Source: Paenibacillus sp. YYML68
Lineage (GTDB): Bacteria > Bacillota > Bacilli > Paenibacillales > NBRC-103111
Direction of reading: 5' to 3'
NCBI RefSeq assembly: GCF_027923405.1
Contig: NZ_BQYI01000001.1
Coordinates: forward strand, 366,501 to 430,500
DNA length: 64,000 nt
Part shown: positions 1 through 64,000 of the stretch, piece by piece
Numbering within the stretch: position 1 is the stretch's first letter
Layout of the letters: each line of letters begins with the position of its first letter
The notes under the pieces: generated by a model
Told to the model about the DNA's origin: nothing
The model's input: the letters and a program-made list of their open reading frames with translations, nothing else
Database searches by the model: none
Made by a program: the position numbers and the translations under genes

Positions 1-3000
1 GACTTGACAGGTGCATCGACTGCCGGACAGTGGCGGCTTGCTGTACGGGCGAGCGATCTTGCAGGGAATACGGGCAATATTCAATCCGAGCCGTATACGA
101 TTGATCGCACAGGACCGCAGGTGACAGTCACACCGAATGGCAGTGAGACGTACAGTCGAAGCTACAACATTCAAGTGTCCGCCTCTGACCCGGCTGGTAT
201 CGGCACGCTTCAGTATCAATGGACCGATAGTGCCGATACGCCGGGATCGGGCTGGCGTTCGACGTCAAGCGGCAGCACGATTACGGGTGAGTCCCACTTC
301 GAGGGCATGTGGTACTTACATCTGATGGCGACTGACTCAGCGGGCAACGTCACGACGACGTACAAGCCGTTCCGATATGACCAGCAGGCCCCAACTGTCA
401 GCTTCTCGCCTGATGGCTCGAGCGCTCCGGCGAAGACGGCGAATCCAACCGTCAATGCGGTAGATGCGTACTCGTCGGTCCAGCTGTACGCCATGTGGAA
501 GCGTCAAGGCGAGTCGGTGCAGGCATCCGATGCAGGCTGGGTGCAGGTGAGCACAGCGAACGTGCCGCTGAACAGCGGCGACGGCTCCTGGGTGCTTCAT
601 GTGAAGGCGACGGACAGCGCGGGCAATATGCAGCTGTACGTGAGCTCGCCGTACTTGCTCGATAACACGGCGCCGACGGGCTCGGTTGTTCCGATGAAGG
701 CTTCGACGACATTACCGCAGGCCGAGCTCAAGCTGACAGGCACCGATACAGTCAGCGAGACGGGTGAACTGGAATATACGATTTCGTTGGACGGGGGCAG
801 TCAGTGGAGCAGCTGGCAGCTGTTCACGGCAGAGGTTCCAGTACAGCTTCCCGACCAAGAGGGTACGTACCCAATACAGGTGAAGCTTCGCGATCAGGCG
901 CTCAACGAGAGCAACGTATATACGACTGAAGTTGCGGTAGATCGGACCGCACCAACGGCAGAGGTTCAATATTCAACGACGAAGCCGACGAAGCAGAGCG
1001 TCATCGCGACATTGATCAACGTGCAGGACGGGGTTACATCGAGTGCTGATGTGAGGGTCGTCAATAACAACGGCGACATGTCCAGAACGTTGACCGAGAA
1101 CGGTACCTTCGAGTTCATTATTGAGGATGAGGCGGGCAACCAGCGTACGATCGAGGCGAAGGTAAGCTGGATCTTCGAGGAGGCCGTCAGCATCGGTGTG
1201 ACGCCAGATGGAAGAGCCACAGCTGCACAGGGGGCCAAGGCTGTCGTGACCGTTACGAACACGGCACCATTCGAGGTAGATCCGAAGCTGGAGTATCAGT
1301 GGAGCACAAGCGACCAGCCGTCTAGCTCTGCTTGGAGCGTGGCAGCGGACGGCACGTATAACATCACCGATAAGGTGCGTGTCGACGTACAGCTGGCTAA
1401 CGGCTCGTACACGTTCGAGCTGAACGGCGGTGATGGGGACTGGTATTTGCACGTACGAGCGTTCGACAGTGATGGTGTGCCTGTTGTGAAGTCGACAGGA
1501 CGGTTCCTTCTGGACAATACGGCACCGACAGGAAGCGTGGAGCTGGCGCAGCCGATTACGCGCAGCCCGGAGGCGAAGCTGAAGCTGACTGGAGCGGACG
1601 ATCGGACGATTAACGGTAATCTCGAGTATGCAATATCGACGGACAACGGCACGAGCTGGTCCAGCTGGACGCTGCTGGCTGCTGAGCGTACGGTTGATTT
1701 GCCCAATCAGGAGGGCACGTACAGCATCTACGTCAAGCTGCGGGACGAAGCTTCGAATGAGAGTGTCAGCTATCCGGTGCAAGCGATTATCGATCAGACG
1801 GCGCCAACAGCTTCGATTCAATATTCGACAACGGAAGCGACGAAGCGCCCGGTGACGGCTACACTTGTAGGCTTGGCGGATAATGTGTCTGCCGCTGAGC
1901 GCATTACCGTATTGAACAACAACGGTGAGAAGACGAAGGAGCTTACAGCGAACGGGACGTTCACCTTCGTTCTGGCTGATGAGGCTGGCAACGAGCGTAC
2001 GATTGAGGCGAAGGTCGATTGGATCTACGAGGAGAACGTCGAGGTGACGATTATGCCTGCCGGTCAGGGGACCGCTGCACAGTCGGTGAAGGCGAGCGTC
2101 GTCGTGACGAACAGCTTCCCGGTGCCTGTAGACCCGAAGCTGGAGGTTCAATGGACGAAGGAGAATGCAGCACCGGCTAGTCAAGGCTGGAAGAAGGCCG
2201 AGGCGGGCACTTATTCGTTAGATGGCGAAGGTGCCGAGGCGAAGGTAACCATTACAACCGATGAGCACGGTCATCACCTAGAGCTGAGCGGGGTGGATGG
2301 AAGCTGGTACTTACACGTCCGCGCCTTCAACAGCGACAATGAACCGACGCTGAAGTCGAGCAGCCGCTACTTGCTGGACAATACGGGGCCGACGGGCTCG
2401 GTAGAAGCGGCTGTAGCTGTAACGAAGAGCAATGAAGTGACGATGAAGCTTCAAGCGCAGGACAACCTGAGCACGTCGTCCGAGCTCATGTATACATGGT
2501 CGACAGACGGTGGGCTGACGTGGAGCGCATGGGCTGCCTACGACACGGAGAAGACGGTCAAGCTGCCAGATCAGGAGGGCGAGCACACCGTTCTTGTGAA
2601 GTTCCGTGATGCGGTCTTGGTTGAGAGTGCGACCTACAGCACGCGTGTGACGATTGACCGCACAGGTCCATCAGCCGTCGTCCAGTACTCGCTTAGCACC
2701 TACACCAAGGGCGTGGTAACCGCGACGCTTGCGGACTGGAGCGATAACGTATCGACACCGGATCGAATGAAGGTGACGAATAACGGTGGAGCTGAGGTGA
2801 AGACGTTCAGCTCTAACGGAGCCTTCAGCTTCATCCTTGAGGATGAAGCTGGCAATACAACGTCAATCGAAGCGAAGGTAGACTGGATCTTCGAGGAGCT
2901 GGTTACGATCAGCCTCGAGCCGAACGGCAGCACAGTGGCTGCCCGCGAGGCGAACGCGGAAGTAACGGTACATAATACAGCACCGATTACGGTGGATGCG

Positions 3001-6000
3001 AAGTTGCATTACCAGTGGAGTCAACAGGCGACACCTTCTGATCCGAATTGGATCGAGGCTGTGCACGGAAGCAGCAAGACGCTCGCGGAAGGTGTCACAT
3101 CTCGTGTAGTCGTCAGCGGAGGCAAGCATCAGATTAAGCTTGCTGGAGCGGAAGGAAGCTGGTACTTGCACGTGAAGGCGCTGAACAGCGAAGGGGCACC
3201 GACGGTGAAGTCGAGCGAGCCGTATGTGCTTGATAATACGGCGCCGAAGGGCAAGGTGCGTTACAGTCCGGCTACCGCGACGGGCAGCTTAGTAACGGCG
3301 TATCTGGAGCTAGAAGAGGCAGCGACGGTCATCAGCCCTGAGAACGGGGCGTTGTTCCGCGTTTTTGATCAGAATGGGGAATACGAGTTCCGCTTCAAGG
3401 ATGCAGCAGGCAATATCGGGACCGTGAAGGCGGAGGTGACGTGGATTGATCCGTCGCTCAGCACGGCCCATATCAGCTTCTCCACCCGAGAGCTGACGAA
3501 TAAGCCAGTGCAGGTGACGATCAGCGTCACGGGTGAGCCTGAGCGCAGCATTGCGAGTGTGGACATTCCGGCTGATATGCAGCCGGTGCTGATCGACAGC
3601 AAGGCTGCAGCGAATGGCACGGTCACCTCGGTCGTCTACGAGGTAGGGGCGAACGGTATCTTCCACGTTAATATTAGCTATAGTGGCATAGACCGTATAG
3701 ACCGTATTCCAGTAACGGTCGATAACATCGATCGGGTCGTACCGACTGGCTATGTCACACTCGATAAGCAATCGTGGACGAATGGTCAAGTGATCGCGAC
3801 GTTGCATGCACAGGATAACGCCGGTGCTGTAACGGTGCTGAACAACGGAGGCCAGTGGACGCGTACATTTACGGATAACGGGCAATTCGAGTTCGAATTC
3901 CGCGATGCAGCAGGCAACACGGCCAAGGTGATCGCTACGGTGAGCAACATTGACCGTACAGCACCAGTAGGCACCGTGTCCTACAGCACGATGACGTGGA
4001 CGAAGGAGCAGGTGACCGCGACCTTGTCCGCAACGGATAATAGCGGCGCAGCCGTCGTCATCGTCAACAACAACGGTCAGGCTGACCGACTGTTCACGGA
4101 TAACGGCGAATATACGTACATGCTTCGCGACGCGGCGGGCAACACCGCAGAGGTGAAGGCGGTAGTGTCTCAGATCGACCGCGTCGCACCGACGGGAACG
4201 CTGAGCTACAGCGTCGACCCTAGCCAGACGACGAATCAAGCGGTCACGGTGACGATTACGCTCAGCGATGCTTCGAATACGGCTCGCGTTACGAATAACG
4301 ACGGAGCCTTGACGTACACGTTCGAGGACAACGGGGAGTTCGTGTTCCACATCGCCGATGAAGCGGGCAATACCGCGGAGGTGAAGGCGGTTGTGGCCAA
4401 TATGGACACCATCGCACCTCAAGCGGACGTTCAATATTCGGTCACATCTTGGACGATCGGTAACGTGACGGCATTGTTGAAGCCAAGCGAGCCGGTTCGC
4501 GTGCTGAACAATAACGGTTCATTGGAGTACGTGTTTACAGACAATGGAACGTTTGACTATGAGATTGAGGATGAAGCTGGCAACAAGGCGACGATTACGG
4601 CCAAGGTTGACTATATCGATCGGACGCCCCCTGCCGGTACGCTCGAGTACAGCACAACGGCTTGGACGAGCAGCAACGTGACGGTCACCCTGCAGCCGCA
4701 GGACAACAGCGGCGCATCAGTTACCGTTACGGGTGGGAAGCTGACGCATACATTCACCGATAACGGCGAGTATACGTTCACGCTGAAGGATGCCGCTGGC
4801 AATATCGGCACCGTGAAGGCTACGGTGAGCAACATTGACAAGACGGCGCCGACCGGTACCGTATCGTTAAGCACGACCAACAAGACGAATCAGGATGTAC
4901 TAGCGACGTTAACGGCGCAAGACAGTCAGAGCAAGGCGACGGTCGCGAACAATAATGGCAGCATGACGTATCTGTTCACGCAGAACGGTCAGTTTACGTT
5001 CGAGCTCGTCGATGAAGCGGGGAATAAGACGCTCGTACCAGTGACCGTCAGCAACATCGACAAGACCGCGCCTACCGCACAGCTGGTCTATTCGGAGAAG
5101 GGATGGACGAAGGGCAACGTACAAGTAACGGTGAAGCCGAGCGAGCCTGTGACCATCGTCAATAATAATGGCTCCGATACGTATACCTTCACGGACAATG
5201 GCAGCTTCCAGTTCGAGCTAATCGATCAGGCAGGCAACAAGGCGGTCATTACTGCCGAAGTGTCGAACATCGACCGTACGGCGCCCACGGCTGAAGTGCT
5301 GCACAGCGTCCAAGGCTGGACGAACGGCGATGTGACCGCAACCGTCGTACCATCGGACAACAGCGGAGCGCCTGTCATCATCGTCAGCAACAATGGCAAG
5401 AGCGATTATGTGTTCCGCCAGAACGGCGAATTTGATTTCGTGCTGCGGGATGCAGCGGGCAATACGGCGACGGTGAAGGTAACGGCTGCCAATATCGATA
5501 AGACGCCGCCAACTGGCAAGCTGGTGTACAGCGCCGACGTGCGGAAGAAGACGAATCAGGATGTGACCGCAACGGTAACAGCCAGCGATACACAGTCGAA
5601 GGTGCATATCGCGAACAACGACGGCAAGCCGACCTATACGTTCACGGCGAACGGAGAGTTCAAGTTCGAGCTGGTCGATGAAGCCGGCAACGTCGGCTAT
5701 GCCACAGCGGTTGTAGCCAATATCGATAAGGAAAAGCCGACGGCTACGGTCGAATATTCCAAGCTCGGCCCGGCTCCGACGAACAAGGACGTCATTGTGA
5801 CGCTGAAGAATGCATCTGAGCGCATCTACGTGACGAACAACGAGCAGAAGACGAGCTATACGTTCACGACGAACGGACAGTTCGCCTTCCAGATCGTCGA
5901 TGATGCGGGCAATACCGCGGTCATCGAAGCGAAGGTCGATTATATCGACAAGGTCGCACCAGTCGGAACGGTCACCTATAGCACGACCGAGCCTACGCGC

Positions 6001-6891
6001 GAAGCGGTGAAGGCGACCGTTCAAGCGTCGGAGCCGTTCCAGGTGAGCAACAACCTCGGACGGACCGAGCGTGAGTTCTATCAGAATGGCAGCTACGAAT
6101 TTATATTAGTTGATGCAGCGGGCAATGTCGGATCGGCTACCGCAGTCGTCGGCAACATCGACCATACGCCTCCGCAGGTGACGGTGACGTACAGTGAGCA
6201 GCAGCTTACGAACGGGCCGGTCACGGCAACGGTCGTCTCGAACGAGCCGATCCGGGTGCTGAACAACAGTGGCAGCAGCCAGCTCGTCTTCCGCGAGAAC
6301 GGTACGTTCACGTTCCTCGTCGCGGATGCTCTAGGCAATGAGACGCGTGTCGATGCAGTCGTCAGCAATATCGACAAGCAGGCACCGCAGCTCGTCCTCG
6401 AGCGCACGGGTGAGCTGAGCTTCATCGAGAGCGGCAGCTATCGATTGGATGACTATTGGGCAACGGATGGAACGGATGGCGACCTGACCGCAAGCGTCGT
6501 CGTCAGCTACAACGGCTTCGATATCGCCAAGCCGGGCACGTACAGTGTGCAGTACTCGGTAACCGACCGTGCAGGCAATACGACGACGGTCTCGCGCAAG
6601 GTAACGGTGATCGGCAAGAATGAGAAGCGTCTGTTCGTGAACGGTACGGCAGTGGGTACAGAGGCTCTGATCATGAAGGGAGCCAAGCATACGTTCCAGC
6701 TCGTCAATGGCGAGGGTGCAGTGTCGATCAAGTGGAAGAAGGGCAAGGTCGATCACGGCGGCATGAAGGCGGGTGCGACTGAGCTGGCAGGCACGGAGTT
6801 CACAGCAGCATCGTCCGGCTGGTATACGTTCTACGTGCAGGACCAGGAGCGGAAGTCCTATCTCGTGCACCTGTACATCAGCTCATTGTGA
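1..6891 (+). CDS. giant secreted Ig-like repeat protein (5' end outside window)
   Basis: The reading frame is open from base 1, so the N-terminus and any signal peptide lie upstream; about 2,296 residues are visible. The first half consists of long repeats of about 285 residues, each containing a W-Y-L-H-V-(R/K)-A motif followed by LDNTAPTG. The second half is about twelve shorter repeats of about 73 residues starting with ID(R/K)xAPTG and ending DAAGN...VSNID. A last domain resembles a DUF5011-type Ig fold, followed by about 75 residues of unknown type. This is typical of extracellular adhesive or stalk-like proteins of Paenibacillaceae. It has no SLH domain or sorting signal at its C-terminus. 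The SLH-anchored protein that starts 40 bp downstream is probably co-transcribed and may be its partner. The function is inferred from architecture only. Confidence 0.85.
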   Translation, partial: DLTGASTAGQWRLAVRASDLAGNTGNIQSEPYTIDRTGPQVTVTPNGSETYSRSYNIQVSASDPAGIGTLQYQWTDSADTPGSGWRSTSSGSTITGESHFEGMWYLHLMATDSAGNVTTTYKPFRYDQQAPTVSFSPDGSSAPAKTANPTVNAVDAYSSVQLYAMWKRQGESVQASDAGWVQVSTANVPLNSGDGSWVLHVKATDSAGNMQLYVSSPYLLDNTAPTGSVVPMKASTTLPQAELKLTGTDTVSETGELEYTISLDGGSQWSSWQLFTAEVPVQLPDQEGTYPIQVKLRDQALNESNVYTTEVAVDRTAPTAEVQYSTTKPTKQSVIATLINVQDGVTSSADVRVVNNNGDMSRTLTENGTFEFIIEDEAGNQRTIEAKVSWIFEEAVSIGVTPDGRATAAQGAKAVVTVTNTAPFEVDPKLEYQWSTSDQPSSSAWSVAADGTYNITDKVRVDVQLANGSYTFELNGGDGDWYLHVRAFDSDGVPVVKSTGRFLLDNTAPTGSVELAQPITRSPEAKLKLTGADDRTINGNLEYAISTDNGTSWSSWTLLAAERTVDLPNQEGTYSIYVKLRDEASNESVSYPVQAIIDQTAPTASIQYSTTEATKRPVTATLVGLADNVSAAERITVLNNNGEKTKELTANGTFTFVLADEAGNERTIEAKVDWIYEENVEVTIMPAGQGTAAQSVKASVVVTNSFPVPVDPKLEVQWTKENAAPASQGWKKAEAGTYSLDGEGAEAKVTITTDEHGHHLELSGVDGSWYLHVRAFNSDNEPTLKSSSRYLLDNTGPTGSVEAAVAVTKSNEVTMKLQAQDNLSTSSELMYTWSTDGGLTWSAWAAYDTEKTVKLPDQEGEHTVLVKFRDAVLVESATYSTRVTIDRTGPSAVVQYSLSTYTKGVVTATLADWSDNVSTPDRMKVTNNGGAEVKTFSSNGAFSFILEDEAGNTTSIEAKVDWIFEELVTISLEPNGSTVAAREANAEVTVHNTAPITVDAKLHYQWSQQATPSDPNWIEAVHGSSKTLAEGVTSRVVVSGGKHQIKLAGAEGSWYLHVKALNSEGAPTVKSSEPYVLDNTAPKGKVRYSPATATGSLVTAYLELEEAATVISPENGALFRVFDQNGEYEFRFKDAAGNIGTVKAEVTWIDPSLSTAHISFSTRELTNKPVQVTISVTGEPERSIASVDIPADMQPVLIDSKAAANGTVTSVVYEVGANGIFHVNISYSGIDRIDRIPVTVDNIDRVVPTGYVTLDKQSWTNGQVIATLHAQDNAGAVTVLNNGGQWTRTFTDNGQFEFEFRDAAGNTAKVIATVSNIDRTAPVGTVSYSTMTWTKEQVTATLSATDNSGAAVVIVNNNGQADRLFTDNGEYTYMLRDAAGNTAEVKAVVSQIDRVAPTGTLSYSVDPSQTTNQAVTVTITLSDASNTARVTNNDGALTYTFEDNGEFVFHIADEAGNTAEVKAVVANMDTIAPQADVQYSVTSWTIGNVTALLKPSEPVRVLNNNGSLEYVFTDNGTFDYEIEDEAGNKATITAKVDYIDRTPPAGTLEYSTTAWTSSNVTVTLQPQDNSGASVTVTGGKLTHTFTDNGEYTFTLKDAAGNIGTVKATVSNIDKTAPTGTVSLSTTNKTNQDVLATLTAQDSQSKATVANNNGSMTYLFTQNGQFTFELVDEAGNKTLVPVTVSNIDKTAPTAQLVYSEKGWTKGNVQVTVKPSEPVTIVNNNGSDTYTFTDNGSFQFELIDQAGNKAVITAEVSNIDRTAPTAEVLHSVQGWTNGDVTATVVPSDNSGAPVIIVSNNGKSDYVFRQNGEFDFVLRDAAGNTATVKVTAANIDKTPPTGKLVYSADVRKKTNQDVTATVTASDTQSKVHIANNDGKPTYTFTANGEFKFELVDEAGNVGYATAVVANIDKEKPTATVEYSKLGPAPTNKDVIVTLKNASERIYVTNNEQKTSYTFTTNGQFAFQIVDDAGNTAVIEAKVDYIDKVAPVGTVTYSTTEPTREAVKATVQASEPFQVSNNLGRTEREFYQNGSYEFILVDAAGNVGSATAVVGNIDHTPPQVTVTYSEQQLTNGPVTATVVSNEPIRVLNNSGSSQLVFRENGTFTFLVADALGNETRVDAVVSNIDKQAPQLVLERTGELSFIESGSYRLDDYWATDGTDGDLTASVVVSYNGFDIAKPGTYSVQYSVTDRAGNTTTVSRKVTVIGKNEKRLFVNGTAVGTEALIMKGAKHTFQLVNGEGAVSIKWKKGKVDHGGMKAGATELAGTEFTAASSGWYTFYVQDQERKSYLVHLYISSL
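658..3255 (+). repeat. long tandem repeats, about 852-864 bp each
   Basis: The junction encoding LDNT(A/G)P(T/K)G recurs near 658, 1510, 2374 and 3229, spacings of 852, 864 and 855 bp. Each unit carries a W-Y-L-H-V segment, a W-S-x-W segment and a VDWI(F/Y)EE segment, so the unit is a multi-domain block rather than a single Ig fold. The nucleotide sequences have diverged, so these are old duplications. Confidence 0.75.
3724..6400 (+). repeat. short tandem Ig-like repeats, about 12 copies of 220 bp
   Basis: From about 3724 to 6380 the protein repeats a unit of about 73 residues: ID(R/K/H)xxP, then YS..., a (V/L)xNN(N/G)G motif, FTxNGxFxFxxxDxAGN, and VxNID. Copies vary by a few residues and share many identical short nucleotide stretches, which makes this stretch prone to recombination and to assembly collapse. 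Confidence 0.8.
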
Positions 6892-6931
6892 TGATGAGGC
6901 AATCGGAATGGCTTAACCTATGGGAGGCAGT

Positions 6932-9900
6932 ATGAATAAATGGATGAGAAGGACGATCGCAGCGGCTGGCAGCTTCGCGCTCCTGCTGGCAGCGCCGCTC
7001 CAGCAGTGGGCGTACGCGGCAGCGGAGACGAACGGCCCGTCGATCGTCAAGGTGAACAACGACTACGTGCAAGTAGACATTAAGCGGGACAACGGTCGCT
7101 TCAGCATCAAGAACTTGCTGGGCGACTCCACCCGCCCATCGGACAACGATGCTCCGCTGCTGTATAAGGATAAGGAGCCGGAGACGTCGTTCGCGACGTT
7201 CCGGGTCGGAGGCAAGGACTACATCTACGGGAACCCTTACGGGTTCCTGAATATGAGCGGCACGTTCAGCGAGCTGCCTCAGACGACTGGCGGCGTGAAC
7301 ACGTCGGTGTGGAACGTCGGGGCGATTAGCATCAGGCAGACGCTGGAGGTCGTGAGTGATGTGAACCATCCGAACGTTGGTAATGTGCGTGTTCGCTATG
7401 AGGCGAAGAACAACGGCTCGCAGCCCGAGGCGATCGGAGCGCGCATCTTGCTGGACACGATGCTCGGCACGAACGACGGTGCAGGCTTCATGGCTGGCGG
7501 TAGCGGTCAAGATATGACGAAGGAGCAGCGTCTGACCGGCAGTCAAATTCCTGCCTATTGGCGCAGCGTCGATAACAAGTTCAATCCGGCGGTGTTCGGC
7601 TACGGACTTGTGAGCGGCTGGGGCAATGAGAAGCCGCATGAGCTTGTGTTCGGTCATTGGAACAAGCTGTCGGAGACGAAGTGGGACTTCACACCGGATT
7701 CGACGCTCGATTTTACGAAGACGGGCAATCCGTATGGAACGGCAGACAGTGCGGTGGCGCTGTACTGGAATCCGAACAGTCTTGCTCCAGGCGAAAGCCG
7801 CGTCTATGAGACGTACTACGGCGTCGGCAACTTCATGGCATCGGCGGGCTCGCCGTATCGTCTGCAGACGTTCGCTCCGACGCAGCTGACGGTGAATGAA
7901 GCGAAGGATGGCTATACGGAACAGGAGTTCGAGATTAAGGTCGAGATGGACAACACGCAGTCAGGCGCGAGAGCGCTGACGAACGTGACGGCAGGACTTA
8001 TTCTGGAGGACGGGCTATTGCCTGTTACGGGGCAGCCGCTGCAGCAGACGACATCGGCCGTCGCTGTGAACGGAAGCCATACGTTCACCTTCAAGGTGAA
8101 GGCCGCTCCGCAAAGCACCTATACGGTCAAGGAGTATCGCATCGATGTGAAGGCAGATGAGTATGCGGAGGCGGTATCGGGCGGCGGGTTCATTATGCTG
8201 CCAGGCATCGCGGGAACACCGCCTGCTGTTCAGTTCGAGAAGATTGGACCGGAGACCGTGTACAAGGAAGGCACGCGGTATATGACGGTGAAGGGTCAAG
8301 GCTTCGACGTGCTGAAGGACTTGTCACGGTGGGAGCTGTGGCTCGAGCAGAAGACGACGGGGGAGAAGACGCTCATTCCGGCCCGAGCCATTACCGTGTC
8401 GAGCGATACCGACCTGATGGTGAAGGTAGAGGGTGAATATGAGACAGGCGAATACCAGTTCGTGCTGAAGCATGAGTTATTCGGCACGCTGCGAGCCGGT
8501 CAGATGATTACGGTTAGCGATGATACGAAGTATATCGGGCAATATTACGGTCTGCTCGTCGTTCGCAAGACGGTCGCTGCGGGGGAGGACCCGGTATACA
8601 GCCTCGTCTCGCTGGACGGTGAGGAGGCGCTTGAGAAGCTGAAGGAGGACCTTCCAGCCTCAGACAGCATCGTGCTGGAGATTCGCGGCGATATTATGGA
8701 GCGGACGGAGGACGGTCAGACGCAGTATGTCGTCGGAACGGAGAAGAACGCGGCCGAGATCAATTCGGTCATCGAATACAAGGGCAAGCCGCTTACGCTC
8801 GTCAAGCAGCAGGCGGACAGCACTCATATTAGCGATTATATTGAGATGACGGGCGACGGCTCCCTGCGAATATCGGATGGCGGCATGGAATTCTGGAAGT
8901 ACGAGTTCGCGCTGGAGCTGAAGGATGGCGAGGACTACTCGCTTGATCCGCAGGACGATCAGGAGCCGGTCACACTGGAGCTGACAGGTCTTGGCAAGGC
9001 GGTCAAGATGATCAGCGGCTTCGCGATCGAGATCAACGACGTTATTCTTCAGGAGAAGGCGCTGTCGTTCTCCGGCTTGATGGCGTTATCGTTCTTGCCG
9101 GGAGGCAAGTCCAAGTATACGGAGCTGAAGGAGCAGCATTGGGGCACCGAAGGCAACGGCAAGGGTGGTGATCTGGGCAAAATGGATGATAGCCTGTTCA
9201 GCTTCTCGGCCTCTGTAGACAGCGTGTTGTACGGGGAGAAGGACGATGGTAAGGTCGGTTTCGTTGGAATCGATACGACCGCATCGCTCCAGCTGCCGGA
9301 GGACTTCCTCGGCGGGTTCATCAAGAGCAAGAAGTCAGCCTCTCTTACGATCAACACAATAGACAACATCTACGGTGTCGATTTGGAAGCGGAGATCAAG
9401 GTCATTGAGTTCCATGGCATCTTGACGATTGCAATCGTCGAAGGCAGCCCGACGATCGACGACTTGTTCATCTCCGCAGGCGGGGAGCCGGGTATTATGA
9501 TCTCTCCTGCTGTGTTTCTGACGAAGCTCGGCGGCGGTGTGGAGGATTTCAGCTCGGCATCGGACGGTCCAGGCAAGATCGTCGTACAGGCGGCACTGAA
9601 GTTCGCGAAGGTGCTGGAGGGTGATTTTATACTGAAAATATCGTGGTTCGGCTTCACGCTGACCGGTGAGCTGGCGATCGCGAAGCTGCCGTTCCTCAAG
9701 GAGGTGTCGGTCGATGCCCGATGGGCAGCACCGGCTAAGCTGGAGCTGAACGCGGCGCTGAACGTGCTCGATATTGTGATCGGTCAAGTCTACGTGTACA
9801 TCTCGGGAGAACGATTCGAGGGCTACGCCAAGGCGGGGCTGATTATTCCGAAGTTCATCCCGATTGCAGGCGGCAAGACGCTGGCTGGCATTGAGCTTGG

Positions 9901-12900
9901 GGTCAGCTCGGAGAGCATCTGGGGCGCGATCGAGATCATCGGCATCCCGATCGGTATCCGCTACTATTGGGGACGCGGCGTTGAATTCATCGATGCGGAG
10001 GGCAATGTGAGCTTGCCGCCGGGCATGTACACACAGCTGACGAAGGCGGACAACGGTGAGCCGGTCTATATGGTATTCGGGGGCAACATTCGCCGTACAA
10101 CGGCTGACCCGAATCGCAAGGAGACAGCGTACATGCTCGCATCCCGCAGCGATATTGCACTGGCCGAAGCGATGCAGCTGCTCGCAGCAGGCGTCCCGGC
10201 GAACGAGCATACGATTCCGGTGACCGACCAGCCGATGGCGCTGTTCAAGGTTAATTACACGGGCGAGAAGCCGCAGCTGCAGGTGTTCCGTCCAGACGGC
10301 ACGGAGCTTCCGCTCATTGCCGAAGGTCAGCCGAACTCGAACTATCTCGAGCAGACGGTATCCGCAGCAGAGAGCACGAGCGGTCAAGAGGAGAAGTGGC
10401 TGTACGTATCGGTGCAAGCTCCGGAGAACGGCGGCTGGCGCATTCAATCGAGCAGCCCGGTGACGGTGGAGGGCTTCGAGGTCGACCCGGTGCCAGTGCT
10501 CGACACAGTCGGTGCGACGAAGCTGAACGAGCGCGAGCTTCAGGTCAATTGGATGGCGACGAATGCGGATCAGGCGAAGGTGACGATCTCGCTCGTGACG
10601 GACTATGAGCAGGCCGGGGTCGTGCTGGCGGACCAAGTCGATGCGACTGCAGGACAAGCAACGGTCACGGTACCTTCGGACACGATGAGCGGACCATATT
10701 ACGTGCGTGTCTCGATGTCTGACGGTCAGTATGGGCACGACTTGAAGTTCACCGAGCTGCTTACGTTGACGGACCCCGATGCTCCGGCTTCGATCACGGG
10801 CCCACAAGTAAGCTTATTCGGAGACGGGAAGCTGGATGTGACGTGGACGCCGAGTCCGACTAGCGGCGTAACGAGCTACATTGTCGAAGTATTCGATGAA
10901 GCCGGCGCGCGCGTCGAGTCGCAGGGCGAACAGGTCGTCGACCCGTCGGAGCCGGGCGTCATTATCGGCGGTCAATACAAGTCGAAGACCGGCGAGACGC
11001 TAGGTCTGGCTCCAGGTCATAAGTATAGGGTGGGCATTACGGCAGAGCGCAAGACAGACGACGGCGCCTCCCACTATAGCGAGACGGTGCTCTCGGAGCT
11101 GATCGAGCTGCCGGTGCCGAACCCGGCGGAGCTGACGGTAACGATGGGCGAGCCATTCAAGGCGCTCGATGCGGGCAATGGCAGCATCGAGTATGTGGCG
11201 AACCAGAGCCTTGTGACGCTCGACTTCAAGGCTGATCAGAACGTGCGGACCCGAGTGAAGGTGAACGGGGCTGAAGTGGACTTCAAGGAGGGCGAAGAAT
11301 GGTCCATCTCCTTGCCTGTCAGCGATGGACAATATCGGGTTGAGTTCTTGTCGGTGAACGACCAAGGCGACTCCTCCAGCAAGACGGTGCAATTCGCCGT
11401 CGATACGGCAGCGCCTCTGCTGCTCGTCGAGCCGGGTCACACAGCTGCAGAGCCTGGTGTGCTGCTGGTGTCAGGCAAGACGGATCGCGAAGCGACGCTG
11501 CGTCTTGAGGGCCAGGCAGAGCCGGTCGTCGTGAGTCAGGACGGCAGCTTCACGGCGAGAGTCGAGATGGGTGCACAGCAGTCCAAGGAGGTCAGGCTGA
11601 CGGCCGTAGACCGAGTCGGCAACGAGGCATCGTTCAGCTCGGAGCTCGTCAATACGACGCTGAAGCCGCTGGCTGAGGTGAAGCTGAAGCCTTATCAGGA
11701 GCTGATGAAGCAAGGCGATGCCCAGACGTTGACGCTGGCGGGTAAGGCAGCGGACGGCAGCGACGTACAGCTTCATGCGGCGAGCATCAAGTGGAGCCTC
11801 TTGATGGGCTCATCGGTGGCAAGTGTGACGGAGGACGGATATGTGACCGCGACCGGCACAGGCAAGGCGCTCGTTAGAGCGGCTTACTACACGACGGACA
11901 GCTTCGCCTTCGAGGATGTCGCTGTGATCGACGTGAAGAGTGAGACCGTAACGGTCGATCCTCAGCTGCCGGCACCGCCGCCTGACAACGTGCCGCCTCC
12001 ACCGAGTGGTGGTGGAGGGCCGATAGATGGGTCGTTGCAGGAGCAGCTGGAGAAGTCGCTCGAGGCACTGCTGGCCGAGCTGATCAACAAGGACAATCGC
12101 TTGAAGCTTGTCGGCAGCTACAAGCTGGAGCCGGGCAGCACGAAGATGTTGCCGCTCGGGGAGTACGGCACCTTGACCGTGCCGGACGGTGTGCTCCAGC
12201 AGGACGACGCGATCGCGGTGTCGCAGCTGCTCGATGATCAGGCGTACAAGGCGGCGGGGGCGCCGCACGTGTACCACGGGCCGCTGTTCAACCTTCGCTT
12301 CGCGCATGCAGAGCCGCGACTCGAGCAACCGCTGAAGCTGGAGCTGGCTTATGACGCGGCTCAAGTGACGGATGTGGAGCAGCTTGGCTTGTACCGCTAC
12401 AACAGCAGGCTGGGCAAGTGGCAGTATGTTGACGGCGTCGTTCGCAGCAGCAGTAAGACGATCACCGCTGAGGTCGATCAGCTCGGCACGTTCGCCCTCA
12501 TCGAGAACAAGGCGATGCAGCGGATGGAGGATATGGGCGGACGCTGGTCCGACAAGTACGTGAAGACGCTGCGCTCGCTCGATATCGTCGATGGCGTGGA
12601 GCGTGACGGCAGCGCGTACTTCGAGCCGCAGCGCGAGATTACGCGTCTCGAGTTCACGAAGCTGCTCGTCTCCGTCATGTCGAGCATGGGTGTGAAGCCG
12701 ACGACGACGGACGGCTCAGCAGCGGATGCATCGTTCGCTGACTGGTCCAGCATCCCCGAGTGGGGACGCAGCTACGTGCAGGCCGCTTACGCCAATGGCT
12801 GGGTCAGCGGCACGGATAGTGACGCTGGAGTCATCTTCGATGCCGACGCGTCGATCTCACGCGCACAGGCTGTGACGATGCTCGGACGCACGATGAGCGG

Positions 12901-13096
12901 CGCTCCGAACACCGAGGTGAGCTTCGCGGATCGCGCAGACATCCCGTCATGGGCACAGCCGCACGTCGGAGCGCTGGTGAAGAGCAAGATCGTCTCGGGC
13001 TACCCGGACGGCTCGTTCCAGCCGAGCGGTCTCATGACGCGCGAGGAGGCGGCGAAGGTCATCGCCCAGTGGCTGGACAAGGCATCGTTTGAGTAG
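6932..13096 (+). CDS. very large SLH-domain surface protein
   Basis: A protein of 2,054 residues. The ATG at 6932 is preferred over the in-frame ATG at 6920 because GGGAGG lies just upstream and the product then begins MNKWMRR followed by a hydrophobic stretch ending AYA-A, a Sec signal peptide. The N-terminal part is a beta-rich module of unknown family. A fibronectin-III-like domain lies at about 1285-1390, an Ig-like segment at about 1580-1665, then a proline-rich linker (about 1685) and a ZU5-like stretch. Three S-layer-homology repeats (about 1865-2050) close the protein, including SGYPDGSFQPSG and TREEAAKVIA. It should be held in the cell wall through secondary polymers. It follows the repeat protein at 1-6891 by 40 bp and is probably in the same operon. 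Confidence 0.88.
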   Translation: MNKWMRRTIAAAGSFALLLAAPLQQWAYAAAETNGPSIVKVNNDYVQVDIKRDNGRFSIKNLLGDSTRPSDNDAPLLYKDKEPETSFATFRVGGKDYIYGNPYGFLNMSGTFSELPQTTGGVNTSVWNVGAISIRQTLEVVSDVNHPNVGNVRVRYEAKNNGSQPEAIGARILLDTMLGTNDGAGFMAGGSGQDMTKEQRLTGSQIPAYWRSVDNKFNPAVFGYGLVSGWGNEKPHELVFGHWNKLSETKWDFTPDSTLDFTKTGNPYGTADSAVALYWNPNSLAPGESRVYETYYGVGNFMASAGSPYRLQTFAPTQLTVNEAKDGYTEQEFEIKVEMDNTQSGARALTNVTAGLILEDGLLPVTGQPLQQTTSAVAVNGSHTFTFKVKAAPQSTYTVKEYRIDVKADEYAEAVSGGGFIMLPGIAGTPPAVQFEKIGPETVYKEGTRYMTVKGQGFDVLKDLSRWELWLEQKTTGEKTLIPARAITVSSDTDLMVKVEGEYETGEYQFVLKHELFGTLRAGQMITVSDDTKYIGQYYGLLVVRKTVAAGEDPVYSLVSLDGEEALEKLKEDLPASDSIVLEIRGDIMERTEDGQTQYVVGTEKNAAEINSVIEYKGKPLTLVKQQADSTHISDYIEMTGDGSLRISDGGMEFWKYEFALELKDGEDYSLDPQDDQEPVTLELTGLGKAVKMISGFAIEINDVILQEKALSFSGLMALSFLPGGKSKYTELKEQHWGTEGNGKGGDLGKMDDSLFSFSASVDSVLYGEKDDGKVGFVGIDTTASLQLPEDFLGGFIKSKKSASLTINTIDNIYGVDLEAEIKVIEFHGILTIAIVEGSPTIDDLFISAGGEPGIMISPAVFLTKLGGGVEDFSSASDGPGKIVVQAALKFAKVLEGDFILKISWFGFTLTGELAIAKLPFLKEVSVDARWAAPAKLELNAALNVLDIVIGQVYVYISGERFEGYAKAGLIIPKFIPIAGGKTLAGIELGVSSESIWGAIEIIGIPIGIRYYWGRGVEFIDAEGNVSLPPGMYTQLTKADNGEPVYMVFGGNIRRTTADPNRKETAYMLASRSDIALAEAMQLLAAGVPANEHTIPVTDQPMALFKVNYTGEKPQLQVFRPDGTELPLIAEGQPNSNYLEQTVSAAESTSGQEEKWLYVSVQAPENGGWRIQSSSPVTVEGFEVDPVPVLDTVGATKLNERELQVNWMATNADQAKVTISLVTDYEQAGVVLADQVDATAGQATVTVPSDTMSGPYYVRVSMSDGQYGHDLKFTELLTLTDPDAPASITGPQVSLFGDGKLDVTWTPSPTSGVTSYIVEVFDEAGARVESQGEQVVDPSEPGVIIGGQYKSKTGETLGLAPGHKYRVGITAERKTDDGASHYSETVLSELIELPVPNPAELTVTMGEPFKALDAGNGSIEYVANQSLVTLDFKADQNVRTRVKVNGAEVDFKEGEEWSISLPVSDGQYRVEFLSVNDQGDSSSKTVQFAVDTAAPLLLVEPGHTAAEPGVLLVSGKTDREATLRLEGQAEPVVVSQDGSFTARVEMGAQQSKEVRLTAVDRVGNEASFSSELVNTTLKPLAEVKLKPYQELMKQGDAQTLTLAGKAADGSDVQLHAASIKWSLLMGSSVASVTEDGYVTATGTGKALVRAAYYTTDSFAFEDVAVIDVKSETVTVDPQLPAPPPDNVPPPPSGGGGPIDGSLQEQLEKSLEALLAELINKDNRLKLVGSYKLEPGSTKMLPLGEYGTLTVPDGVLQQDDAIAVSQLLDDQAYKAAGAPHVYHGPLFNLRFAHAEPRLEQPLKLELAYDAAQVTDVEQLGLYRYNSRLGKWQYVDGVVRSSSKTITAEVDQLGTFALIENKAMQRMEDMGGRWSDKYVKTLRSLDIVDGVERDGSAYFEPQREITRLEFTKLLVSVMSSMGVKPTTTDGSAADASFADWSSIPEWGRSYVQAAYANGWVSGTDSDAGVIFDADASISRAQAVTMLGRTMSGAPNTEVSFADRADIPSWAQPHVGALVKSKIVSGYPDGSFQPSGLMTREEAAKVIAQWLDKASFE

Positions 13097-13156
13097 AGAA
13101 TGGCGGTGGGTGAGCTTCGGCTTCGTCCGAATTGCTTGCATCGTATAGGAAGTAGA

Positions 13157-13206
13157 TAGAGCCTGCCCCGTTAGCCGAGCATTCGGCGCGGGGCGGGCTT
13201 TGTTTG
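13157..13206 (+). terminator. rho-independent-like terminator after the SLH protein
   Basis: The arms AGCCTGCCCCG and CGGGGCGGGCT fold around an AT-containing loop and are followed by TTGTTTGT. Position and shape fit the end of the surface-protein operon. Confidence 0.7.
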
Positions 13207-13332
13207 TGAGGTGAGCTCGTAAATATCCGTGGAGACTTGAGAAGTATACATATCCCATTTCAATATGGAATAATAAGAGACATGGAAGAATTCTAGTTTT
13301 CTACACAAAACTGTAAGACGGGAGTTGAAGCT

Positions 13333-13563
13333 TTGCAGCTTATTTTATTTCTAGTGGTGCTCTTTCTTGTTGTCGTTTTCTTAGCTGCAAGGTGCTTCAG
13401 TGGCAATTTCTCAAAAAACAAACTCGAAAATTATGGGCTATTGTTATCGCTTACGTTGAGCACTCGTATACTGGAACGCGCTTATTTCACAGCGATATGG
13501 TGTATCGTCGGTGGAATGGTCCTGGTATGGTTGTCGGTGTTGTTCTTCAGAACGAAGCACTAA
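13333..13563 (+). CDS. small two-helix membrane protein
   Basis: A 76-residue product with a TTG start preceded by GGGAG. The first 18 residues are almost all hydrophobic (start MQLILFLVVLF) and a second helix lies at about 53-71, so it is predicted to sit in the membrane with a short polar loop. No family was recognised. The local sequence is AT-richer than its neighbours. It lies between a terminator and the histidine kinase gene and may be a separate unit. A spurious frame cannot be excluded. Confidence 0.5.
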   Translation: MQLILFLVVLFLVVVFLAARCFSGNFSKNKLENYGLLLSLTLSTRILERAYFTAIWCIVGGMVLVWLSVLFFRTKH

Positions 13564-13592
13564 TAAAAAACTCACCTCCAAGCCCGCTAAAC

Positions 13593-13601
13593 TGGTATGA
13601 T
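13593..13601 (+). promoter_or_regulatory. possible extended -10 promoter for the histidine kinase operon
   Basis: TGGTATGAT fits an extended -10 element (TGn plus TATGAT) about 50 bp before the kinase start. The -35 region is poor, as expected for extended -10 promoters. Confidence 0.35.
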
Positions 13602-13651
13602 AGAAGGTACATATACAGAACTTCAGACAGCTGCAGGAGGCCCCGCGACGA

Positions 13652-15454
13652 ATGACTCTCAATATCTACATATCCGCCTTGCTCATCGTGACAGCCTGCT
13701 GCTCGCTATATATTGCTTATCTGGCCTGGAAAAGACGCGAGTACCCGGTGTCGATCGGCTTGTTCTTCGGCATGTGGGTCGGAGCGCTGTATGCGTTCGG
13801 CTACGCCTTCGAGATCGTCAGCTCGAATCTGGAGATGATCCGCTTCTGGCTGCGCGTTCAATATATCGGCATCTCGTTCGGCACGCTCGTCTGGTTCATC
13901 ATGGTCATCCAGTATACGGGACGCAGCACATGGCTGCGCAAGTGGACGATCGCCCTGCTGTCCATCGTGCCGCTGGCCACCTTCATCAGCCACAATACGA
14001 ACGAATGGCACCAGCTGTTCTATGCAGACATGACGCTCGATTACTCGGCAGGCTTCCCGCTCGCCGCCCTGACGCCCGGTCCGTTCTACAAGCTGCATGT
14101 CGCCTATTCGTACACGTTGTTCGCGATCGGTATGTGCTTGCTCTTCGTCATGCACCGGAGCGTGGCGGCTTCGATGCGGCGGCAGGTCGTCACCATGATG
14201 CTCGGCTCATGCGCGCCGTACGGCATTACGCTCATTTATTTAAGCGGCGTGCTGCACACGCCCATCGACATCTCCCCGTTCGGCTTCCTGCTGTCGGGTA
14301 TCTTCTACATCTGGGGCATCTATCAATACAACATGCTGAAGCTCGCGCCGCTGGCTCTAGAGAAAGTATTCCAATCGATGAAGGACGCCGTTGTCGTTCT
14401 CGATATGGAGCATCGGGTGACGAGCTTCAATGTGGCAGCAAGAGACACCTTCGAGTCGCTGCGGCACAAGCGAGCGATCGGGCAGTCTGCTTCAACGGTG
14501 TTCGACACGTACACAGAACTGCGAGCGCTTCTACACGAGCCTCCGCCGCAGGAGCGGGTGCTGAAGCTAGTCACGCCCAAGGGTCTGATCTATAGCCAGG
14601 TGCAGGCGTCGTGGATCTACGACAGCCAGCAGCATCCGGCGGGCAAGCTCGTCATGCTCAGCGACGTGACGGAGGCGGTATCTGTGAAGGAGACGCTCGT
14701 CAACAATGCGCGGCAGCTTCAGGAGCTCAATGCGTTCAAGGATCAAATGTTCACTGTCGTCGCACACGACATCCGCGACCCTCTCGCTCTGCTCGTCAGC
14801 CTGATGGAGGTGCTGAAGGACGAGCTGGGGACGCATGAGGACAATGAGGTAGACATTGTGCAAGAGATGGATCGGCAAGTTCATAATACGTTCTCGCTCG
14901 TAGAGAGTCTCCTTGACTGGTATCGGAGCTTGAAGGGCGAGCTGATGTTCAACCCGTGCGATTGGAATTTGCAGCAGGCGGTGCAGCATAATATCACGAT
15001 GCTTCAGGTTCACAGCGCCGCGAAGCGAATCGCCATTACGGCGGACGTCCCCCGTGACTTGTCTGTCTATGTGGACAAGGAGATGCTGAACCTCATCATC
15101 CGCAATCTGCTGTCCAATGCGGTCAAGTTCACGGGTGAGGACGGACATATTCAGCTGACGGCGAAGCTAGTGACTGCGGACAGCGTGTGTGTATCGATCC
15201 GGGACTCTGGACAGGGCATTGGTCCCGAGCAGGCGGAGAGGCTGCTTAAGGAGGCATACACGGTCTCCTCCAGCGGTACGGCTGGTGAGCGCGGGGTCGG
15301 TCTTGGGTTGACGCTGTGCCGAGAGTTCGTTCGTATCAATGGCGGTGCGATCTGGTTCGAGAGTGAGCCTGCTCATGGTACGACGTTTCATTTCACTATG
15401 CCGGTAGCTCATCGAGGGGCGCCGTCACATTCAACAAGGAGCGACGAACAATGA
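13652..15454 (+). CDS. 7TM-domain sensor histidine kinase
   Basis: A 600-residue sensor kinase. About the first 220 residues form seven hydrophobic helices of the histidine-kinase N-terminal 7TM type. A PAS-like region follows at about 230-345, then a HisKA region with the phospho-acceptor motif VAHDIRDP (His372). The ATPase domain shows the N-box (NLLSNAVKF) and G-boxes (DSGQGIG, GVGLGL). GCAGGAGG precedes the ATG. The stop overlaps the start of the response-regulator gene by 4 bp, so the two form a cognate pair. The ligand is unknown. The 7TM sensor suggests a membrane-embedded or small extracellular signal, which is inference. Confidence 0.88.
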   Translation: MTLNIYISALLIVTACCSLYIAYLAWKRREYPVSIGLFFGMWVGALYAFGYAFEIVSSNLEMIRFWLRVQYIGISFGTLVWFIMVIQYTGRSTWLRKWTIALLSIVPLATFISHNTNEWHQLFYADMTLDYSAGFPLAALTPGPFYKLHVAYSYTLFAIGMCLLFVMHRSVAASMRRQVVTMMLGSCAPYGITLIYLSGVLHTPIDISPFGFLLSGIFYIWGIYQYNMLKLAPLALEKVFQSMKDAVVVLDMEHRVTSFNVAARDTFESLRHKRAIGQSASTVFDTYTELRALLHEPPPQERVLKLVTPKGLIYSQVQASWIYDSQQHPAGKLVMLSDVTEAVSVKETLVNNARQLQELNAFKDQMFTVVAHDIRDPLALLVSLMEVLKDELGTHEDNEVDIVQEMDRQVHNTFSLVESLLDWYRSLKGELMFNPCDWNLQQAVQHNITMLQVHSAAKRIAITADVPRDLSVYVDKEMLNLIIRNLLSNAVKFTGEDGHIQLTAKLVTADSVCVSIRDSGQGIGPEQAERLLKEAYTVSSSGTAGERGVGLGLTLCREFVRINGGAIWFESEPAHGTTFHFTMPVAHRGAPSHSTRSDEQ

Positions 15455-16050
15455 AGGCTATACTAATCGACGATGAGCGTGCGATGCATTTGGTGATGAG
15501 GCATATGCTGAAGAGTCTGGGAGGTGTTCAGGTAGTCGGGAGCTTCTGGGAGGCGGCTGAGGCTTATACGTTCCTCCTTCGGGAGCAGGTGGACGTCATC
15601 TTCTTGGATATTCATATGATGGGTGAGAGCGGTCTTCAGCTGGCCAAGAGGCTTCGAGAGAGTGGAGTGCAGGCGAAGCTCGTATTCGTTACCTCATACA
15701 AGGATTACGCCTTACCCGCCTTCGACGTCTACGCTTATGACTATATCGTCAAGCCGGTGACCCAGCAGAGACTGAGCTCGACGATCGAACGTCTGCGGAT
15801 GGAGCTGACGAGTAGTAAGAACGGACCTGACCTCGAGCTGGAGCTTGGTGAGGTTGAGCCGCTGACGAAGCGAGAGAGAGAGGTGCTGCAGCTCATGAGT
15901 GAAGGGCTGTCTAATAAGGAGATTGCGGACAAGCTGGAGTTGTCGGAGGGTACAGTGAAGAATCACGCCGTCCACATCTTCAGCAAGCTGCAGGTGAAGA
16001 ACCGGGTACAGGCGATCGCCATCGGCAGGAAGCTGATGCAGATCAAGTAG
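15451..16050 (+). CDS. LuxR/NarL-type response regulator
   Basis: A 199-residue two-domain regulator. The receiver domain (about 1-120) has the acidic pocket DDE, phospho-acceptor Asp52 in VIFLDIHM, and the conserved Lys in YIVKPV. The C-terminal LuxR-type helix-turn-helix (about 135-197) reads LTKREREVLQLMSEGLSNKE. The 4-bp overlap with the upstream kinase indicates translational coupling. Targets are unknown. Confidence 0.9.
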   Translation: MKAILIDDERAMHLVMRHMLKSLGGVQVVGSFWEAAEAYTFLLREQVDVIFLDIHMMGESGLQLAKRLRESGVQAKLVFVTSYKDYALPAFDVYAYDYIVKPVTQQRLSSTIERLRMELTSSKNGPDLELELGEVEPLTKREREVLQLMSEGLSNKEIADKLELSEGTVKNHAVHIFSKLQVKNRVQAIAIGRKLMQIK

Positions 16051-16063
16051 CAGACGAGCAAGC

Positions 16064-16095
16064 AAGGGCTGACCTATAGAGGTCGGCCTTATTTG
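16064..16095 (+). terminator. terminator of the kinase/regulator operon
   Basis: The stem is formed by AAGGGCTGACCT and AGGTCGGCCTT with a 4-base loop, followed by ATTTGT, 14 bp after the regulator stop codon. Confidence 0.7.
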
Positions 16096-16154
16096 TGCTG
16101 GGGTACGTGTGGTAGCGGCCGTGAGTGGAGTATGCCGTTAATCGTAGAACAGCA

Positions 16155-16192
16155 ATCAGGCCCACGAATGTATTCGCAGCGGGCCTGTTCGA
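16155..16192 (-). terminator. hairpin after the minus-strand membrane protein gene
   Basis: A CAGGCCC/GGGCCTG inverted repeat with an inner CGAAT/ATTCG arm lies just beyond the stop of the gene ending at 16200. There is no strong T-run, so it may end transcription only weakly. Confidence 0.4.
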
Positions 16193-16199
16193 CGCGTAC

Positions 16200-17054
16200 T
16201 TAACGATTGGCATGCTGCAGAGGCTTCCTCTGCCACCGATCATACAAGAAGATCAGGATGTACGGAATGACAAACCTTACTACCGTAAGAGCATCGTTCC
16301 AGCTGTTATAGATGAGCCAGCCCATTCGGTGCGCCCAGAGTCCGAAGAGCACCGTACATGCAGCGAGCACGCTCAAGGTCACGGTTCTTCGCTGCATCGC
16401 AACGTTCGGCAGTATGCTGGCGATGACCAGTGAGATCAAGAAGCCAGAGCCAAGGTCAGCGATTCGGTCATCCGACCATATGTCAGGGACAAGACCCGGA
16501 TTCCAGCGATGCAGGTGGAAGAGTACGTCCGGAATAGCTCCTGGCAGCACTAGAGCGGTGTACGAGAAGCATAGCAACCGGATGAAGTACGGGACAGAGT
16601 AGGGTCGGTTCACGAACTGGTCTGCAAGACGGGAGAACAGTAGGAAGCTCGACACATAGACTAGGGCAGACATCCAGATCGCCCAATGGCTGCTGTAGAC
16701 GACGTAGCCGAGCTCCACATACAGCCATTCCAGCACGACCATGATCCCGCTGTACAGGAGAGCGGCGCGTAGCGGATGCTTGGCTGCATGGTAGCAGAAG
16801 GTGATCGCGGTCAGCGGCAGAATGACTGAATCTGCGAGCAGAATGCCGAGGAAGTTGTCCTTGACCGGATCGGATAGCAGCTGTGCCGGGAACTTATAGT
16901 AATTCATTAGCAGATTGATAATAATTTCAATCACATCGACGATAAGCAGCCCCAGCACATAGATATTGATGCAGGCGCTCCAGCCGATGCGCTTCTTATA
17001 TAAGATATAGCCGACTAATGCGAGCATGATGGCAGTTTGGATCAGATATAGCAT
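16200..17054 (-). CDS. multi-pass membrane protein of unknown function (CBO0543-like)
   Basis: A 284-residue integral membrane protein with about eight hydrophobic helices and short loops. The internal ATG at 17054 is taken as the start because GATAAGGGGA lies 5 bases upstream and the product then begins directly with a helix (MLYLIQTAIMLALVGYILY). The general look (YWxxxW-type helices, cytoplasmic basic C-terminus) resembles the CBO0543 membrane-protein group of Bacillales, whose function is not known. It is convergent with the sensor kinase operon and divergent from the mannitol operon. Confidence 0.65.
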   Translation of the reverse strand: MLYLIQTAIMLALVGYILYKKRIGWSACINIYVLGLLIVDVIEIIINLLMNYYKFPAQLLSDPVKDNFLGILLADSVILPLTAITFCYHAAKHPLRAALLYSGIMVVLEWLYVELGYVVYSSHWAIWMSALVYVSSFLLFSRLADQFVNRPYSVPYFIRLLCFSYTALVLPGAIPDVLFHLHRWNPGLVPDIWSDDRIADLGSGFLISLVIASILPNVAMQRRTVTLSVLAACTVLFGLWAHRMGWLIYNSWNDALTVVRFVIPYILIFLYDRWQRKPLQHANR

Positions 17055-17178
17055 GCTGCTTCCCCTTATCTCTTCATTCAATATGGTATCCACGAACCGT
17101 TCCATTTAGATTAACCCAATACCTTAGCAATTATGACTTGAATAGGTACATACTCCCTTGAAGAAGCTATTAAACAAT

Positions 17179-17196
17179 GTCATCAGCATTCATGAC
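17179..17196. promoter_or_regulatory. inverted repeat upstream of mtlA, possible MtlR operator
   Basis: GTCAT-N8-ATGAC is a perfect dyad lying about 20-40 bp upstream of the proposed -35. Its position suits an activator site for MtlR, whose gene is in the same operon. It is not a verified MtlR motif. Confidence 0.3.
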
Positions 17197-17216
17197 GACA
17201 CCTTGTTTTCCTTTCA

Positions 17217-17245
17217 TTGAAGAAGAAAGCGCTTTTGTATACGAT
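17217..17245 (+). promoter_or_regulatory. promoter of the mannitol operon with internal cre-like site
   Basis: TTGAAG (17217-17222) and TACGAT (17240-17245) are spaced by 17 bp. The spacer contains AGAAAGCGCTTTTG (17224-17237), close to the CcpA catabolite-responsive consensus TGAAAGCGCTTTCA. A cre inside the promoter spacer predicts glucose repression. Confidence 0.5.
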
Positions 17246-17311
17246 GAAAGCAGATAAGCCCTGCCTAATATGAACGGGCTAGATCTTCACAATTGATAAG
17301 GAGGCAATCCT

Positions 17312-18736
17312 ATGGATACATCCACAACAGCACAGCAGTCAGCCGGCGGTCTACGTGTCCGAGTACAGCGCTTCGGACGTTTCTTGAGCGGGATGGTTAT
17401 GCCAAACATCGGAGCATTCATCGCTTGGGGATTAATCACTGCATTATTTATTCCGACGGGCTGGTTCCCGAATGAAGATTTGGCGAAGCTAGTCGGACCG
17501 ATGATCACGTATCTCTTACCTGTTCTCATTGGATATACCGGTGGTCAGATGGTGCACGGCTCCCGTGGTGGTGTAGTCGGGGCCGTAACGACGATGGGGG
17601 TCGTAGTGGGGACGGACATTCCTATGTTCCTGGGAGCTATGATTGTCGGCCCGCTCTCAGCATGGGTACTGAAGCGCTTCGACCGTACAATTGAAGGCAA
17701 AGTGCGCTCAGGCTTCGAGATGCTCGTTAACAATTTCTCCGCCGGTATTATCGGTGCGTTGCTCGCGCTGGCAGCTTATACAGTTGTCGGGCCATTGGTG
17801 CAAATATTCAGCAAGGCACTCGCTGCGGGCGTGCAGATGATGGTCAACGCAGGCTTGCTGCCGCTGGCGAACCTGCTCATTGAGCCGGCGAAGGTATTGT
17901 TTTTGAACAATGCGATCAATCACGGTGTACTCAGTCCAATTGCAATGGATCAGGCCGCGAAGACGGGGAAGTCCATATTGTTCATGCTCGAGTCTAATCC
18001 TGGACCGGGTTTAGGTATTCTTCTAGCCTACATGCTCGTCGGCCGCGGCACAGCGAAGCAATCTGCATCGGGAGCGGCAATTATTCACTTCCTGGGCGGT
18101 ATTCACGAAATATATTTCCCTTACATTCTAATGAATCCTCGTCTTATTGTTGCGGCAATAGCAGGCGGCATCACGGGAGTGTTCACGTTCCTGCTGTTCG
18201 ATGCGGGCTTGGTAGCGCCTCCTTCACCGGGTAGTATATTCGCTTATATTGCCATGGCGCCGAAGGGCGGCTTGCTGCCTGTCCTAAGCGGCGTGCTGAC
18301 GGCAACGGCTGTCTCCTTCGCCGTCGCAGCCCTGCTGCTCAAGACGACTCGCAAGACGGATGAGGAAGACAGCCTGGAGCAAGCGGCTGAGCATATGAAG
18401 CGTATGAAGCAGGCCGGTCAAGGGGAGAAGACAGCAGCTACAGCCGCTGCGGTGCAGAAGGCAGTCGTGAACAAGATTGTATTTGCCTGCGATGCAGGTA
18501 TGGGCTCTAGTGCTATGGGTGCTTCTATACTGAGGAAGAAGATGAAGGAAGCGGGTATAGACGTAGCTGTTACGAATACCGCGATTAGTGAAATTCCACA
18601 GGATGCAGATATTGTCATTACTCATCAATCGCTGACAGATCGGGCTAAGGCTAAGCACGCACAGGCCGAGCATATTTCAATAGACAATTTCTTGAAGAGT
18701 CCGGAATACGAGACGTTGGTTAAGAGATTACGCTAA
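17312..18736 (+). CDS. mtlA: PTS mannitol transporter subunit IICB
   Basis: A 474-residue mannitol phosphotransferase permease. The IIC domain (about 20-345) has multiple helices and the signature GGIHEIYFPYI, the sugar-binding loop of mannitol IIC proteins. The C-terminal IIB domain (about 385-474) carries the phosphorylated cysteine Cys393 in FACDAGMGSSAMG. There is no fused IIA domain; IIA is supplied by mtlF at 20892. AAGGAGGC precedes the ATG. First gene of a six-gene unit mtlA-mtlR-mtlF-mtlD-ptsI-ptsH. It imports mannitol and releases mannitol-1-phosphate inside. Confidence 0.96.
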   Translation: MDTSTTAQQSAGGLRVRVQRFGRFLSGMVMPNIGAFIAWGLITALFIPTGWFPNEDLAKLVGPMITYLLPVLIGYTGGQMVHGSRGGVVGAVTTMGVVVGTDIPMFLGAMIVGPLSAWVLKRFDRTIEGKVRSGFEMLVNNFSAGIIGALLALAAYTVVGPLVQIFSKALAAGVQMMVNAGLLPLANLLIEPAKVLFLNNAINHGVLSPIAMDQAAKTGKSILFMLESNPGPGLGILLAYMLVGRGTAKQSASGAAIIHFLGGIHEIYFPYILMNPRLIVAAIAGGITGVFTFLLFDAGLVAPPSPGSIFAYIAMAPKGGLLPVLSGVLTATAVSFAVAALLLKTTRKTDEEDSLEQAAEHMKRMKQAGQGEKTAATAAAVQKAVVNKIVFACDAGMGSSAMGASILRKKMKEAGIDVAVTNTAISEIPQDADIVITHQSLTDRAKAKHAQAEHISIDNFLKSPEYETLVKRLR

Positions 18737-18743
18737 CTTATTC

Positions 18744-18774
18744 GTTAACGCTGGCGCTCGCTGCCAGCGTTAAC
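18744..18774. promoter_or_regulatory. perfect 12-bp stem-loop between mtlA and mtlR
   Basis: GTTAACGCTGGC and GCCAGCGTTAAC pair exactly around a 7-base loop, 8 bp after the mtlA stop. No T-run follows on either strand, so a simple intrinsic terminator is unlikely. It could stabilise the 3' end of mtlA mRNA or serve as a protein site. Confidence 0.55.
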
Positions 18775-18801
18775 GGCATTCTGCTCATGAGGGAGATCAG
18801 G

Positions 18802-20895
18802 ATGAACGTATCAAGCCGTCATCGGCACATGATCCAGCTCCTGCTGGATCGCCATGAGGAGATGACTGCAGCCGAGGTTGCGGCTGCGATTAATGTGAGC
18901 ACACGAACGGTGCACCGGGAGCTGTCCGAGCTGAGCGACGTACTGAAGAGCTACGGAGCCGAGCTGCATCGGCGCTCGGGGAAGGGGCTGCGGCTGGAGG
19001 CGACACCGGAGCAGCTGGAGAAGCTGCGTACACTGCTGGAAGAGCCAGCAGAAGCAGAGCTTACGGTTGAGAGTCGCTATGTGCTGCTGCTGTGCCAGCT
19101 GCTGGAGGAGCGTGAGCCGGTGAAGCTGTTCTCTCTTGCTCATGAGTTGTCGGTGACGGTTGCGACCATCAGCTATGACTTGGATGAGCTCGAGAAGAGC
19201 CGCATTGAGAAGGGGGGGCTGCAGCTGATCCGAAGAAGAGGCTATGGTGTTCAGCTCGAGGGACCGGAGACAAGCAAACGCCAGCTTATTGTGCAGCTTG
19301 CCGAGGAGCAGCTGGACGTCTCGGACTTGTTCGGACCGATGGAGCAATCGGATAGCTGCGAGCTGAATCCAGTCAAGGTGAAGCTGCTGTCGATGATCGG
19401 TCGTGAGCATTTCCTGCACGTGGAGGAGGCGTTATGGAATTGTGAGGACAGTCGGCTTCAGCAGCTATCTGATCTGGATTATACGAAGCTGCTGATCCGT
19501 CTATCGACCGCCGTTGCTCGCGTGCAGCGAGGCTATCTCATAGAGGAAGCTGCGGCTGCACCACTACCGGCTGCCTTGGCAGTCGAACCGAGCGCACCGC
19601 TCCAAGCGATCATTCGGTGTCTGTCGGATAGGCTGTCTTGCTCGTTCCCACCAGCTGAGCTCACGTACATGTACCGGTTGCTGCAGCTGTCCGACAGTCA
19701 GAGCCAGTACGAACTACTCGGCTTCGACGAGACAAAGCTGCTGGACATCGTACATCGGCTCATTCAAAAGGTGGAGGAGAGGCTCGCGCTGTCGATCGAG
19801 CAGGATCGCTCGCTGCGTGAAGGGCTGCTTCACCATATGGGACCGGCCCTGAAGCGTATTCGTGAGGGAGTGCCGGTTCGCAACCCGCTACTCCGTGAGA
19901 TCAAGCGTGACTATAAGCTGCTGTTCGAGATGATTCGGGAAGCTGTAGATGAGGAAGAGCTCAAGCTCGGCATGGCAGTGCCGGATGAGGAGATCGGGTA
20001 TTTGGCGATGCACTTCGGCGCGGCGCTGGAGCGATTGAACAGCCAGGGAGGCGGCATGCGGATTGTCGTCGTATGTACGAGCGGTATCGGCTTCTCGAAG
20101 ATGCTGGCCATGCGCCTTGCCAAGGAGTTCCCGCAAGTAAATATTACAGGACATGCCTCCGTGTTCGAGGCCGTTCGGCTGCCGAAGGCGGACTACGATC
20201 TCATCGTATCTACGGTAGACTTGCCGCTCGATCAGCAGCGCTACATGAAGCTAAGCCCGCTGCTGCCTGAGGCGGAGGTAGAACGGCTGCGCAGTCGGAT
20301 TCGATCGATACCGATTCGCTCTCGAGTCGATACGGCTGAAGGGAGATCCGAACGCAGTGCGATCGAGGAGCTGCTGCGCTTACAGCGCTATGTGGACGAA
20401 ATGGTACGTCTCTTGCAGCGCTTCACCGTCCGACATATTAACCGGGGCTTTACAGGCTTGGAGGACGCACTGCTAGAGCTGTGCAGCTACGTGCAGGCGG
20501 ATGGTGGGCTGAACCAGAAGGAGCAGGTTGTACGACTGCTCATGGAACGGGAGCGTGTCAGCAGTCAGGCGATTCCGGATACGAGCATTGCTTTATTTCA
20601 TACAAGAAGCGACGCTGTACCAGCGCCGTATGTGACATTGTTTCGATTAAGAGACAATTTACCGCTAGAGCACGAGCAGGACCCCGGGGTGCGGCAGGTG
20701 CTCCTGATGCTCGGACCGAGAGAGCTGTCGAAGGAAAGCCTAGAGATTCTGAGTGAAATCAGCGCCCAGCTGCTGCTACCGGAGCTGCTGCAGCTATTGG
20801 AAGAGGGAACGGAGAAGGAGATCGTGGAGTTTTTCGCCGATAAGCTGCTGCACTTGGTCGATCATATTATAGAAACGGAGAGAATGAGACGATGA
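18802..20895 (+). CDS. mtlR: mannitol operon regulator, PRD/PTS-domain activator
   Basis: A BglG/MtlR-family DNA-binding activator of 697 residues. The ATG at 18802 follows GGGAGATCAGG and is preferred over 18787. Order: two helix-turn-helix regions (RTVHRELSEL near residue 30 and a second near 110), two PRD domains (about 200-400) with regulatory histidines, a IIB-like domain with Cys425 in VVCTSGIGFS, and a IIA-like domain with His600 in ALFHTRS. Such regulators are switched by PTS phosphorylation of PRD and EII-like residues, so transport through MtlA/MtlF controls the operon. The stop overlaps the mtlF start (ATGA). It sits second in the operon. Confidence 0.93.
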   Translation: MNVSSRHRHMIQLLLDRHEEMTAAEVAAAINVSTRTVHRELSELSDVLKSYGAELHRRSGKGLRLEATPEQLEKLRTLLEEPAEAELTVESRYVLLLCQLLEEREPVKLFSLAHELSVTVATISYDLDELEKSRIEKGGLQLIRRRGYGVQLEGPETSKRQLIVQLAEEQLDVSDLFGPMEQSDSCELNPVKVKLLSMIGREHFLHVEEALWNCEDSRLQQLSDLDYTKLLIRLSTAVARVQRGYLIEEAAAAPLPAALAVEPSAPLQAIIRCLSDRLSCSFPPAELTYMYRLLQLSDSQSQYELLGFDETKLLDIVHRLIQKVEERLALSIEQDRSLREGLLHHMGPALKRIREGVPVRNPLLREIKRDYKLLFEMIREAVDEEELKLGMAVPDEEIGYLAMHFGAALERLNSQGGGMRIVVVCTSGIGFSKMLAMRLAKEFPQVNITGHASVFEAVRLPKADYDLIVSTVDLPLDQQRYMKLSPLLPEAEVERLRSRIRSIPIRSRVDTAEGRSERSAIEELLRLQRYVDEMVRLLQRFTVRHINRGFTGLEDALLELCSYVQADGGLNQKEQVVRLLMERERVSSQAIPDTSIALFHTRSDAVPAPYVTLFRLRDNLPLEHEQDPGVRQVLLMLGPRELSKESLEILSEISAQLLLPELLQLLEEGTEKEIVEFFADKLLHLVDHIIETERMRR

Positions 20896-21329
20896 GCATT
20901 CTATCTATTGATAAGGTGAAGCTGAACGCCGTGTTCAAGGATAAGCTGGAGGCTGTAAGAATGGCGGGACAGCTGCTGGTAGATGCTGGACATGCATCAA
21001 GCGAATATATAGACAAAATGATGGAAAGAGAGCAGACCTTGTCGACCTACATGGGCGGGGGACTCGCTATACCGCACGGCACTCAGGACTCGAAGGCGTT
21101 GATTCGACATACCGGTATGTCGATTATCCAAGTGCCGGACGGCGTGGACTTCGGGGACGGCGAGCTTGCGTATCTTGTGATCGGTATCGCCGCTGCCGGA
21201 GATAACCATCTCGACATATTGACCAACGTTGCGATGCTCTGCTCGGATGATGACCAGATGGAGCGAATCCGTAAGGCAACGGCGCCGGAGGAGATGCTCC
21301 GTATATTCGAGGAGGGGCTCGGCGGATGA
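20892..21329 (+). CDS. mtlF: PTS mannitol-specific IIA protein
   Basis: A 145-residue stand-alone EIIA of the mannitol/fructose type. The phosphorylated histidine is His62 in GLAIPHGT. Length and overall sequence match the family. It accepts phosphate from HPr (encoded at 24216) and passes it to Cys393 of MtlA. Both ends overlap neighbouring genes by 4 bp (mtlR and mtlD), so translation is coupled. Confidence 0.95.
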   Translation: MSILSIDKVKLNAVFKDKLEAVRMAGQLLVDAGHASSEYIDKMMEREQTLSTYMGGGLAIPHGTQDSKALIRHTGMSIIQVPDGVDFGDGELAYLVIGIAAAGDNHLDILTNVAMLCSDDDQMERIRKATAPEEMLRIFEEGLGG

Positions 21330-22483
21330 AGAAGGCCGTACATTTCGGAGCGGGCAACATTGGCAGAGGCTTCATTGGTCTGTTGCTGAATCAATCGGGC
21401 TACGAGGTATGCTTCGTGGATGTGAATGATCAGCTGGTTGAGCAGCTGATCAAGCGTGGTGCGTATACAGTCACCCTAGCGAATGAGGATCAGCGTACCT
21501 TCTCGGTGAATAACGTGACAGCCGTGAACGGCAAGGAGCTGGATCGTGTCGCAGAGGCTGTCGCTGCGGCTGATCTGGTGACGACGGCCGTAGGCGTCTC
21601 GATTCTGAAGGCGATCGCGCCGGGGATCGCTCGGGGTCTGGAGCTGCGCGCGAAGCGGGGGCTGCGGCCGCTTCCTATTATCGCCTGTGAGAATGCAATT
21701 GGCGGGAGTACGCAGCTTAAGGAGCATGTGCACAGTCTGATGAGCGAGGAGCTGCAGCATGAGCTAAGCGGCAAGGTGGCGTTCCCAGATGCGGCGGTCG
21801 ATCGGATCGTGCCGCTGCAGCAGCACGACGACCCGCTGCATGTGCGCGTCGAGCCTTTTTTCGAATGGGCGATTGATCGCTCGCAGATGCTGGAGCCTTA
21901 TGAGCCGATAGAGGGTGTGCACTATGTGGATCGGCTCGAGCCGTACATTGAACGCAAGCTGTTCACCGTTAATACGGGGCATTGCTGTGCCGCTTACATG
22001 GGATACGTGAGAGGGTATGAGACGATCCAGCAAAGTATGGCAGACCCCCATATTGCAGCTGTGGTGAAGGGCGCCCTTCAAGAGACGGGCGCGTATCTGG
22101 TTCAGACGTACGGCTTCGACGCGGAGAAGCATGCTCAGTATATCGAGACGATCATGCAGCGCTTCACCAACCCTTACCTGATCGATGAAGTCATACGTGT
22201 AGGTCGCTCGCCGATTCGCAAGCTGTCGCCTAACGATCGGCTCGTTCGTCCGGCTACTCTTGTTCATGAGCTTGGTGTTGCCCCCGCCCATCTGTCTACT
22301 GCCATGGCAGCGGCGCTGCTGTTCGATGTGGCGGACGATCCTGAGGCTGTACAGCTGATGCACGCCTTGATGGAGCAGGGTGTGAGCAAGGCGTTCTCTA
22401 CCTATACATCCATTCCTGAGCAGCATCCCGTACATGCCATGGTGATGCAGAGGTATGCGGAGCTGAAGGAGAGTGAGGAGTGA
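21326..22483 (+). CDS. mtlD: mannitol-1-phosphate 5-dehydrogenase
   Basis: A 385-residue NAD-dependent dehydrogenase converting mannitol-1-phosphate to fructose-6-phosphate. The N-terminal nucleotide-binding motif is HFGAGNIGRGFIG and the catalytic-domain motif VNTGHCCAAY is visible near 215. Length is normal. It overlaps mtlF at its start and ptsI at its end. Confidence 0.96.
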   Translation: MKKAVHFGAGNIGRGFIGLLLNQSGYEVCFVDVNDQLVEQLIKRGAYTVTLANEDQRTFSVNNVTAVNGKELDRVAEAVAAADLVTTAVGVSILKAIAPGIARGLELRAKRGLRPLPIIACENAIGGSTQLKEHVHSLMSEELQHELSGKVAFPDAAVDRIVPLQQHDDPLHVRVEPFFEWAIDRSQMLEPYEPIEGVHYVDRLEPYIERKLFTVNTGHCCAAYMGYVRGYETIQQSMADPHIAAVVKGALQETGAYLVQTYGFDAEKHAQYIETIMQRFTNPYLIDEVIRVGRSPIRKLSPNDRLVRPATLVHELGVAPAHLSTAMAAALLFDVADDPEAVQLMHALMEQGVSKAFSTYTSIPEQHPVHAMVMQRYAELKESEE

Positions 22484-24216
22484 TGCAGACGATGACCAGA
22501 GTGTTGAAGGGAATTGCCGCTTCGCCTGGTATTGCTATTGCGAAGGCATACCGCCTGAGGCGTGACAAGTATATTCCCGTTCGGCTAGACGCGTGTGAGC
22601 CGGTCGAGGAAGCGTCACGCTTGCAGCAAGCGGTAGAGCAGGCAAGGCATGAGCTGGAGGTAATCCGTGAGAAGACGGAGCAGAGGCTGGGCGCGCAGAA
22701 GGCAGAAATTTTCGAGGCGCATCTGATGCTGCTGGAAGACCCTGAGCTGATGGATGCCGTCATGGACAAAATAAACACGGAGCGTATCAATGCTGAATAT
22801 GCGCTGCATGAGGCTGCCCAGCACTTCATCGACCTCCTGAGCTCGATGGACGATGAGCTGCTACGCGGACGAGCGGCGGACGTTCAGGACGTCGTGGATC
22901 GAATGCTGAGCGCACTTCGCGGAGAGACCTATGCACCCGTGTCCGCAATTGATGAGCAGGCTGTAATCGTAGCTGAGGACTTGACGCCTTCAGATACGGC
23001 ACAGCTCGACCTTGCGTATGTGCAGGGCTTCGCCACAGAAGTCGGAAGCCGCACGTCCCATTCGGCCATCATGGCTCGTTCTCTGGAGATCGCTGCTGTC
23101 GTCGGTGCAGGCGTATCGCTTGCTGACATTCCGACGGGAACGATGATGATCGTAGATGCGACGGAGGGACGAATAATCGTCGACCCGAGCGCGGAGGAGC
23201 TGCGGTCGTATCAGGAGAAGAAGGAGAGCTACGAGCGGCGTCGTGAGGAGCTGCGCAGATTGATCGCAGAGCCTACTGTGTCATGCGACGGCCGACACGT
23301 GGAGCTAGCGGCCAATATCGGCAGCGTGGAGGATGTGCAGAAGGCGATCGACAACGGGGCGGAGGGCATTGGCTTGTTCCGCACAGAGTTTCTATATATG
23401 GGACGCAGCGCTCTCCCCACGGAGGAGGAGCAGTACCAAGTATACCGTTATGTGCTGGAGAAAATGAACCATAAGCCGGTCGTCATCCGAACGCTTGATA
23501 TTGGAGGCGATAAAGAGCTGCCGTATCTCCAGCTTCCGAAGGAGATGAACCCGTTCCTCGGACAGCGGGCGCTGCGTCTATGCTTGAACGAGCAGGAGCT
23601 GTTCCGGACGCAGCTGCGCGCGCTCCTGCGAGCAAGCCGCTACGGTCAGCTTAAGATCATGTTCCCGATGATCGCGGTGCTCGAGGAGCTGCTCGAGGCG
23701 AAGCGTCTGCTGCAGGAGGAGAAGGAGCGGCTGCAGCAGGAGGGTGTTGAGCTCGCCGAACAGATTGAGGTCGGCATGATGATCGAAATTCCGTCGGCGG
23801 CGCTGGCGGCGGATTCATTCGCGGCGGAGGTTGATTTCTTCAGCATTGGGACGAACGATCTGATTCAATATACGATGGCGGCGGATCGGATGAACGAGAC
23901 GGTGTCGTACTTGTACCAGCCGTGCCATCCCTCCATTGTCAGACTGATCGAGATGGTGATTCGTGCAGCAGAGCGCGAGGGCAAGTGGGTCGGCATGTGC
24001 GGAGAGATGGCCGGCGATGAGTCAGCAATTCCCATCCTGCTCGGCATGGGACTGCATGAGTTCAGCATGAGCGCCAGCTCCATCCTGCCTGCCAGAGCCC
24101 AGATTAAGGAGCTGTCCCAAGCAGAGTGGGCTGGATACACCCGCCAGCTGCTATCCATGCGGTCTGAGGCAGCGATTCAGCAATTCGTATATGAGAAGAG
24201 AAGGAGAGACAGCTAA
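22483..24216 (+). CDS. ptsI: PTS enzyme I
   Basis: A 577-residue phosphoenolpyruvate-protein phosphotransferase. The active-site histidine is about His193 in SRTSHSAIMARS. The PEP-binding TIM-barrel part includes GLFRTEFLYM, RTLDIGGDKELPYL and the C-terminal GMCGEMAGDE. ATG at 22483 overlaps the mtlD stop; AAGGAGAG lies about 9 bases upstream. A GTG at 22480 and an ATG at 22492 are alternatives. Enzyme I normally sits in a separate ptsHI locus; here it ends a sugar operon in the order ptsI-ptsH, so it may be a dedicated copy or the only one. Confidence 0.95.
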   Translation: MQTMTRVLKGIAASPGIAIAKAYRLRRDKYIPVRLDACEPVEEASRLQQAVEQARHELEVIREKTEQRLGAQKAEIFEAHLMLLEDPELMDAVMDKINTERINAEYALHEAAQHFIDLLSSMDDELLRGRAADVQDVVDRMLSALRGETYAPVSAIDEQAVIVAEDLTPSDTAQLDLAYVQGFATEVGSRTSHSAIMARSLEIAAVVGAGVSLADIPTGTMMIVDATEGRIIVDPSAEELRSYQEKKESYERRREELRRLIAEPTVSCDGRHVELAANIGSVEDVQKAIDNGAEGIGLFRTEFLYMGRSALPTEEEQYQVYRYVLEKMNHKPVVIRTLDIGGDKELPYLQLPKEMNPFLGQRALRLCLNEQELFRTQLRALLRASRYGQLKIMFPMIAVLEELLEAKRLLQEEKERLQQEGVELAEQIEVGMMIEIPSAALAADSFAAEVDFFSIGTNDLIQYTMAADRMNETVSYLYQPCHPSIVRLIEMVIRAAEREGKWVGMCGEMAGDESAIPILLGMGLHEFSMSASSILPARAQIKELSQAEWAGYTRQLLSMRSEAAIQQFVYEKRRRDS

Positions 24217-24479
24217 TGGTATCGAAAGCATACACGGTGTTGAACCCGTCCGGATTTCATGCGCGTCCGACCAAGATTCTAGTGCAGGCGGCTAACAACT
24301 TCCCATGCAAGGTAAGTCTGATCAAGGGGGAGCGCAAGGTGAACGGCAAGAGCTCGCTCGGCATACTTACTCTGGGGATTAAGCCTAACGATGTGGTGAC
24401 GCTGGAGATCGAGGGCGAGCAGGAGGAGCAGGCGCTGCAGGAGCTCGGCGCCTTGCTGGTCAAGATCTACGAAGAATAG
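24216..24479 (+). CDS. ptsH: HPr phosphocarrier protein
   Basis: An 87-residue HPr. His15 in SGFHARPT is the site for phosphate transfer from enzyme I. Ser46 in NGKSSLGILTLG is at the HPr-kinase position, so both catalytic and regulatory phosphorylation look possible and this is not a Crh protein. The segment after Ser46 is unusual (SSLGILTLG rather than the common SIMGVMSLG), which may change CcpA or HPr-kinase contacts. Its start overlaps the ptsI stop by 1 bp. Confidence 0.93.
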   Translation: MVSKAYTVLNPSGFHARPTKILVQAANNFPCKVSLIKGERKVNGKSSLGILTLGIKPNDVVTLEIEGEQEEQALQELGALLVKIYEE

Positions 24480-24507
24480 TCTCATGCCGTTAAGGCAATA
24501 TGAAGAG

Positions 24508-24552
24508 CAGGGCTGGTGCATGAACCGTATGACGGTTGATGTGCCAGCCCTG
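24508..24552. terminator. bidirectional hairpin between ptsH and the TRAP binding protein
   Basis: CAGGGCTGG (24508-24516) pairs with CCAGCCCTG (24544-24552), and inner arms AACCG/CGGTT extend the stem. It separates convergent genes and can serve both. Confidence 0.65.
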
Positions 24553-24580
24553 TGCTGCTGTACGTGCGACTCGCACTTCT

Positions 24581-25639
24581 CTATCCGCCGTAATTACGCT
24601 GCAGCTCGCGGATCGCCTGTACAAGCTCGCGGCCGTAGAGCGTCTCGGCCTGCTCGTACAGCGGCTCCCATCGGCGCATCCATTCGGCACGCTCGCCAGC
24701 GGTCAGCACATGAATCCGCATGTCGCTCTCTTGGCGAAGCCGCTGCAGGTCCCGCTCATTCACCGCGGCGGCATTCAGATTGGACCAGGCGGTCGCCTCC
24801 TCCATCGCCTGCTCGATCGCGGCTTGCAGCTCCTTCGGAAGCTTCTCCCAATACGACTTGTTCATCAGCACGCCATAGCCGAGGTAGCCGTGATTGCTGA
24901 CGGTCATGAAGCCTTGGACACGGTAAAACTTTTTGCTCCATATATTCGAAACCGTATTCTCACCGCCGTCCACCGCTCCCGATTCGAACGCACGGTACGC
25001 TTGGTTGAACGGGATCTTCTGGGTGGTGGCGCCGAAAGCCTCGAATTGCGCCTGAATCGCCCGGCTCGGCAAGATGCGGAACCGCTGTCCTGTGAAATCA
25101 GATGGGTAGATCAGGGGTCCGCGATTCGTGGTCATCTGCTTGAAGCTGTTGCCCCAGAACGCGAGCCCCTTCATGTTGCTCTCCTCCAGCTTCTTGAACA
25201 GGATGCCTGCCACAGGTCCACGGAATGCTTCCTGTACTGCCTCGTCCGACAGGAAGGCGAACGGCAGGTCGAGCACCGCCCATTCCGGGAACATCTGCGA
25301 GATGTTCGAGAACGAGGGCGCCAGCATCTGTACCTCGCCGCGCAGAAGCGCCTCCTTCTCCGTTGCCTCGGTGTGCAGAATGGCGTTCGGATACACCTCC
25401 ACCTTCACCCGTCCAGCCGTCTTCTCCAGCACGAGCTCCGCGAAGCGCTGCGCTGCCAGCCCCTTGGGCGTACTCTCCGCCACCACGTGGCTGAACTTGA
25501 TCACATATTGCTCCTGGAAGCCCTGCTGCTCGTCGTCTTGAGCGACGGGGCCGGACGAGAAGGAGGGGTAGAAGCCGACCAATGCGGCAGTGGTCAGTCC
25601 GAATATGATGAATAGCATCGTGCCTAGCCACGGTCGCAT
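24581..25639 (-). CDS. dctB: TRAP-type C4-dicarboxylate binding protein, sensor-linked
   Basis: A 352-residue DctP-family solute-binding protein with one N-terminal hydrophobic helix (residues 7-24) and no lipobox cysteine, so it is likely membrane-tethered. Family motifs include IKFSHVVAESTPKG, the Arg-containing substrate-clamp region GQRFRILPS and the DGGENTVSN segment. AAGGGGGC precedes the ATG. It has no DctQ/DctM permease genes beside it but is divergent from a DctS/DctR-like pair, the arrangement of B. subtilis dctB-dctS-dctR where the binding protein acts as co-sensor. A sensing rather than transport role is therefore inferred. Confidence 0.85.
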   Translation of the reverse strand: MRPWLGTMLFIIFGLTTAALVGFYPSFSSGPVAQDDEQQGFQEQYVIKFSHVVAESTPKGLAAQRFAELVLEKTAGRVKVEVYPNAILHTEATEKEALLRGEVQMLAPSFSNISQMFPEWAVLDLPFAFLSDEAVQEAFRGPVAGILFKKLEESNMKGLAFWGNSFKQMTTNRGPLIYPSDFTGQRFRILPSRAIQAQFEAFGATTQKIPFNQAYRAFESGAVDGGENTVSNIWSKKFYRVQGFMTVSNHGYLGYGVLMNKSYWEKLPKELQAAIEQAMEEATAWSNLNAAAVNERDLQRLRQESDMRIHVLTAGERAEWMRRWEPLYEQAETLYGRELVQAIRELQRNYGG

Positions 25640-25750
25640 GCGAGTGCCCCCTTACGTGCATTGTAGTGAAGCGTCTATGATGATTAGTATATACCATCTG
25701 AGGCCGTGTCCGTCTATGGCTGCCTATGGTGCTGCCTGAAGCGTGTATGC

Positions 25751-25780
25751 TTGGTTGCGAAGCGGATCATGGTGTATGAT
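25751..25780 (+). promoter_or_regulatory. probable promoter of dctS-dctR
   Basis: TTGGTT (25751-25756) and TATGAT (25775-25780) are spaced by 18 bp. Its position means in-frame ATGs at 25743 and 25776-25779 lie upstream of or inside the promoter, supporting the start at 25821. Confidence 0.45.
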
Positions 25781-25820
25781 GGATGCACAATATGAGCTGC
25801 GGGAAGGGCAGGCGGACAAC

Positions 25821-27479
25821 ATGCTGCAGCGGCTGAAAATGAACTGGAAAATTGCGATCCTCTCCTTCGGCATCGTGCTGTTCGCTCTGTTGATCGGCGG
25901 TACGATTCTGCTCGGCGGCATCCTCCATCTGAAGGAGGAGGAGCTCGGCCGGCGTCTGCTCATCACGGCGCGCACGGCCGCCCAGCAGCCGGAAATTATC
26001 GCCGGCATCGGGCGGCCTGAGCTGCGCGAGGAGCTGCAGGCCGCCGCCGAGCGCATGCGCATCATCAACGACGTGACGTACGTCGTTGTCATGGATATGA
26101 ACCGGGTGCGGCTGTCGCACCCGGTTGAGAGCAAGATCGGCACCGTCTCCGAGGGTGCCGATGAGGGGCCTGCCTTCGCCGAGCACACGTACGTGTCGCA
26201 GGCGAGGGGAGAGCTCGGCACGGCGCTGCGCGCAATCGTGCCGGTCATGAGCGGGGACCGGACGCAGATCGGCGTCGTGGTCGTAGGTCGCATCCTGCCG
26301 ACAGCGGGGCAGGTGCTGCGGGAGCTGTCCGGACAGGCGTCCATCATCGTGCTGCTGTCGCTCACGTTCGGGCTGTGGGGCTCGTGGCGGCTTGCGACAC
26401 ATATCAAGAAGCAGATGTTCCAGCTAGAGCCTGCTGAGATCGCCCGGCTGCTGGTCGAGCGCGAGGCGACGTTCCACGCGATGCATGAGGGCGTTATCGC
26501 CATCGACAAGGACGAGCGTATCGCCATCTTCAACGATAGGGCGAAGCAGATGCTGCACATCGAGGGAGATGTGCGCGGCCACAGCATTCGTGAGGTGCTG
26601 CCGGATACACGGCTGCCCGAGATTCTGGAGCTGGATGCTCCTGTCTACAATCAGGAGCATGTCATTGGCGGTCAGCACATCCTGAGCAATCGGGTGCCGA
26701 TCAAGATCGGCAGCGAGACGGTCGGCGCTGTCGCCATTTTCCAGGATCGTACAGAGGTGACGCGCATGGCGGAGGAGCTGACGGGAGTGAAGGCGTTCGT
26801 CGATGCGCTGCGCGTCCATAACCATGAATATATGAACAAGCTGCATACGATCGGCGGGCTGATCCAGCTCGGCAATAAGGAGCAGGCGCTCGACTACTTA
26901 TTCGAGATGGTCGAGGAGCGTGAGGAGCTGACGCGCTTCTTAACGAGGCGCATCCATCATGACAGCTTGACCGGGCTGCTGCTCGGCAAGATCAGCCGCG
27001 GTCGCGAGCTGGGCATCGAGGTGACGATCGATCGTCAGAGCCGGCTGCATCGGTTTCCCGCTGGTCTGGATCATCACGACTTCGTCATCGTGCTGGGCAA
27101 CCTGATCGAGAACGCCTTCGATGCGCTCGAGGGCGTAGAAGGAGACAAGCAGGTGTTCGTCAGTCTGGAGCAGGATGATGAGCTCGTGTCTGTGCTGGTG
27201 GAGGATACGGGTAGGGGTATGGACGAGGCGACGAAGGAGCGTGTCTTCGAGCGAGGCTTCACGACGAAGGGCGGAGTCGGGCGAGGCATCGGGCTGCACC
27301 TGATCGCAAGCATCGTCCGGAAGGCGGGCGGCTCGGTCCGCATCGACTCGTCACCCGGAGCAGGCGCGACCTTCATGCTGACATTGCCTATGCGGCAGGA
27401 GAAACAGAGCGTGCGGAAGGGGCAACCACAGGAAGGAGGCGACAGCGACGATGGAGCGGATACGGGTACTGTTAATTGA
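25821..27479 (+). CDS. dctS: CitA/DcuS/DctS-type sensor histidine kinase
   Basis: A 552-residue sensor kinase. The start at 25821 follows AGGCGG and gives the usual family length. Two membrane helices (about 10-32 and 175-195) flank an extracellular PDC/PASC sensor domain with the RLSHP motif typical of citrate/C4-dicarboxylate sensors. A cytoplasmic PAS domain spans about 215-320. The phospho-acceptor is His335 in NHEYMNKLHTIGG, followed by ATPase boxes NLIENAFDAL, DTGRGM and GRGIGLHL. Its 3' end overlaps the regulator gene by 29 bp. It should report dicarboxylate-type ligands, possibly with the divergent binding protein. Confidence 0.9.
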   Translation: MLQRLKMNWKIAILSFGIVLFALLIGGTILLGGILHLKEEELGRRLLITARTAAQQPEIIAGIGRPELREELQAAAERMRIINDVTYVVVMDMNRVRLSHPVESKIGTVSEGADEGPAFAEHTYVSQARGELGTALRAIVPVMSGDRTQIGVVVVGRILPTAGQVLRELSGQASIIVLLSLTFGLWGSWRLATHIKKQMFQLEPAEIARLLVEREATFHAMHEGVIAIDKDERIAIFNDRAKQMLHIEGDVRGHSIREVLPDTRLPEILELDAPVYNQEHVIGGQHILSNRVPIKIGSETVGAVAIFQDRTEVTRMAEELTGVKAFVDALRVHNHEYMNKLHTIGGLIQLGNKEQALDYLFEMVEEREELTRFLTRRIHHDSLTGLLLGKISRGRELGIEVTIDRQSRLHRFPAGLDHHDFVIVLGNLIENAFDALEGVEGDKQVFVSLEQDDELVSVLVEDTGRGMDEATKERVFERGFTTKGGVGRGIGLHLIASIVRKAGGSVRIDSSPGAGATFMLTLPMRQEKQSVRKGQPQEGGDSDDGADTGTVN

Positions 27480-28191
27480 GGATGATCCGATGGTGCAGGA
27501 GGTGAACCGGCAGTTCGTAGAGCGGGTCGAAGGCTTCGAGGTGATCGGCGTCGCATCGAGCGGCACCGAAGGCTTGGAGCTCGTTTCCCGTCTGGAGCCG
27601 GATCTTGCCATTCTCGACATATTCATGCCGGGTCTCGACGGTGTGGAGACGCTGCAGCGGATGCGCAGCCAGCTGCTGTCGGTGGACGTCATCGTCATTA
27701 GCGCGGCGAACGACATGGCGACGATCGAGCGGATGCTGCAGAACGGCGCGACGGACTATATTATGAAGCCGTTCAAGTTCGAACGGGTGAAGCAGGCGCT
27801 GGAGCATTACAGGCATAAGAAGGAGACGCTCGTCTCCGCTCGAGCCGTCACGCAGTCGGAGCTCGATCGTCTGCTGTTCGGCCAGCGACTAGGCGCCGCG
27901 GCTTCTGCAGTCGGAGCTGACCTGGTGAAGCCGGACACGAGCGGTCCAGCGGCATGGGAGCTGCCGAAGGGGCTGCAGGTGGTGACGATGCGGCAGATTA
28001 TTCAGTTCCTCAAGGGACAGTCCGAGCCGCTCTCCGCGGAGGAGGTAGCCGAGGGCGTTGGCATTGCCCGAGTGACGGCAAGACGGTATCTGGAGTATCT
28101 GGAGAAGACGGGCGACCTGCGCAGAGATCTGCAATACGGCGTCGGACGGCCGCTGAATAAGTATGTGTGGACTGACAAGACGTCCAGCTGA
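27451..28191 (+). CDS. dctR: CitB/DctR-type response regulator
   Basis: A 246-residue regulator. The receiver domain has acidic residues EDD at 10-12, phospho-acceptor Asp56 in LAILDIFMPG, and Lys in YIMKPFKF. The C-terminal half carries a helix-turn-helix (SAEEVAEGVGIARVTARRYL, about 194-213) as in CitB/DcuR regulators. It overlaps the kinase gene by 29 bp. The likely targets are transport genes for the sensed acid; the TRAP operon at 46.8-49.8 kb is a candidate but carries its own regulator. Confidence 0.9.
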   Translation: MERIRVLLIEDDPMVQEVNRQFVERVEGFEVIGVASSGTEGLELVSRLEPDLAILDIFMPGLDGVETLQRMRSQLLSVDVIVISAANDMATIERMLQNGATDYIMKPFKFERVKQALEHYRHKKETLVSARAVTQSELDRLLFGQRLGAAASAVGADLVKPDTSGPAAWELPKGLQVVTMRQIIQFLKGQSEPLSAEEVAEGVGIARVTARRYLEYLEKTGDLRRDLQYGVGRPLNKYVWTDKTSS

Positions 28192-28421
28192 GCTCGAAGG
28201 CAATGTACCATACGGCATCAGAAGCCGTTGGTGCGATACTTGCTGTTAGAGCAGAGGTAGCGGTTCTCAATGTATTGCTCGCTGTTCATTATTGGGCGCT
28301 GTCTCCTTGGAGAAGGTGTTTTTTTGGACTGGAGATGCTGCGTTATGCAGCTGTCTTTTGCATGGAGGGCGAACAATTTGGTAATATAAAGTGATGAAGT
28401 CAAGATACAGGAGCTGGGCAC

Positions 28422-28901
28422 ATGAGTAACGATGAGATTATAGTAACCCAAGAGGGACTTGAGAAGATTCAGCAGGAGCTAGAGGAGCTGAAGGGCGTGA
28501 AGCGCCGCGAGCTGGCCGAGCGTCTGAAGGTAGCGATCAGCTATGGCGATCTGCGGGAGAACAGCGAGTACCACTCCGCGAAGGATGAGCAGGCGTTCAT
28601 GGAGACGCGCATCTTGACGCTGGAGCGCATGCTGAAGCATGTACGTGTCGTCGAGGCCAGCAGTATCAAGACGGACCAAGTGAGCATCGGCTCCATTGTG
28701 ACGGTCAATGACATCGAGTTCTCGGAGAAGATCGAGTACCGAATCGTCGGCCCTACTGAGGCGGATGTGATGGATAACAAGATATCGTACGAGAGCCCGC
28801 TTGGCAAGGAGCTGCTCGGCAAGAAGGTCGGCGATAAGATCAACGTGACCGCGCCGATGGGTACGATTCAATATGAGCTGCTGGAGATCCGCATGGCCTA
28901 A
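28422..28901 (+). CDS. greA: transcription elongation factor GreA
   Basis: A 159-residue GreA. The N-terminal coiled coil (about 10-75) contains the conserved acidic-tip motif GDLRENSEYHSAKDEQ. The C-terminal FKBP-like domain includes SPLGKELLGKKVGD. It stimulates cleavage of backtracked RNA by RNA polymerase. AGGAGC lies upstream of the ATG. Probably monocistronic, with a strong terminator after it. Confidence 0.97.
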   Translation: MSNDEIIVTQEGLEKIQQELEELKGVKRRELAERLKVAISYGDLRENSEYHSAKDEQAFMETRILTLERMLKHVRVVEASSIKTDQVSIGSIVTVNDIEFSEKIEYRIVGPTEADVMDNKISYESPLGKELLGKKVGDKINVTAPMGTIQYELLEIRMA

Positions 28902-28946
28902 GGCTGATTCGGACGGCAGTTGAACCAACGATAACGAATAATGAAG

Positions 28947-28999
28947 CAGCCTCTCCTTAGGCTCGTGTGATGCGAGTCTGAGGGATAGGGGCTGTTTTT
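28947..28999 (+). terminator. strong rho-independent terminator after greA
   Basis: A long stem in which the outer arm CAGCC pairs with GGCTG and inner arms CCT/AGG and CTCG/CGAG pair, ending in TTTTT. Confidence 0.85.
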
Positions 29000-29076
29000 G
29001 CTATGCAGCTGATATAAGGAGTTGACTCTCACGCTGCGTAAGGCTGTAGGCTAGAGGAGAAGGGAGGGAGCACGAG

Positions 29077-29844
29077 ATGAAGCAGAAGCGACAGCGCCCA
29101 CTGAAGGTCAAGGAGGTCGCAGAGCTGGCGGGTATTAGCGTTCGTACGCTGCATCACTATGACGAGCTCGGGCTGCTCGTGCCTGATCAGGTGACGGCAG
29201 CCGGCTATCGGCTGTATGCGGAGGAGAGCCTCGATACGCTGCAGCAAATTCTCGTCCTGCGTGAGCTTGACGTCCCGCTGAAGCAGATCAAGCAGATGCT
29301 CGGCGACCCGTCGTATGACCGTCAGGAGGCGCTTGTGCGGCATTATGGCTTGCTGCAGCAGAAGCGAGATCGGCTCAATCGCATCCTCGCTACCCTGGAG
29401 ACGACAATTCAGCATCAGAGAGGAGAATGTGATATGACGAACGAGCAGAAGTTCGAGGGCTTCGACTTCACCCGCAATCCGTACGAGGCCGAGGCACGTG
29501 AGCGCTGGGGAGATGAGAGGGTGAATGAAGCAAGCGAGAAGCTTGCGCGTTACGCGAAGCCGGGGCAGGAGGCGCTGCAGAGCGAGATGAACGAGATCTA
29601 TCGGCAGCTGGCACAGCTTCGCCACGGGTCACCGGACAGCGAGAGTGCACAGGAGGCGATCGGACGCTGGTACGATTGTCTGAACCGCATCGGAAGCTAT
29701 TCGCCGGAGGCGTTCAAGGGGCTCGGTCAGCTCTATGTCGAGGATGAACGCTTCACGCGCAGCATCGACCAGTTCGGCGACGGACTCGCGCGGTTCATGT
29801 GTGAGGCGATGACGGTCTATGCGGACCGCGCTTCGAAGGACTGA
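29077..29844 (+). CDS. MerR-family regulator with TipAS drug-binding domain
   Basis: A 255-residue regulator. The N-terminal MerR winged helix (about 8-78) has VAELAGISVRTLHHYDELGLL, followed by a dimerisation coiled coil to about 115. The C-terminal domain (about 135-250) matches the TipAS antibiotic-recognition fold of TipAL and Mta (NPYEAEARERWG, then helices with GRWYDCLNRIG). Such proteins bind drugs and activate efflux or resistance genes. No efflux gene is adjacent, so the target is not known. Confidence 0.9.
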   Translation: MKQKRQRPLKVKEVAELAGISVRTLHHYDELGLLVPDQVTAAGYRLYAEESLDTLQQILVLRELDVPLKQIKQMLGDPSYDRQEALVRHYGLLQQKRDRLNRILATLETTIQHQRGECDMTNEQKFEGFDFTRNPYEAEARERWGDERVNEASEKLARYAKPGQEALQSEMNEIYRQLAQLRHGSPDSESAQEAIGRWYDCLNRIGSYSPEAFKGLGQLYVEDERFTRSIDQFGDGLARFMCEAMTVYADRASKD

Positions 29845-29930
29845 AGGAAGTAGTAAGGTGGGCGAATGTCCGTAGCACATGAGCGCAAGTGGACAGTATG
29901 ATGGAAGGGAGAGGAGTGAATTTCTTAATT

Positions 29931-30437
29931 ATGGATAACAACCAAACGATATGGCAGCCGGGTCAGGCCTCCATCCATCATACGAACCATTCAGCGAAGC
30001 CTGTACAGCGGAGCAAGCGTAAACGTCCGAAGCACGGAGCAGCCCACGAAGTACGCAAGCATCGTAAGTCTAAGCCATCCAAGCCTGTCCGCCGCCGTAA
30101 AAAAGCACACCACCATCGGTCAAAGCATAACCATTGCCGTATTCCTTCTACCATCAACGTATGCGATAACCAGGTCAGACTGCGGCTTGCCGGGTTGACC
30201 GGCAACCTCAACTTCCAGCTGCTGCGCGCCAAGGGCTGCCGCGTCACGATTGAGTTCGAGGGAGCGCAGGGACAGACGGAGGTCAGCGGGGAGATCGCAA
30301 GCGTAGGTACGGACTACGTCGATATCGCGCAGGTGGATCGGACGGTCGTGACGATTATGCAGAGCCGCATCATTGCGGTGCGTTGGGATGACCCGTCCTG
30401 CAGACCTGGCGATGTGAAGAAGCTGATCGGGGCATAA
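29931..30437 (+). CDS. basic spore-coat-like protein with a DUF2642-type domain
   Basis: About 168 residues. The first half (about 20-80) is very rich in Lys, Arg and His (for example KPVRRRKKAHHHRSK) and looks disordered. The second half is a compact beta-rich domain (VRLRLAGLTGNLNFQLLRAKG to TVVTIMQSRIIAVRW) of the LSm-like DUF2642 sort found in Bacillales sporulation proteins. The start is uncertain: ATG 29931 has AGGAGTGA somewhat far upstream, with 29889 and 29901 as alternatives. It is convergent with the mnx-like operon and may act with it in the spore outer layers, which is inference. Confidence 0.6.
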   Translation: MDNNQTIWQPGQASIHHTNHSAKPVQRSKRKRPKHGAAHEVRKHRKSKPSKPVRRRKKAHHHRSKHNHCRIPSTINVCDNQVRLRLAGLTGNLNFQLLRAKGCRVTIEFEGAQGQTEVSGEIASVGTDYVDIAQVDRTVVTIMQSRIIAVRWDDPSCRPGDVKKLIGA

Positions 30438-30478
30438 GGGGCTCCAGCTATGCTGGCAGCTAGCTTGCCCTACAAGCC

Positions 30479-30534
30479 GCAGCCCAGCAAGTAGGGATAC
30501 CGCGCGAGCGCCGGGTTCCTGCTTGCTGGGCTGC
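30479..30534. terminator. bidirectional hairpin between convergent coat-like genes
   Basis: GCAGCCCAGCAAG (30479-30491) and CTTGCTGGGCTGC (30522-30534) are perfect 13-bp arms. Confidence 0.7.
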
Positions 30535-30551
30535 AATGCGAATGTACTGAG

Positions 30552-30587
30552 AATGCAAATGCTAATGCAAATACTAATGCAATACGC
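30552..30587. repeat. three 12-bp tandem repeats
   Basis: AATGCAAATGCT, AATGCAAATACT and AATGCAATACGC follow one another, overlapping the last codons of the minus-strand gene that ends at 30574. Confidence 0.55.
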
Positions 30588-31281
30588 GAACTAGACATAC
30601 TCGCTCGAGCTGAACACGTACGACTCGGCCTGGTGCTGTCCGTACGCCGAGCGCTTGCTCATCGCTCTCGGTCAAGGTGCCTCGTATGATAGCTCTTTCA
30701 TCATCGCGGTCTGTGATCACCTCGACCTCTTCTTCGAGGTAGCTGACGAGCCGCAGACTGAGCGGAATGCCGAAGAAGATGTTGAGCAGCTCGGGACGGC
30801 ACGAGACGGTGCAGCCGAATTCAAGCACGAGCTGCCGCTTCAGCTTCGGATCGAGGTCCATTACTGAATGATGGTGATGCCCGGCGATCGGTACATGCCG
30901 CTTGCTGCGAATAAGAGAGAGCATTCTTGTGTAGGGGATGAAGCTAATGCGGCCAGACCTGCACAGCTGGACGTAATCGGCTCCCGCATCCTGCAGCTGG
31001 CCCTTGGCGAGCTTTTCTTCTTCATTGCAAGCATAGAACACTTCCACGGCTATCCCCCGCATGGATCGGAGGCGCAGCCTTAGGGAGGACAGATTGTCGG
31101 GCTCCTGTGGATTGCCGAGCGTGCGCAGCAGCTCGTTGACCTCCTCGATGCAAGCTTGCAGACGCGCCTGAGCTTGGGGAGACTGAGGACTTGTCGGCGA
31201 GGTGATGCCTGGTCTTCTGCGGACCTTTCGCGGATGGTTATGCCGATTGCCCCGCCCGTGCACATGCTTCGTATGCTTCAT
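30574..31281 (-). CDS. histidine/basic-rich protein, last gene of the mnx-like operon
   Basis: A 235-residue protein. The ATG at 31281 is supported by GGAGTGA 8 bases upstream (an in-frame ATG at 31305 is less likely). The N-terminus is basic and His-rich (MKHTKHVHGRGNRHNH) and probably disordered. Two beta-rich segments follow, about 60-125 and 145-230, each resembling a DUF2642/LSm-like unit, separated by GHHHH. It lies 53 bp downstream of the multicopper oxidase on the same strand. The histidine clusters could bind metal. The function is unknown; a coat-associated role is inferred from context. Confidence 0.6.
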   Translation of the reverse strand: MKHTKHVHGRGNRHNHPRKVRRRPGITSPTSPQSPQAQARLQACIEEVNELLRTLGNPQEPDNLSSLRLRLRSMRGIAVEVFYACNEEEKLAKGQLQDAGADYVQLCRSGRISFIPYTRMLSLIRSKRHVPIAGHHHHSVMDLDPKLKRQLVLEFGCTVSCRPELLNIFFGIPLSLRLVSYLEEEVEVITDRDDERAIIRGTLTESDEQALGVRTAPGRVVRVQLERVCLVRVLH

Positions 31282-31333
31282 GACAGCGTCACTCCTTTCC
31301 TTCACTAAGCGCTAGGCAAGACCAAGACATGGC

Positions 31334-34300
31334 TTAACGCCTCAAGCGTGGAAGCAGCAGGCTGCCTTGCGGCAGCACCCGCATAATGCCCCATACGCCG
31401 AGCTCGACGTCCCATTGCAGGTTCGCAGAGCGATACATATAGTCACCGGCTGTCCCATACAGTCCCCCTGCGCCGAACGTGAGGAAGAAGCTATCGTGGT
31501 CGCCGACCGTAATCTGCCCCTTCTCCGCGATGAAGGTGGAGTTAATATCTGCTGCGCTACGTAGCCACGTGTGGCCGTGCAAGGTGAAGCTGTGCGCTCT
31601 TGCCCGATCAGCGGGGAATATATGACGGATCACAACCCGATCGCCTTCATGAGCGAGGAAAACGGGGGTCGCTGGGTCGCCATGCACCGTAGAACTGAAC
31701 ACCTTGGCGACATCGGGATCGCGCTTCAGCCGATGGATGAACCGCTCAGCCCGATAGTTGAACGCACGGGAGCCTTGATCCTCGAAGTCCTCTGGCTCTT
31801 GCTCCTCTTCAAGCTCGAATATAGGGTTCGGATCGATGATGAGATTGCCCTCCTGATCGACGAGCCGGATCCCGTCGTGCATCACGAGCACGAACTCCCG
31901 GAATTCTCCGAGCAACGGGTTGGAGATAATGACCTGACTGCCTCCGACTACAGGACGCCGCGTGTACGGGTCCAGATAGACGGACCCCTTAGGCTCTGTG
32001 ATGAGTACTCCGAAGGCGCCGTGATGGCGATGGTGGCGCAGGTCGGCCATGTCCCATAGATTACATGCGCCGACGTCCTGATCGATGTACCAGCGATACG
32101 TGATGCTCTCCCCAGGGGCAATCGTCTGATCCGGGTTGAAGCCGACTGTTGCGCCATCCGAGCTCCGCACATCATAGGCGATGAGCTGAGGGTGAAGGGA
32201 GATGCGCAGAGACGGAGTGAACGGTATCTCGACCGGCACCTCGGGATAGCCTTGCCGCTCATCGGCATGCACGGAATCCGTCAGTCGGTTATGGAGTGTG
32301 ATCTCTACGACATCTCCGACGTTCGCACGTAGAATGAGCGGCTCCGGGTTCAGCAGGCCGACACGGATCGCCCACTCATCGCGTGCCTGCGCGAATACGA
32401 TGCCGAACGGGTCGTGATCGCCGGCCTTGTTGTAGACGATCTTCGTCTGCAGCGCCACGACCTCGTACCGACGTATCGGCGCCTCTGGCGGACCCGGCAT
32501 GGTGGCCCCAGCGGCAGGCGGCGGCAGCTTGCGCTTATGTCGGTCTGCCTGCTTCACTCGTTTGCGCGGCGGACGCTTGCGGTCGGGCAGCGGCTTCAGC
32601 TGTGGAGTCATGGCCTTGAAGCTGCGGATGATGCCCCAGTTGCCGAGCCATATATCATCGAGCGAGCCGTAGTGGTACAGCGTGTCGAAGTCTCCGTCGC
32701 CTTCCATAGCGAATTCCAGTGTGAAATGCTCGGATATGCCGATATGCTGCTGCTGGACGAGCTGGGAATCGAGGTCGCGCCGCTCCTGCCGCCAGCGCTG
32801 CCGGTGCAGATTGAACGAATGCGATTCCTCGTGCGCGCCTTGGAACAGCCGGACCCGGACTGGATCACCGTTATAGGTGTGGAACAACGGCGTGACCGGG
32901 TCGCCGTGCAGGAAGGAGCTGAATACGTATGCCGGATCATCCTTCGGTCCTCGCAGGCGGAACTGCAGCGGCTCGTTCCGGTAATTGACACCGATCACAC
33001 CGGGATCCTCCATGGAGCCGGGGAACGGCGGCTGATTAAGCGGCATCCCCTTCGCATCGTACAGCATGGCGAAATCGTGCACGAATAGCGAGAATTCACG
33101 GAAATCCGGGATGAGCGGATTGACGATCGTCGCCTCGACTCCCGACCTCAGCGGTTGTCCAGTGCGGGAATCTAGGAATCGCGAGCCGCGCGGCTCAACA
33201 TTCAGGCCGCCGAACAGGCCGTGATTCTGATGCGAGTTGGCGAACAAGTGATCGTGGAAGAACGTGCCGCGCAGCTCCACGTCGGCGAACCACACATACC
33301 GGATCGTCTCCCCTGGCAATATGCTGGAGTCATAGTTCCAGCCTACATTGGCACCATCGGAGGATAGCGGATCGAACTTGACGAAGTGGACGTGTATGGA
33401 CGCTTCATAGGTTCGGATGACGAGCTGGAACGCATTCCCGCCCAGCGTCTCCGGAAGCTTGTTCGTGAAGGTGATATGAATGCAGTCGCCGGCATTCGCC
33501 CGCAGGACGAGCGGCTCGGGCTGCTTGCGACCGCTGCGAACGTCCTCCTCGTCCTCAGCCAGCACATACAGCCGCCCCTCTGGGTCGTACCAGCCGTGAT
33601 CGTTGTAGCAGATCGGCATCTGGATCGCAACGAGATGGAACTCGCGCACAGGCGGATCTCCATTCACGCAAGGGTTGACGAATGCAGCTCCGGGTTCGGC
33701 ATCTGGCGAGAATTGGTTCCGCTCCAGCGGCGTCGCCTCGCGTCCGCCGACGATGCCGAGCGGCGGGCGCGGCGCCTTCTTGCCGAATATGCCGGGGATG
33801 AAGTTCGGGAAGCCGGGCTTCTCCTTCGTCGGCTTCGGCGGTCTCGGTCGATCAGGCAGCGGCTGCAGCTTCTTGATCGGGACTCCGTTCGGATATCGCT
33901 GCTTTCCGTTCTGCAGCGTGTTGAAGATACGGTGCATGCCCCACATGCCGTCCATGAAGTGCGGGTACAAGTGACAGTGGACGATGACATCCCCGAACGC
34001 CTCCTGCAAGCTCCCAGCCCCGTACAGGGGCGAGACGGTGTAGAAGTTTTGCGGGCCGATCGCCTGTGAATCGATAATCTCTGAATCTTGATCCTCCGTC
34101 TCGAACAGCCACTGGTGGACGTGGTAGTGGAACACATGCGTCTCCTTCACGCCACCGTGAATGAGACGGATCTTCACCGGGTCACCGACATAGGAGCGCA
34201 GCACAGGGGTCGCGGGATCGCCGAACACCCACGAGTCATGGTGCACCTCCTCGCCGTCGGTGCCCATTCCGACGACCCCCTCCATAATGAGCCGCATCCG

Positions 34301-34984
34301 GTTGCCCATCGGCTCGCTGCGGTAGTTGACCTGTGTCGACATCGCAGGCTGCAGCGTCATCGGATCGATAGGCGTTTCGCCGAGAATGTTCTTCGTCTCC
34401 ATCTCATCGTGGAAGAACCACGCGAACTCCCGGAAGGAGGGGAGGAGCGGATGGTGGACGTCGGCATACAGCCCGCTGCGCAGCGGCTCCCCGGTAACGG
34501 GATCGGTCCACGACGAGCCCTTCGGCTGCACGATAAGGGCGCCGAACAGCCCGTTCAGGTTGGAGCCGAGCTCGCCTGACAGCGGATTCCCGAGATCGGT
34601 GAAGATATGCATCCCTTCCCGAATGACGTACCAGCGGTATAGGCGCTGCTCGCCTGAAGGGAGCGGAGGCGCTGTCGAATCGGCATTGAAGCCGACGAAC
34701 GCTCCGTCTGAAGTCTCGACCTCATACTCGGCTCGCTGAATATGTATCGATGTGGCGAAGGGCAGCTTATTCTCGAACGTCACCTCGATCTCATCGCCTA
34801 CGTTCGCTCGAATGACGAGCGGCTGCACGAGGTCGACCGGCATGAACGGCTGCTCGGCGACTTCTCGGCATACCTCCTCCTCGTGCTCCTTCAGCACGAA
34901 CATCATGCCGTCCGGGTTATGGTCGCCGAAGTTATTCAGCACAATCCGTATCGGTATGGCAACAATGTGAAATTGCCGTATCAC
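31334..34984 (-). CDS. mnxG: MnxG-like giant multicopper oxidase, putative spore Mn(II) oxidase
   Basis: A 1,216-residue protein with a GTG start after AAGGGGG. It is built from about six cupredoxin domains, ceruloplasmin-like. Copper-ligand motifs are HYHVHQW (about 283), HCHLYPHFMDGMWGM (about 335, with the type-1 copper ligands), HDHLFANSHQNHG (about 574) and HSFTLHGHTW (about 1130). The length and the N-terminus (IVAIPIRIV-N-GDH-PDGMMFVLKE) closely resemble MnxG, the manganese oxidase on spores of marine Bacillus SG-1, about 1,217 residues. No signal peptide is present, as expected for a mother-cell coat protein. Two small genes lie directly upstream in the positions of mnxE and mnxF. Alternatively it oxidises another metal or a phenol. 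Confidence 0.8.
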   Translation of the reverse strand: MIRQFHIVAIPIRIVLNNFGDHNPDGMMFVLKEHEEEVCREVAEQPFMPVDLVQPLVIRANVGDEIEVTFENKLPFATSIHIQRAEYEVETSDGAFVGFNADSTAPPLPSGEQRLYRWYVIREGMHIFTDLGNPLSGELGSNLNGLFGALIVQPKGSSWTDPVTGEPLRSGLYADVHHPLLPSFREFAWFFHDEMETKNILGETPIDPMTLQPAMSTQVNYRSEPMGNRMRLIMEGVVGMGTDGEEVHHDSWVFGDPATPVLRSYVGDPVKIRLIHGGVKETHVFHYHVHQWLFETEDQDSEIIDSQAIGPQNFYTVSPLYGAGSLQEAFGDVIVHCHLYPHFMDGMWGMHRIFNTLQNGKQRYPNGVPIKKLQPLPDRPRPPKPTKEKPGFPNFIPGIFGKKAPRPPLGIVGGREATPLERNQFSPDAEPGAAFVNPCVNGDPPVREFHLVAIQMPICYNDHGWYDPEGRLYVLAEDEEDVRSGRKQPEPLVLRANAGDCIHITFTNKLPETLGGNAFQLVIRTYEASIHVHFVKFDPLSSDGANVGWNYDSSILPGETIRYVWFADVELRGTFFHDHLFANSHQNHGLFGGLNVEPRGSRFLDSRTGQPLRSGVEATIVNPLIPDFREFSLFVHDFAMLYDAKGMPLNQPPFPGSMEDPGVIGVNYRNEPLQFRLRGPKDDPAYVFSSFLHGDPVTPLFHTYNGDPVRVRLFQGAHEESHSFNLHRQRWRQERRDLDSQLVQQQHIGISEHFTLEFAMEGDGDFDTLYHYGSLDDIWLGNWGIIRSFKAMTPQLKPLPDRKRPPRKRVKQADRHKRKLPPPAAGATMPGPPEAPIRRYEVVALQTKIVYNKAGDHDPFGIVFAQARDEWAIRVGLLNPEPLILRANVGDVVEITLHNRLTDSVHADERQGYPEVPVEIPFTPSLRISLHPQLIAYDVRSSDGATVGFNPDQTIAPGESITYRWYIDQDVGACNLWDMADLRHHRHHGAFGVLITEPKGSVYLDPYTRRPVVGGSQVIISNPLLGEFREFVLVMHDGIRLVDQEGNLIIDPNPIFELEEEQEPEDFEDQGSRAFNYRAERFIHRLKRDPDVAKVFSSTVHGDPATPVFLAHEGDRVVIRHIFPADRARAHSFTLHGHTWLRSAADINSTFIAEKGQITVGDHDSFFLTFGAGGLYGTAGDYMYRSANLQWDVELGVWGIMRVLPQGSLLLPRLRR

Positions 34985-34996
34985 CGTTATTCCCCC

Positions 34997-35305
34997 TTAG
35001 TCGCGCTCAGGCTTCTCTTGAATGTCGGGAATGAGCGGCTTGCCTTCTTCTTCAATATAGAACGTCTCGATGCTCTCGACATGAATACGAATCGTCTTGC
35101 CCTCCATCTCCGTAACATGTGTCGTCTCGATCTGAATCAGCACGAAGTCGCTGAGCGTACCCTTAATTTCGCCTATAACGAGGAAAGGGAACGGCCCGGT
35201 CATCACGAGAACCCGACTGCCGATGCTGCGATGGAATACTTGCACGAGGTCGTTCTGTCGGATCGCGTTGATGAAGGCGAGCTCGCGGTCCTTGCTCTTA
35301 GACAT
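34997..35305 (-). CDS. small MnxF/MnxE-like protein upstream of the oxidase
   Basis: A 102-residue protein starting at the ATG at 35305 (GGAGGTGA 8 bases upstream) rather than the GTG at 35323. The body is beta-rich (VLVMTGPFPFLVIGEIKGTL, then FVLIQIETTHVTEMEGKTIRIHV) and looks LSm/DUF2642-like; the tail is charged. It ends 12 bp before the oxidase start. In the SG-1 mnx operon two small proteins, MnxE and MnxF, precede MnxG and form a ring-like subcomplex with it. Size, order and spacing fit, but assignment rests on context. Confidence 0.6.
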   Translation of the reverse strand: MSKSKDRELAFINAIRQNDLVQVFHRSIGSRVLVMTGPFPFLVIGEIKGTLSDFVLIQIETTHVTEMEGKTIRIHVESIETFYIEEEGKPLIPDIQEKPERD

Positions 35306-35332
35306 TGGAACATTCACCTCCACTGGTATACA

Positions 35333-35659
35333 CTAAGGAATTGGGAACCTCGTATCGGCGTCGAACGGCAGGAAGCTGGTAATGCGCTCGATCGGGAAGT
35401 TCAGCGGCGTCGGGAACCGGAAGAAGGGCGCGTTGCTCATTTTGATCGTAACGGGGCTGAGCTGTACGTAGCTGTCTGTCACCTCACGAACCGTACCCGT
35501 GAAGATCGGACGGAACGTCTGTCCGAGGAGGTTCAGCTGGCTCGCGCTCATCGTGAGCATAATTTCTTTGCCGAGCAGATCGCGGAATAGCGGGTCTCGG
35601 GTCGTGATCTTGACCAGTCTGTGTCTGCGGGTGGACGGTTTTTTATTTTTTCTCTCCAT
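35333..35659 (-). CDS. small MnxE-like protein, first gene of the oxidase operon
   Basis: A 108-residue protein with AAAGGAGGACC before the ATG. A basic N-terminus (MERKNKKPSTRRHRL) is followed by a beta-rich domain with IMLTMSASQLNLLGQTFRP and FTGTVREVTDSYVQLSPV, the pattern of LSm/DUF2642-like sporulation proteins. It lies 27 bp upstream of the next small gene on the same strand, so the operon order is small-small-oxidase-basic protein. The two small proteins look distantly related to each other. Predicted partner of the oxidase; not shown. Confidence 0.6.
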   Translation of the reverse strand: MERKNKKPSTRRHRLVKITTRDPLFRDLLGKEIMLTMSASQLNLLGQTFRPIFTGTVREVTDSYVQLSPVTIKMSNAPFFRFPTPLNFPIERITSFLPFDADTRFPIP

Positions 35660-35801
35660 AGCGGGGTCCTCCTTTCATCGCGGTTGCACCGTGCGGGAAG
35701 CCTTCCAGATTATGTTTATTGATGTGGAAATGGGATTATACGTTGTCCGTATGTTGAATGCGACAATGGGACAATAGAGAGAGCGCGAACAGGGGGAGCT
35801 T

Positions 35802-36416
35802 ATGATTAAAAAAATAGGCATGATCGTTGTATACGTTGTTGCATCTTACTTCATCTTCAAGCACGGCGACGTGCTGCTTGGCTGGCTGCAGCAATCGGAC
35901 CGTCTGCTCCTCGTAGCGCTGTTCGCGACGCTGCTGGCGCTGTTCCCGATTATTCCGTATCCGGTCGTCGGGAGCGTCATCGGGGCGGCCTTCGGCCCCA
36001 TGCTGGGCGGGCTGCTGACGTGGGTCGGCTCAGCCGCGGCGTCTGTACTGATGTTCCTGTTCGTACGCTACGGCTATCAGGACTGGGGGCGCAGACTGCT
36101 GCAACGGTATCATCGTCTTGATCGCGTGACCGCTTGGTTCGAGCGTAATGCGTTCCTTGCGATCGTCTTCAGCCGACTGCTTCCGTTCATTCCTTCGATT
36201 ATTATTAATGTATACGCCGCCTTGAGCCGAGTGTCCTGGCTGACCTACACCATAGCCTCCTCCTTGGGCAAAATACCCGCGATGCTGCTGTTCGCCTTCG
36301 TCGGCGACTCGGTCGTGACGGAGCCGCGGCAGCTGCTCGTTGTCATCGCCGTGTATGGTGTGTTCCTCGCTGTGCTGCTGCTTGGGTATAGGCTGTGGAC
36401 CAGGAGCCGCACATAG
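35802..36416 (+). CDS. VTT/TVP38-family membrane protein
   Basis: A 204-residue polytopic membrane protein. The family core is visible: a glycine-rich re-entrant segment (PVVGSVIGAAFGPMLGG, about 50-66) and FSRLLPFIPSIIINVYAALSRVSW (about 126-149), which match the SNARE-associated/VTT domain of TVP38 and DedA relatives. Such proteins are linked to lipid scrambling or membrane homeostasis. GGGGGAG precedes the ATG. It is divergent from the mnx-like operon. Confidence 0.85.
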   Translation: MIKKIGMIVVYVVASYFIFKHGDVLLGWLQQSDRLLLVALFATLLALFPIIPYPVVGSVIGAAFGPMLGGLLTWVGSAAASVLMFLFVRYGYQDWGRRLLQRYHRLDRVTAWFERNAFLAIVFSRLLPFIPSIIINVYAALSRVSWLTYTIASSLGKIPAMLLFAFVGDSVVTEPRQLLVVIAVYGVFLAVLLLGYRLWTRSRT

Positions 36417-36546
36417 CGGCCTGCTGCGGGGAGCGGGTGGCACTGCATTTGGCCGGTGCGGTATAATCGGGAGAAGAGCTTGAATTCCGAAGGAGACACC
36501 GCGTACGGGTGATATTAGATCTGTCAGATCGAAGGAGGGAGCCACG

Positions 36547-37254
36547 ATGCAGCTGAATGAGGTCATGCAGGAGCTGGAGGCGCTCGGGAGCGAGCAGACG
36601 AAGCGTACGTATGTGCGTCACGGAGCGCCAGAGCCATTGTTCGGAGTCAAGGTCGGGGATATGAAGAAGCTGACGAAGCATGTGAAGAAGAACCAGCAGC
36701 TCGCGCTCGATCTATACAGGACGGGTAACTCGGATGCGAAATATTTGGCTGGACTGTCTGTTAACCCGAGGAGCATGACGAAGGAGCAGCTGATCGCATG
36801 GGCACAAGAGGCGAACTGGTATATGCTCAGTGAGTACACGGTCGCTCAAGTGACAGCGGAGAGTCCCTATGCACTGGAGCTTGCTCGGGAGTGGATCGAC
36901 GCGGAAGATGAGCTGCTCGAGTCGTGCGGCTGGAGCACGTATGCGAATTACGTCTCGATCACGGCGGACGAGGAATTGCCGCTGGACGAGCTTAGAGGCT
37001 TGCTGAAGCGGGTCGAGGAGACGATCCATGCACAGAAGAACCGGGTTCGCTACACGATGAATGGCTTCGTCATCGCAGTCGGCTGCTACGTGCAGCCGCT
37101 GCATGAGGAGGCGGTGCATACAGCCGGGCAGCTTGGGAAGGTCAATGTGAACATGGGAGATACGGCGTGTAAGGTGCCCGAGGCTCCTGGGTACATTCAG
37201 AAGGTTGCCGAGCGGGGATCGATCGGTCAGAAGCGGAAGACCTGCATATGCTAG
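36547..37254 (+). CDS. AlkD-like DNA alkylation repair protein
   Basis: A 235-residue all-helical protein of the DNA_alkylation (HEAT-like) family related to AlkC/AlkD glycosylases. Family features include the N-terminal RTYVRHGAPEPLFGVKVGDMKKL and the VNMGDTACKVPEAPGYI segment. These proteins remove or bind alkylated bases. This short form is common in Bacillales and its exact substrate is often untested. AAGGAGGGA precedes the ATG. cysK starts 33 bp downstream, possibly co-transcribed. Confidence 0.85.
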   Translation: MQLNEVMQELEALGSEQTKRTYVRHGAPEPLFGVKVGDMKKLTKHVKKNQQLALDLYRTGNSDAKYLAGLSVNPRSMTKEQLIAWAQEANWYMLSEYTVAQVTAESPYALELAREWIDAEDELLESCGWSTYANYVSITADEELPLDELRGLLKRVEETIHAQKNRVRYTMNGFVIAVGCYVQPLHEEAVHTAGQLGKVNVNMGDTACKVPEAPGYIQKVAERGSIGQKRKTCIC

Positions 37255-37287
37255 GCGACGAACAGACGAAGTGAGGAGAAGCGATCG

Positions 37288-38208
37288 ATGGGTATCTACA
37301 CGAATATCTCACAGCTGATCGGCAATACCCCGGCGGTACGGCTGCAGCGCATCGTGCCACAAGGGGCCGCGGACGTCTATGTGAAGCTGGAGCGGTTCAA
37401 TCCTTCCGGCAGCGTGAAGGACCGGGCCGCGTATAGCCTCATTACGACAGCTGAGCAGCAAGGGCTGCTGCTGCCTGGCGGCACGATCATCGAGCCGACG
37501 AGCGGCAACACGGGCATCGGCCTTGCGATGATCGCCGCAGCGAAGGGTTATAAGGCGATACTGGTCATGCCAGACAACATGTCCAAGGAACGGATCAATC
37601 TGTTGAAGGCGTACGGCGCACAGGTCGTCCTGACACCGAGCAGCGAGCGCATGCCGGGCGCCATTCGTAAGGCGCTGGAGCTGCAGCAGCAGCACCCCTG
37701 CAGCTTCATCCCACAGCAGTTCGAGAACAAGGCGAATCCCGACATTCACCGGAGCACGACCGCGCTGGAAATTATGGAGCAGATGGACGGCCGACTCGAT
37801 GCGTTCGTGGCGACGGCGGGCACTGGCGGCACCATAACGGGCACCGGTGAGACGCTGCGGGCACAGCTGCCCGAGCTGCACATCGCCGTCGTCGAGCCGA
37901 AGGGCTCACCAGTGCTGTCCGGCGGCAGCCCCGGTCCGCACAAGCTCGTCGGGACGAGCCCTGGCTTCATCCCAGCCATCTTGAACACGGGCGTATACGA
38001 CGAGATTATTCAGATTGCCGATGAGGACGCGATCGAGACGATGCTGCAGCTCGCCCGCTTAGAGGGGCTGCTGCTCGGACCATCGTCAGGCGCATCCGTG
38101 TTCGCCGCGATGACCGTGGCGAAGCGGCTCGGCACGGGCAAACGCGTGCTGTGTATCGCGCCAGATACGGGGGAGCGGTATTTGAGTATGAATTTGTTTG
38201 GGGAGTGA
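37288..38208 (+). CDS. cysK: cysteine synthase (O-acetylserine sulfhydrylase)
   Basis: A 306-residue PLP enzyme making cysteine from O-acetylserine and sulfide. The PLP lysine is Lys44 in SGSVKDRAA. The substrate loop TSGNTGIGLA (about 71-80) and phosphate-binding glycine loop GTGGTITGTG (about 178-187) are intact. Length is normal. GAGGAG precedes the ATG and a strong hairpin follows. Confidence 0.96.
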   Translation: MGIYTNISQLIGNTPAVRLQRIVPQGAADVYVKLERFNPSGSVKDRAAYSLITTAEQQGLLLPGGTIIEPTSGNTGIGLAMIAAAKGYKAILVMPDNMSKERINLLKAYGAQVVLTPSSERMPGAIRKALELQQQHPCSFIPQQFENKANPDIHRSTTALEIMEQMDGRLDAFVATAGTGGTITGTGETLRAQLPELHIAVVEPKGSPVLSGGSPGPHKLVGTSPGFIPAILNTGVYDEIIQIADEDAIETMLQLARLEGLLLGPSSGASVFAAMTVAKRLGTGKRVLCIAPDTGERYLSMNLFGE

Positions 38209-38231
38209 GCGTGGGTTGGGGCAGCGTGAAT

Positions 38232-38272
38232 AAGCAAGGGTTCCACTGGTGATGGCAGTGGAGCCCTTGCTT
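38232..38272 (+). terminator. strong terminator after cysK
   Basis: Nearly perfect 17-bp arms at 38232-38248 and 38256-38272 with a 7-base loop, followed by GTTTA. It also marks the left edge of the AT-rich island. Confidence 0.75.
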
Positions 38273-38318
38273 GTTTAGGTGTTTGGTGTGTGGGCATGTG
38301 GGGTTGGTTGAGTGAGTT

Positions 38319-38340
38319 TGACAGCGTAGCCAAGCTGCCC
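38319..38340. repeat. left copy of a 22-bp exact direct repeat around the Septu island
   Basis: These 22 bases (starting TGACAGCGTAGCC and ending GCTGCCC) recur identically and in the same orientation at 40956-40977. The pair brackets 2.6 kb holding ptuAB and an IS4 relic. Confidence 0.85.
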
Positions 38341-38363
38341 CCAGGCGTTTTGAGTAATTAGGA

Positions 38364-39071
38364 TCATATAACTCCATTTGGTCTTGGTATAAGCGTACAG
38401 TTTGTATCATAGCAACTAATACTAGTTCCGACAAATGCACTGATAAATCTTGTCATCATATTAACATCATCTTTAAACACATTCATCCAAATTGAAAAGA
38501 AACCAGTAGATGTTGCAGTTTCCACAATCTGCTCTCTCATTTGAATTGTATCTGAATCCCTCAATCTTGTCTTTGCACGTTCTGCCTTATCATAAGCAGT
38601 TCTACGTTCTCTCCATCTACGGTCTGTAGCCTCTGGATTAATTAATGGGTCCAAACTTGGAACTCGATCAAGACCAGTCAACTTTATAGTATTTATGGCT
38701 ACCTGCCTTTGATGAGCATTAAGTGTTTGGGACGGTGAAATAATCGCTCCTACTGAATATTCAAATGCCATTGCAGTATTATCATTATCAGGCCAGAAAT
38801 AGTTGCTTAAAGTAATCTGCTTATTTGTTTTTATTGAATTACAATTGACACAAGCAAGAAGGAAATTGTCCCATGAAAGTGTTAAGCCTGGTACTAAAGA
38901 TTTTGGCTGTATATGTTCGACAGCTGTATCCCCACCAAGAGCCCTTTCACAATAAGAACAATAAGCTCCTATTCTTTCAATCAAATGACCTCTTGCTTCT
39001 TGGTACTTTGTAAACTGTATGGGGAGACCATTTGCATCATTAGGAGTTGAACCTCTTTCTATTGGTCTCAT
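38364..39071 (-). CDS. ptuB: Septu PtuB-like HNH nuclease
   Basis: A 235-residue HNH-family protein. The zinc/HNH motif is complete: Cys38-x2-Cys41 (CSYC), His53 in AVEHIQPKS, then WDNFLLACVNCN with Cys74 and Cys77. The rest is helical. Its start overlaps the stop of the AAA ATPase gene by 4 bp, the gene order of Septu anti-phage systems (ATPase then HNH nuclease). It is predicted to cut nucleic acid when the ATPase senses infection. Base composition is clearly AT-richer than the flanking chromosome, consistent with acquisition. Confidence 0.85.
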   Translation of the reverse strand: MRPIERGSTPNDANGLPIQFTKYQEARGHLIERIGAYCSYCERALGGDTAVEHIQPKSLVPGLTLSWDNFLLACVNCNSIKTNKQITLSNYFWPDNDNTAMAFEYSVGAIISPSQTLNAHQRQVAINTIKLTGLDRVPSLDPLINPEATDRRWRERRTAYDKAERAKTRLRDSDTIQMREQIVETATSTGFFSIWMNVFKDDVNMMTRFISAFVGTSISCYDTNCTLIPRPNGVI

Positions 39072-40405
39072 TCACCATTTCTCCCCAATCCAGCTGCTAA
39101 TCTTTCCATCTCTAAAAATGCGTAATATGCCACATCTGAACTGTATAGGGACTCCAGTTCATCCAATTTACGCTTTAACTCTTCAATTTCTTTACCTGTA
39201 GCGCCCTTTCCTTTTTCTAATAACGAATAATATACTTGGGCAACCTTATACATTTCGTTCAGTTTGTCACTACGTTGAACACCGTCTATTCCCATAGCGC
39301 TCTCTGAAATATCCTCGATACTTTTGTTAACAAATTTTTCACTTATAACTTCTTCATCATCATCTACTTCTTGAAGACGACGAAGTTCTCCCTCTTCAAG
39401 GGACTGAACTATAAATGGCGAATGGGATGTTACAATAAATTGTATTCTTGGAAAAGTTCTTTTTAAGTCATTAACAATAGTACGTTGCCATTTCGGATGA
39501 AGGTGGAGGTCAAGCTCATCAATAAGTACAACACCAGGAGTTTCACTTAGAGCATTAGCTTCAAGTCCCGGATTTAATTGAGCCATTCTATGTGCTATAT
39601 CGGCGATCATCCCAATCATGTTACGAACACCGTCGCTTAACATACGAAAAGGTAATATTGTACCATCTTCCCTAATTGCTCGGATTTCTTCAGAATCAAC
39701 GTCAAATTCTATAGTCTTCCAATTTTTCATACAAACACTTATTGCATTACGTACAGCCTCCAAAATTGGTAGTTCTTGTTTTCTTTGTTTTTTTTGCAGT
39801 TCGATATAGGTCATCTTCTCCATCCATCGAGTGAAATGTTTTTCACTCGATGCAGGGTCTAAGCAAAATGAATAGCCACCTAAACGATCGGTCCTTATTT
39901 TAAAATCATTGCGTTCCCTTTTTTGAACCCACAGCCTTCCAGTTCCATAGTATGATATAAGCGGTAATACAACAGGGTCACCTCGGCTGACCTTTTTTTG
40001 CAAAGAATTAGCGTAATCCATGATTGATTTTGCTTCTTTACTAGTAGTTGTACCATGTTTTCCGTTTAATGCTCTTGACCAAGTTTTCAACTCTCCCTCA
40101 ACAGTCCCACAACAAGAGATTTTTACAGGATACTGTAATTGTATATCCGATAAACCACCCTGAATAAAAGTTTTTCTATGAACTTCATCTTTTCTAATAT
40201 GTCTAGAATGCACTCCATCGAATCCACTAAGTAAAGACCCTAAAGCAATTGCTAATCCATCCAGAACAGCTGTCTTTCCAGTACCGTTATCACCAATCAG
40301 CACTGTAAATTGGTTAGAAAATGTTATTTCTCTTTTTTCAAAACCATGGAAATTCTCCATTTTCAATTCGTGAATAATCAATCTGATCATCCTCCGTGAT
40401 AGCAT
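39068..40405 (-). CDS. ptuA: Septu PtuA-like SMC/AAA-family ATPase
   Basis: A 445-residue ATPase. Walker A is GDNGTGKT at 38-45; a signature-like LSDGVRNMIGM region, Walker B in VVLIDELDLHLHP (about 290-300) and the following TSHSPFIVQSL are typical of OLD/RecF-like AAA_15/21 ATPases. A coiled C-terminal region (about 400-440) follows. No good ribosome site precedes the first ATG; GGAGG lies 9 bases before a TTG at 40381 (residue 9), which may be the true start. It partners the HNH nuclease 4 bp away. AT-rich. Confidence 0.85.
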   Translation of the reverse strand: MLSRRMIRLIIHELKMENFHGFEKREITFSNQFTVLIGDNGTGKTAVLDGLAIALGSLLSGFDGVHSRHIRKDEVHRKTFIQGGLSDIQLQYPVKISCCGTVEGELKTWSRALNGKHGTTTSKEAKSIMDYANSLQKKVSRGDPVVLPLISYYGTGRLWVQKRERNDFKIRTDRLGGYSFCLDPASSEKHFTRWMEKMTYIELQKKQRKQELPILEAVRNAISVCMKNWKTIEFDVDSEEIRAIREDGTILPFRMLSDGVRNMIGMIADIAHRMAQLNPGLEANALSETPGVVLIDELDLHLHPKWQRTIVNDLKRTFPRIQFIVTSHSPFIVQSLEEGELRRLQEVDDDEEVISEKFVNKSIEDISESAMGIDGVQRSDKLNEMYKVAQVYYSLLEKGKGATGKEIEELKRKLDELESLYSSDVAYYAFLEMERLAAGLGRNGE

Positions 40406-40655
40406 GACTAAATAATAATTTATTCCCTGTTTCCCTCACTTTTAGCCCATGGATACACTCTTTATTTATTAATTTATCTAATTATATCACTAGCGTTGCA
40501 TAAACGAATCTTCAATTTGCCTAGAAAAATATCGGAATTTTACCACAATGAAAAATGCACAAAAATGTTAAATTCAGTGCGTGTAGAGACATAAAAAAAT
40601 CCTTAAGATAAGGGAACAGGTAGTCCTGTCCAAATCCCTATCAAAAGGAACGACC
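40406..40655. other. AT-rich non-coding stretch upstream of ptuA
   Basis: About 250 bp, very AT-rich, presumably holding the ptuA promoter on the minus strand and the left part of the inserted IS4-like sequence. No clear gene or hairpin was found. Confidence 0.4.
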
Positions 40656-40958
40656 ATGGACAAGGATAACATAAAATCCGCTTTCAGGGAATACCTCATT
40701 CCTCTGAACACTGACATTTTGCTCAAGCAAGTGGCAACGTTGAAATCGGATCGATCCGTTAAAAAGTTAGATACCGAGAAGACCTGCAAGCTCTTCATCT
40801 ACGCTCAGCTGATGTAGTTAAAATCTCGCGAGGATATCGGTCTCCATCTGCAAAATAAGAAGGCTCTACAGCATACCGTACAGTTGGAATCTATAAGCTC
40901 GTCGCAGCTCTCGCGTAAGTTTCGGGAGCTTGATTCCTCAATTTTCGATGAGGTGTGA
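40656..40958 (+). pseudogene. IS4-family transposase N-terminal relic
   Basis: In the frame starting at the ATG at 40656 the product begins MDKDNIKSAFREYLIPLNTD and continues with SDRSVKKLDTEKT and LESISSSQLSRKFREL, the N-terminal pattern of IS4-type transposases common in Paenibacillaceae. An in-frame TAG at 40815-40817 breaks it, and homology stops at the TGA at 40956, exactly where the right 22-bp repeat begins. The catalytic DDE part is missing, so it is inactive. Confidence 0.75.
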
Positions 40959-40977
40959 CAGCGTAGCCAAGCTGCCC
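40956..40977. repeat. right copy of the 22-bp exact direct repeat
   Basis: Identical to 38319-38340. Sequence after the repeat differs (CCAGG at the left, ACTGG at the right), so the identity is bounded at 22 bp. Confidence 0.85.
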
Positions 40978-41121
40978 ACTGGAACTCTATGCGTATCGCG
41001 TTGTCTCCGTTCGGATGTTTTGTCTGTTAAACTCTATTTTAACCGAGAACAGCCTCTAAATCTTTTGGTCATGGTAGTATGATATAACAAATAGGAAATA
41101 CCCATTAGCGAGGTGTTATAT

Positions 41122-41364
41122 ATGCAATGGCAAGAGGTTCGAAGCATTTACCCCAGTCAGTACGTACTGCTTGAAATATTAAATTCTCATACAGAAGATA
41201 GTGTTCAATACGTTGACGAGGTCGCTTTAATCAGAGCGATCCAAGATCCTGATGAAGCAACCAAAGAACTGGTGAAGTGCAAAGATAACAACATCGTTTA
41301 TCACACCGGTCAAGAAAAGATAGCCATTGAATTAAGAAAAAATCCGTTCTACAGAAGCCGGTAA
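41122..41364 (+). CDS. small conserved-looking hypothetical protein
   Basis: An 80-residue soluble protein, start ATG 41122 after GAGGTG. It opens MQWQEVRSIYPSQYVLLEIL and contains YVDEVALIRAIQDPDEATKEL. Small proteins of this type often lie directly upstream of retropepsin-like (clan AA) aspartic protease genes in Bacillales; here only a short protease-like tail follows at 41366. It may be an orphaned partner. Function unknown. Confidence 0.65.
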   Translation: MQWQEVRSIYPSQYVLLEILNSHTEDSVQYVDEVALIRAIQDPDEATKELVKCKDNNIVYHTGQEKIAIELRKNPFYRSR

Positions 41365-41365
41365 G

Positions 41366-41449
41366 ATGCTGATCGATTTAGTCGACAGTAACGGCCTAAT
41401 CGGATTAGACCTTCTTATAACCAGTATGATGATCATCGACCTTCATTAA
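41366..41449 (+). pseudogene. C-terminal remnant of a clan AA aspartic protease-like gene
   Basis: A 27-codon frame directly after the previous gene reads MLIDLVDSNGLIGLDLLI then IIDLH and stop. The GLIGLDxLI and IIDL elements match the C-terminal part of retropepsin-like bacterial proteases; the catalytic DTG region is absent. Probably left by an internal deletion. Confidence 0.4.
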
Positions 41450-41523
41450 ATGAAAATGTATCCAACAGACTCCAAACAGCATCAAAATAGAGACGCGAAA
41501 ACCTTCGCGTCCCCATCGCACCC

Positions 41524-42192
41524 TCATCCCCCCCGCACCAGCCGCGGCTCCAGCTCATCCGCTTCCTTCCCGCTCACAACATAGCTCGTAATCGACTGCT
41601 CCGCATCGATCTCAAGGCACAGGTCTGTCGAGTGACAGCCGTTGCCCATGCTTTGCTCATTCGGACAGGCCGAGATCGCGATGAACAGGTCCATCTCCGC
41701 GCGCAGCACGACATAGTCGCCGGCCTTCGACTTCGGGCGCTTGAACTCTACGCTGCCGTCCTCGTGGAGCACCGTGTTCATGAAGATGTTGAACGGGTAA
41801 TGCTGTCCAGGCTTCTCGATGCCGAATTTGGCCAGCGCCGCGGACAGATTCATATAGCAATTCTCATAAGGAATATCCTTCTCATACAGCAGCTTATACA
41901 TCTCCGGTCGGCAGGCGGGGGAGAGAAGGTCGTGCTTCTCTACCGTGTCCTCAACGAGTGTCAGCATCGGTACATATTTATTCGAATAGATCACTTGTCC
42001 CTTGCGAATCTGAGTCGTCTCGAGTGCGTCTCGTGTCGCGATCGGGTCCAGTCTCTCCTCGGTATCTTGCACGTTATAAGCGACGAAGTCGCCGATCTGC
42101 TCACCCTCGACATCAATGAGGCGCAGCAGATTGCCCTTATACACACGGGCGCTGAAGCCATGCTTGGCAGGAATGGTGAATGTTTGCTTCAT
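41524..42192 (-). CDS. DUF1989 (urea carboxylase-associated) family protein
   Basis: A 222-residue protein. The start ATG at 42192 has GGGAG upstream; the longer frame to 42285 is unlikely. Family features are the N-terminal beta segment (IPAKHGFSARVYKGNLLRLIDVEGEQIGDF, shown in part), the central NCYMNLSAAL, and cysteines and histidine in ACPNEQ...NGCHSTDL. DUF1989 proteins accompany urea carboxylase or amino-acid metabolism and are thought to bind metal. Here it stands alone, so the pathway is unknown. Confidence 0.85.
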   Translation of the reverse strand: MKQTFTIPAKHGFSARVYKGNLLRLIDVEGEQIGDFVAYNVQDTEERLDPIATRDALETTQIRKGQVIYSNKYVPMLTLVEDTVEKHDLLSPACRPEMYKLLYEKDIPYENCYMNLSAALAKFGIEKPGQHYPFNIFMNTVLHEDGSVEFKRPKSKAGDYVVLRAEMDLFIAISACPNEQSMGNGCHSTDLCLEIDAEQSITSYVVSGKEADELEPRLVRGG

Positions 42193-42371
42193 CAGGCAGC
42201 TCCCTTCTAGGTATAACCTTGAACAGAATGCGCAGCCTGATATAGGTTGCCCGCCGCCAACCTTACCCATACGCCGAATGGTCAAAAACGCGTGGATGAA
42301 AAAGCACCATCTGATTCATCCTAATACGCGGCACCACCAAACTATGAAGCGAAAAGAGGGAATTCAAAACG

Positions 42372-43082
42372 ATGCATAACCAAATGCAAAACCAGATGCA
42401 CCACCAGGCGCACAACCCGATGATGTCCAACCAATTTCCAGTCCAAGCCTTCCAAGGTCAAGGGAACGCCATGATGAACTCCAACCAGCTGCCAAGCCAA
42501 ATGAACCACGGCGGTCATGAGGTGTTCGACCTGCACGAAGTTATCGCGGGTATGATCAACGTACTGGATCAGTACATGATGTTCCGCATGTTCGTTCGCG
42601 ACCCGGAGCTGATGGACATTCTGGATCGCCAGTACAGCTTCATCCTTGATCAATACAACCTGACGTGCGAATGCTTCACGACAGGTCGTGAGCCGTCCCA
42701 GCACACGAAGCGTTATATGATGAAGCAGAACAACACGGTCGTATACGGCATGAAGCCGTCCCAGCCGAAGAAGCCGAACCAGTCCATCGAGGACATCAAG
42801 GATAAGGGCCTCTCCGGTCATATGCTCGGCTTGATCAAGTCGACAGCGTCCTTGCTGACGATGACGTCGGTAGAAGTGACGAATCCGGTCATTCGCCGCG
42901 TGCTGGCCGACAGCGTGCCGAACTACGTCGAGATGGCGTACGAGATCTTCTTGTACCAGAACAAGCACAGCTACTACCAAGTGCCGCAGCTGAGCGCGCA
43001 TGACATGAACCTGATGACCAATAGCTATGTACCGATGAACGGTCAGCCGCAGATGCCGAATCCGGGCATGTTCCGCAACTAA
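42372..43082 (+). CDS. CotF-like spore coat protein
   Basis: A 236-residue protein. The first 50 residues are rich in Met, Asn, Gln and His (MHNQMQNQMHHQAHNP) and low in complexity. The rest is helical and matches the coat-F type domain: VIAGMINVLDQYMMFRMFVRDPELMDILDRQ (shown in part) and later IRRVLADSVPNYVEMAYE. Such proteins are ferritin-like coat components made in the mother cell. It shares a terminator with the convergent YqcI-type gene. Confidence 0.85.
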   Translation: MHNQMQNQMHHQAHNPMMSNQFPVQAFQGQGNAMMNSNQLPSQMNHGGHEVFDLHEVIAGMINVLDQYMMFRMFVRDPELMDILDRQYSFILDQYNLTCECFTTGREPSQHTKRYMMKQNNTVVYGMKPSQPKKPNQSIEDIKDKGLSGHMLGLIKSTASLLTMTSVEVTNPVIRRVLADSVPNYVEMAYEIFLYQNKHSYYQVPQLSAHDMNLMTNSYVPMNGQPQMPNPGMFRN

Positions 43083-43110
43083 TTTCCAGCTATACGATCT
43101 AGCAGATAAT

Positions 43111-43144
43111 AAGGCAGGTACTGCGCCCTTCGCAGTCCTGCCTT
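43111..43144. terminator. shared bidirectional terminator
   Basis: AAGGCAGGTACTGCG and CGCAGTCCTGCCTT pair around CCCTT between two convergent genes. Confidence 0.75.
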
Positions 43145-43150
43145 TATGTG

Positions 43151-43918
43151 TTATTTACGCGCGCCGAACGGGTTCAGCGCCTTCTTCATGCGAGTGAACG
43201 GACACTTGGAAGGACTGCTGTTATCGTCCCGGAGAAAATATTGCTTCCACTCCAGATTGCCCTCCTGACCGTACCACTTCAACGCAGGGTGAACATCGAT
43301 TCGGTCGTAGCCCAGCAGACGCTTGCGAATTAACGCCTTCATGCGGCGGCCGAACGTCGTGGCGTCATTGATCTCAGCGAACACCCAGCGCGGCTGGAAC
43401 GCCAGCATGAAGCTCGGGAATTGACGGCTTCGGCGCTGCTCGTGGGCAGGTGTGGCACAGAACGTGAAGTACGGCTCGCCATCATGGCAGAACTCCCACG
43501 ACGCATCGGTCGGGTTATCCGAGATCGCACCCGGCCACTCCTGCGGGTCGTGCTGCGTCACCTCGCTAAGCAGTCTCCAGAACATGCTCTCGTATTCCTC
43601 GACCGTATAAGCGCCCTCTGGATCAGCCGATGTGTTGCAGAAAATCACGAGCGACGCATACTTGCCGGTCGAGCGGGAGCAGCGTCCATATTGCTGCAGC
43701 AGCTGGGCGACCTGCTTGCTCGTCTCCTCGCTCGTCGGATGACCGACGAAGCCGAACCGCAAGTGATCGGACAGGAAGCCGTGCCTGCCGGGAATGCACG
43801 GGTACGTGTCCTCCGGATCTGCAATCGTATTCGCGAAGCGTGTGAACGCCTCCGCCTGCCAGCTCTCCAGCTCCTCCAGCTGCTTCATCAGCTCGGAGCG
43901 TGAATACAGAATAGACAT
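43151..43918 (-). CDS. YqcI/YcgG family protein
   Basis: A 255-residue soluble protein. Length and motifs (YPCIPGRHGF near 39, GYAV-type ending replaced here, SWEFCHDGEPYFTFCATPAHEQRRSR in the middle, quoted in parts) match the YqcI/YcgG family, whose biochemical role is unknown. Conserved cysteine and histidine residues suggest metal or redox chemistry. AAGGAGTGA lies before the ATG. Stand-alone gene. Confidence 0.8.
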   Translation of the reverse strand: MSILYSRSELMKQLEELESWQAEAFTRFANTIADPEDTYPCIPGRHGFLSDHLRFGFVGHPTSEETSKQVAQLLQQYGRCSRSTGKYASLVIFCNTSADPEGAYTVEEYESMFWRLLSEVTQHDPQEWPGAISDNPTDASWEFCHDGEPYFTFCATPAHEQRRSRQFPSFMLAFQPRWVFAEINDATTFGRRMKALIRKRLLGYDRIDVHPALKWYGQEGNLEWKQYFLRDDNSSPSKCPFTRMKKALNPFGARK

Positions 43919-43994
43919 TCCTAATCACTCCTTCTTCAGTCTTGATAGACTATGTCGAAGGAGTGTGATGGGTGAATGTCCAGATTACGTAGCC

Positions 43995-44771
43995 TTAATT
44001 CTTACATTCCTTACATTCCTTGCGATATTCAGACGGCGGCTGACCGACGATTCGCTTGAACGTGTTGCTGAAGTAAGAGAAGTCCTGGTAGCCGAGCCGC
44101 TCGGCGATGTCGGAGATGCGCAGCGTCGTCGTCTCGAGCAGCCGCTTCGCCTCCTCCATCCGCTTCGATAATACATAGTCGACGAAGTTCACCTTCGTCT
44201 GCTGCTTGAACAGGTGGCTCAAGTAGCTCGGATTCAGGTGCACCCTCGCCGCCGCCTCCTGAAGCGTGACCTCGCCGGGCAGCGTCGCCTTCACATACGC
44301 CATCACCTGCTCGACAGCCGTCAGCTCATTCGGATCAGCCGGCTCGGCCGACGACGATGCCTGGGCTTCGGCGAGCGCAGCCTGCTGCCGTTTCTTCTCC
44401 GCGAGACTGACTGCGATCCGTTCCAGACACGTCGCCATATCCTCGGCCATGACCGGCTTGAGCAAGTAATCTCGTGCTCCCAGTCGCAGCGCCTGCTGCG
44501 CGTATTGGAACTGATCATGTCCGCTGAAGATGACGGCCTCAACAGCCGGGTGCTGCTCCTTCAAGGTCGTGATGAACTGCAGGCCGTCCATGACCGGCAT
44601 GTTGACATCGGTCATCGCGAGGTCGACCGTGTTCGACTTCAGCCAGTCGATTGCCTCCAGACCGTTCGAAGCCTCGTGAATGACGGTAAATGGCAGCTGT
44701 GTGCGCTCGATCGTTTTCTTCAGCGAGGTGCGCACCCACCGTTCATCATCGACGATCAAGATTGTATACAT
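43995..44771 (-). CDS. YesN-type AraC-family response regulator
   Basis: A 258-residue regulator; the start at 44771 gives the proper receiver N-terminus MYTILIVDDE. Phospho-acceptor Asp55 lies in LAMTDVNMP and Lys in YLLKPVMAED. The C-terminal AraC domain (about 165-258) has two helix-turn-helices (LQEAAARVHLNPSYLSHLFK; ISDIAERLGYQDFSYFSNTF). The gene starts 14 bp after its partner kinase. It probably controls the TRAP transporter genes upstream on the same strand. Confidence 0.92.
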   Translation of the reverse strand: MYTILIVDDERWVRTSLKKTIERTQLPFTVIHEASNGLEAIDWLKSNTVDLAMTDVNMPVMDGLQFITTLKEQHPAVEAVIFSGHDQFQYAQQALRLGARDYLLKPVMAEDMATCLERIAVSLAEKKRQQAALAEAQASSSAEPADPNELTAVEQVMAYVKATLPGEVTLQEAAARVHLNPSYLSHLFKQQTKVNFVDYVLSKRMEEAKRLLETTTLRISDIAERLGYQDFSYFSNTFKRIVGQPPSEYRKECKECKN

Positions 44772-44785
44772 AGGATCACCATCCC

Positions 44786-46633
44786 TTACGTCCGTAGATT
44801 CGTATGCGGGGAATGCGGTCTGCCCGAAGGCTCGCTCCAAGGAAGACGAATGCGGACTGTCGTGCCTTCGCCGTATACGCTATGCACCTGCACGCCGTAC
44901 CCTTCTCCGCATACGTATTCAATCCGGCGATGTACATTGATTAGCCCGATGTGCGCACCGCCGCCCGTAATGTCCTTATACGGCAGATCATGCTGCAGCT
45001 GCTCCAGCACCGTGTCCGGTATGCCCGGACCGTCGTCCGTAATCTCAATCCTATAGACCTCGTCATCCTGCTGCCGCGCCTCGATGCGTATATGGGTCAA
45101 GCCGATCCGCGGATCGACGGCGTGGTGGATGCAGTTCTCGATGAGCGGCTGCAAGGAGAACTTCACGATCGATTGGCTGAGACAGCTCTCGGGAATGTGG
45201 AAGCTATAGTCGAGCCGTTCATCGAAGCGATACTTCTGAATGCGCAGGTACAGCTCGCAGACGGCAATCTCCTCCTTGAGTGTGACGACGGGCGACGACT
45301 CCTTCAGGTTGTAGCGGAACAGCCGCGAGATCGCGGCGCTCATCTCCGCAATATCATCGAGATCCTTCTCGAGCGCCATCCCGCGAATCGTCTCCAGCGC
45401 ATTGTACAGGAAGTGCGGATTGACCTGCGCCTGCAGCACCTTCAGCTCCGTATCCTTCTGGCGCAGCTGCATCTCAGCCTCATTGAGCTTGGAGAAGTAA
45501 ATTTCGTCGAGCAGCTCCTTCAAGCGCTCGGACATTTTGTTAAAGCCGTGCGACAGCATGCCGATCTCATCTTGTGATTCAACGCGTACCTTCGCCTCGA
45601 AGTCGCCGATCTCGAGCTTGCGCATATGATGATGCAGACTTCGGATCGGTCGGATGAGGCTGGCGGCGAAGGTCAAGCCGATGACTGCTGCGGCGGCGAG
45701 CGTCATCGCCGTCACCCAGAAGATCGCCCGTCCGATATCACCGACGCCGCGCAGCAGCTCCTTGTACGGGACGAGCGTCAGTAGCGTCCAGCCGAGTGCG
45801 GACGAGTGACTGTACGTGAGCAGCTCTCGTTCCGACCGATAGATCGGATAGGAGCCGCTGTGCGCCCCAGCCCCGTCTGCTGGGTGAATAGAAGGCAAGT
45901 CCGCCTTCTGCCCGAGCAGCGTCAGGTCGTGATGGTACACGTAATGGCCCTGCGCATCGAGAATCGTCATATAGCCGGTGCGGCCGATCGTCACCATCTT
46001 GGCAATTTCCTGAATGCGCTTGAAGTTCACATCGGTAATGATTATGCCGACCGGCTGTAGCGTTCTCGGGCTGACGATCCGTTTCACAATCGAGATGACC
46101 GGCTCCTTGCGGTCGCGCAGCTGGATGATGCGGCTGATGAGAATCGGCGAGCCGTTAGGAGGCACCTCGCTGTACCAATATTCGTTCGTAATGTCGTCGA
46201 TCGGGACCACTTTATTGACGCCGGACGTATCAATGATTTGTAGATTATCTAGAATAACCGTAATCCCTGCAATATCGCCTCGCGAGTACGATTCGTTATG
46301 GAGCAGCTGCTGAATCGACCTCCGAATGCCGCTCTGCTCAATCTCCTCGACGCTGTTCATCAGGATGAGTCGCTGCATCTCGGGGTGATTGACGATCTTC
46401 AGCGTCGCGAATTCGAAGTCTCTTACATAATATTCGACATGGGTCTTCACCTGCTCGATAATTTGCCAGCTCGACTGCTGGGCCTCCTCCTCCAGCACCT
46501 CCGAGGAGCGCATGTAGGCATAATACCCGATCATAATCATCGGAACGACGACGAGAAGGGCGGAGTAGACAAGCAGCTTCACCGTTAACGGATAATCGCG
46601 CAGCAGCACGAGCCGGGTCAGCTTATGAAGCAT
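44786..46633 (-). CDS. YesM-type sensor histidine kinase
   Basis: A 615-residue kinase. Two membrane helices (about 18-40 and 297-320) border an extracellular Cache domain with RSERELLTYSHS. A HAMP domain (about 320-370) follows, then the His_kinase motif VNPHFLYNALETIR with His407 and ATPase boxes LIENCIHHA, ITDDGPGIP and GGAHIGLINVHRRI. It is transcribed after the TRAP binding-protein gene and before its regulator, so it likely senses the transporter substrate, perhaps through the binding protein. Confidence 0.92.
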   Translation of the reverse strand: MLHKLTRLVLLRDYPLTVKLLVYSALLVVVPMIMIGYYAYMRSSEVLEEEAQQSSWQIIEQVKTHVEYYVRDFEFATLKIVNHPEMQRLILMNSVEEIEQSGIRRSIQQLLHNESYSRGDIAGITVILDNLQIIDTSGVNKVVPIDDITNEYWYSEVPPNGSPILISRIIQLRDRKEPVISIVKRIVSPRTLQPVGIIITDVNFKRIQEIAKMVTIGRTGYMTILDAQGHYVYHHDLTLLGQKADLPSIHPADGAGAHSGSYPIYRSERELLTYSHSSALGWTLLTLVPYKELLRGVGDIGRAIFWVTAMTLAAAAVIGLTFAASLIRPIRSLHHHMRKLEIGDFEAKVRVESQDEIGMLSHGFNKMSERLKELLDEIYFSKLNEAEMQLRQKDTELKVLQAQVNPHFLYNALETIRGMALEKDLDDIAEMSAAISRLFRYNLKESSPVVTLKEEIAVCELYLRIQKYRFDERLDYSFHIPESCLSQSIVKFSLQPLIENCIHHAVDPRIGLTHIRIEARQQDDEVYRIEITDDGPGIPDTVLEQLQHDLPYKDITGGGAHIGLINVHRRIEYVCGEGYGVQVHSVYGEGTTVRIRLPWSEPSGRPHSPHTNLRT

Positions 46634-46752
46634 AGGGCGTTACACTCCTTCCTCGTGAGATGGCTCGCAGGGTGCTCCTGACATACGATACGACATACGA
46701 CATACACCCCACGTCATTATTGTACCATCTGCTGCGCGTCCTCCAACAGCAA

Positions 46753-46776
46753 GAGGCTCCGAATATACGGAGCCTC
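46753..46776 (-). terminator. hairpin between dctP and the kinase gene
   Basis: GAGGCTCCG and CGGAGCCTC form perfect 9-bp arms with a 6-base loop just after the dctP stop. No strong T-run follows, so it is likely a partial terminator or mRNA-stabilising element that sets dctP above yesMN. Confidence 0.6.
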
Positions 46777-46792
46777 CCTTCGTTAAGCTTCA

Positions 46793-47827
46793 TTATTTCT
46801 TAGCTGCCTCAATCGCATCTAGTACGTTCTTGTAGTCCGCACGGTACTTGTCGATGACTGGCTTCACGGCATCCTGCCATGGCTTGATGTCTTCTACCTT
46901 CGTAATGACAGAGCCCGCTGCACGTACCTTGTCCTCGGATTCCTTCTCATACTTCTTCCACTGCTCACGCTGGTACGCTACCGAATCGAGCGCAGCCTGC
47001 TTCAGCAGCTTCTTGTCCTCGTCGGACAGCTTATCCCAAGTCGTCTTACTGATCAGCAGCACCTCTGGCACACGCTGATGCTGGTCGACGATGTAGTTCT
47101 TCGCAACTTCATAATGCTTGGAGGAGAAATAGCTCGGATAGTTGTTCTCCGCACCGTCGATGACGCCGGTCTGCAGGGCGCTGAACACTTCGCCGTAAGC
47201 CATCGGTGTTGCGCTGGCGCCGAGCGCCTTCATAATGTCGACGTTCACCTGGTTCTGGATAACGCGAATCTTCAGACCCTTCAGATCCTCCAGCTTCGTC
47301 ACTGGACTCTTCGTATAGAAGCTGCGAGCGCCTGGCTCGAAGTACGCGAGTCCCTTCATCTTCGAGCTCTGCAGGCTGTCGAGCAGCCTCTCACCCTCTG
47401 CGCCGGTCAGGAACTTCCACATGTGCTGTTCATTGTCGAAGATGTACGGCAAGCTGAACACGCCGTATTCCTTGTTGAAGCCAGCCATCGCACCGGAGCT
47501 GACACGCGTCATCTCGATCGCGCCGAGCTGTACTTGCTCAATAACGGCCTTCTCTTCACCCAGCTGTGAGGATGGGAATACATCGACCTTGATGCGGCCT
47601 GCGGAGCGCTCGTTCACGAGCTCAGCGAATTTCTTATCTCCCAGCGTTGTTGGATAATCTGGCGGATGAGATTCAGCCAGACGGAATGTATAGGACGGCT
47701 TCTTCGCGTCAGCGGCAGCGCCGCCTTGTGGAGCTGCTTCCTGCTTCGTTCCGCAGCCAGCGAGTACAGCACCGGTGAGCAGCACAATGGATAGAGCGCT
47801 TGCAGACATCTTGAAGCTTTTGTTCAT
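46793..47827 (-). CDS. dctP: TRAP transporter substrate-binding lipoprotein
   Basis: A 344-residue DctP-family protein. The signal peptide ends in a lipobox (LAGC, Cys at about 25), so it is anchored to the outer membrane face as a lipoprotein. Motifs include FRLAESHPPDYPTT, KGLKIRVIQNQVNV with the substrate-binding Arg, and DGAENNYPSY. AAGGGGGA precedes the ATG. It follows the permease genes and delivers a carboxylate-type substrate to them. Confidence 0.93.
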   Translation of the reverse strand: MNKSFKMSASALSIVLLTGAVLAGCGTKQEAAPQGGAAADAKKPSYTFRLAESHPPDYPTTLGDKKFAELVNERSAGRIKVDVFPSSQLGEEKAVIEQVQLGAIEMTRVSSGAMAGFNKEYGVFSLPYIFDNEQHMWKFLTGAEGERLLDSLQSSKMKGLAYFEPGARSFYTKSPVTKLEDLKGLKIRVIQNQVNVDIMKALGASATPMAYGEVFSALQTGVIDGAENNYPSYFSSKHYEVAKNYIVDQHQRVPEVLLISKTTWDKLSDEDKKLLKQAALDSVAYQREQWKKYEKESEDKVRAAGSVITKVEDIKPWQDAVKPVIDKYRADYKNVLDAIEAAKK

Positions 47828-47864
47828 GTTCGTGTCCCCCTTAGTTTTTCTAAACCGAGTATAA

Positions 47865-47879
47865 ATGAAAGCGGTTTAT
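47865..47879. promoter_or_regulatory. cre-like site upstream of dctP
   Basis: ATGAAAGCGGTTTAT matches the CcpA site consensus WTGNAANCGNWNNCW at all but one position, in the 124-bp gap between dctM and dctP. Confidence 0.35.
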
Positions 47880-47951
47880 TTTTGAACGTGACTTTTTTTG
47901 TGCCTTTTTGTAAATTCTTTAGAATGAGCTTGCCCTCCATAAGATGCTCGG

Positions 47952-49250
47952 CTACTTTCCTAAGAATGTATTCGGTAGCCATAAGGATAGCTGCGGTACG
48001 TAGGTGAGCAGGAACAGTACGCCAATCATAGCGAAGAAGAATGGCAATAGCGCCCGGGCTCCCTTGTCTATCGACACTTTACCAATCGCACAACCGACGA
48101 AGAGCACGGTGCCGACCGGTGGCGTCAGGAGTCCTATACCGAGATTCAAGATCATCACGATCCCGAAGTGTACCGGATCCATGCCCAGCGAGGTGACGAC
48201 TGGATACAGAATTGGCGTCATAATCAGGATGAGCGGAGCCATATCCATCGGTGCGCCGAGCAACAGCAGGAGCAGGTTGATCATCAGCAGAATGATGTAC
48301 GGATTGTCGGTGAAGCCGAGGAACAGATCCGTTACCATCGCCGGAATCTTCAAGTATGCGAGCACCCAGCCGAATGCATCAGACGCTGCGATCAGGAACA
48401 GCACCATCGCGACGGTACGGAATGTCTTCTTCAGAATGATGACGCTGTGGGACAGCGGAACATCCTTATAGACGAAGAACGTCAGAATGAACGCGTACAA
48501 GCAGGCAATTGCACCCGCCTCAGTAGCGGTGAACCAGCCGGAGAAGATACCTCCGAGAATAATGACACCCGTCATCATCGACAGGAAGCCTTCACGCATA
48601 ATGCGCGGCACTTCTTTCAGCGGAATCGGATCGCCCTTCGGAAAATTATTCTTGCGTGCAATGATATAAGCGGTCGTCATCAGCGTCACGAGCAAAATCA
48701 AGCACGGGATGATGCCCGCGAGGAACAGAGCCGATACCGACACGCCGCCCGCGGCGAGCGAGTACAAGATCATGTTGTGGCTCGGCGGCATGACGACGCC
48801 CTGGATCGCGGCCGCTGACGTCAGGCCGACGGTGAACTCGGGCTTGTAGCCCTTGCGCTTCATCGCAGGGATCAGGACAGAGCCGATCGAGGACGCATCC
48901 GCTGCGGCAGAGCCGGAGATGCTGCCGAAGAACATGCACGCGATACACGTCACGAGGCTCAATCCGCCGCGAATCGCGCCGACGAGCAGCTGCGCCATGT
49001 TGATTAGCCTCGTGGCGAGTCCACCCTCGCTCATAATTTGCCCAGCGAGAATGAAGAACGGAATGGCAAGCAGGCTGTAGGAATCGAGTCCCTTGATCAT
49101 GCGCTGTCCGACGACGACCCAAGGGACGTCGAGATACATAATGGTTAACAGTGTCGATCCTGCGATCGTCAGTGCGATCGGAAACCGCATCAGCAGCATA
49201 ATCACGAAGCTGGCGGTCAGGACGAGCGTTGCCGTAGCGGTTATACTCAT
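47952..49250 (-). CDS. dctM: TRAP transporter large permease
   Basis: A 432-residue DctM-type permease with about 12 hydrophobic helices. Family motifs include the early FPIALTIAGS and the conserved SGSAAADASSIGSVLIP (about 112-128) and GGIFSGWFTATEAGAIA (about 228-244). It is the ion-coupled translocation subunit. It overlaps dctQ by 4 bp. Confidence 0.95.
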   Translation of the reverse strand: MSITATATLVLTASFVIMLLMRFPIALTIAGSTLLTIMYLDVPWVVVGQRMIKGLDSYSLLAIPFFILAGQIMSEGGLATRLINMAQLLVGAIRGGLSLVTCIACMFFGSISGSAAADASSIGSVLIPAMKRKGYKPEFTVGLTSAAAIQGVVMPPSHNMILYSLAAGGVSVSALFLAGIIPCLILLVTLMTTAYIIARKNNFPKGDPIPLKEVPRIMREGFLSMMTGVIILGGIFSGWFTATEAGAIACLYAFILTFFVYKDVPLSHSVIILKKTFRTVAMVLFLIAASDAFGWVLAYLKIPAMVTDLFLGFTDNPYIILLMINLLLLLLGAPMDMAPLILIMTPILYPVVTSLGMDPVHFGIVMILNLGIGLLTPPVGTVLFVGCAIGKVSIDKGARALLPFFFAMIGVLFLLTYVPQLSLWLPNTFLGK

Positions 49251-49750
49251 TCGCCGAATTCCTCCCCAAGACCTTGATGACGAGTCGTTTCAATTCCGAT
49301 CAGGCTGAGCAGGCTGTAGGCACAGATCATGATGCCTGTAATCGGCATGACAATATAATAGATACTATTGGTCAGCCCTGTAGCCGGCAGCGTCGTCTCG
49401 TACTGATCGATGGTGAACTGCATGCCGTTGACGATCAGGTACAGCCCGAAGCCGAAGACGACCACGGTGATGACCTTGTCCCACACCTTGTTGAAGCGTG
49501 CTCCGAACAGCTTCGTGAACGAGTCGGTCGCGATGTGCAGCTTCTCGCGGAAGCCGATGGCGATGCCCATGAACGAGAACCAGACCATCAGCAGCAGCGT
49601 CACCTCCTCTGACCAGAAGAAGACGAAGTTGAACAGCTTGCGGGTTACGACTTGAAGAATGACGATAAACGTCATCAATGTAAGCGCCGTCAATGAAATC
49701 CATTCGAATATCGAATCCAGTGACAGGGCGATCCGTTTTAACACTTTCAT
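49247..49750 (-). CDS. dctQ: TRAP transporter small permease
   Basis: A 167-residue DctQ protein with four membrane helices and the family motif EEVTLLLMVWFSFMGIAIGFREKLHI (quoted only to show EE and the G-x-R region, about 44-70). First gene of the operon dctQ-dctM-dctP-yesM-yesN. AAGGAGGGAAAGGTGA precedes the start. Confidence 0.93.
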   Translation of the reverse strand: MKVLKRIALSLDSIFEWISLTALTLMTFIVILQVVTRKLFNFVFFWSEEVTLLLMVWFSFMGIAIGFREKLHIATDSFTKLFGARFNKVWDKVITVVVFGFGLYLIVNGMQFTIDQYETTLPATGLTNSIYYIVMPITGIMICAYSLLSLIGIETTRHQGLGEEFGE

Positions 49751-50006
49751 ACGTCACCTTTCCCTCCTTGTTGGGATCTGCTTGCTTAGTTGCTATGCGC
49801 TAATTGTAAAGGCTTTCTTGACGACTGAGAACGCCCGTGCTTTTAGGATTATTTGTAGTTTTTTTAGGTTTGTCAGATGTAAGGGTAAGGGTAATTACAA
49901 AAAAACTGTTTACCCTAATCACTCGGGTAAACAGTTCAAGAGCATGACTTAATAAGGTTTTCGGGAGAATACATACTGGGCATTTAGCAAACATACGATA
50001 GCAAAA
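49751..50006. other. AT-rich control region upstream of the TRAP operon
   Basis: This gap holds the dctQ ribosome site, a weak minus-strand promoter candidate (CTGACA near 49877 with an AT-rich -10 region) and the perfect hairpin at 49904-49936. No gene was found. Confidence 0.4.
49897..49936 (-). terminator. perfect 12-bp hairpin with T-run on the minus strand
   Basis: AACTGTTTACCC (49904-49915) and GGGTAAACAGTT (49925-49936) pair exactly with a 9-base loop. Read on the minus strand the stem is followed by TTTTTTT, a good intrinsic terminator located 150 bp before dctQ. Either it insulates dctQ from upstream transcription or it is a leader attenuator. Confidence 0.7.
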
Positions 50007-50204
50007 ATGATATTTTTAGTGACGACAGGTTTTATGACTTCAAAAGGCGGTTCGCTAATAAAGTGTCAATATATATTTAAGAAGGATAGGGAATTGATCA
50101 CGGAAGAAGACAACAGACTGGTTGATAAGTACACAGATATTGCGACAAGAGACCACCCAATGTTTTTTGAGATTGCCATTACAAGATATGCAAATGCTGA
50201 ATAA
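50007..50204 (+). CDS. short AT-rich hypothetical frame
   Basis: A 65-residue frame with no clear ribosome site. The composition is AT-rich and the product is highly charged (IFKKDRELITEEDNRLVDKYTD). It stops just before the hisE fragment in the same frame and may be a remnant of inserted DNA rather than an expressed gene. Confidence 0.25.
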   Translation: MIFLVTTGFMTSKGGSLIKCQYIFKKDRELITEEDNRLVDKYTDIATRDHPMFFEIAITRYANAE

Positions 50205-50216
50205 AATAATGCTTGG

Positions 50217-50423
50217 CTTCCAAGAAGTAATGCCACTGTCATTGGCGCGAAGAACAATGATAACGACGAGCTGCGCTACGAAGCCGGCGACGTGCTGTTC
50301 CACCTGCTCGTGCTTCTGCGCGAACGCAAGGTACCTCTGGACGACGTGCTTCGCGAGCTGGAGAGCCGCCATCTCAAGAGCTCATCTGATCAAAAATTTT
50401 CCCGCAGGAGTGAAATCCGCTGA
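50217..50423 (+). pseudogene. hisE: 3' fragment of hisE (phosphoribosyl-ATP pyrophosphatase)
   Basis: In the frame ending at the TGA 50421-50423 the peptide reads ATVIGAKNNDNDELRYEAGD, then VLFHLLVLLRERKVPLDDVL and RELESRHL. This is the C-terminal helix bundle of HisE/HisIE; the N-terminal part is replaced by unrelated AT-rich DNA. The stop overlaps the ATG of the next gene (TGATG), the coupling expected of an original his operon. Confidence 0.75.
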
Positions 50424-51403
50424 TGGTAATGATCGACTACCACACGCATCACGTTCGCTGCGGCCACGCCTCCGGCACCTTGGAGGAATACGTAAGGCGC
50501 GGCATCGAGATCGGGCTGACCCAGCTGGGGCAGTCACTGGGGAACATTAAGCTTTCGCGCTTTAAGAGCGGCGAAATTTACTGCCTATACGAGGAGAGCA
50601 TCCGCAACTGTGACGTCTTTCTGGTACAGACCTTCTCTCATCCGATCAACGAGCATCTGGTAGAGCTGCTGGTCATGATGGACGCCGCCAAGCGGGCTTC
50701 GGCGAAGACCGTCAACATTGTCCTCCCGTACTATGGATACTCCCGTCAGGAACGGAAGGCTGCGCCGCGCGAGCCGATCTCGGCTAAGCTCGTTGCCGAC
50801 CTGCTGCAGGCTGCCGGAGCGCACCGCGTTGTGACGATCGACCTGCATGCGCCGGCGATTCAAGGATTTTTCGACATTCCTGTCGACCATCTTACCGCAC
50901 TTGACCTTATCAGCGACTATATTCGCCGCAAGGACATCCGCAATCCCGTCGTCGTATCTCCGGACGCAGGCCGCGCTTCCGCGGCGGAGAAGATGGCCAA
51001 CGTGCTGGACGCGCCATTCGCGATCATGATCAAGAAGCGCCCGAGTCACAACGAGTCGGTCATCACGCACCTGATCGGTGAAGTCGCCGGCTATACGCCG
51101 ATTATTATCGAGGACTTGATCGACACCGGTACGACGATCGTCAACGTCGTTGAGGGGCTCAAGGAGCGTGGCGCTGAGGACGCGTATATATGCGCAACGC
51201 ACCCGGTATTCTCCGGACCTGCGGTGCAGCGTCTCGATCATCCGAACATCCGCGAGGTCGTCATCACCGATTCTATCGCTGTGGATGAAGGCCACCCGGA
51301 CAAATTCAAAATCATCACAGTTGCACCGCTGCTGTCCAATGCGATTCGTATTATTCTAGAGGGCGGTTCCATCTCCTCGCTGTTCAAGTACGGCGGCGTA
51401 TAG
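50423..51403 (+). CDS. prs: HisJ N-terminus fused to ribose-phosphate pyrophosphokinase
   Basis: A 326-residue fusion. Residues 1-36 (MVMIDYHTHHVRCGHASGTL, then EEYVRRGIEIGLTQLG) are the start of a PHP-type histidinol phosphatase HisJ. From residue 37 (QSLGNIKLSRFKSGEIY) the protein is a PRPP synthetase paralogue lacking its first 20-25 residues. Retained parts are RQERKAAPREP, DLHAPAIQGFFDIPVDH, the flexible-loop KKRPSHNES and the PRPP loop IIEDLIDTGTT (usual DD replaced by ED). AGGAG lies upstream. A deletion between hisJ and a downstream prs explains it. It could still make PRPP or be decaying. Confidence 0.8.
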   Translation: MVMIDYHTHHVRCGHASGTLEEYVRRGIEIGLTQLGQSLGNIKLSRFKSGEIYCLYEESIRNCDVFLVQTFSHPINEHLVELLVMMDAAKRASAKTVNIVLPYYGYSRQERKAAPREPISAKLVADLLQAAGAHRVVTIDLHAPAIQGFFDIPVDHLTALDLISDYIRRKDIRNPVVVSPDAGRASAAEKMANVLDAPFAIMIKKRPSHNESVITHLIGEVAGYTPIIIEDLIDTGTTIVNVVEGLKERGAEDAYICATHPVFSGPAVQRLDHPNIREVVITDSIAVDEGHPDKFKIITVAPLLSNAIRIILEGGSISSLFKYGGV

Positions 51404-51420
51404 GTTTGCCTCTACAAGCC

Positions 51421-51457
51421 AAGGGCGGCATTCTCCGATTCGGGAGAGGCCGCCTTT
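51421..51457. terminator. terminator after the prs fusion
   Basis: AAGGGCGGC and GCCGCCTTT plus inner TTCTCC/GGGAGA arms form a strong stem between convergent operons. Confidence 0.75.
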
Positions 51458-51535
51458 GCTGTGCTGTTTAAGGAGCTTCAGGTTTCTTGATTTGAGAGGC
51501 TGCCTGCTGGTCGTTTTCCATTTCTCTGGATGGGT

Positions 51536-51841
51536 TCAAGCCCTGTCTCTATTATTGATTCCCCGCACGAGCCAGTAAATGAACAGGTATAACAATGTAA
51601 TGCCAATGCTTCCGGCTAAAGGTATCGTTACAACTCCGATCCCCTGCTCGGTCACGATAGCTTTGTAGCTGCTGCCATCCATAGAAGCTTGCTTTTCATA
51701 GTACCCTTTGAGGTAATACCAATCCTTTCCAATGCGGTCCCCCAGCTTCATCTCGATTTGGGATAAGTAGATTAGAATTGCTCCCATAATGAGGGTGAAG
51801 CTTACAAAGCATATTCCAAGCGCATTCCAGACCCATTTCAT
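51536..51841 (-). CDS. small two-helix membrane protein, last gene of the peptide operon
   Basis: A 101-residue protein. ATG 51841 overlaps the protease stop by 4 bp, which decides the start. Helices at about 5-28 and 70-92 flank a polar loop. No family was recognised. Its place at the end of a peptide-maturation/export operon suggests an immunity or accessory factor, which is inference. Confidence 0.65.
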   Translation of the reverse strand: MKWVWNALGICFVSFTLIMGAILIYLSQIEMKLGDRIGKDWYYLKGYYEKQASMDGSSYKAIVTEQGIGVVTIPLAGSIGITLLYLFIYWLVRGINNRDRA

Positions 51842-52719
51842 AACGATTCCTCCTTGTCGACTTGTCTCCCAAGCTGGTTCCTGCGGAACCAGGACAGCGC
51901 CGCTCGGGCTACATTCTTGCCATCGGTAGAGAGAAGGGTTAACAAATTGCCCAGCCATACGACGGCCAAGTAAAATAACTCCGAATCTGATTGCTTATAC
52001 GCAAATACCAGTAGAATAACGCCAATAAGTGCAGGAACGATCGGGCCGAGCAAGGAAACAACCACTTCCTTCGCGGGGGTCAGGCGCTCCCTGTACAATC
52101 CTACTGTATAATTATTTCTCCCGATAAATAAAAAAGCATGAGGCTGTTTGACTAAATGCAGTCCCATAACGTGGGAAAACTCATGAACGGCTATGGAAAC
52201 AAAAATATTAAACGTAAAGACAAAGGCTGACCAGCCCATTCCTAAAGCATAGTAGAGGAGAAACATCCCCGCTAATATGTATATGTAATAAAACGGAATG
52301 AAAAAAATCAAGTAAATCAACAGAAAAATAGGATTTCTGGTATAGGCGGGAAGGTTATATCGCTTCTTGATCTTCATAAGCTGAAATAAGGAGCCGATCT
52401 GTAGGGTTCGAAACAAAAACCAAGCCGTTTGCAAGCGGTCTTTCCATGAACGGACACGTATGTTCAGGAGAAAATGTCCATTTAACTGCTCAAAGAATCG
52501 GATTGTATCCAAGGTGATCCGTTGTTCGTCTGCGTCATATTGCTTCGCTACCTTAGTGGCAATCTCTCCGATTGAGCGTCTCCCATCCACATAATGCAGC
52601 ATCCAGTAGGAGCTCGAATTGATAGGGTAGGATTCATTGGAACTGTCGTCGGTAACCTGACTTTCAGAGACATGAACCTGAAGGGGCAAATAAGGTATAT
52701 CGTGAACAAATAGATTCAT
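51838..52719 (-). CDS. PqqD-domain M50-type membrane metalloprotease
   Basis: A 293-residue protein. The ATG at 52719 overlaps the permease stop (ATGA), deciding the start. The N-terminus (about 30-90) resembles a PqqD/RiPP-recognition winged helix (LHYVDGRRSIGEIATKVAKQ). Several membrane helices follow, with the zinc motif HEFSH (His179, Glu180, His183), a VSLLGPIVP segment and a third-ligand candidate in LLSTDGKN near 275. This matches site-2-protease-like M50 enzymes in RiPP clusters such as YydH. It is predicted to bind and cleave the peptides encoded upstream. Confidence 0.8.
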   Translation of the reverse strand: MNLFVHDIPYLPLQVHVSESQVTDDSSNESYPINSSSYWMLHYVDGRRSIGEIATKVAKQYDADEQRITLDTIRFFEQLNGHFLLNIRVRSWKDRLQTAWFLFRTLQIGSLFQLMKIKKRYNLPAYTRNPIFLLIYLIFFIPFYYIYILAGMFLLYYALGMGWSAFVFTFNIFVSIAVHEFSHVMGLHLVKQPHAFLFIGRNNYTVGLYRERLTPAKEVVVSLLGPIVPALIGVILLVFAYKQSDSELFYLAVVWLGNLLTLLSTDGKNVARAALSWFRRNQLGRQVDKEESL

Positions 52720-54110
52720 AGGGCTCGTTGCTCCGATTCCAGACGGTTTTGGTAAAACTTCATATAAGCAACAAAGAAAGCGGCTGCGCAAGCTGCTTTG
52801 ACAAGTGACGGAATAGGAACGAAGGTCATGCTCCATTGGACGAATCCATATCCAATTATAGACATGGCGGTCATAAGCAATCCGCCTTTATCGGAATGAT
52901 GAAGAGCGACTCGAGCAAGCAGGGCCACAGTAATAAATAACAGCCAATCTGAAAACAGTGTGAAATAATCTAGGCTCAGGCGCAAGCCAAGGAAGCGGTG
53001 AACGAGCAGCGAAAGGCAAATAAGCAGCCCCCCCAACATACAATAAAAGATCGCCTTGCCCGTCAAAAGCGCGGGGATCTGAATGGGAAGACGCCGAAGT
53101 GAGCGGGTCTGCCCTCCCGTATAAAGAGACCTGTTGCTGAGTCCTAGACCGATGGTGAAGATCAAGAATATGAAAAAGCGATGATCGACTTGATGAAAAA
53201 CTTCATGGGCGAAAAGTATAAACATATTTCCAAGCAGCAGGTTGAACACCAGTCCCCGCAAAGAACCGCCGCCCCGGAACCAGGAGGCAGACTCCATAAT
53301 GAAGCCATTCACTAGGGCGCTTGGACTCATGGTGCGGGATCTATACTTGCTCGTTTGAGGGGGGGTGTCGTTGGATAACCTGCTCAATCCGAAATAGATG
53401 AGGAGAAACAGCAAGGCAACTGCTGCCAGCAAGTAGCCTATTGCTTCCATATGGCCGACTGCCAATTCAGACAGCCACTGTTCCGGGTGGGGTAAATAAT
53501 AGGATAGAGGCTCAGCGTGCGCCATCCCAAGTCCATAGAGAAGGCCAGCGGCAGCCACCAGTACGATGGCGAACATACTTTCTAGCATCCGTAAGGAAGC
53601 CGGTGCTTTCCGGAATAGCCAGGATAGAAGTTCTTTCGCTGCGAATGCCCCCTGAACTTGAATCAGAACGAAGCAAGCATAGCCGGCAATCATAACCATC
53701 CAGGGGACTTGGAGCTTCATATAGCTGCAAATCGCAGCCAATAGACTTGCGCTTTCCAGCATGAGAAGACCGAAGAGCAAGAGGAGAGACGGAATCGCTT
53801 GTGTACGGTACAAATCTTTGACGGCTATAGGCAGCCTCTGCAAAAAAGTTTGCAGCACCGGCGGGAACGTATACAAGAAGAACATCGTCACGATAAAGAG
53901 CATAGCCCCGGCAAGGGAAAATATGCGCACCAGCACATCCAAGGATGAGGTGCTCTCTGTCAGCTCCCGAAACGCTCCCTTGACTTCGATATAAATATAA
54001 TATTGCGTCGCTATCATAATGAGCAGGGCCGCAAGGGCAATGCCCCTGTCAAGCGAAGAAGCTGCACGCCGCCGCTGCTGGAAAGCAATTTTACAAATTT
54101 GCCACCACAC
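52716..54110 (-). CDS. ABC transporter permease-like membrane protein
   Basis: A 464-residue protein with about 11-12 hydrophobic helices in two halves around a polar linker (about 235-260). No strong family signature was recognised, but it directly follows and overlaps an ABC ATPase gene by 20 bp, so it is taken as its membrane subunit. Likely exports the processed peptide or gives immunity. An HEVFH string near 300 is probably fortuitous. Confidence 0.75.
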   Translation of the reverse strand: MWWQICKIAFQQRRRAASSLDRGIALAALLIMIATQYYIYIEVKGAFRELTESTSSLDVLVRIFSLAGAMLFIVTMFFLYTFPPVLQTFLQRLPIAVKDLYRTQAIPSLLLLFGLLMLESASLLAAICSYMKLQVPWMVMIAGYACFVLIQVQGAFAAKELLSWLFRKAPASLRMLESMFAIVLVAAAGLLYGLGMAHAEPLSYYLPHPEQWLSELAVGHMEAIGYLLAAVALLFLLIYFGLSRLSNDTPPQTSKYRSRTMSPSALVNGFIMESASWFRGGGSLRGLVFNLLLGNMFILFAHEVFHQVDHRFFIFLIFTIGLGLSNRSLYTGGQTRSLRRLPIQIPALLTGKAIFYCMLGGLLICLSLLVHRFLGLRLSLDYFTLFSDWLLFITVALLARVALHHSDKGGLLMTAMSIIGYGFVQWSMTFVPIPSLVKAACAAAFFVAYMKFYQNRLESEQRAL

Positions 54111-54858
54111 GGGTTATCAGCTCCTTAGAGGAAGGCTTTAACTTCAACTTAACGAACAGCTCTTCAATGGTGTTGACAGCGTATTGATGCAAGATCTCAT
54201 CTTTATTGCCGGTCAGCAGCAGCTTTCCCTGATCGATCATGGTTACACAGTCTGCCAATTGATCGGCAAAATGTAAGTCATGGGTCGAAACGAGGACAGT
54301 CGTTCCATGATTTCGTAATTCACTGAGCAACTGTTTAATGATATAGATCATATTGGGGTCAAACCCGGCAATAGGTTCATCCAAGATGATCAGCTTGGGG
54401 TGATGGATCATCGCAACCGCCAACTGAACCTTTTTGCGCATCCCTCGCGAAAATCCGTTTACATTGCTGTGAACATCGCTTAATTCCAGAAGTTCAAAGA
54501 GGGTCCTGGCGTTCTCCTCAATTTTGTTTTTCTCCATGCCATACGTATACCCCGCAAAGCGAACAATTTCCATCGGAGTAAGATGATCTAGCAACGCTTC
54601 ATCATCCGGCATGTATCCGATGCGTTTGCGGTATTGATATTCACTTGCTCCGAGAGTTCGCCCCTCCCACGATACGTGACCAGAGTCGACCTTCAGTTGA
54701 TTGAGCATGATCTTAATCAATGTCGTTTTGCCCGAGCCGTTAGCCCCGATTAGACCATGTATGGTACCCGCATGCACCTCTAGGTTGATATGTGTAACCC
54801 CTTTGTCCGCCGAATACATCTTGGTGATTTGATGGAGTCCGATCAGCACATCGTTCAA
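54091..54858 (-). CDS. ABC transporter ATP-binding protein
   Basis: A 255-residue ATPase with a TTG start; AAGGAGGT lies 8 bases upstream. Walker A is GANGSGKT (38-45), signature GFSRGMRKK (about 133), Walker B LIILDEP (about 154) and the switch histidine in STHDLHF. It resembles the CcmA/YydI-type ATPases of peptide export or immunity systems. The 3' end overlaps the permease gene by 20 bp. Confidence 0.92.
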   Translation of the reverse strand: MNDVLIGLHQITKMYSADKGVTHINLEVHAGTIHGLIGANGSGKTTLIKIMLNQLKVDSGHVSWEGRTLGASEYQYRKRIGYMPDDEALLDHLTPMEIVRFAGYTYGMEKNKIEENARTLFELLELSDVHSNVNGFSRGMRKKVQLAVAMIHHPKLIILDEPIAGFDPNMIYIIKQLLSELRNHGTTVLVSTHDLHFADQLADCVTMIDQGKLLLTGNKDEILHQYAVNTIEELFVKLKLKPSSKELITRVVANL

Positions 54859-54881
54859 TTCGGGCGACCTCCTTAAAGAAA

Positions 54882-54901
54882 CCCGGGCTGTCCAGCCCGG
54901 G
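54882..54901 (-). terminator. attenuator-like hairpin between the peptide genes and the ABC genes
   Basis: CCCGGGCT and AGCCCGGG arms with a very short loop are followed on the minus strand by TTTCTTT. A terminator between precursor genes and transport genes usually lets precursors be made in excess with partial read-through. Confidence 0.7.
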
Positions 54902-54941
54902 GCCGGAATGGCGATACGATTCTAGGTTGGAAAATAGTTAT

Positions 54942-55160
54942 TTAGGGCTGATAACATTCTACTTTCCACACGGTACCGAACACATAGCTATCTACGCGGC
55001 TCAACCCGCCAGAGCTTCTGCAGGAATCAATAGCTCTTTGCAATTGATATTGGCTGTAGGCCCAGATAACGAACAGCAGAATCAAGCCTACCCACCACCA
55101 CTCGTCGCTGGTTACTTCCTTCTTACGTTGCAATTGGATCTCCGGGGATTCATACATCAT
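54942..55160 (-). CDS. putative RiPP/bacteriocin-like precursor peptide 1
   Basis: A 72-residue peptide, start ATG 55160 after TAGGAAG (an in-frame TTG at 55166 is less likely). Polar N-terminus (1-18), then DEWWW (19-23) and a hydrophobic helix (WVGLILLFVIWAY), then a polar C-terminus with Cys47 (DSC), SGG, FG and W-x-VECY with Cys69. About half its residues match peptide 2 and the cysteine positions are identical. It precedes ABC and PqqD-protease genes, so it is predicted to be their substrate. It could instead be a small membrane subunit. Confidence 0.65.
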   Translation of the reverse strand: MMYESPEIQLQRKKEVTSDEWWWVGLILLFVIWAYSQYQLQRAIDSCRSSGGLSRVDSYVFGTVWKVECYQP

Positions 55161-55216
55161 TTTCAACTTCCTACCCTTCTATAAGAGATTTTAAGTAATG
55201 AGCTATCCTACCGTCA

Positions 55217-55435
55217 TTAATTCCTGTAGCATTCCACTGTCCATGATGATCCAAAGAAGCTGGACACCACCCGCGCGCTGCCGCCGCTGTTCGTGCACTC
55301 ATCGACAGCTTTCTCCTCCAGTGCATAATTGCTATAGACACGCACCGCAAACAAAAGAATCATACCTAGCCACCACCATTCGTCACGAGTCAGGTCTCGG
55401 GATGGAATGGTTATTGAGGGGGCCGCATAGTTCAC
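55217..55435 (-). CDS. putative RiPP/bacteriocin-like precursor peptide 2
   Basis: A 72-residue peptide with a GTG start; a near-perfect ribosome site (AGGAGGTGA) lies 8 bases upstream, implying strong translation. Layout as in peptide 1: polar leader, DEWWW (18-22), hydrophobic helix (WLGMILLFAV), then Cys47 (DEC), SGG, FGSSW and VECY with Cys69. The 22-residue cysteine spacing is shared. Such pairs of unlike but related peptides recall two-component bacteriocins. First gene of the minus-strand operon. Confidence 0.65.
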   Translation of the reverse strand: MNYAAPSITIPSRDLTRDEWWWLGMILLFAVRVYSNYALEEKAVDECTNSGGSARVVSSFFGSSWTVECYRN

Positions 55436-55809
55436 TGCTATTCACCTCCTCCCTGCTTAAGATAGGGTTAGGATGAGGCAGGTGCTAACCGTTAGACTGT
55501 GCGTTAAGGCATTATTGGGAAGTAACGGTTGGTTATAGTTAATCTAAAACCCTATAATATGGTAACACAGTCGTAAGTATTCAGTAAAACCGCTTTGGAT
55601 TTTCAGGATTCATTGAAACACGAACATTTTCGCCTCTACAATCGATTTTTACAGAAACGCAGTCAGAATTCATCCTAAAAAATGATCTGAGAGGATTCTA
55701 CGAGGCAACTTCGTGTTCACAAAATATTCACATGCGGGTTCACTGAATACTTGCCCTTCCGCCTACTAAATATACCAAAAAAAACAAAATTTGTATGGGT
55801 TAATAGAAC
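55436..55809. promoter_or_regulatory. leader and control region of the peptide operon
   Basis: About 370 AT-rich bases upstream of peptide 2. They include three direct copies of TTCAC at 55716, 55727 and 55739 (GTGAA on the minus strand), about one helical turn apart. No protein gene is convincing here. The operon promoter should lie here on the minus strand. Confidence 0.4.
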
Positions 55810-57435
55810 TCGTGAATCCGTGATAAAAGAATATGAAAACAAGAGAAAAATAGAGGGAATCCAAGATTTTGTGTCGAAATTAAAGGATTATAACGATCCA
55901 ATACTTTCACCAATGGGGTGATTGGCTTGAAGTTCGAATTCGTCCAATCTAATGAGTACTTAACCACACATACCGGGTTAACCGCTATTGGAGCTTTGCT
56001 AGCAAAGACTAATCTCGGTGCACGTTTGAATAAAACGGTATTGCCCGAGAACCCGAATCCAGATATCTCGAATGCTGATGTGATGAAAAGCTACTTGGGT
56101 CTGCTCTGCCAAGGCAAGAGCGACTTTGATCATATTGAGCCATTCCGGCAAGACGATGCGTTCAGCATCAGTCTTGACATTCGCGATGTTCCATCTAGTC
56201 CAACCTTGCGCCAGCGCTTAGATATGGCGGGTTCGTCGATATGGAAAGATATTGTGCTGGAAGAGTCGGCGGACCTGTTACGCCGAGTGGCCGCCCCGCT
56301 TACGGGTGTTGATCTTCTTGTCCTGGGCGAGAAGGAACGGACTACGTTGTTGCCGCTCGATATCGATGTGTCTCCCTTTGACAACTCCCGCACGAAAAAG
56401 AAGGCGTATCTCGCACCTACAAAGGCCATGATGGTTTTGCTCCGATCTTCTCTTACTTGGGCAAAGAGGGCTACGGCGTCCATGTGGAACTGCGTGAGGG
56501 CAGCGTGCATTGCCAGAAGAACACGGATGAATTTTTGAAGGCCAGCATTCAATATGCACGCCGAGTCACAGACCGTCCGCTCCTTGTTCGAATGGATGCA
56601 GGCAACGACTGCTTGGCGAATCTGAAGGTCTGTCACACTCAAGAAACTCGTGCCGATTACATCATCAAGAAAAATCTGCGAAGAGATCCAAAGGAGACGT
56701 GGCTCTTGTTCGCACAAGATCTGGGCATATGCTGCGAAGAACGCGAAGGAAAGAAGGTATACATCGGGTCGATGCTCATTCGTGAACAAGGATTTGACGA
56801 GCCGCTGCGTCAAGTGTTTCGTGTCATCGAACGAACCATAAGCCGTGAAGGTCAAATCTTCCTCGTTCCTGAGATCGAGGTCGAGGTGTACTGGACTTCC
56901 TTGCGTTGCTCGGCTTGGCGGGTCATTGAACTGTATCGCGATCACGGCACCAGTGAACAGTACCACAGTGAGATCAAGACAGACCTTGATCTGGAACGCT
57001 TGCCCGCTGGCAAGTTTGCAACCAACAATCTCATATTGCATGCGGGCGTGTTCGCATACAATATGCTTCGCTTGATGGGGCAACTCAGTCTGCAGATTCC
57101 CGACTCTCCGATTCGAAACAATGTTGGCCGCAGACGGATTCGCACGGTCATTCAGAATATGATCTACCATGCTTCACGACTCGTAAGACATGCTAGGCAA
57201 GTCAAATTCGCATTTGGAACGCACAGTCCTTGGTTTCAAACGTTGCGACGTGTGTATCTCACCATCCTAACCACTTGAGACTCAATGTTTAATAGGGGTG
57301 TATACGCCTTCACGCGTAGGCGTGTTTCAACATGTGCTTTTTTTGTCCACGCGAGGAAGTTCAATTGAAATGCTCATTACCTTGATGCTTTTACCATTTC
57401 CCTACAGTCACGAGCGGGCTGTCACGGATTCACGA
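55810..57435 (+). mobile_element. IS1380-family insertion sequence, 1,626 bp
   Basis: Terminal inverted repeats TCGTGAATCCGTGA (55810-55823) and TCACGGATTCACGA (57422-57435) are perfect over 14 bp and point inward. They are flanked by a 4-bp target duplication GAAC (55806-55809 and 57436-57439). The size, duplication length and transposase type all fit IS1380. The intact ends and duplication indicate a recent simple insertion. Confidence 0.88.
55927..57278 (+). pseudogene. IS1380 transposase interrupted by a -1 frameshift
   Basis: The first frame (start TTG 55927 or GTG 55918) runs MKFEFVQSNEYLTTHTGLTA to VSPFDNSRTKK, then leaves homology. Homology resumes in the -1 frame as GKEGYGVHVELREG and runs to the stop at 57278, with RDHGTSEQYHSEIKTDLDLE near the end. 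The shift lies at about 56395-56402 in CACGAAAAAGAAGG. Slipping back one base at AAAAAG restores the expected EGVSRTYKGHDGFAP. Either a one-base loss has killed the gene or it uses programmed slippage. Confidence 0.8.
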
Positions 57436-57439
57436 GAAC

Positions 57440-57685
57440 TAATACAAAGAGTATTATTTATGAATTTTCGACATAATTGAATAGATCTCTCACTGCGTGT
57501 TAGATGGCAGGTATGTTCGATCCTCAATGGAGAGAGTACTAGCGTGATAAATTAGTACAGAGGCCTTTTAGCAGGTTGCTCACCTTTGCCCTACAATTCC
57601 CTTTCTGCTAAGATGGTGGCTGTAAGCGGTTGTGGAACACGTGTGCACTTTGTAGAGGAATACGAATATTCGGAGGTGCGAGGTC
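57440..57685. other. gap between the insertion sequence and the oxidoreductase operon
   Basis: About 245 bp without a gene. The left part is AT-rich DNA continuing the region split by the insertion; the right part carries the promoter at 57586-57614 and the ribosome site GGAGGTGCGAGG. Confidence 0.5.
57586..57614 (+). promoter_or_regulatory. promoter of the oxidoreductase pair
   Basis: TTGCCC (57586-57591) and TAAGAT (57609-57614) are spaced by exactly 17 bp, about 70 bp before the first start codon. Confidence 0.45.
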
Positions 57686-58654
57686 ATGTTGAAGCAGGTG
57701 AAATGGGGTATTCTTGGGTACGCACGAATTGCCAAGACGTCTGTTATCCCGGGCATTCTGAAGTCGGACAACGCCGCATTGTATGCCATCGCTTCCAGCG
57801 ATGCAGACAAGCGCAAGGAGTGCAGCGAGCTGTATCCGGAGACGATCGTCTACGAGAGCTATGAGGCGTTGCTCGACGACGCGGACGTAGCGGCGGTGTA
57901 CATCCCGCTGCCGAATTCGATGCACAAGGAATGGGCGACCCGGGCGATGAGCAAGGGCAAGCATGTGCTCTGCGAGAAGCCGATCGCGCTGAATAGTGAG
58001 GAATGCAGCGAGATGCTGGAGGCAGCTGAGCGGTACGGCGTCATTCTGATGGAGGCGTTCATGTACCGGTATACCGACCGCATTCGGCGGGTGCAGGAGG
58101 TGCTGGCGAGCGGGGAGCTCGGACAGGTGCGTTACGTGCAGTCGACGTTCCGTTTCCTGCTGAACCGTCCGAACACGATCAAGGTACAGCCGGAGCTCGG
58201 CGGCGGCTCGCTGTACGATGTCGGCTGCTATCCGGTTAATTTCGTAGGGATGGTGACGGGACAAATGCCGCAGTCGTGCGTAGTACAGACGGTGATGGAC
58301 AACGGGGTAGACGTGCTGTTCTCGGCGGTGCTGCGCTATCCGGACGGGACGGTCGCCTCCATTAACAGCGGCTTCAACGCCTTCGGTCAGCTGAATTCGG
58401 AGATTGTGGGCACATTGGGACGTATCGATATTCCGGATACGTTCCTCGGTAAAGCAGGCTCGTTCACGGTGACGACGGAGAGCGGTGTGAGGTACATCGA
58501 AGTGGAAGAGTCGGATCGCTACGCGCTCGAGGTCACTGACTTCTCAGCCGCTGTGCTGGAAGGACGCAGGCCGCTGTGCAGCCTGGAGGAGACGCAGCGC
58601 AACATGCAGGTGCTCGATATGCTGCTAGCTGCGATGAGAGGAGACGAAGCGTAA
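57686..58654 (+). CDS. Gfo/Idh/MocA-family oxidoreductase 1
   Basis: A 322-residue NAD(P)-dependent sugar oxidoreductase. The Rossmann motif is GILGYARIA (8-16), the catalytic Lys region LCEKPIAL (about 95), and the active-site helix GGGSLYDVGCYPVN (about 172-185) belongs to the dehydrogenase/trans-dihydrodiol type. The substrate is probably a sugar or inositol derivative. Its stop overlaps the next ATG by 1 bp (TAATG). Confidence 0.9.
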   Translation: MLKQVKWGILGYARIAKTSVIPGILKSDNAALYAIASSDADKRKECSELYPETIVYESYEALLDDADVAAVYIPLPNSMHKEWATRAMSKGKHVLCEKPIALNSEECSEMLEAAERYGVILMEAFMYRYTDRIRRVQEVLASGELGQVRYVQSTFRFLLNRPNTIKVQPELGGGSLYDVGCYPVNFVGMVTGQMPQSCVVQTVMDNGVDVLFSAVLRYPDGTVASINSGFNAFGQLNSEIVGTLGRIDIPDTFLGKAGSFTVTTESGVRYIEVEESDRYALEVTDFSAAVLEGRRPLCSLEETQRNMQVLDMLLAAMRGDEA

Positions 58655-59649
58655 TGGCCAAGCATCGATTCCTACTGATTGGACATGGTGTCATCAGCAA
58701 GAGATACAGAGAGTCGTTCGCCCCGCTTGCGAATGCGGAGATTGTTGGCGTCGTCGGACGTAGTGTGGAGGCGGCAGAGGCTTACGCTCGTGAGCACGGG
58801 CTCGCGCACTTCGGCACGCGACTCGAGGAGGTGGCGCAAGCTTCTGGGGCGACCGCGGTCATCGTCTGCACGCCGAACGCCGTTCATTATGAGAACGTCA
58901 TGGAGGCGGCGCGTCTTGGACTTCATTGCCTATGCGAGAAGCCGCTCCATATCGACCCGGCGAAGCAGCAGGAGATGATCGACCGCTGCGCGGCAAGCGG
59001 CGTGAAGCTGGGCGTCTCCTACATGCGCAGGTTCATTCCGCACCTGCAGCTGATGAAGGAGATCGTTGCATCGGGTAAGCTAGGTCGCATCACAGTTGTC
59101 GACGTGAAGATTAAGCATTATCGCTCGCGGGCGTACTATGGCGATTCGTGGCACGGCACGGTAGAGGTCGACGGCGGCGGGCCGTTCATCCAGCAGGGCA
59201 GTCACATTATTGATCTGGCGCAATGGATGTGCGAGGGGTTCGCGGAGGTGCTCGAGGCGAAGCGGTTCCAGGTGTATCACGACATTGAGGTCGAGGACCA
59301 CGGCTATGCGATCATCCGGTATGCGAACGGAGCGGTCGGCATGATTGAGGCGTCGACGGCCTGTCCCGGTATGAAGCAGGAAATGATCGAAATATCCGGC
59401 ACCGAGGGCACAATCTCGGCCACTTATCACGAGCTGTTGACGTTCGAGGTGCCGGGGATGGAGAAGCCGGTGCTCGAGCCGGGTGCCTCGGACAATGAGA
59501 AGCTGTTCGCGCGGCTCGTTGCTGACTTCGTCGCCTCGCTCGACGAGGCTCGCGCGCCGTACATTGACGGAGCTGCGGCTGCCAAGGCTACGGAGCTCAT
59601 AACGGCGATCTATCGGAAGGCCGGCGAGCCGATTCGGATGGTGCGTTAG
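58654..59649 (+). CDS. Gfo/Idh/MocA-family oxidoreductase 2
   Basis: A 331-residue paralogue. The ATG at 58654 overlaps the upstream stop and opens MAKHRFLLIGHGVISKRY with the nucleotide-binding GxGxxS. LCEKPLHID carries the catalytic Lys; the later GGPFIQQGSHIIDLAQW with His is the family's active-site segment. It is translationally coupled to oxidoreductase 1, so both may act on successive steps of one sugar acid or imine pathway. Confidence 0.9.
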   Translation: MAKHRFLLIGHGVISKRYRESFAPLANAEIVGVVGRSVEAAEAYAREHGLAHFGTRLEEVAQASGATAVIVCTPNAVHYENVMEAARLGLHCLCEKPLHIDPAKQQEMIDRCAASGVKLGVSYMRRFIPHLQLMKEIVASGKLGRITVVDVKIKHYRSRAYYGDSWHGTVEVDGGGPFIQQGSHIIDLAQWMCEGFAEVLEAKRFQVYHDIEVEDHGYAIIRYANGAVGMIEASTACPGMKQEMIEISGTEGTISATYHELLTFEVPGMEKPVLEPGASDNEKLFARLVADFVASLDEARAPYIDGAAAAKATELITAIYRKAGEPIRMVR

Positions 59650-59672
59650 CCTACTCGCCGTTGAGCTGAAGC

Positions 59673-60050
59673 CTAAGGTCCATTCATGCCGCGACTGATT
59701 TTTGGAGAGATGTGCAACAATTGTATTTGTTGAGCGAGAGAGGCCCGCGGCGGCCTCTCTTTTCTTTTTGAGCGTGAGCGCATCAGCACTACCAGTCGTA
59801 ATAGTGATTGAGGCGCCAGCCGCTTGCGACCGCGGGTGAACAGCTCCTTCAGCTCGAACGTGCTGGCTCCCTCCTGCAGCTGTCGACCGATCTCGCGAAT
59901 CGTCTCCACGTCCTCAAGCGAATATTTACGCGTGCCTCCATGGGTTCGGCTGGGGAAAATCAGCTTGCGCTCCTCGTAATAACGGATTTGACGCTCGGTC
60001 AAACCTGTCATTTCACACACGGTGCCGATGCTCATGATCTTGTTCTCCAT
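59673..60050 (-). CDS. TnrA-like MerR-family nitrogen regulator
   Basis: A 125-residue regulator; ATG 60050 follows GGGGAGG. The winged-helix region closely resembles TnrA (MSIGTVCEMTGLTERQIRYY, EERKLIFPSR, GTRKYSLEDVE). TnrA/GlnR control nitrogen genes at TGTNA-N7-TNACA boxes and answer to glutamine synthetase through the C-terminus. A perfect box lies just upstream (60076-60092), suggesting autoregulation. The C-terminal 40 residues are basic and unlike TnrA, and their codons contain the plus-strand terminator at 59738, so the tail may be altered. Confidence 0.8.
   Translation of the reverse strand: MENKIMSIGTVCEMTGLTERQIRYYEERKLIFPSRTHGGTRKYSLEDVETIREIGRQLQEGASTFELKELFTRGRKRLAPQSLLRLVVLMRSRSKRKERPPRASLAQQIQLLHISPKISRGMNGP
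59738..59773 (+). terminator. terminator of the oxidoreductase operon, inside the TnrA-like gene
   Basis: GAGAGGCC and GGCCTCTC arms are followed by TTTTCTTTTT on the plus strand, a strong intrinsic terminator. It overlaps codons near the 3' end of the convergent minus-strand regulator. Confidence 0.8.
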
Positions 60051-60075
60051 ATAGAACCTCCCCAGCATTCATCTA

Positions 60076-60092
60076 TGTTAAGTTATATTACA
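60076..60092. promoter_or_regulatory. perfect TnrA/GlnR operator box
   Basis: TGTTAAGTTATATTACA matches TGTNA-N7-TNACA at every fixed base, 26 bp upstream of the TnrA-like start. Confidence 0.75.
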
Positions 60093-60211
60093 CACAACTC
60101 ATAAAAAGTGTAAAGTTTTGGTTAAAGAATGAACTGGTAAGCTCAATATTACCAACAAAGCGTATTTTTCTGCAAGTACACGGTGGGGTTGATGCTGATA
60201 AAAATTTTGTA

Positions 60212-60228
60212 TGTTAGATTATCTAACG
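60212..60228. promoter_or_regulatory. near-perfect TnrA/GlnR box upstream of the oxidase
   Basis: TGTTAGATTATCTAACG matches TGTNA-N7-TNACA except for the last base. Its centre is about 49 bp upstream of the start site predicted from TTTACC-N18-TTATAT (60233-60262), the spacing used by TnrA as an activator. Confidence 0.65.
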
Positions 60229-60232
60229 TAAT

Positions 60233-60262
60233 TTTACCATGAGACAAAAAGAGCTGTTATAT
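60233..60262 (+). promoter_or_regulatory. putative promoter of the amino-acid oxidase operon
   Basis: TTTACC (60233-60238) and TTATAT (60257-60262) are spaced by 18 bp. The in-frame ATG at 60239 would lie inside this promoter, supporting the oxidase start at 60314. Confidence 0.45.
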
Positions 60263-60313
60263 TTCATCGTGAAGCCTCTGCTACCAGCGACAAGCGCGAA
60301 GGAGTGTATAGCG

Positions 60314-61924
60314 ATGGAAGCACATGATTCTGCCCGCGACATGACACGAAGACAATTTCTGAACACCGTCGGCAAAATTGGAGGCTCGGCTGCCGTATTC
60401 AGCCTGATGGGCACGCTCGGGCTGCTAACGCCGGAGACGATGAAGGCTGCTGATTATACGCCCCCGTCGCAAGGGGATCTGAAGGCGGCGAACCGCAACG
60501 GCAAGCGCGTCGTCATCTTGGGCGCCGGCATCGCCGGTATGACCGCCGCCTATGAGCTAGGGCTCGCCGGCTACGATTGCGTCATTCTCGAGGCGAGAGC
60601 GCGCTCGGGTGGCCGGATCTGGACGGTGCGTCGCGGTACGACGGTAACGGAGGTTGGCGGCGTGAAGCAGGTCGCTCGCTTCGATGAGGCGGAGCATCTG
60701 TATTTGAACGCCGGTCCGATGCGTATTCCGCAGTTTCACGTGACGATGGAGTATTGTCGCAAGTTCGGCGTGGAGCTGGAGCCGTTCAACAACGTGAACG
60801 AGAGCGGCTATTATTATTCCGAGAACGTCGGTGCGCTGTCTGGTCAGAAGATTCGGAAGCGGGCGGCGAAGGCGGATGTACGCGGCTACGTCTCGGAGCT
60901 ACTGGCCAAGGCCATTAATCAGAGCGCACTCGATCTGCCGCTTACGGCGGAGGAGAAGGCGAAGGTCGTTGAATATTTACGGCGTGAGGGTGATCTGAAT
61001 CCAGATCTGTTCTACAAGGGCTCCTCGCGCGGGGGCTACAAGACGGAGCCGGGCGGCAAGCTCGATGCGGGCGTCATTCGCGATCCGTTCGATATGAAGG
61101 CCATCATCCAGTCGGGCTTCGGTAACAGCTTCAGCGGCGAGTACGGCTATGACCAGCAGATGATGATGTTCCACCCGGTCGGCGGCATGGATCGGATCTC
61201 GCAGGCGTTCGAGAAGCGGGTCGGCCGCCACATCGTATACCACGCGGAGGTTAGGAGCATCCGTCAGAACGACAGTGGCGTCACGATCACGTACATGGAT
61301 ATGAGCACTGGCGTCGAGAAGCAGGAGAGCGGCGATTACTGCATCTGTACAATTCCGCTGTCCGTGCTGAAGGATATACCGGCAGATTTCTCGCCAGAGC
61401 TGAAGACCGCGATCTCCAGTGTCAACTACGCCTCCGCAGGCAAAATGGGCATGCAGTTCAAGCGCCGCTTCTGGGAGGAGGATGAGCAGATCTACGGTGG
61501 CAGCACGACGACGAACACAGACATAGCCTCCATGTACTACCCGCCGACGAAGTACATGTCGAAGAAGGGCATTCTGCTCACGTACTACAACTTCGGCGCA
61601 CAGGCCGATAAGCTCGGGAAGATGTCAACCGCAGAGCGGGAGAGCTATTCGCTGGGCATCGCGGGTAAGATCCACCCGCAGGTGTTCCAGGAATTCGAGT
61701 CGGCGTTCTCCATCAACTGGAAGACGGTGAAGTATAATCTCGGCGGCTGGGCGTCGTATACGGCGGATGATCGCAAGACGATCTATCCGAAGCTGTGCGA
61801 GCCGGATGGCCGCATCTACTTGGCTGGTGAGCATCTCAGCTATATGACAGCTTGGATGGCAGGCGGCATCGAGTCGGCACGCAAGGTCGTGACTGAGCTG
61901 CATGAGCGTGTGATGAAGGCATAG
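60314..61924 (+). CDS. Tat-exported L-amino-acid-oxidase-like flavoenzyme
   Basis: A 536-residue FAD amine oxidase; AAGGAG lies 9 bases before the ATG at 60314. The N-terminus has a twin-arginine signal (DMTRRQFLNTVGK, Arg12-Arg13) and a hydrophobic stretch to about residue 45. FAD motifs are GAGIAGMTAAYELG (about 70), EARARSGGR (about 95) and the C-terminal LAGEHLSYMTAWMAGGIESA. NAGPMRIP (about 135) is the substrate-arginine signature of L-amino-acid oxidases, including snake-venom LAAO. The reaction gives an imino acid, hydrogen peroxide and finally ammonia. Downstream ridA and tatA fit this. Confidence 0.88.
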   Translation: MEAHDSARDMTRRQFLNTVGKIGGSAAVFSLMGTLGLLTPETMKAADYTPPSQGDLKAANRNGKRVVILGAGIAGMTAAYELGLAGYDCVILEARARSGGRIWTVRRGTTVTEVGGVKQVARFDEAEHLYLNAGPMRIPQFHVTMEYCRKFGVELEPFNNVNESGYYYSENVGALSGQKIRKRAAKADVRGYVSELLAKAINQSALDLPLTAEEKAKVVEYLRREGDLNPDLFYKGSSRGGYKTEPGGKLDAGVIRDPFDMKAIIQSGFGNSFSGEYGYDQQMMMFHPVGGMDRISQAFEKRVGRHIVYHAEVRSIRQNDSGVTITYMDMSTGVEKQESGDYCICTIPLSVLKDIPADFSPELKTAISSVNYASAGKMGMQFKRRFWEEDEQIYGGSTTTNTDIASMYYPPTKYMSKKGILLTYYNFGAQADKLGKMSTAERESYSLGIAGKIHPQVFQEFESAFSINWKTVKYNLGGWASYTADDRKTIYPKLCEPDGRIYLAGEHLSYMTAWMAGGIESARKVVTELHERVMKA

Positions 61925-62020
61925 CGGAAGCGGGAGGGTCGTGCCTTGACCCAAGGGTGCATGTTAGACATGGTCATAATTGAAGCTTGAATCCTATCCG
62001 TGCTAAGGAGTGAATAACCG

Positions 62021-62584
62021 ATGAATATTAACACAAGCATGCTCAAGCGGACAGCAGCCGCAGCTCTACTATTTGGCGCCGTCGGCGCTTACGCCTTCGC
62101 AGCCGACTCGAAGCTGCCGAGCAAGTACCCGGCAGAGCCCGTTCACGAGGTCGAGTTCTATGGTAATCCGAGCTCGTCCATCTCGGTCGGCGTCTCCTTG
62201 CCCGCCGGGGCCGCCTACTTATTCACGAGCGGTACCGTTCCTCCTGTATTGAACAAGGAAGGAGCTACCGTATACGAGCGGTACGGAGATACGAAGACGC
62301 AGGCAATCGGCGTATTGAAGAGCATTGAGAAGCAATTGGCAGACAAAGGTCTGACGATGAAGGACGTTGTCTACTTGCGTGCTTACTTGACGGCTGATGC
62401 GGCTAAGGAGGGCAAGTTCGACTATGCGGGGTGGAATGAGGCGTACGGGCAATTTTTCAACAATGCCGCTAATCCTGTCAAGGTCGCTCGATCGACGGTT
62501 GGCGTCGCCTCGCTCGTCAGTCCGGATTGGCTTATCGAGATCGAGGCGGTAGCTGTCTATCCGAAGCATCATAACCAGGATTAA
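62021..62584 (+). CDS. secreted RidA-family imine deaminase
   Basis: A 187-residue protein. Residues 1-28 form a Sec-type signal peptide (hydrophobic AAAALLFGAVGAYAFA), unusual since most RidA proteins are cytoplasmic. The mature part has the YjgF/RidA fold with LFTSGTVPP, TKTQAIGVLKSIEKQL, MKDVVYLRAYLT and the catalytic Arg157 in VARSTVGVASL. RidA speeds hydrolysis of reactive imines to ketoacid and ammonia. It follows the exported oxidase by about 96 bp, so it should process its product outside the membrane. Confidence 0.88.
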   Translation: MNINTSMLKRTAAAALLFGAVGAYAFAADSKLPSKYPAEPVHEVEFYGNPSSSISVGVSLPAGAAYLFTSGTVPPVLNKEGATVYERYGDTKTQAIGVLKSIEKQLADKGLTMKDVVYLRAYLTADAAKEGKFDYAGWNEAYGQFFNNAANPVKVARSTVGVASLVSPDWLIEIEAVAVYPKHHNQD

Positions 62585-62617
62585 CGAAGTAGAAGTATAT
62601 GGGAGGAGCTGAGCAGC

Positions 62618-62824
62618 ATGCCGATGAATATTGGAGTACCGGGTCTCATTATGATTATTGTTGTCATCTTGCTCCTGTTCGGTCCGTCGAAGCTGCCGGA
62701 GCTCGGTCGTGCGGTTGGGCGTACGCTGCACGAGTTCAAGTCGTCGACCCGTAGTCTCGTGGAGCAGGAGGATGAATCGCGAGCCGATGCAGTGGATACA
62801 AAGAGAGAAGCAGGCCGTGCTTGA
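62618..62824 (+). CDS. tatA: Tat translocase subunit TatA
   Basis: A 68-residue TatA: one N-terminal helix ([15 protein letters not shown]), the conserved hinge [14 protein letters not shown] and an amphipathic helix ending LHEFKSS, then a charged tail. GGGAGGAG precedes the ATG. No tatC is beside it. Its place 33 bp after ridA suggests it helps export the twin-arginine oxidase of the same unit. Confidence 0.93.
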
Positions 62825-62908
62825 AGGCGATGTAAGGAAGGGCCTTGCACATGCGCGAAGTCTGGCTCGGTTGAGATGATGGGATGCTGAAGGGGTAAAT
62901 GGTGAATG

Positions 62909-62958
62909 GAGCGAATGACCTTTTCTGCTTGCGTGGCGAGCTGAAGGGGGTCATTTTT
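62909..62958 (+). terminator. terminator of the oxidase-ridA-tatA unit
   Basis: AATGACC near 62909 pairs with GGTCATT near 62947-62953, with inner complementary segments between them, followed by TTTTTT. Confidence 0.65.
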
Positions 62959-63062
62959 TTGCTTCCATATATTAGGTGTTATCATCACTGTACATGAACA
63001 GGCCTCGGACTGGCTGATCGACTCGGAATAGGACATAAGCGCTAGTCATGAGCTAGTGATTA

Positions 63063-63092
63063 TTGACGTTATTCGTGTAAGCGCTTCATAAT
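63063..63092 (+). promoter_or_regulatory. promoter with cre-like site for the last secreted protein
   Basis: TTGACG (63063-63068) and CATAAT (63087-63092) are spaced by 18 bp. The spacer holds TGTAAGCGCTTCA (63076-63088), resembling a CcpA site, so carbon repression is predicted. Confidence 0.5.
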
Positions 63093-63162
63093 CGGGACTA
63101 TGCTTAATGGTTTTATTGAAGGTCAGCATGACTAGTTCACGAACAGGGGGAGACCGATTGGC

Positions 63163-64000
63163 ATGAGAACTACGAATCGTTATTTGGCTGTGCTGCTGTC
63201 GTTCATGCTCGTATTCTCATCACTTGGCATGCGTGCGTCGGCGGAGGAGATCGTGGATCCGACGGCAGGCGGTGCGATCAGCATTGCAAGTGATTGGCAG
63301 GGCAGTGTGTTTGGAGATGTGGGTGGTCTAGATAAGATTAATTCAACGAACTTTGAGATTATGGAAAATGCCGACCAGACGGTGACGCTGCGGAGCTCTA
63401 ATGATCGCGGTAAGATGGCAACCGGGTCTACGCCTTCGGAAGGTATCGCGTATTACTTCAAGGAGGTACCTGACGATGCAGACTTCGAGCTGACGGCAAC
63501 AGCGGCCGTCTATTCGTGGAAGGCGAACAGCCAAGTGTCGTTCGGCCTGATGGTGCGAAGCACGGTGTTCACGAATGTACATGGTGCGGTCTATTCGAAC
63601 GGAGACTATGTAGCGCTGGGCGCAGTCGATCAGACGATGCAGGCGTTCTACAAGCAGAACAATGTAGTCACGAAGAGTAGTGTCACGAATAGCTCGTTCA
63701 CGTACTCGACAGCGAACCCGCCGATGGCTCAGGAGCAGTACGCGCTGAGCATCAAGAAGACGGGCAACAACTATGTGCTGAAGATTGGTGACGAGACGAA
63801 GACGATCGAGAATGTCGCTGGACTGAAGTATGCGGGCTTGTATACGGCACGGAATGCGACGATGAACTTCAGCAATGTGCAGCTGAACATTGAGAAGCCG
63901 CTCCAGTTGGGCGACTGGACGTTCGCTGCCTTCGGAGGCAATACGGGAACGGATAAGAATCCAGCACCGACGGTTCAGACGGACGGAAGTGTGACGATGC
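63163..64000 (+). CDS. secreted beta-sandwich protein, N-terminal part (runs off the window)
   Basis: At least 279 residues, open to the window edge. ATG 63163 is preceded by AGGGGGAG. A Sec signal peptide ends near residue 28 (FSSLGMRASA-EE). The following 200 residues are beta-rich (SDWQGSVFGDVGG, YYFKEVPDDADFELTA, LKIGDETKTIENV), like the concanavalin/DUF1349-type domains found at the start of large Paenibacillus pectate lyases and other polysaccharide enzymes. The catalytic part, if any, is outside the window. Confidence 0.75.
   Translation, partial: MRTTNRYLAVLLSFMLVFSSLGMRASAEEIVDPTAGGAISIASDWQGSVFGDVGGLDKINSTNFEIMENADQTVTLRSSNDRGKMATGSTPSEGIAYYFKEVPDDADFELTATAAVYSWKANSQVSFGLMVRSTVFTNVHGAVYSNGDYVALGAVDQTMQAFYKQNNVVTKSSVTNSSFTYSTANPPMAQEQYALSIKKTGNNYVLKIGDETKTIENVAGLKYAGLYTARNATMNFSNVQLNIEKPLQLGDWTFAAFGGNTGTDKNPAPTVQTDGSVTM

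What the first reader, a model, noticed from the sequence alone, without database searches (positions are those of the whole stretch)
38319..40977. Septu defence cassette bracketed by an exact 22-bp direct repeat
ptuA and ptuB form an AT-rich block in GC-rich chromosome, directly after the cysK terminator. The same 22 bases occur in the same orientation at 38319-38340 and 40956-40977, with divergent sequence on both outer sides. This could be a target duplication, att-like site or recombination scar that lets the cassette move or be lost as a unit of about 2.6 kb.
Basis: partly seen in the sequence, partly recalled or inferred. Interest (0 to 1): 0.66.

Follow-up and report, generated by a model that had tools for sequence, protein, structure and literature searches.

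The report
Septu defence cassette inside transposon relic
A two-gene anti-phage system was inserted into the remains of an old transposon gene, and the 22-base repeat on either side is most likely a duplicated piece of that transposon gene made during the insertion, not a docking site that the system carries with it.

Summary
The 22-mer is exact at 38319-38340 and 40956-40977, is the longest exact direct repeat in the window, and has no other exact copy in the 5.09-Mb genome. It brackets an AT-rich PtuA1/PtuB1 (Septu) pair under purifying selection. The 22-mer is a piece of an IS256-family transposase gene on the - strand. The sequence outside both copies is IS256 too: the outer flanks, joined through one copy, match an IS256 relic elsewhere in this genome at 51 of 60 bases; the inner flanks match at chance level. 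On the right the insert ends in a truncated IS4-family transposase whose homology stops at the base before the repeat. Best reading: about 2.6 kb (Septu plus a broken IS4 end) was inserted into a decayed IS256 copy with a 22-27-bp target duplication, probably by break repair; Ku and a nearby ligase are present. An att-like site is not supported: related cassettes lack the repeat, the unit has no recombinase, and its ends are not transposon ends. No empty site was found; no other strains of the species are held. It resembles the 'insertion with long target duplication' reported for restriction-modification genes. Modest interest.

The parts
38229..38275 (+). hairpin after cysK (probable terminator)
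   Evidence: inverted repeat arms 38229-38248 / 38256-38275, 90%; not listed by the simple terminator scan
38311..38345 (-). left IS256-family transposase fragment, codes GAAWLRCQTH
   Evidence: 35 bp, 88.6% to the IS256 relic around G000:C1:307199; peptide GAAWLRCQTH matches intact IS256 transposases at residues about 245-257
38319..38340 (.). left copy of the 22-bp direct repeat (target duplication)
38341..40955 (.). inferred insert of 2615 bp: Septu genes plus 5' part of an IS4-family element
   Evidence: inner flanks do not match IS256 above chance, outer flanks do
38364..39071 (-). ptuB, HNH protein, 235 aa
   Evidence: PADLOC PtuB1 7.9e-83; PF01844 HNH 4.4e-9; 77% aa identity and dN 0.14 / dS 1.40 to the P. 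plantiphilus homologue
39068..40405 (-). ptuA, AAA ATPase, 445 aa
   Evidence: PADLOC PtuA1 4.1e-154; PF13175/PF13304; 84% aa identity, dN 0.089 / dS 0.94 to the P. plantiphilus homologue
40486..40504 (.). end sequence of an IS4-family element, similar to both ends of the genome's own IS4 copies
   Evidence: 18 of 19 bases to own IS4 copies, found on both sides of the transposase gene there in opposite orientation
40593..40668 (+). IS4-family leader, repeated in the genome at 78-81% identity
   Evidence: 18 further places in the own genome
40656..40955 (+). first 100 codons of an IS4-family transposase, stop at codon 54, truncated exactly at the repeat
   Evidence: blastp 45% over 103 aa, 2e-25, to the A. 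dauci IS4 transposase; 39% over 100 aa to the own IS4
40956..40977 (.). right copy of the 22-bp direct repeat (target duplication)
40956..41045 (-). right IS256-family transposase relic: middle segment (to 41003) fused by an internal deletion to the 5' end (41005-41045)
   Evidence: 86% over 51 bp and 85% over 41 bp to the IS256 relic, with about 360 bp missing between
41113..41364 (+). neighbouring PDC-M08A-like ORF, part of the same accretion zone, not of the insert
   Evidence: PADLOC 3.6e-26; 91% DNA identity to a contig of another species

Best explanation
An ancestral IS256-family insertion sequence lay on the - strand between cysK and the DUF1989 gene and had already decayed. A DNA fragment of about 2.6 kb (intact ptuB-ptuA plus the first part of a broken IS4-family element) was then inserted in the middle of its transposase gene. 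At the insertion point 22 bp (up to 27 bp, allowing two later mutations) were duplicated, giving the direct repeat. The insert's ends are arbitrary (about 23 bp past the ptuB stop codon on one side, codon 100 of an IS4 transposase on the other), so the likely mechanism is capture of a DNA fragment at a staggered double-strand break: fill-in of the overhangs makes the duplication and Ku/ligase end joining seals it. Shown: the repeat, the IS256 identity of repeat and outer flanks, the IS4 truncation at the repeat, full-length and constrained Septu genes, presence of Ku and a nearby ligase gene. Inferred: a single event, the stagger and fill-in, the order of decay. The Septu pair itself most likely works as other PtuAB do, as an ATPase-nuclease that cleaves tRNA on infection; this is carried over from published E. 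coli systems and was not tested here.
For: The third site of the motif lies inside a Transposase_mut gene (PF00872, 4.5e-41). The left 35 bp match it at 88.6% and the right 51+41 bp at 85-86%. Outer flanks joined through the repeat match IS256 at 51/60, inner flanks at 32/60; the 38 outer flank bases match at 32, against a maximum of 24 in 100,000 random draws, the inner at 13 (P 0.13); the 8 bases outside the left copy match 8/8, found at 1 of 63,800 window positions. IS4 homology runs to codon 100 = 40953-40955. Both copies share the change Q to L before R-C, while 7 of 8 compared IS256 copies have Q, one H, none L, so both come from one copy. Cassette homology to P. plantiphilus covers 38347-40433 only, with no flanking exact repeat of 12 bp or more there or in Paenibacillus sp. 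P96. Ku and an ATP-dependent ligase within 1 kb of it.
Against: No empty site and no second strain seen. Only 8-9 bp of IS256 sequence remain outside the left copy; the 3' half of the element is missing there and needs a further deletion. The left inner flank matches IS256 at 4 of its first 5 bases, so the duplication may be 27 bp with two mutations, or the left piece may be an independent fragment. A 22-nt stagger is long for simple break repair (general knowledge). The mechanism of joining cannot be read from the sequence.
Confidence: 0.72

Rival explanations
1. Two separate IS256 copies in the same orientation bracketed Septu, as a composite transposon or through recombination between a chromosomal and an incoming IS256, and both have since decayed to short pieces.
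For: Both copies are IS256 transposase fragments in one orientation; similarity beyond the 22-mer (27 of 30) includes 4 of the first 5 bases on the left inner side.
Against: Beyond those few bases neither inner flank matches IS256 (13 of 38, P 0.13), IS4 sequence runs up to the repeat, and two independently eroded copies would have to keep the same 22-30 bp of a transposase gene of about 1.2 kb.
Confidence: 0.12
2. The left 30-35 bp is templated filler: during repair at the cysK side a short stretch of an IS256 copy was copied into the junction.
For: The left IS256 piece is very short (35 bp) and is bounded by non-IS256 sequence on both sides.
Against: It needs a second choice of template that happens to end where the right relic is broken; the left copy carries 8 IS256 bases beyond the right copy's edge, so it cannot have been copied from the right relic in its present form.
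Confidence: 0.1
3. An att-like site: a recombinase acting in trans integrates or excises the cassette at a 22-bp core.
For: Exact 22-bp direct repeat around a horizontally acquired defence cassette.
Against: No recombinase in the insert; the core is coding sequence of an IS256 transposase; homologous cassettes lack it; no exact copy in viral contigs or in 103 other family genomes.
Confidence: 0.04
4. Chance repeat with no history.
For: None beyond its shortness.
Against: Longest exact repeat in the window, 15 bp maximum in 1,712 controls, and common IS256 identity.
Confidence: 0.01

Closest known systems
Insertion with long target duplication of restriction-modification genes (Nobusato et al. 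2000; Furuta et al. 2010), seen here only as cited in PMC3031569, PMC1643837 and PMC3154945
   Same: A compact defence gene pair without its own transposase sits between direct repeats that duplicate the target; length variable.
   Different: Here the defence genes are Septu, the target is a dead IS256 gene, the insert carries a broken IS4 end, and no empty allele has been seen.
Type I Septu (PtuA1/PtuB1)
   Same: Gene order, full-length ATPase and HNH proteins, PADLOC families.
   Different: Nothing unusual; 80% DNA identity to P. plantiphilus.
IS256-family (Mutator) insertion sequence
   Same: Both repeat copies are pieces of its transposase gene.
   Different: Only fragments; not an active element.
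Composite transposon flanked by IS copies in direct orientation
   Same: IS256 sequence on both sides in one orientation.
   Different: Inner flanks are not IS256, and no complete IS on either side.

Membership tests
Type I Septu | PtuA1 AAA ATPase of the PADLOC family | tested here: met
   PDLC00278 4.1e-154 over residues 10-439
Type I Septu | Adjacent PtuB1 HNH protein | tested here: met
   PDLC00315 7.9e-83; PF01844 above cut-off
Type I Septu | Phage defence / tRNA cleavage activity | not testable with these tools
   Only literature on E. coli systems
Retron Ec78-type PtuAB effector | NCBIfam PtuA/PtuB equivalogs above cut-off | tested here: not met
   NF041760 233 bits against 500, NF041761 49 against 150
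Insertion with target duplication | Direct repeat flanks the insert | tested here: met
Insertion with target duplication | Outer flanks join into one continuous target sequence, inner flanks do not | tested here: met
   51/60 against 32/60
Insertion with target duplication | Empty allele with one copy of the repeat | tested here: inconclusive
   None in 392 order genomes; no other strains of the species held
Integrative element with att sites | Site-specific recombinase within the unit | tested here: not met
   ORFs of 80 aa or more overlapping 38341-40955 are ptuA, ptuB and one 144-aa ORF (38006-38440) that overlaps cysK on the other strand
Integrative element with att sites | Same att core at the ends of related cassettes | tested here: not met
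   No exact flanking repeat of 12 bp or more within 1 kb in L041 or L042
Composite transposon (IS256-flanked) | IS copies extend inward from both ends | tested here: not met
   Inner flanks 13/38, P 0.13

The most novel reading that the evidence does not exclude
Small non-restriction defence cassettes such as Septu, which carry no recombinase, spread by capture of bare DNA fragments at staggered breaks, leaving 20-30-bp target duplications, with IS relics as frequent landing places. This locus would be a worked example of the restriction-modification pattern in a different class of defence system.
Probability: 0.2. Interest if true: 0.5.

Novelty: new member of a known kind. Interest (0 to 1): 0.33.

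Why it matters
How small defence cassettes without their own recombinase move is poorly known. A cassette whose insertion target can be read directly, because it is a recognisable transposase gene, gives base-level junctions and lets a target duplication be told apart from an att site. It is one locus and does not show a general route.

Tried and rejected
Att-like site: rejected because the 22-mer is transposase coding sequence and related cassettes lack it. Transposition by the IS4 element: rejected because only one IS4 end is present and the repeat abuts an internal codon. Dispersed repeat: rejected, two exact copies in the genome. Synteny for an empty site: in 20 of the 24 other genus genomes the stretch around cysK (14 kb, one of 10 kb) was fetched; of 13 window genes only cysK itself was found there, in all 20, so no comparable site exists. 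The DUF1989 neighbour occurs in 1 of 24 other genomes. Intact DNA copy of this IS256 subfamily: none in 103 other family genomes at 1e-30; the own genome has two further partial relics that do not cover the 22-mer. The other IS256 loci of the genus gave no usable match to the motif (only L003 was credible among 31 loci plus L037 scanned; the other regular-expression hits were dropped as chance). Viral contigs: no 22-mer, no IS256 relative. Phages: no DNA match to the region; three distant PtuA matches at 32-39%. Plasmids: no PtuA at 1e-60. Literature: (Septu terms) listed no paper on such a repeat by title or abstract; full texts were not read for it. One search (break-repair terms) gave nothing I used; one search found no paper naming PDC-M08.

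A frame error of mine gave a meaningless IS4 comparison; one search replaces it. In one search the right and joined peptides were translated out of frame and gave no hits; the right-hand reading NAIRIEFQWAAWLRC comes.

Full report
Observation. The 22-mer is exact at both places, is the longest exact direct repeat in the window, and exceeds every one of 1,712 control placements, whose maximum was 15 bp (placements within 35000-42500 were left out). The own genome of 5.09 Mb has exactly two exact copies and a third site with three mismatches. Among 104 family genomes, the own one included, only one other (G051, one site with 2 mismatches) has it within 2 mismatches, and none of the 24 other genus members.

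The cassette. ptuB and ptuA are PtuB1 and PtuA1. They do not reach the cut-offs of the retron Ec78 effector models. Close homologues were found in Paenibacillus plantiphilus (84% for PtuA) and Paenibacillus sp. P96 (79%). Among 392 genomes of the order, 3 (own included) matched PtuA at 1e-60, one of them at 79% (probably the P96 genome, since its alignment to the window is identical to that of P96) and one at 40%. dN is 0.089 and dS 0.94 for ptuA, 0.136 and 1.40 for ptuB against P. plantiphilus, so the pair is under purifying selection. DNA homology with P. plantiphilus covers 38347-40433: the conserved unit starts just inside the left repeat but ends about 520 bp short of the right one.

What the repeat is. 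The third site (G000:C1:307225) lies inside a Transposase_mut (IS256-family) gene. The left piece 38311-38345 matches it at 88.6%; the right piece 40953-41003 matches at 86% and 41005-41045 at 85%, with about 360 bp missing between. In the coding frame the left reads GAAWLRCQTH and the right NAIRIEFQWAAWLRC, against NAIRKEFQGAAWQRCQTH in the relic. I fetched 7 of the 20 plasmid records with relatives; with the relic that makes 8 copies, of which 7 have Q before RC and one H, none L. The two window copies share L and two silent differences from the relic, so they most likely descend from one copy.

How it arose. The outer flanks joined through one 22-mer match IS256 at 51 of 60 bases, the inner flanks at 32 of 60; counting flanks only, 32 of 38 against a maximum of 24 in 100,000 random draws, and 13 of 38 for the inner (P 0.13). 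On the right, similarity to IS4-family transposases runs to codon 100, which ends at 40955, one base before the repeat; this IS4 piece begins with an end-like sequence at 40486-40504 and a leader similar to 18 other places in the genome. The simplest history is one insertion of 38341-40955 into an IS256 relic with a 22-bp target duplication (27 bp if CCAGG/ACTGG are mutated ends). The ends of the insert are not transposon ends, so I favour capture of a DNA fragment at a staggered break. A Ku gene and an ATP-dependent ligase within 1 kb of it are present, which makes this possible but does not show it.

Results against this reading. The 3' half of the IS256 element is absent on the left beyond 8-9 bases. 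The left inner flank matches IS256 at 4 of its first 5 bases. No empty site was found among 392 genomes of the order, and cysK neighbourhoods in 20 of 24 other genus genomes share no other tested gene with the window. The genome collections hold one genome per species.

Known counterparts. Passages of PMC3031569, PMC1643837 and PMC3154945 say that restriction-modification systems insert with long target duplications, citing Nobusato 2000 and Furuta 2010; neither of those was read (the second is not held). I read the abstract and outline of PMC13096335 and PMC11555353 and one section of the former for tRNA cleavage by Septu and by retron PtuAB. The searches listed no report of this pattern for Septu in titles or abstracts; that is not proof of absence.

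Neighbourhood. To the right of the IS256 relic lies a PDC-M08A-like ORF whose partner gene is broken by a 278-bp deletion compared with an intact pair in another genus member. The gap between cysK and the DUF1989 gene is therefore an accretion zone of mobile and defence-related fragments.

Noticed in passing
window 41113-41470: PDC-M08A-like ORF (PADLOC 3.6e-26), 91% DNA identity to G016 although cysK is only about 73% identical there; its aspartic-protease-like partner (intact in L035:3692-4084, TIGR02281 below cut-off) has lost 278 bp in the window.
   Followed up: partly
L036 (G016:C114) 3128-3276: A second copy of the end of the protease-like partner gene in the same G016 genome, 79% to window 41385-41531.
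   Followed up: no
window 3934-3954 and 4819-4839; 2837-2855 and 4565-4583: Two other exact direct repeats, 21 and 19 bp, in the first 5 kb of the window.
   Followed up: no
L042 7260-7490: ptuB of Paenibacillus sp. P96 appears to change frame near its start, a possible pseudogene or sequencing error.
   Followed up: no
L041 1-10000: In P. plantiphilus the Septu pair lies beside a helicase-like gene, a PAPS-reductase-like gene and XRE-like regulators (names recalled from sequence, not tested), with an IS4-like transposase ORF just downstream.
   Followed up: no
window 31334-34984: A 1216-aa ORF with repeated HxH-type motifs that looks like a multi-part multicopper oxidase (recalled, not tested).
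   Followed up: no

Follow-up and report, generated by a model that had tools for sequence, protein, structure and literature searches.

Described systems with related parts

TMcins are a class of antimicrobial RiPPs, assembled and cleaved within the cell membrane, described in 2025-2026 (Dickey 2025, PMC12328743; Nur 2026, PMC13252029), the type member being TMcin-G1905 of S. aureus (PMC12328743; PMC13252029). In TMcin clusters, TmcP, TmcE, TmcBC, the disulfide and the activity have been tested, and for the S. aureus TMcin the cleavage, escort, disulfide, export and pores have been shown experimentally (PMC12328743; PMC13252029); the peptide is cut, exported and present in culture supernatant (PMC13252029). 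The core set comprises tmcA, tmcB, tmcC, tmcP and tmcE, and TMcin-G1905 combines a precursor of one transmembrane helix, in which two conserved cysteines give a disulfide-pinned β-hairpin, with an ABC ATPase and permease, a two-helix escort and an HExxH site-2 protease, in a core operon without other tailoring enzyme.

Other systems share parts of this inventory or of the locus described below. B. subtilis YydFGHIJ (epipeptide; PMC7026026) is a single operon that encodes a small peptide, a membrane metalloprotease and an ABC pair, together with a radical-SAM epimerase (YydG). The PqqD-like RREs of lasso peptides and LPPs (TbiB1, TfuB1, LppB) combine a PqqD fold with a YxxPx[L/V/I/F/A] leader motif and an Asn/Asp pair, of which N33 and D70 in LppB bind the Pro and Tyr of the YxxP leader; they serve a soluble leader peptidase (B2) or the SpI-like LppS, and kinase or cyclase pathways (Popov 2026, PMC13381572).

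A probable TMcin-type operon in Paenibacillus sp. YYML68

The window analysed here is a stretch of 64,000 nucleotides from Paenibacillus sp. YYML68. An ORF and translation check of its minus strand between positions 55435 and 51536 recovered every described feature in place: two precursor peptides, a hairpin attenuator, an ABC ATPase, a permease, a PqqD-site-2 protease (HEFSH) and a protein with two transmembrane helices, in this order and all on the minus strand. Peptide 1 (TmcA-like; 55217..55435; GTG start) is followed by its paralogue peptide 2 (54942..55160; ATG start, with an alternative TTG start possible two codons upstream). Beyond the attenuator lie the ABC ATPase (TmcB-like; 54091..54858; 255 aa, TTG start; PF00005 at 1.4e-29), its role assigned by analogy with TMcin clusters (PMC13252029), and the permease (TmcC-like; 52716..54110; 464 aa, GTG start), which has no Pfam match and a profile-profile match to permeases of PqqD-less clusters (probability 95%). 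The TmcP-like protease (51838..52719) and a small two-helix membrane protein, the putative TmcE-like escort (51536..51841; 101 aa; 34% identical in Paenibacillus sedimenti; matched by profile-profile comparison to small proteins of PqqD-less clusters, probability 89%), complete the set. The frames overlap, as initially annotated, by 20 bases (ABC/permease), 4 (permease/protease) and 4 (protease/small protein). Judged by comparison with relatives, the operon genes are not chance ORFs, because the precursor pair and a complete homologous operon recur in P. sedimenti and because the median dN/dS among peptide homologues is ~0.18, a value from another family and not from the window pair, which agrees with the selection on the peptides proposed in the initial annotation.

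All five counterparts of the TMcin core set are present in the window operon. Since the layout, the predicted Cys-looped helix-hairpin peptide and the five components match TMcins, the class can no longer be called undescribed, as it initially had been, and the operon is probably a TMcin-type bacteriocin maker, in a variant with a RiPP recognition element on the leader-removing protease. Unlike TMcin-G1905, it has an N-terminal PqqD/RRE domain on the protease, two diverged precursors, precursor genes in first place, an attenuator, no DsbA gene and a leader of ~20 aa with YxxP, as against 45 aa; the cysteine spacing is 22, compared with 25 in TMcins.

Neither a radical-SAM nor a cyclase gene was seen in the operon itself or in the flanking genes that were scanned (TRAP transporter, histidine kinase, IS transposase, oxidoreductases, PRPP synthetase), in line with the initial reading as a RiPP/bacteriocin-like operon devoid of both. 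That reading compared the layout with yydHIJ, a parallel that we have dropped in favour of TMcins as the closest relatives. An epipeptide-like system would share with yydFGHIJ its small peptide, its membrane metalloprotease and its ABC pair; it is nonetheless scarcely credible, being already contradicted by the absence of a radical-SAM epimerase in or near the window operon, by the PqqD domain and two conserved cysteines, and by the profile matches to TMcin-type clusters, while the two-Cys loop and YxxP leader are features of the window family as against YydFGHIJ. With regard to daptide clusters, one PqqD-type protease (L040) matches NF041824, an NCBIfam intramembrane HExxH metalloprotease, at 5.2e-8 over most of the length, the 32 of 300 bits lying far below the curated cut-off; no daptide tailoring enzymes were seen in PqqD-type operons.

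Homologues and co-occurrence

The same operon, made up of homologues, recurs across Bacilli and Clostridia. Of the 80 genomes of one family (f25), 27 have the protease, and it is in exactly these that the peptide (E < 1e-9) is found; 25 of them lie outside the search profiles, and the two genes share a contig, 2.3-2.9 kb apart. Protease and peptide also coincide in the same 3 of 23 genomes of a second family (f28) and in the same 2 of 399 genomes at order level. Weak peptide matches outside the profile adjoin HExxH protease, ABC and permease genes at all seven loci read (7/7), and likewise at L155. Peptide homologues were found with both the protease and the ABC genes, and not without them, which upholds the association initially proposed.

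Several order-level weak peptide matches were rejected, one (G100) as an overlapping frame in a response-regulator gene and five (G138, G060, G204, G058, G389) for stop codons. Matches in G470, G493 and G503 were also rejected, with partial profile coverage and frames of 223-230 aa; the two of these loci that were read (L067, L069) have no such operon.

Components of PqqD-type and DUF3267-type clusters are related at profile-profile probabilities of 89-98%, and genome G411 carries both PqqD-type and PqqD-less clusters. No relatives of the window protease were found in plasmids, phages or IMG/VR. At L045 the small protein is joined to the protease in a natural TmcP-TmcE fusion, which fits the proposed six-helix ancestor.

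Precursor peptides and attenuator

The two precursors, 49% identical, are both 72 aa long and have DEWWW and cysteines at 47 and 69 in common, the latter features just as first annotated; peptide 1 carries YAAPSI at residues 3-8 and peptide 2 YESPEI. Neither has a significant match in Pfam, NCBIfam, PHROGs, PADLOC or the PDB, their strings occur in none of the papers searched, and Foldseek with the peptide model returned no match below E 2. As in TMcin precursors, a single transmembrane helix leads into a short C-terminal stretch that holds the two conserved cysteines (C47, C69). The AlphaFold2 model (4 sequences, pLDDT 73) places a helix at 17-49 and strands at 53-58 and 65-70, with Cys47 at the helix end, and this predicted fold resembles the two-stranded, Cys-pinned β-hairpin at the helix end of TMcins, the disulfide itself being predicted. 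Model and TMcin-like anatomy favour the disulfide-looped membrane peptide suggested by the initial annotation. The Trp cluster W20-W22 is present at the helix start; both window peptides lack the Trp at the end of the helix (VWC in relatives), which is also missing from P. sedimenti, G730 and G651, the two flanking Trp being a conserved feature of the TMcin family logo and not a strict criterion. The window helices (KD 1.2-1.3) are less hydrophobic than those of relatives. Acidic leaders prevail in PqqD-type peptides, whose cores are often basic, and the positive-inside rule does not settle topology.

The two precursors are anciently duplicated. The "two-peptide" label stands as far as the two genes go, most relatives having a single precursor. 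It is conceivable, if somewhat doubtful, that one RRE-guided intramembrane protease docks both diverged precursors and that these join in a hetero-oligomeric TMcin pore of two components; the class would then have its first two-peptide member.

In the gap that separates peptide 2 from the ABC gene, a GC-rich hairpin (54882..54901; stem-loop CCCGGGCTGgacaGCCCGGG then TTTCTTT) scores better than all shuffles of the gap (0/100 as good), in support of the attenuator initially annotated behind the peptide pair, and similar hairpins occur in 9 other loci (0-1 of 100 shuffles as good). Placed between the peptide and pump genes, the attenuator would yield more peptide than machinery, and this implied excess argues against a view in which the peptides stay in the membrane for good as subunits or regulators of the ABC pair, the pair acting as a pump for detoxification or envelope stress, and are turned over by the site-2 protease instead of being secreted. 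The constant linkage with the ABC genes, and a single transmembrane helix without a classical secretion signal, would suit such subunits; the tandem diverged precursors, the RRE-matched leader, the linked disulfide enzymes and an S. aureus homologue that undergoes cleavage and export and is recovered from the supernatant of cultures (PMC13252029) would not, and we regard this explanation as very improbable.

The PqqD/RRE domain and the leader motif

The TmcP-like protease joins an N-terminal PqqD/RRE domain (~residues 5-84; N34, D71) and a site-2 intramembrane metalloprotease (H179-E-F-S-H183, D266-G267) in one chain. The PqqD region proposed at first passes a profile search (PF05402, 1.2e-7, above cut-off), and M50B scores 0.0048, below cut-off. 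Both halves are confirmed at the level of profiles, because the family profile matches the solved structures of the M. jannaschii site-2 protease (3b4r, 7.9e-10) and PqqD (5sxy, 8.4e-10). PqqD-type and DUF3267-type proteases point alike to 3b4r (the second in PMC13252029), and the window protease is homologous to the DUF3267 type by profile-profile comparison (98.4%), with no match at E <= 1 to DUF3267 itself (PF11667, the Pfam family of the studied TmcP). In Foldseek the protease model superposes on the 6jx3 RRE (TMt 0.69, rmsd 2.4), the AlphaFold models being weak (pLDDT 60 and 73, the latter that of the peptide).

In PqqD-type proteases N34 is conserved in 11/11 and D71 in 10/11, the remaining one having Glu. 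Their spacing of 37 is identical to that of N33/D70 in LppB, an equivalence given by spacing and the family alignment, with LppB itself outside the alignment; the Asn-37-Asp spacing is absent in 2/8 further proteases (G803, G830). On the substrate side, a [Y/F/W]xxP leader is found in 21/21 precursors of PqqD-type clusters vs 0/11 of PqqD-less clusters, raw counts in which the shared ancestry of clusters is uncorrected. Both window leaders, YAAPSI and YESPEI, fit [Y/W]xxPx[L/V/I/F/A]. Unlike the lasso and LPP RREs, the window RRE is fused to an intramembrane metalloprotease and goes with a transmembrane precursor.

The variant links two RiPP principles, one being recognition of the leader by a PqqD-type RRE and the other its removal in the membrane by a site-2 protease, which are not linked in the TMcin or RRE literature cited. 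PqqD has no mention in the main text of Dickey 2025 (PMC12328743) or Nur 2026 (PMC13252029), nor have RRE and YxxP in that of the latter, and literature searches on PqqD with M50, on YydH and on MauE with bacteriocin yielded nothing relevant. The rule that PqqD goes with YxxP, and no PqqD with no YxxP, makes substrate recognition by an intramembrane protease testable and offers a genome-mining handle for TMcins. Set beside the published TMcins, the RRE-bearing protease, the putative docking tag, the disulfide genes outside staphylococci, the TmcP-TmcE fusion and the duplicated precursors are additions at the level of genes.

Proposed mechanism and disulfide formation

Given the observed architecture, homology, co-occurrence, leader/RRE co-variation and conserved catalytic and RRE residues, we infer the biochemistry of the window locus, and by analogy its antibacterial activity, as follows. 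Each 72-aa precursor would insert in the membrane, where the PqqD/RRE domain would hold the YxxPx[V/I] tag at its N-terminus, D71 and N34 contacting Tyr3 and Pro6. The transmembrane precursor would in this way be presented to the site-2 protease fused to the domain, and cleavage near the DEWWW helix start would be assisted by the two-helix escort. By analogy with TMcin-G1905, which is cut 24 residues ahead of its first Cys, the mature peptide would begin near residue 20-23 and be 2 Da lighter for the disulfide. Outside the cell a Cys47-Cys69 disulfide would pin the β-hairpin to the helix end, and the ABC pair would pull the mature peptide from the membrane and secrete it, allowing it to oligomerise into pores in competitors.

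Site-2 proteases also process peptide pheromones, for example Eep for enterococcal pheromones. The protease could accordingly release a cell-to-cell signal for adjacent regulators, either the leader or the looped C-terminus, and regulators do adjoin some loci: two histidine kinase/LuxR-type regulator pairs the P. sedimenti cluster, an Rgg regulator L078 and a TPR regulator L039. Their types vary between loci, however, none lies in the window operon, and a regulated bacteriocin operon would explain them equally well; an export pump dedicated to the peptide, together with disulfide enzymes, fits a folded product that is secreted, and the layout relatives are killers (PMC12328743). We therefore consider a pheromone unlikely and retain the pore-forming bacteriocin.

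Disulfide-enzyme genes were found in four non-staphylococcal loci, which bears on the TMcin literature: Trx and MauE in the P. sedimenti cluster, a DsbA-like gene in a Paraclostridium plasmid cluster, DsbA-like and VKOR genes at L152, and a PedC-like gene (CPWC) at L078. The window operon lacks an oxidase gene and probably relies on a host enzyme, a DsbB homologue being present in the genome. The pqqD gene on Paraclostridium plasmids, previously ascribed to PQQ synthesis (PMC10665999), may well be the PqqD-type protease of a TMcin-like cluster.

A TMcin-type operon and its relatives

The operon lies at 55435-51536 on the minus strand and encodes, in order, two 72-aa precursors, a terminator-like attenuator (54901-54882, minus strand), an ABC ATPase, a permease, a protease in which a PqqD domain is joined to a site-2 protease, and a two-helix protein of 101 aa. 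The last four genes have overlapping frames. While the initial annotation had taken it as possibly undescribed, the class has already been described in two recent papers, as TMcins (PMC12328743; PMC13252029). The TMcin is a secreted S. aureus bacteriocin with one transmembrane helix and a disulfide-pinned hairpin that forms large stable pores (Dickey 2025, PMC12328743); its leader is removed by TmcP, a site-2 protease, with the two-helix TmcE, termed an escort, required for cleavage, while export occurs via TmcBC and the disulfide, essential for activity, is made by the DsbA-like TmcD (Nur 2026, PMC13252029). Each core component of the window operon has a TMcin counterpart; escort role and pore formation are taken from the TMcin papers (PMC13252029 and PMC12328743, respectively). 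The peptide model (pLDDT 73) places Cys47 close to the end of a helix of residues 17-49 and Cys69 in the second of two strands (53-58 and 65-70); this predicted arrangement of helix, strands and cysteines matches the TMcin description. The window peptides differ in having no Trp at the helix end and a Cys spacing of 22 rather than 25, and the window protease in beginning with a PqqD domain, a RiPP recognition element (RRE). The helix hydrophobicity of the peptides is low for the group.

The operon is more than a set of chance open reading frames. The precursor pair and whole operon are also present in Paenibacillus sedimenti, which shares a GTDB family with the window genome (one 5.09-Mb contig), at identities of 44% for the protease, 34% for the small protein and 28% for the permease. 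Because orthologous peptides (57-61% identity) are closer than paralogues (46-49%), the precursor duplication probably predates the split of the two species. Most differences between the two species in peptide 1 are at the third position of the codon (46, against 27 at the first and 16 at the second), and peptide homologues in a second family give a median dN/dS of 0.18, with some low-divergence pairs above 1. Near-identical tandem precursors in two genomes (G829, locus L151 3997-4497; G479, locus L072 5906-6534) are apparently recent duplications, in contrast to the window's two diverged precursors.

The operon is immediately preceded upstream by an IS-type transposase (DDE_Tnp_1_4; 55918-57278, plus strand) split over two frames, and downstream, convergent with it, a PRPP synthetase gene (50423-51403, plus strand). 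The Pfam match of the latter begins only at residue 34, and the initial ~33 residues (MVMIDYHTHHVRCGHA...) resemble the start of a PHP-domain protein (PHP E 0.068), perhaps reflecting a fusion or remnant.

Proposed RRE-guided leader removal

The protease profile matches PqqD and, weakly, lasso RREs in its N-terminal half; the second half matches the mjS2P structure 3b4r, as was also found for TmcP (Nur 2026, PMC13252029). In the structural model, which is weak (pLDDT 60), lasso RREs are the match for domain 1 (6jx3, at an rmsd of 2.4) and 3b4r for domain 2, with no Foldseek E-value below 0.001. LppB, a PqqD-type RRE, grips a YxxP leader through N33, which contacts its Pro, and D70, which contacts its Tyr (PMC13381572). 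Among the PqqD domains here, N34 is found in 11 of 11 and D71 in 10 (Glu in the remaining one), with the same spacing of 37 as in LppB, which is kept in six of eight further proteases. All 21 precursors from PqqD-type clusters carry [Y/F/W]xxP at the extreme N-terminus, followed in 20 by x-[V/I/A/F/L], as against none of the 11 from PqqD-less clusters; one genome (G411) holds both cluster kinds, and each obeys this rule. From the PqqD domain, the conserved N34/D71 and the restriction of YxxP to PqqD-type precursors, we infer RRE-guided intramembrane proteolysis, in which the PqqD domain would guide intramembrane cleavage of the YxxP-bearing precursor.

NC_006270.3, cited in Dickey 2025, is presumably Bacillus licheniformis, and the TMcins of that study may therefore already include PqqD-type clusters, the PqqD domain there being unremarked. 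The main texts of PMC12328743 and PMC13252029 make no mention of PqqD, and the latter (Nur 2026) none of RRE or YxxP.

At locus L045 (6446-7669) the PqqD-S2P protease is apparently fused C-terminally to a two-helix TmcE-like segment (407 aa). Such a natural fusion fits the proposal that TmcP and TmcE derive from a single six-helix protein (Nur 2026, PMC13252029).

Distribution and co-occurrence

The protease profile yielded nine additional full-length PqqD-S2P proteins in 400 Bacilli genomes, all encoded in the same operon of a 64-73-aa peptide, ABC, permease and protease, usually with the small membrane protein gene. Their peptides share the plan MxYxxPx[V/I/A] - Trp - helix - Cys - 21-25 residues - Cys - 1-4 residues. 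In the same genomes the peptide profile recovered all peptides of these operons, plus weaker matches; the seven weak-match loci read (two from one genus) all hold ABC and permease genes together with a short, PqqD-less HExxH protease of the DUF3267 type, and a small membrane protein was seen in five. Profile-profile comparison relates the components of the two cluster types (probability 98% for proteases, 95% for permeases, 89% for small proteins).

In an 80-genome family, the PqqD-protease and the peptide (E < 1e-9) occur in the same 27 genomes, 25 of them outside the profile-building set, on a shared contig 2.3-2.9 kb apart (Fisher 6.5e-22, treating genomes as independent despite shared ancestry). 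Both likewise occur in the same three of 23 genomes of another family and the same two of 399 in the order of the window genome. Weak peptide matches (~1e-4) in the 80-genome family led to a third, more diverged cluster in G411, PqqD-less and beside enolase (L155 184-3013), with an 89-aa two-Cys peptide, ABC, permease and a HExxH protease of 122 aa; a gene for the small two-helix protein was not seen there.

Thiol-disulfide genes lie within or beside the operon in four clusters: thioredoxin-like CQIC and MauE in P. sedimenti, a DsbA-like protein in Paraclostridium, a complete disulfide-forming pair of DsbA-like thioredoxin and VKOR at the operon's end in L152 (6945-8272), and in L078 a CPWC protein closest to the PedC/BrcD bacteriocin disulfide isomerases (3.9e-7, below cut-off). 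The window cluster has none; its genome encodes a DsbB homologue (3.4e-12).

Plasmid-borne clusters

Plasmid-borne relatives were found in Paraclostridium bifermentans, where they are of the PqqD type, as well as in S. epidermidis 14.1.R1 and in a Roseburia. The strong, heat-labile anti-P. acnes activity of S. epidermidis 14.1.R1 (PMC4770681; PMC5347227) was left unexplained in PMC4770681; the authors' preferred candidate is a type VII system. The main cargo of its 9.3-kb plasmid pHOB2 (NZ_CP018844.1, L079) is a PqqD-less TMcin-type cluster (728-4654), whose annotated precursor gene of 297 bp has the length given for tmcA; the other annotated genes are an adjacent regulator and genes for replication, mobilisation or hypothetical proteins. 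A link between this cluster and the activity is offered as a suggestion only.

On two P. bifermentans plasmids (L081 3421-8398; L082 3398-8373), the genes annotated 'PqqD family' encode PqqD-S2P proteases of TMcin-type clusters, which also contain a gene for a DsbA-like protein and another protease, of the DUF3267 type; PMC10665999 connects a pqqD gene carried on a plasmid in this species with PQQ synthesis.
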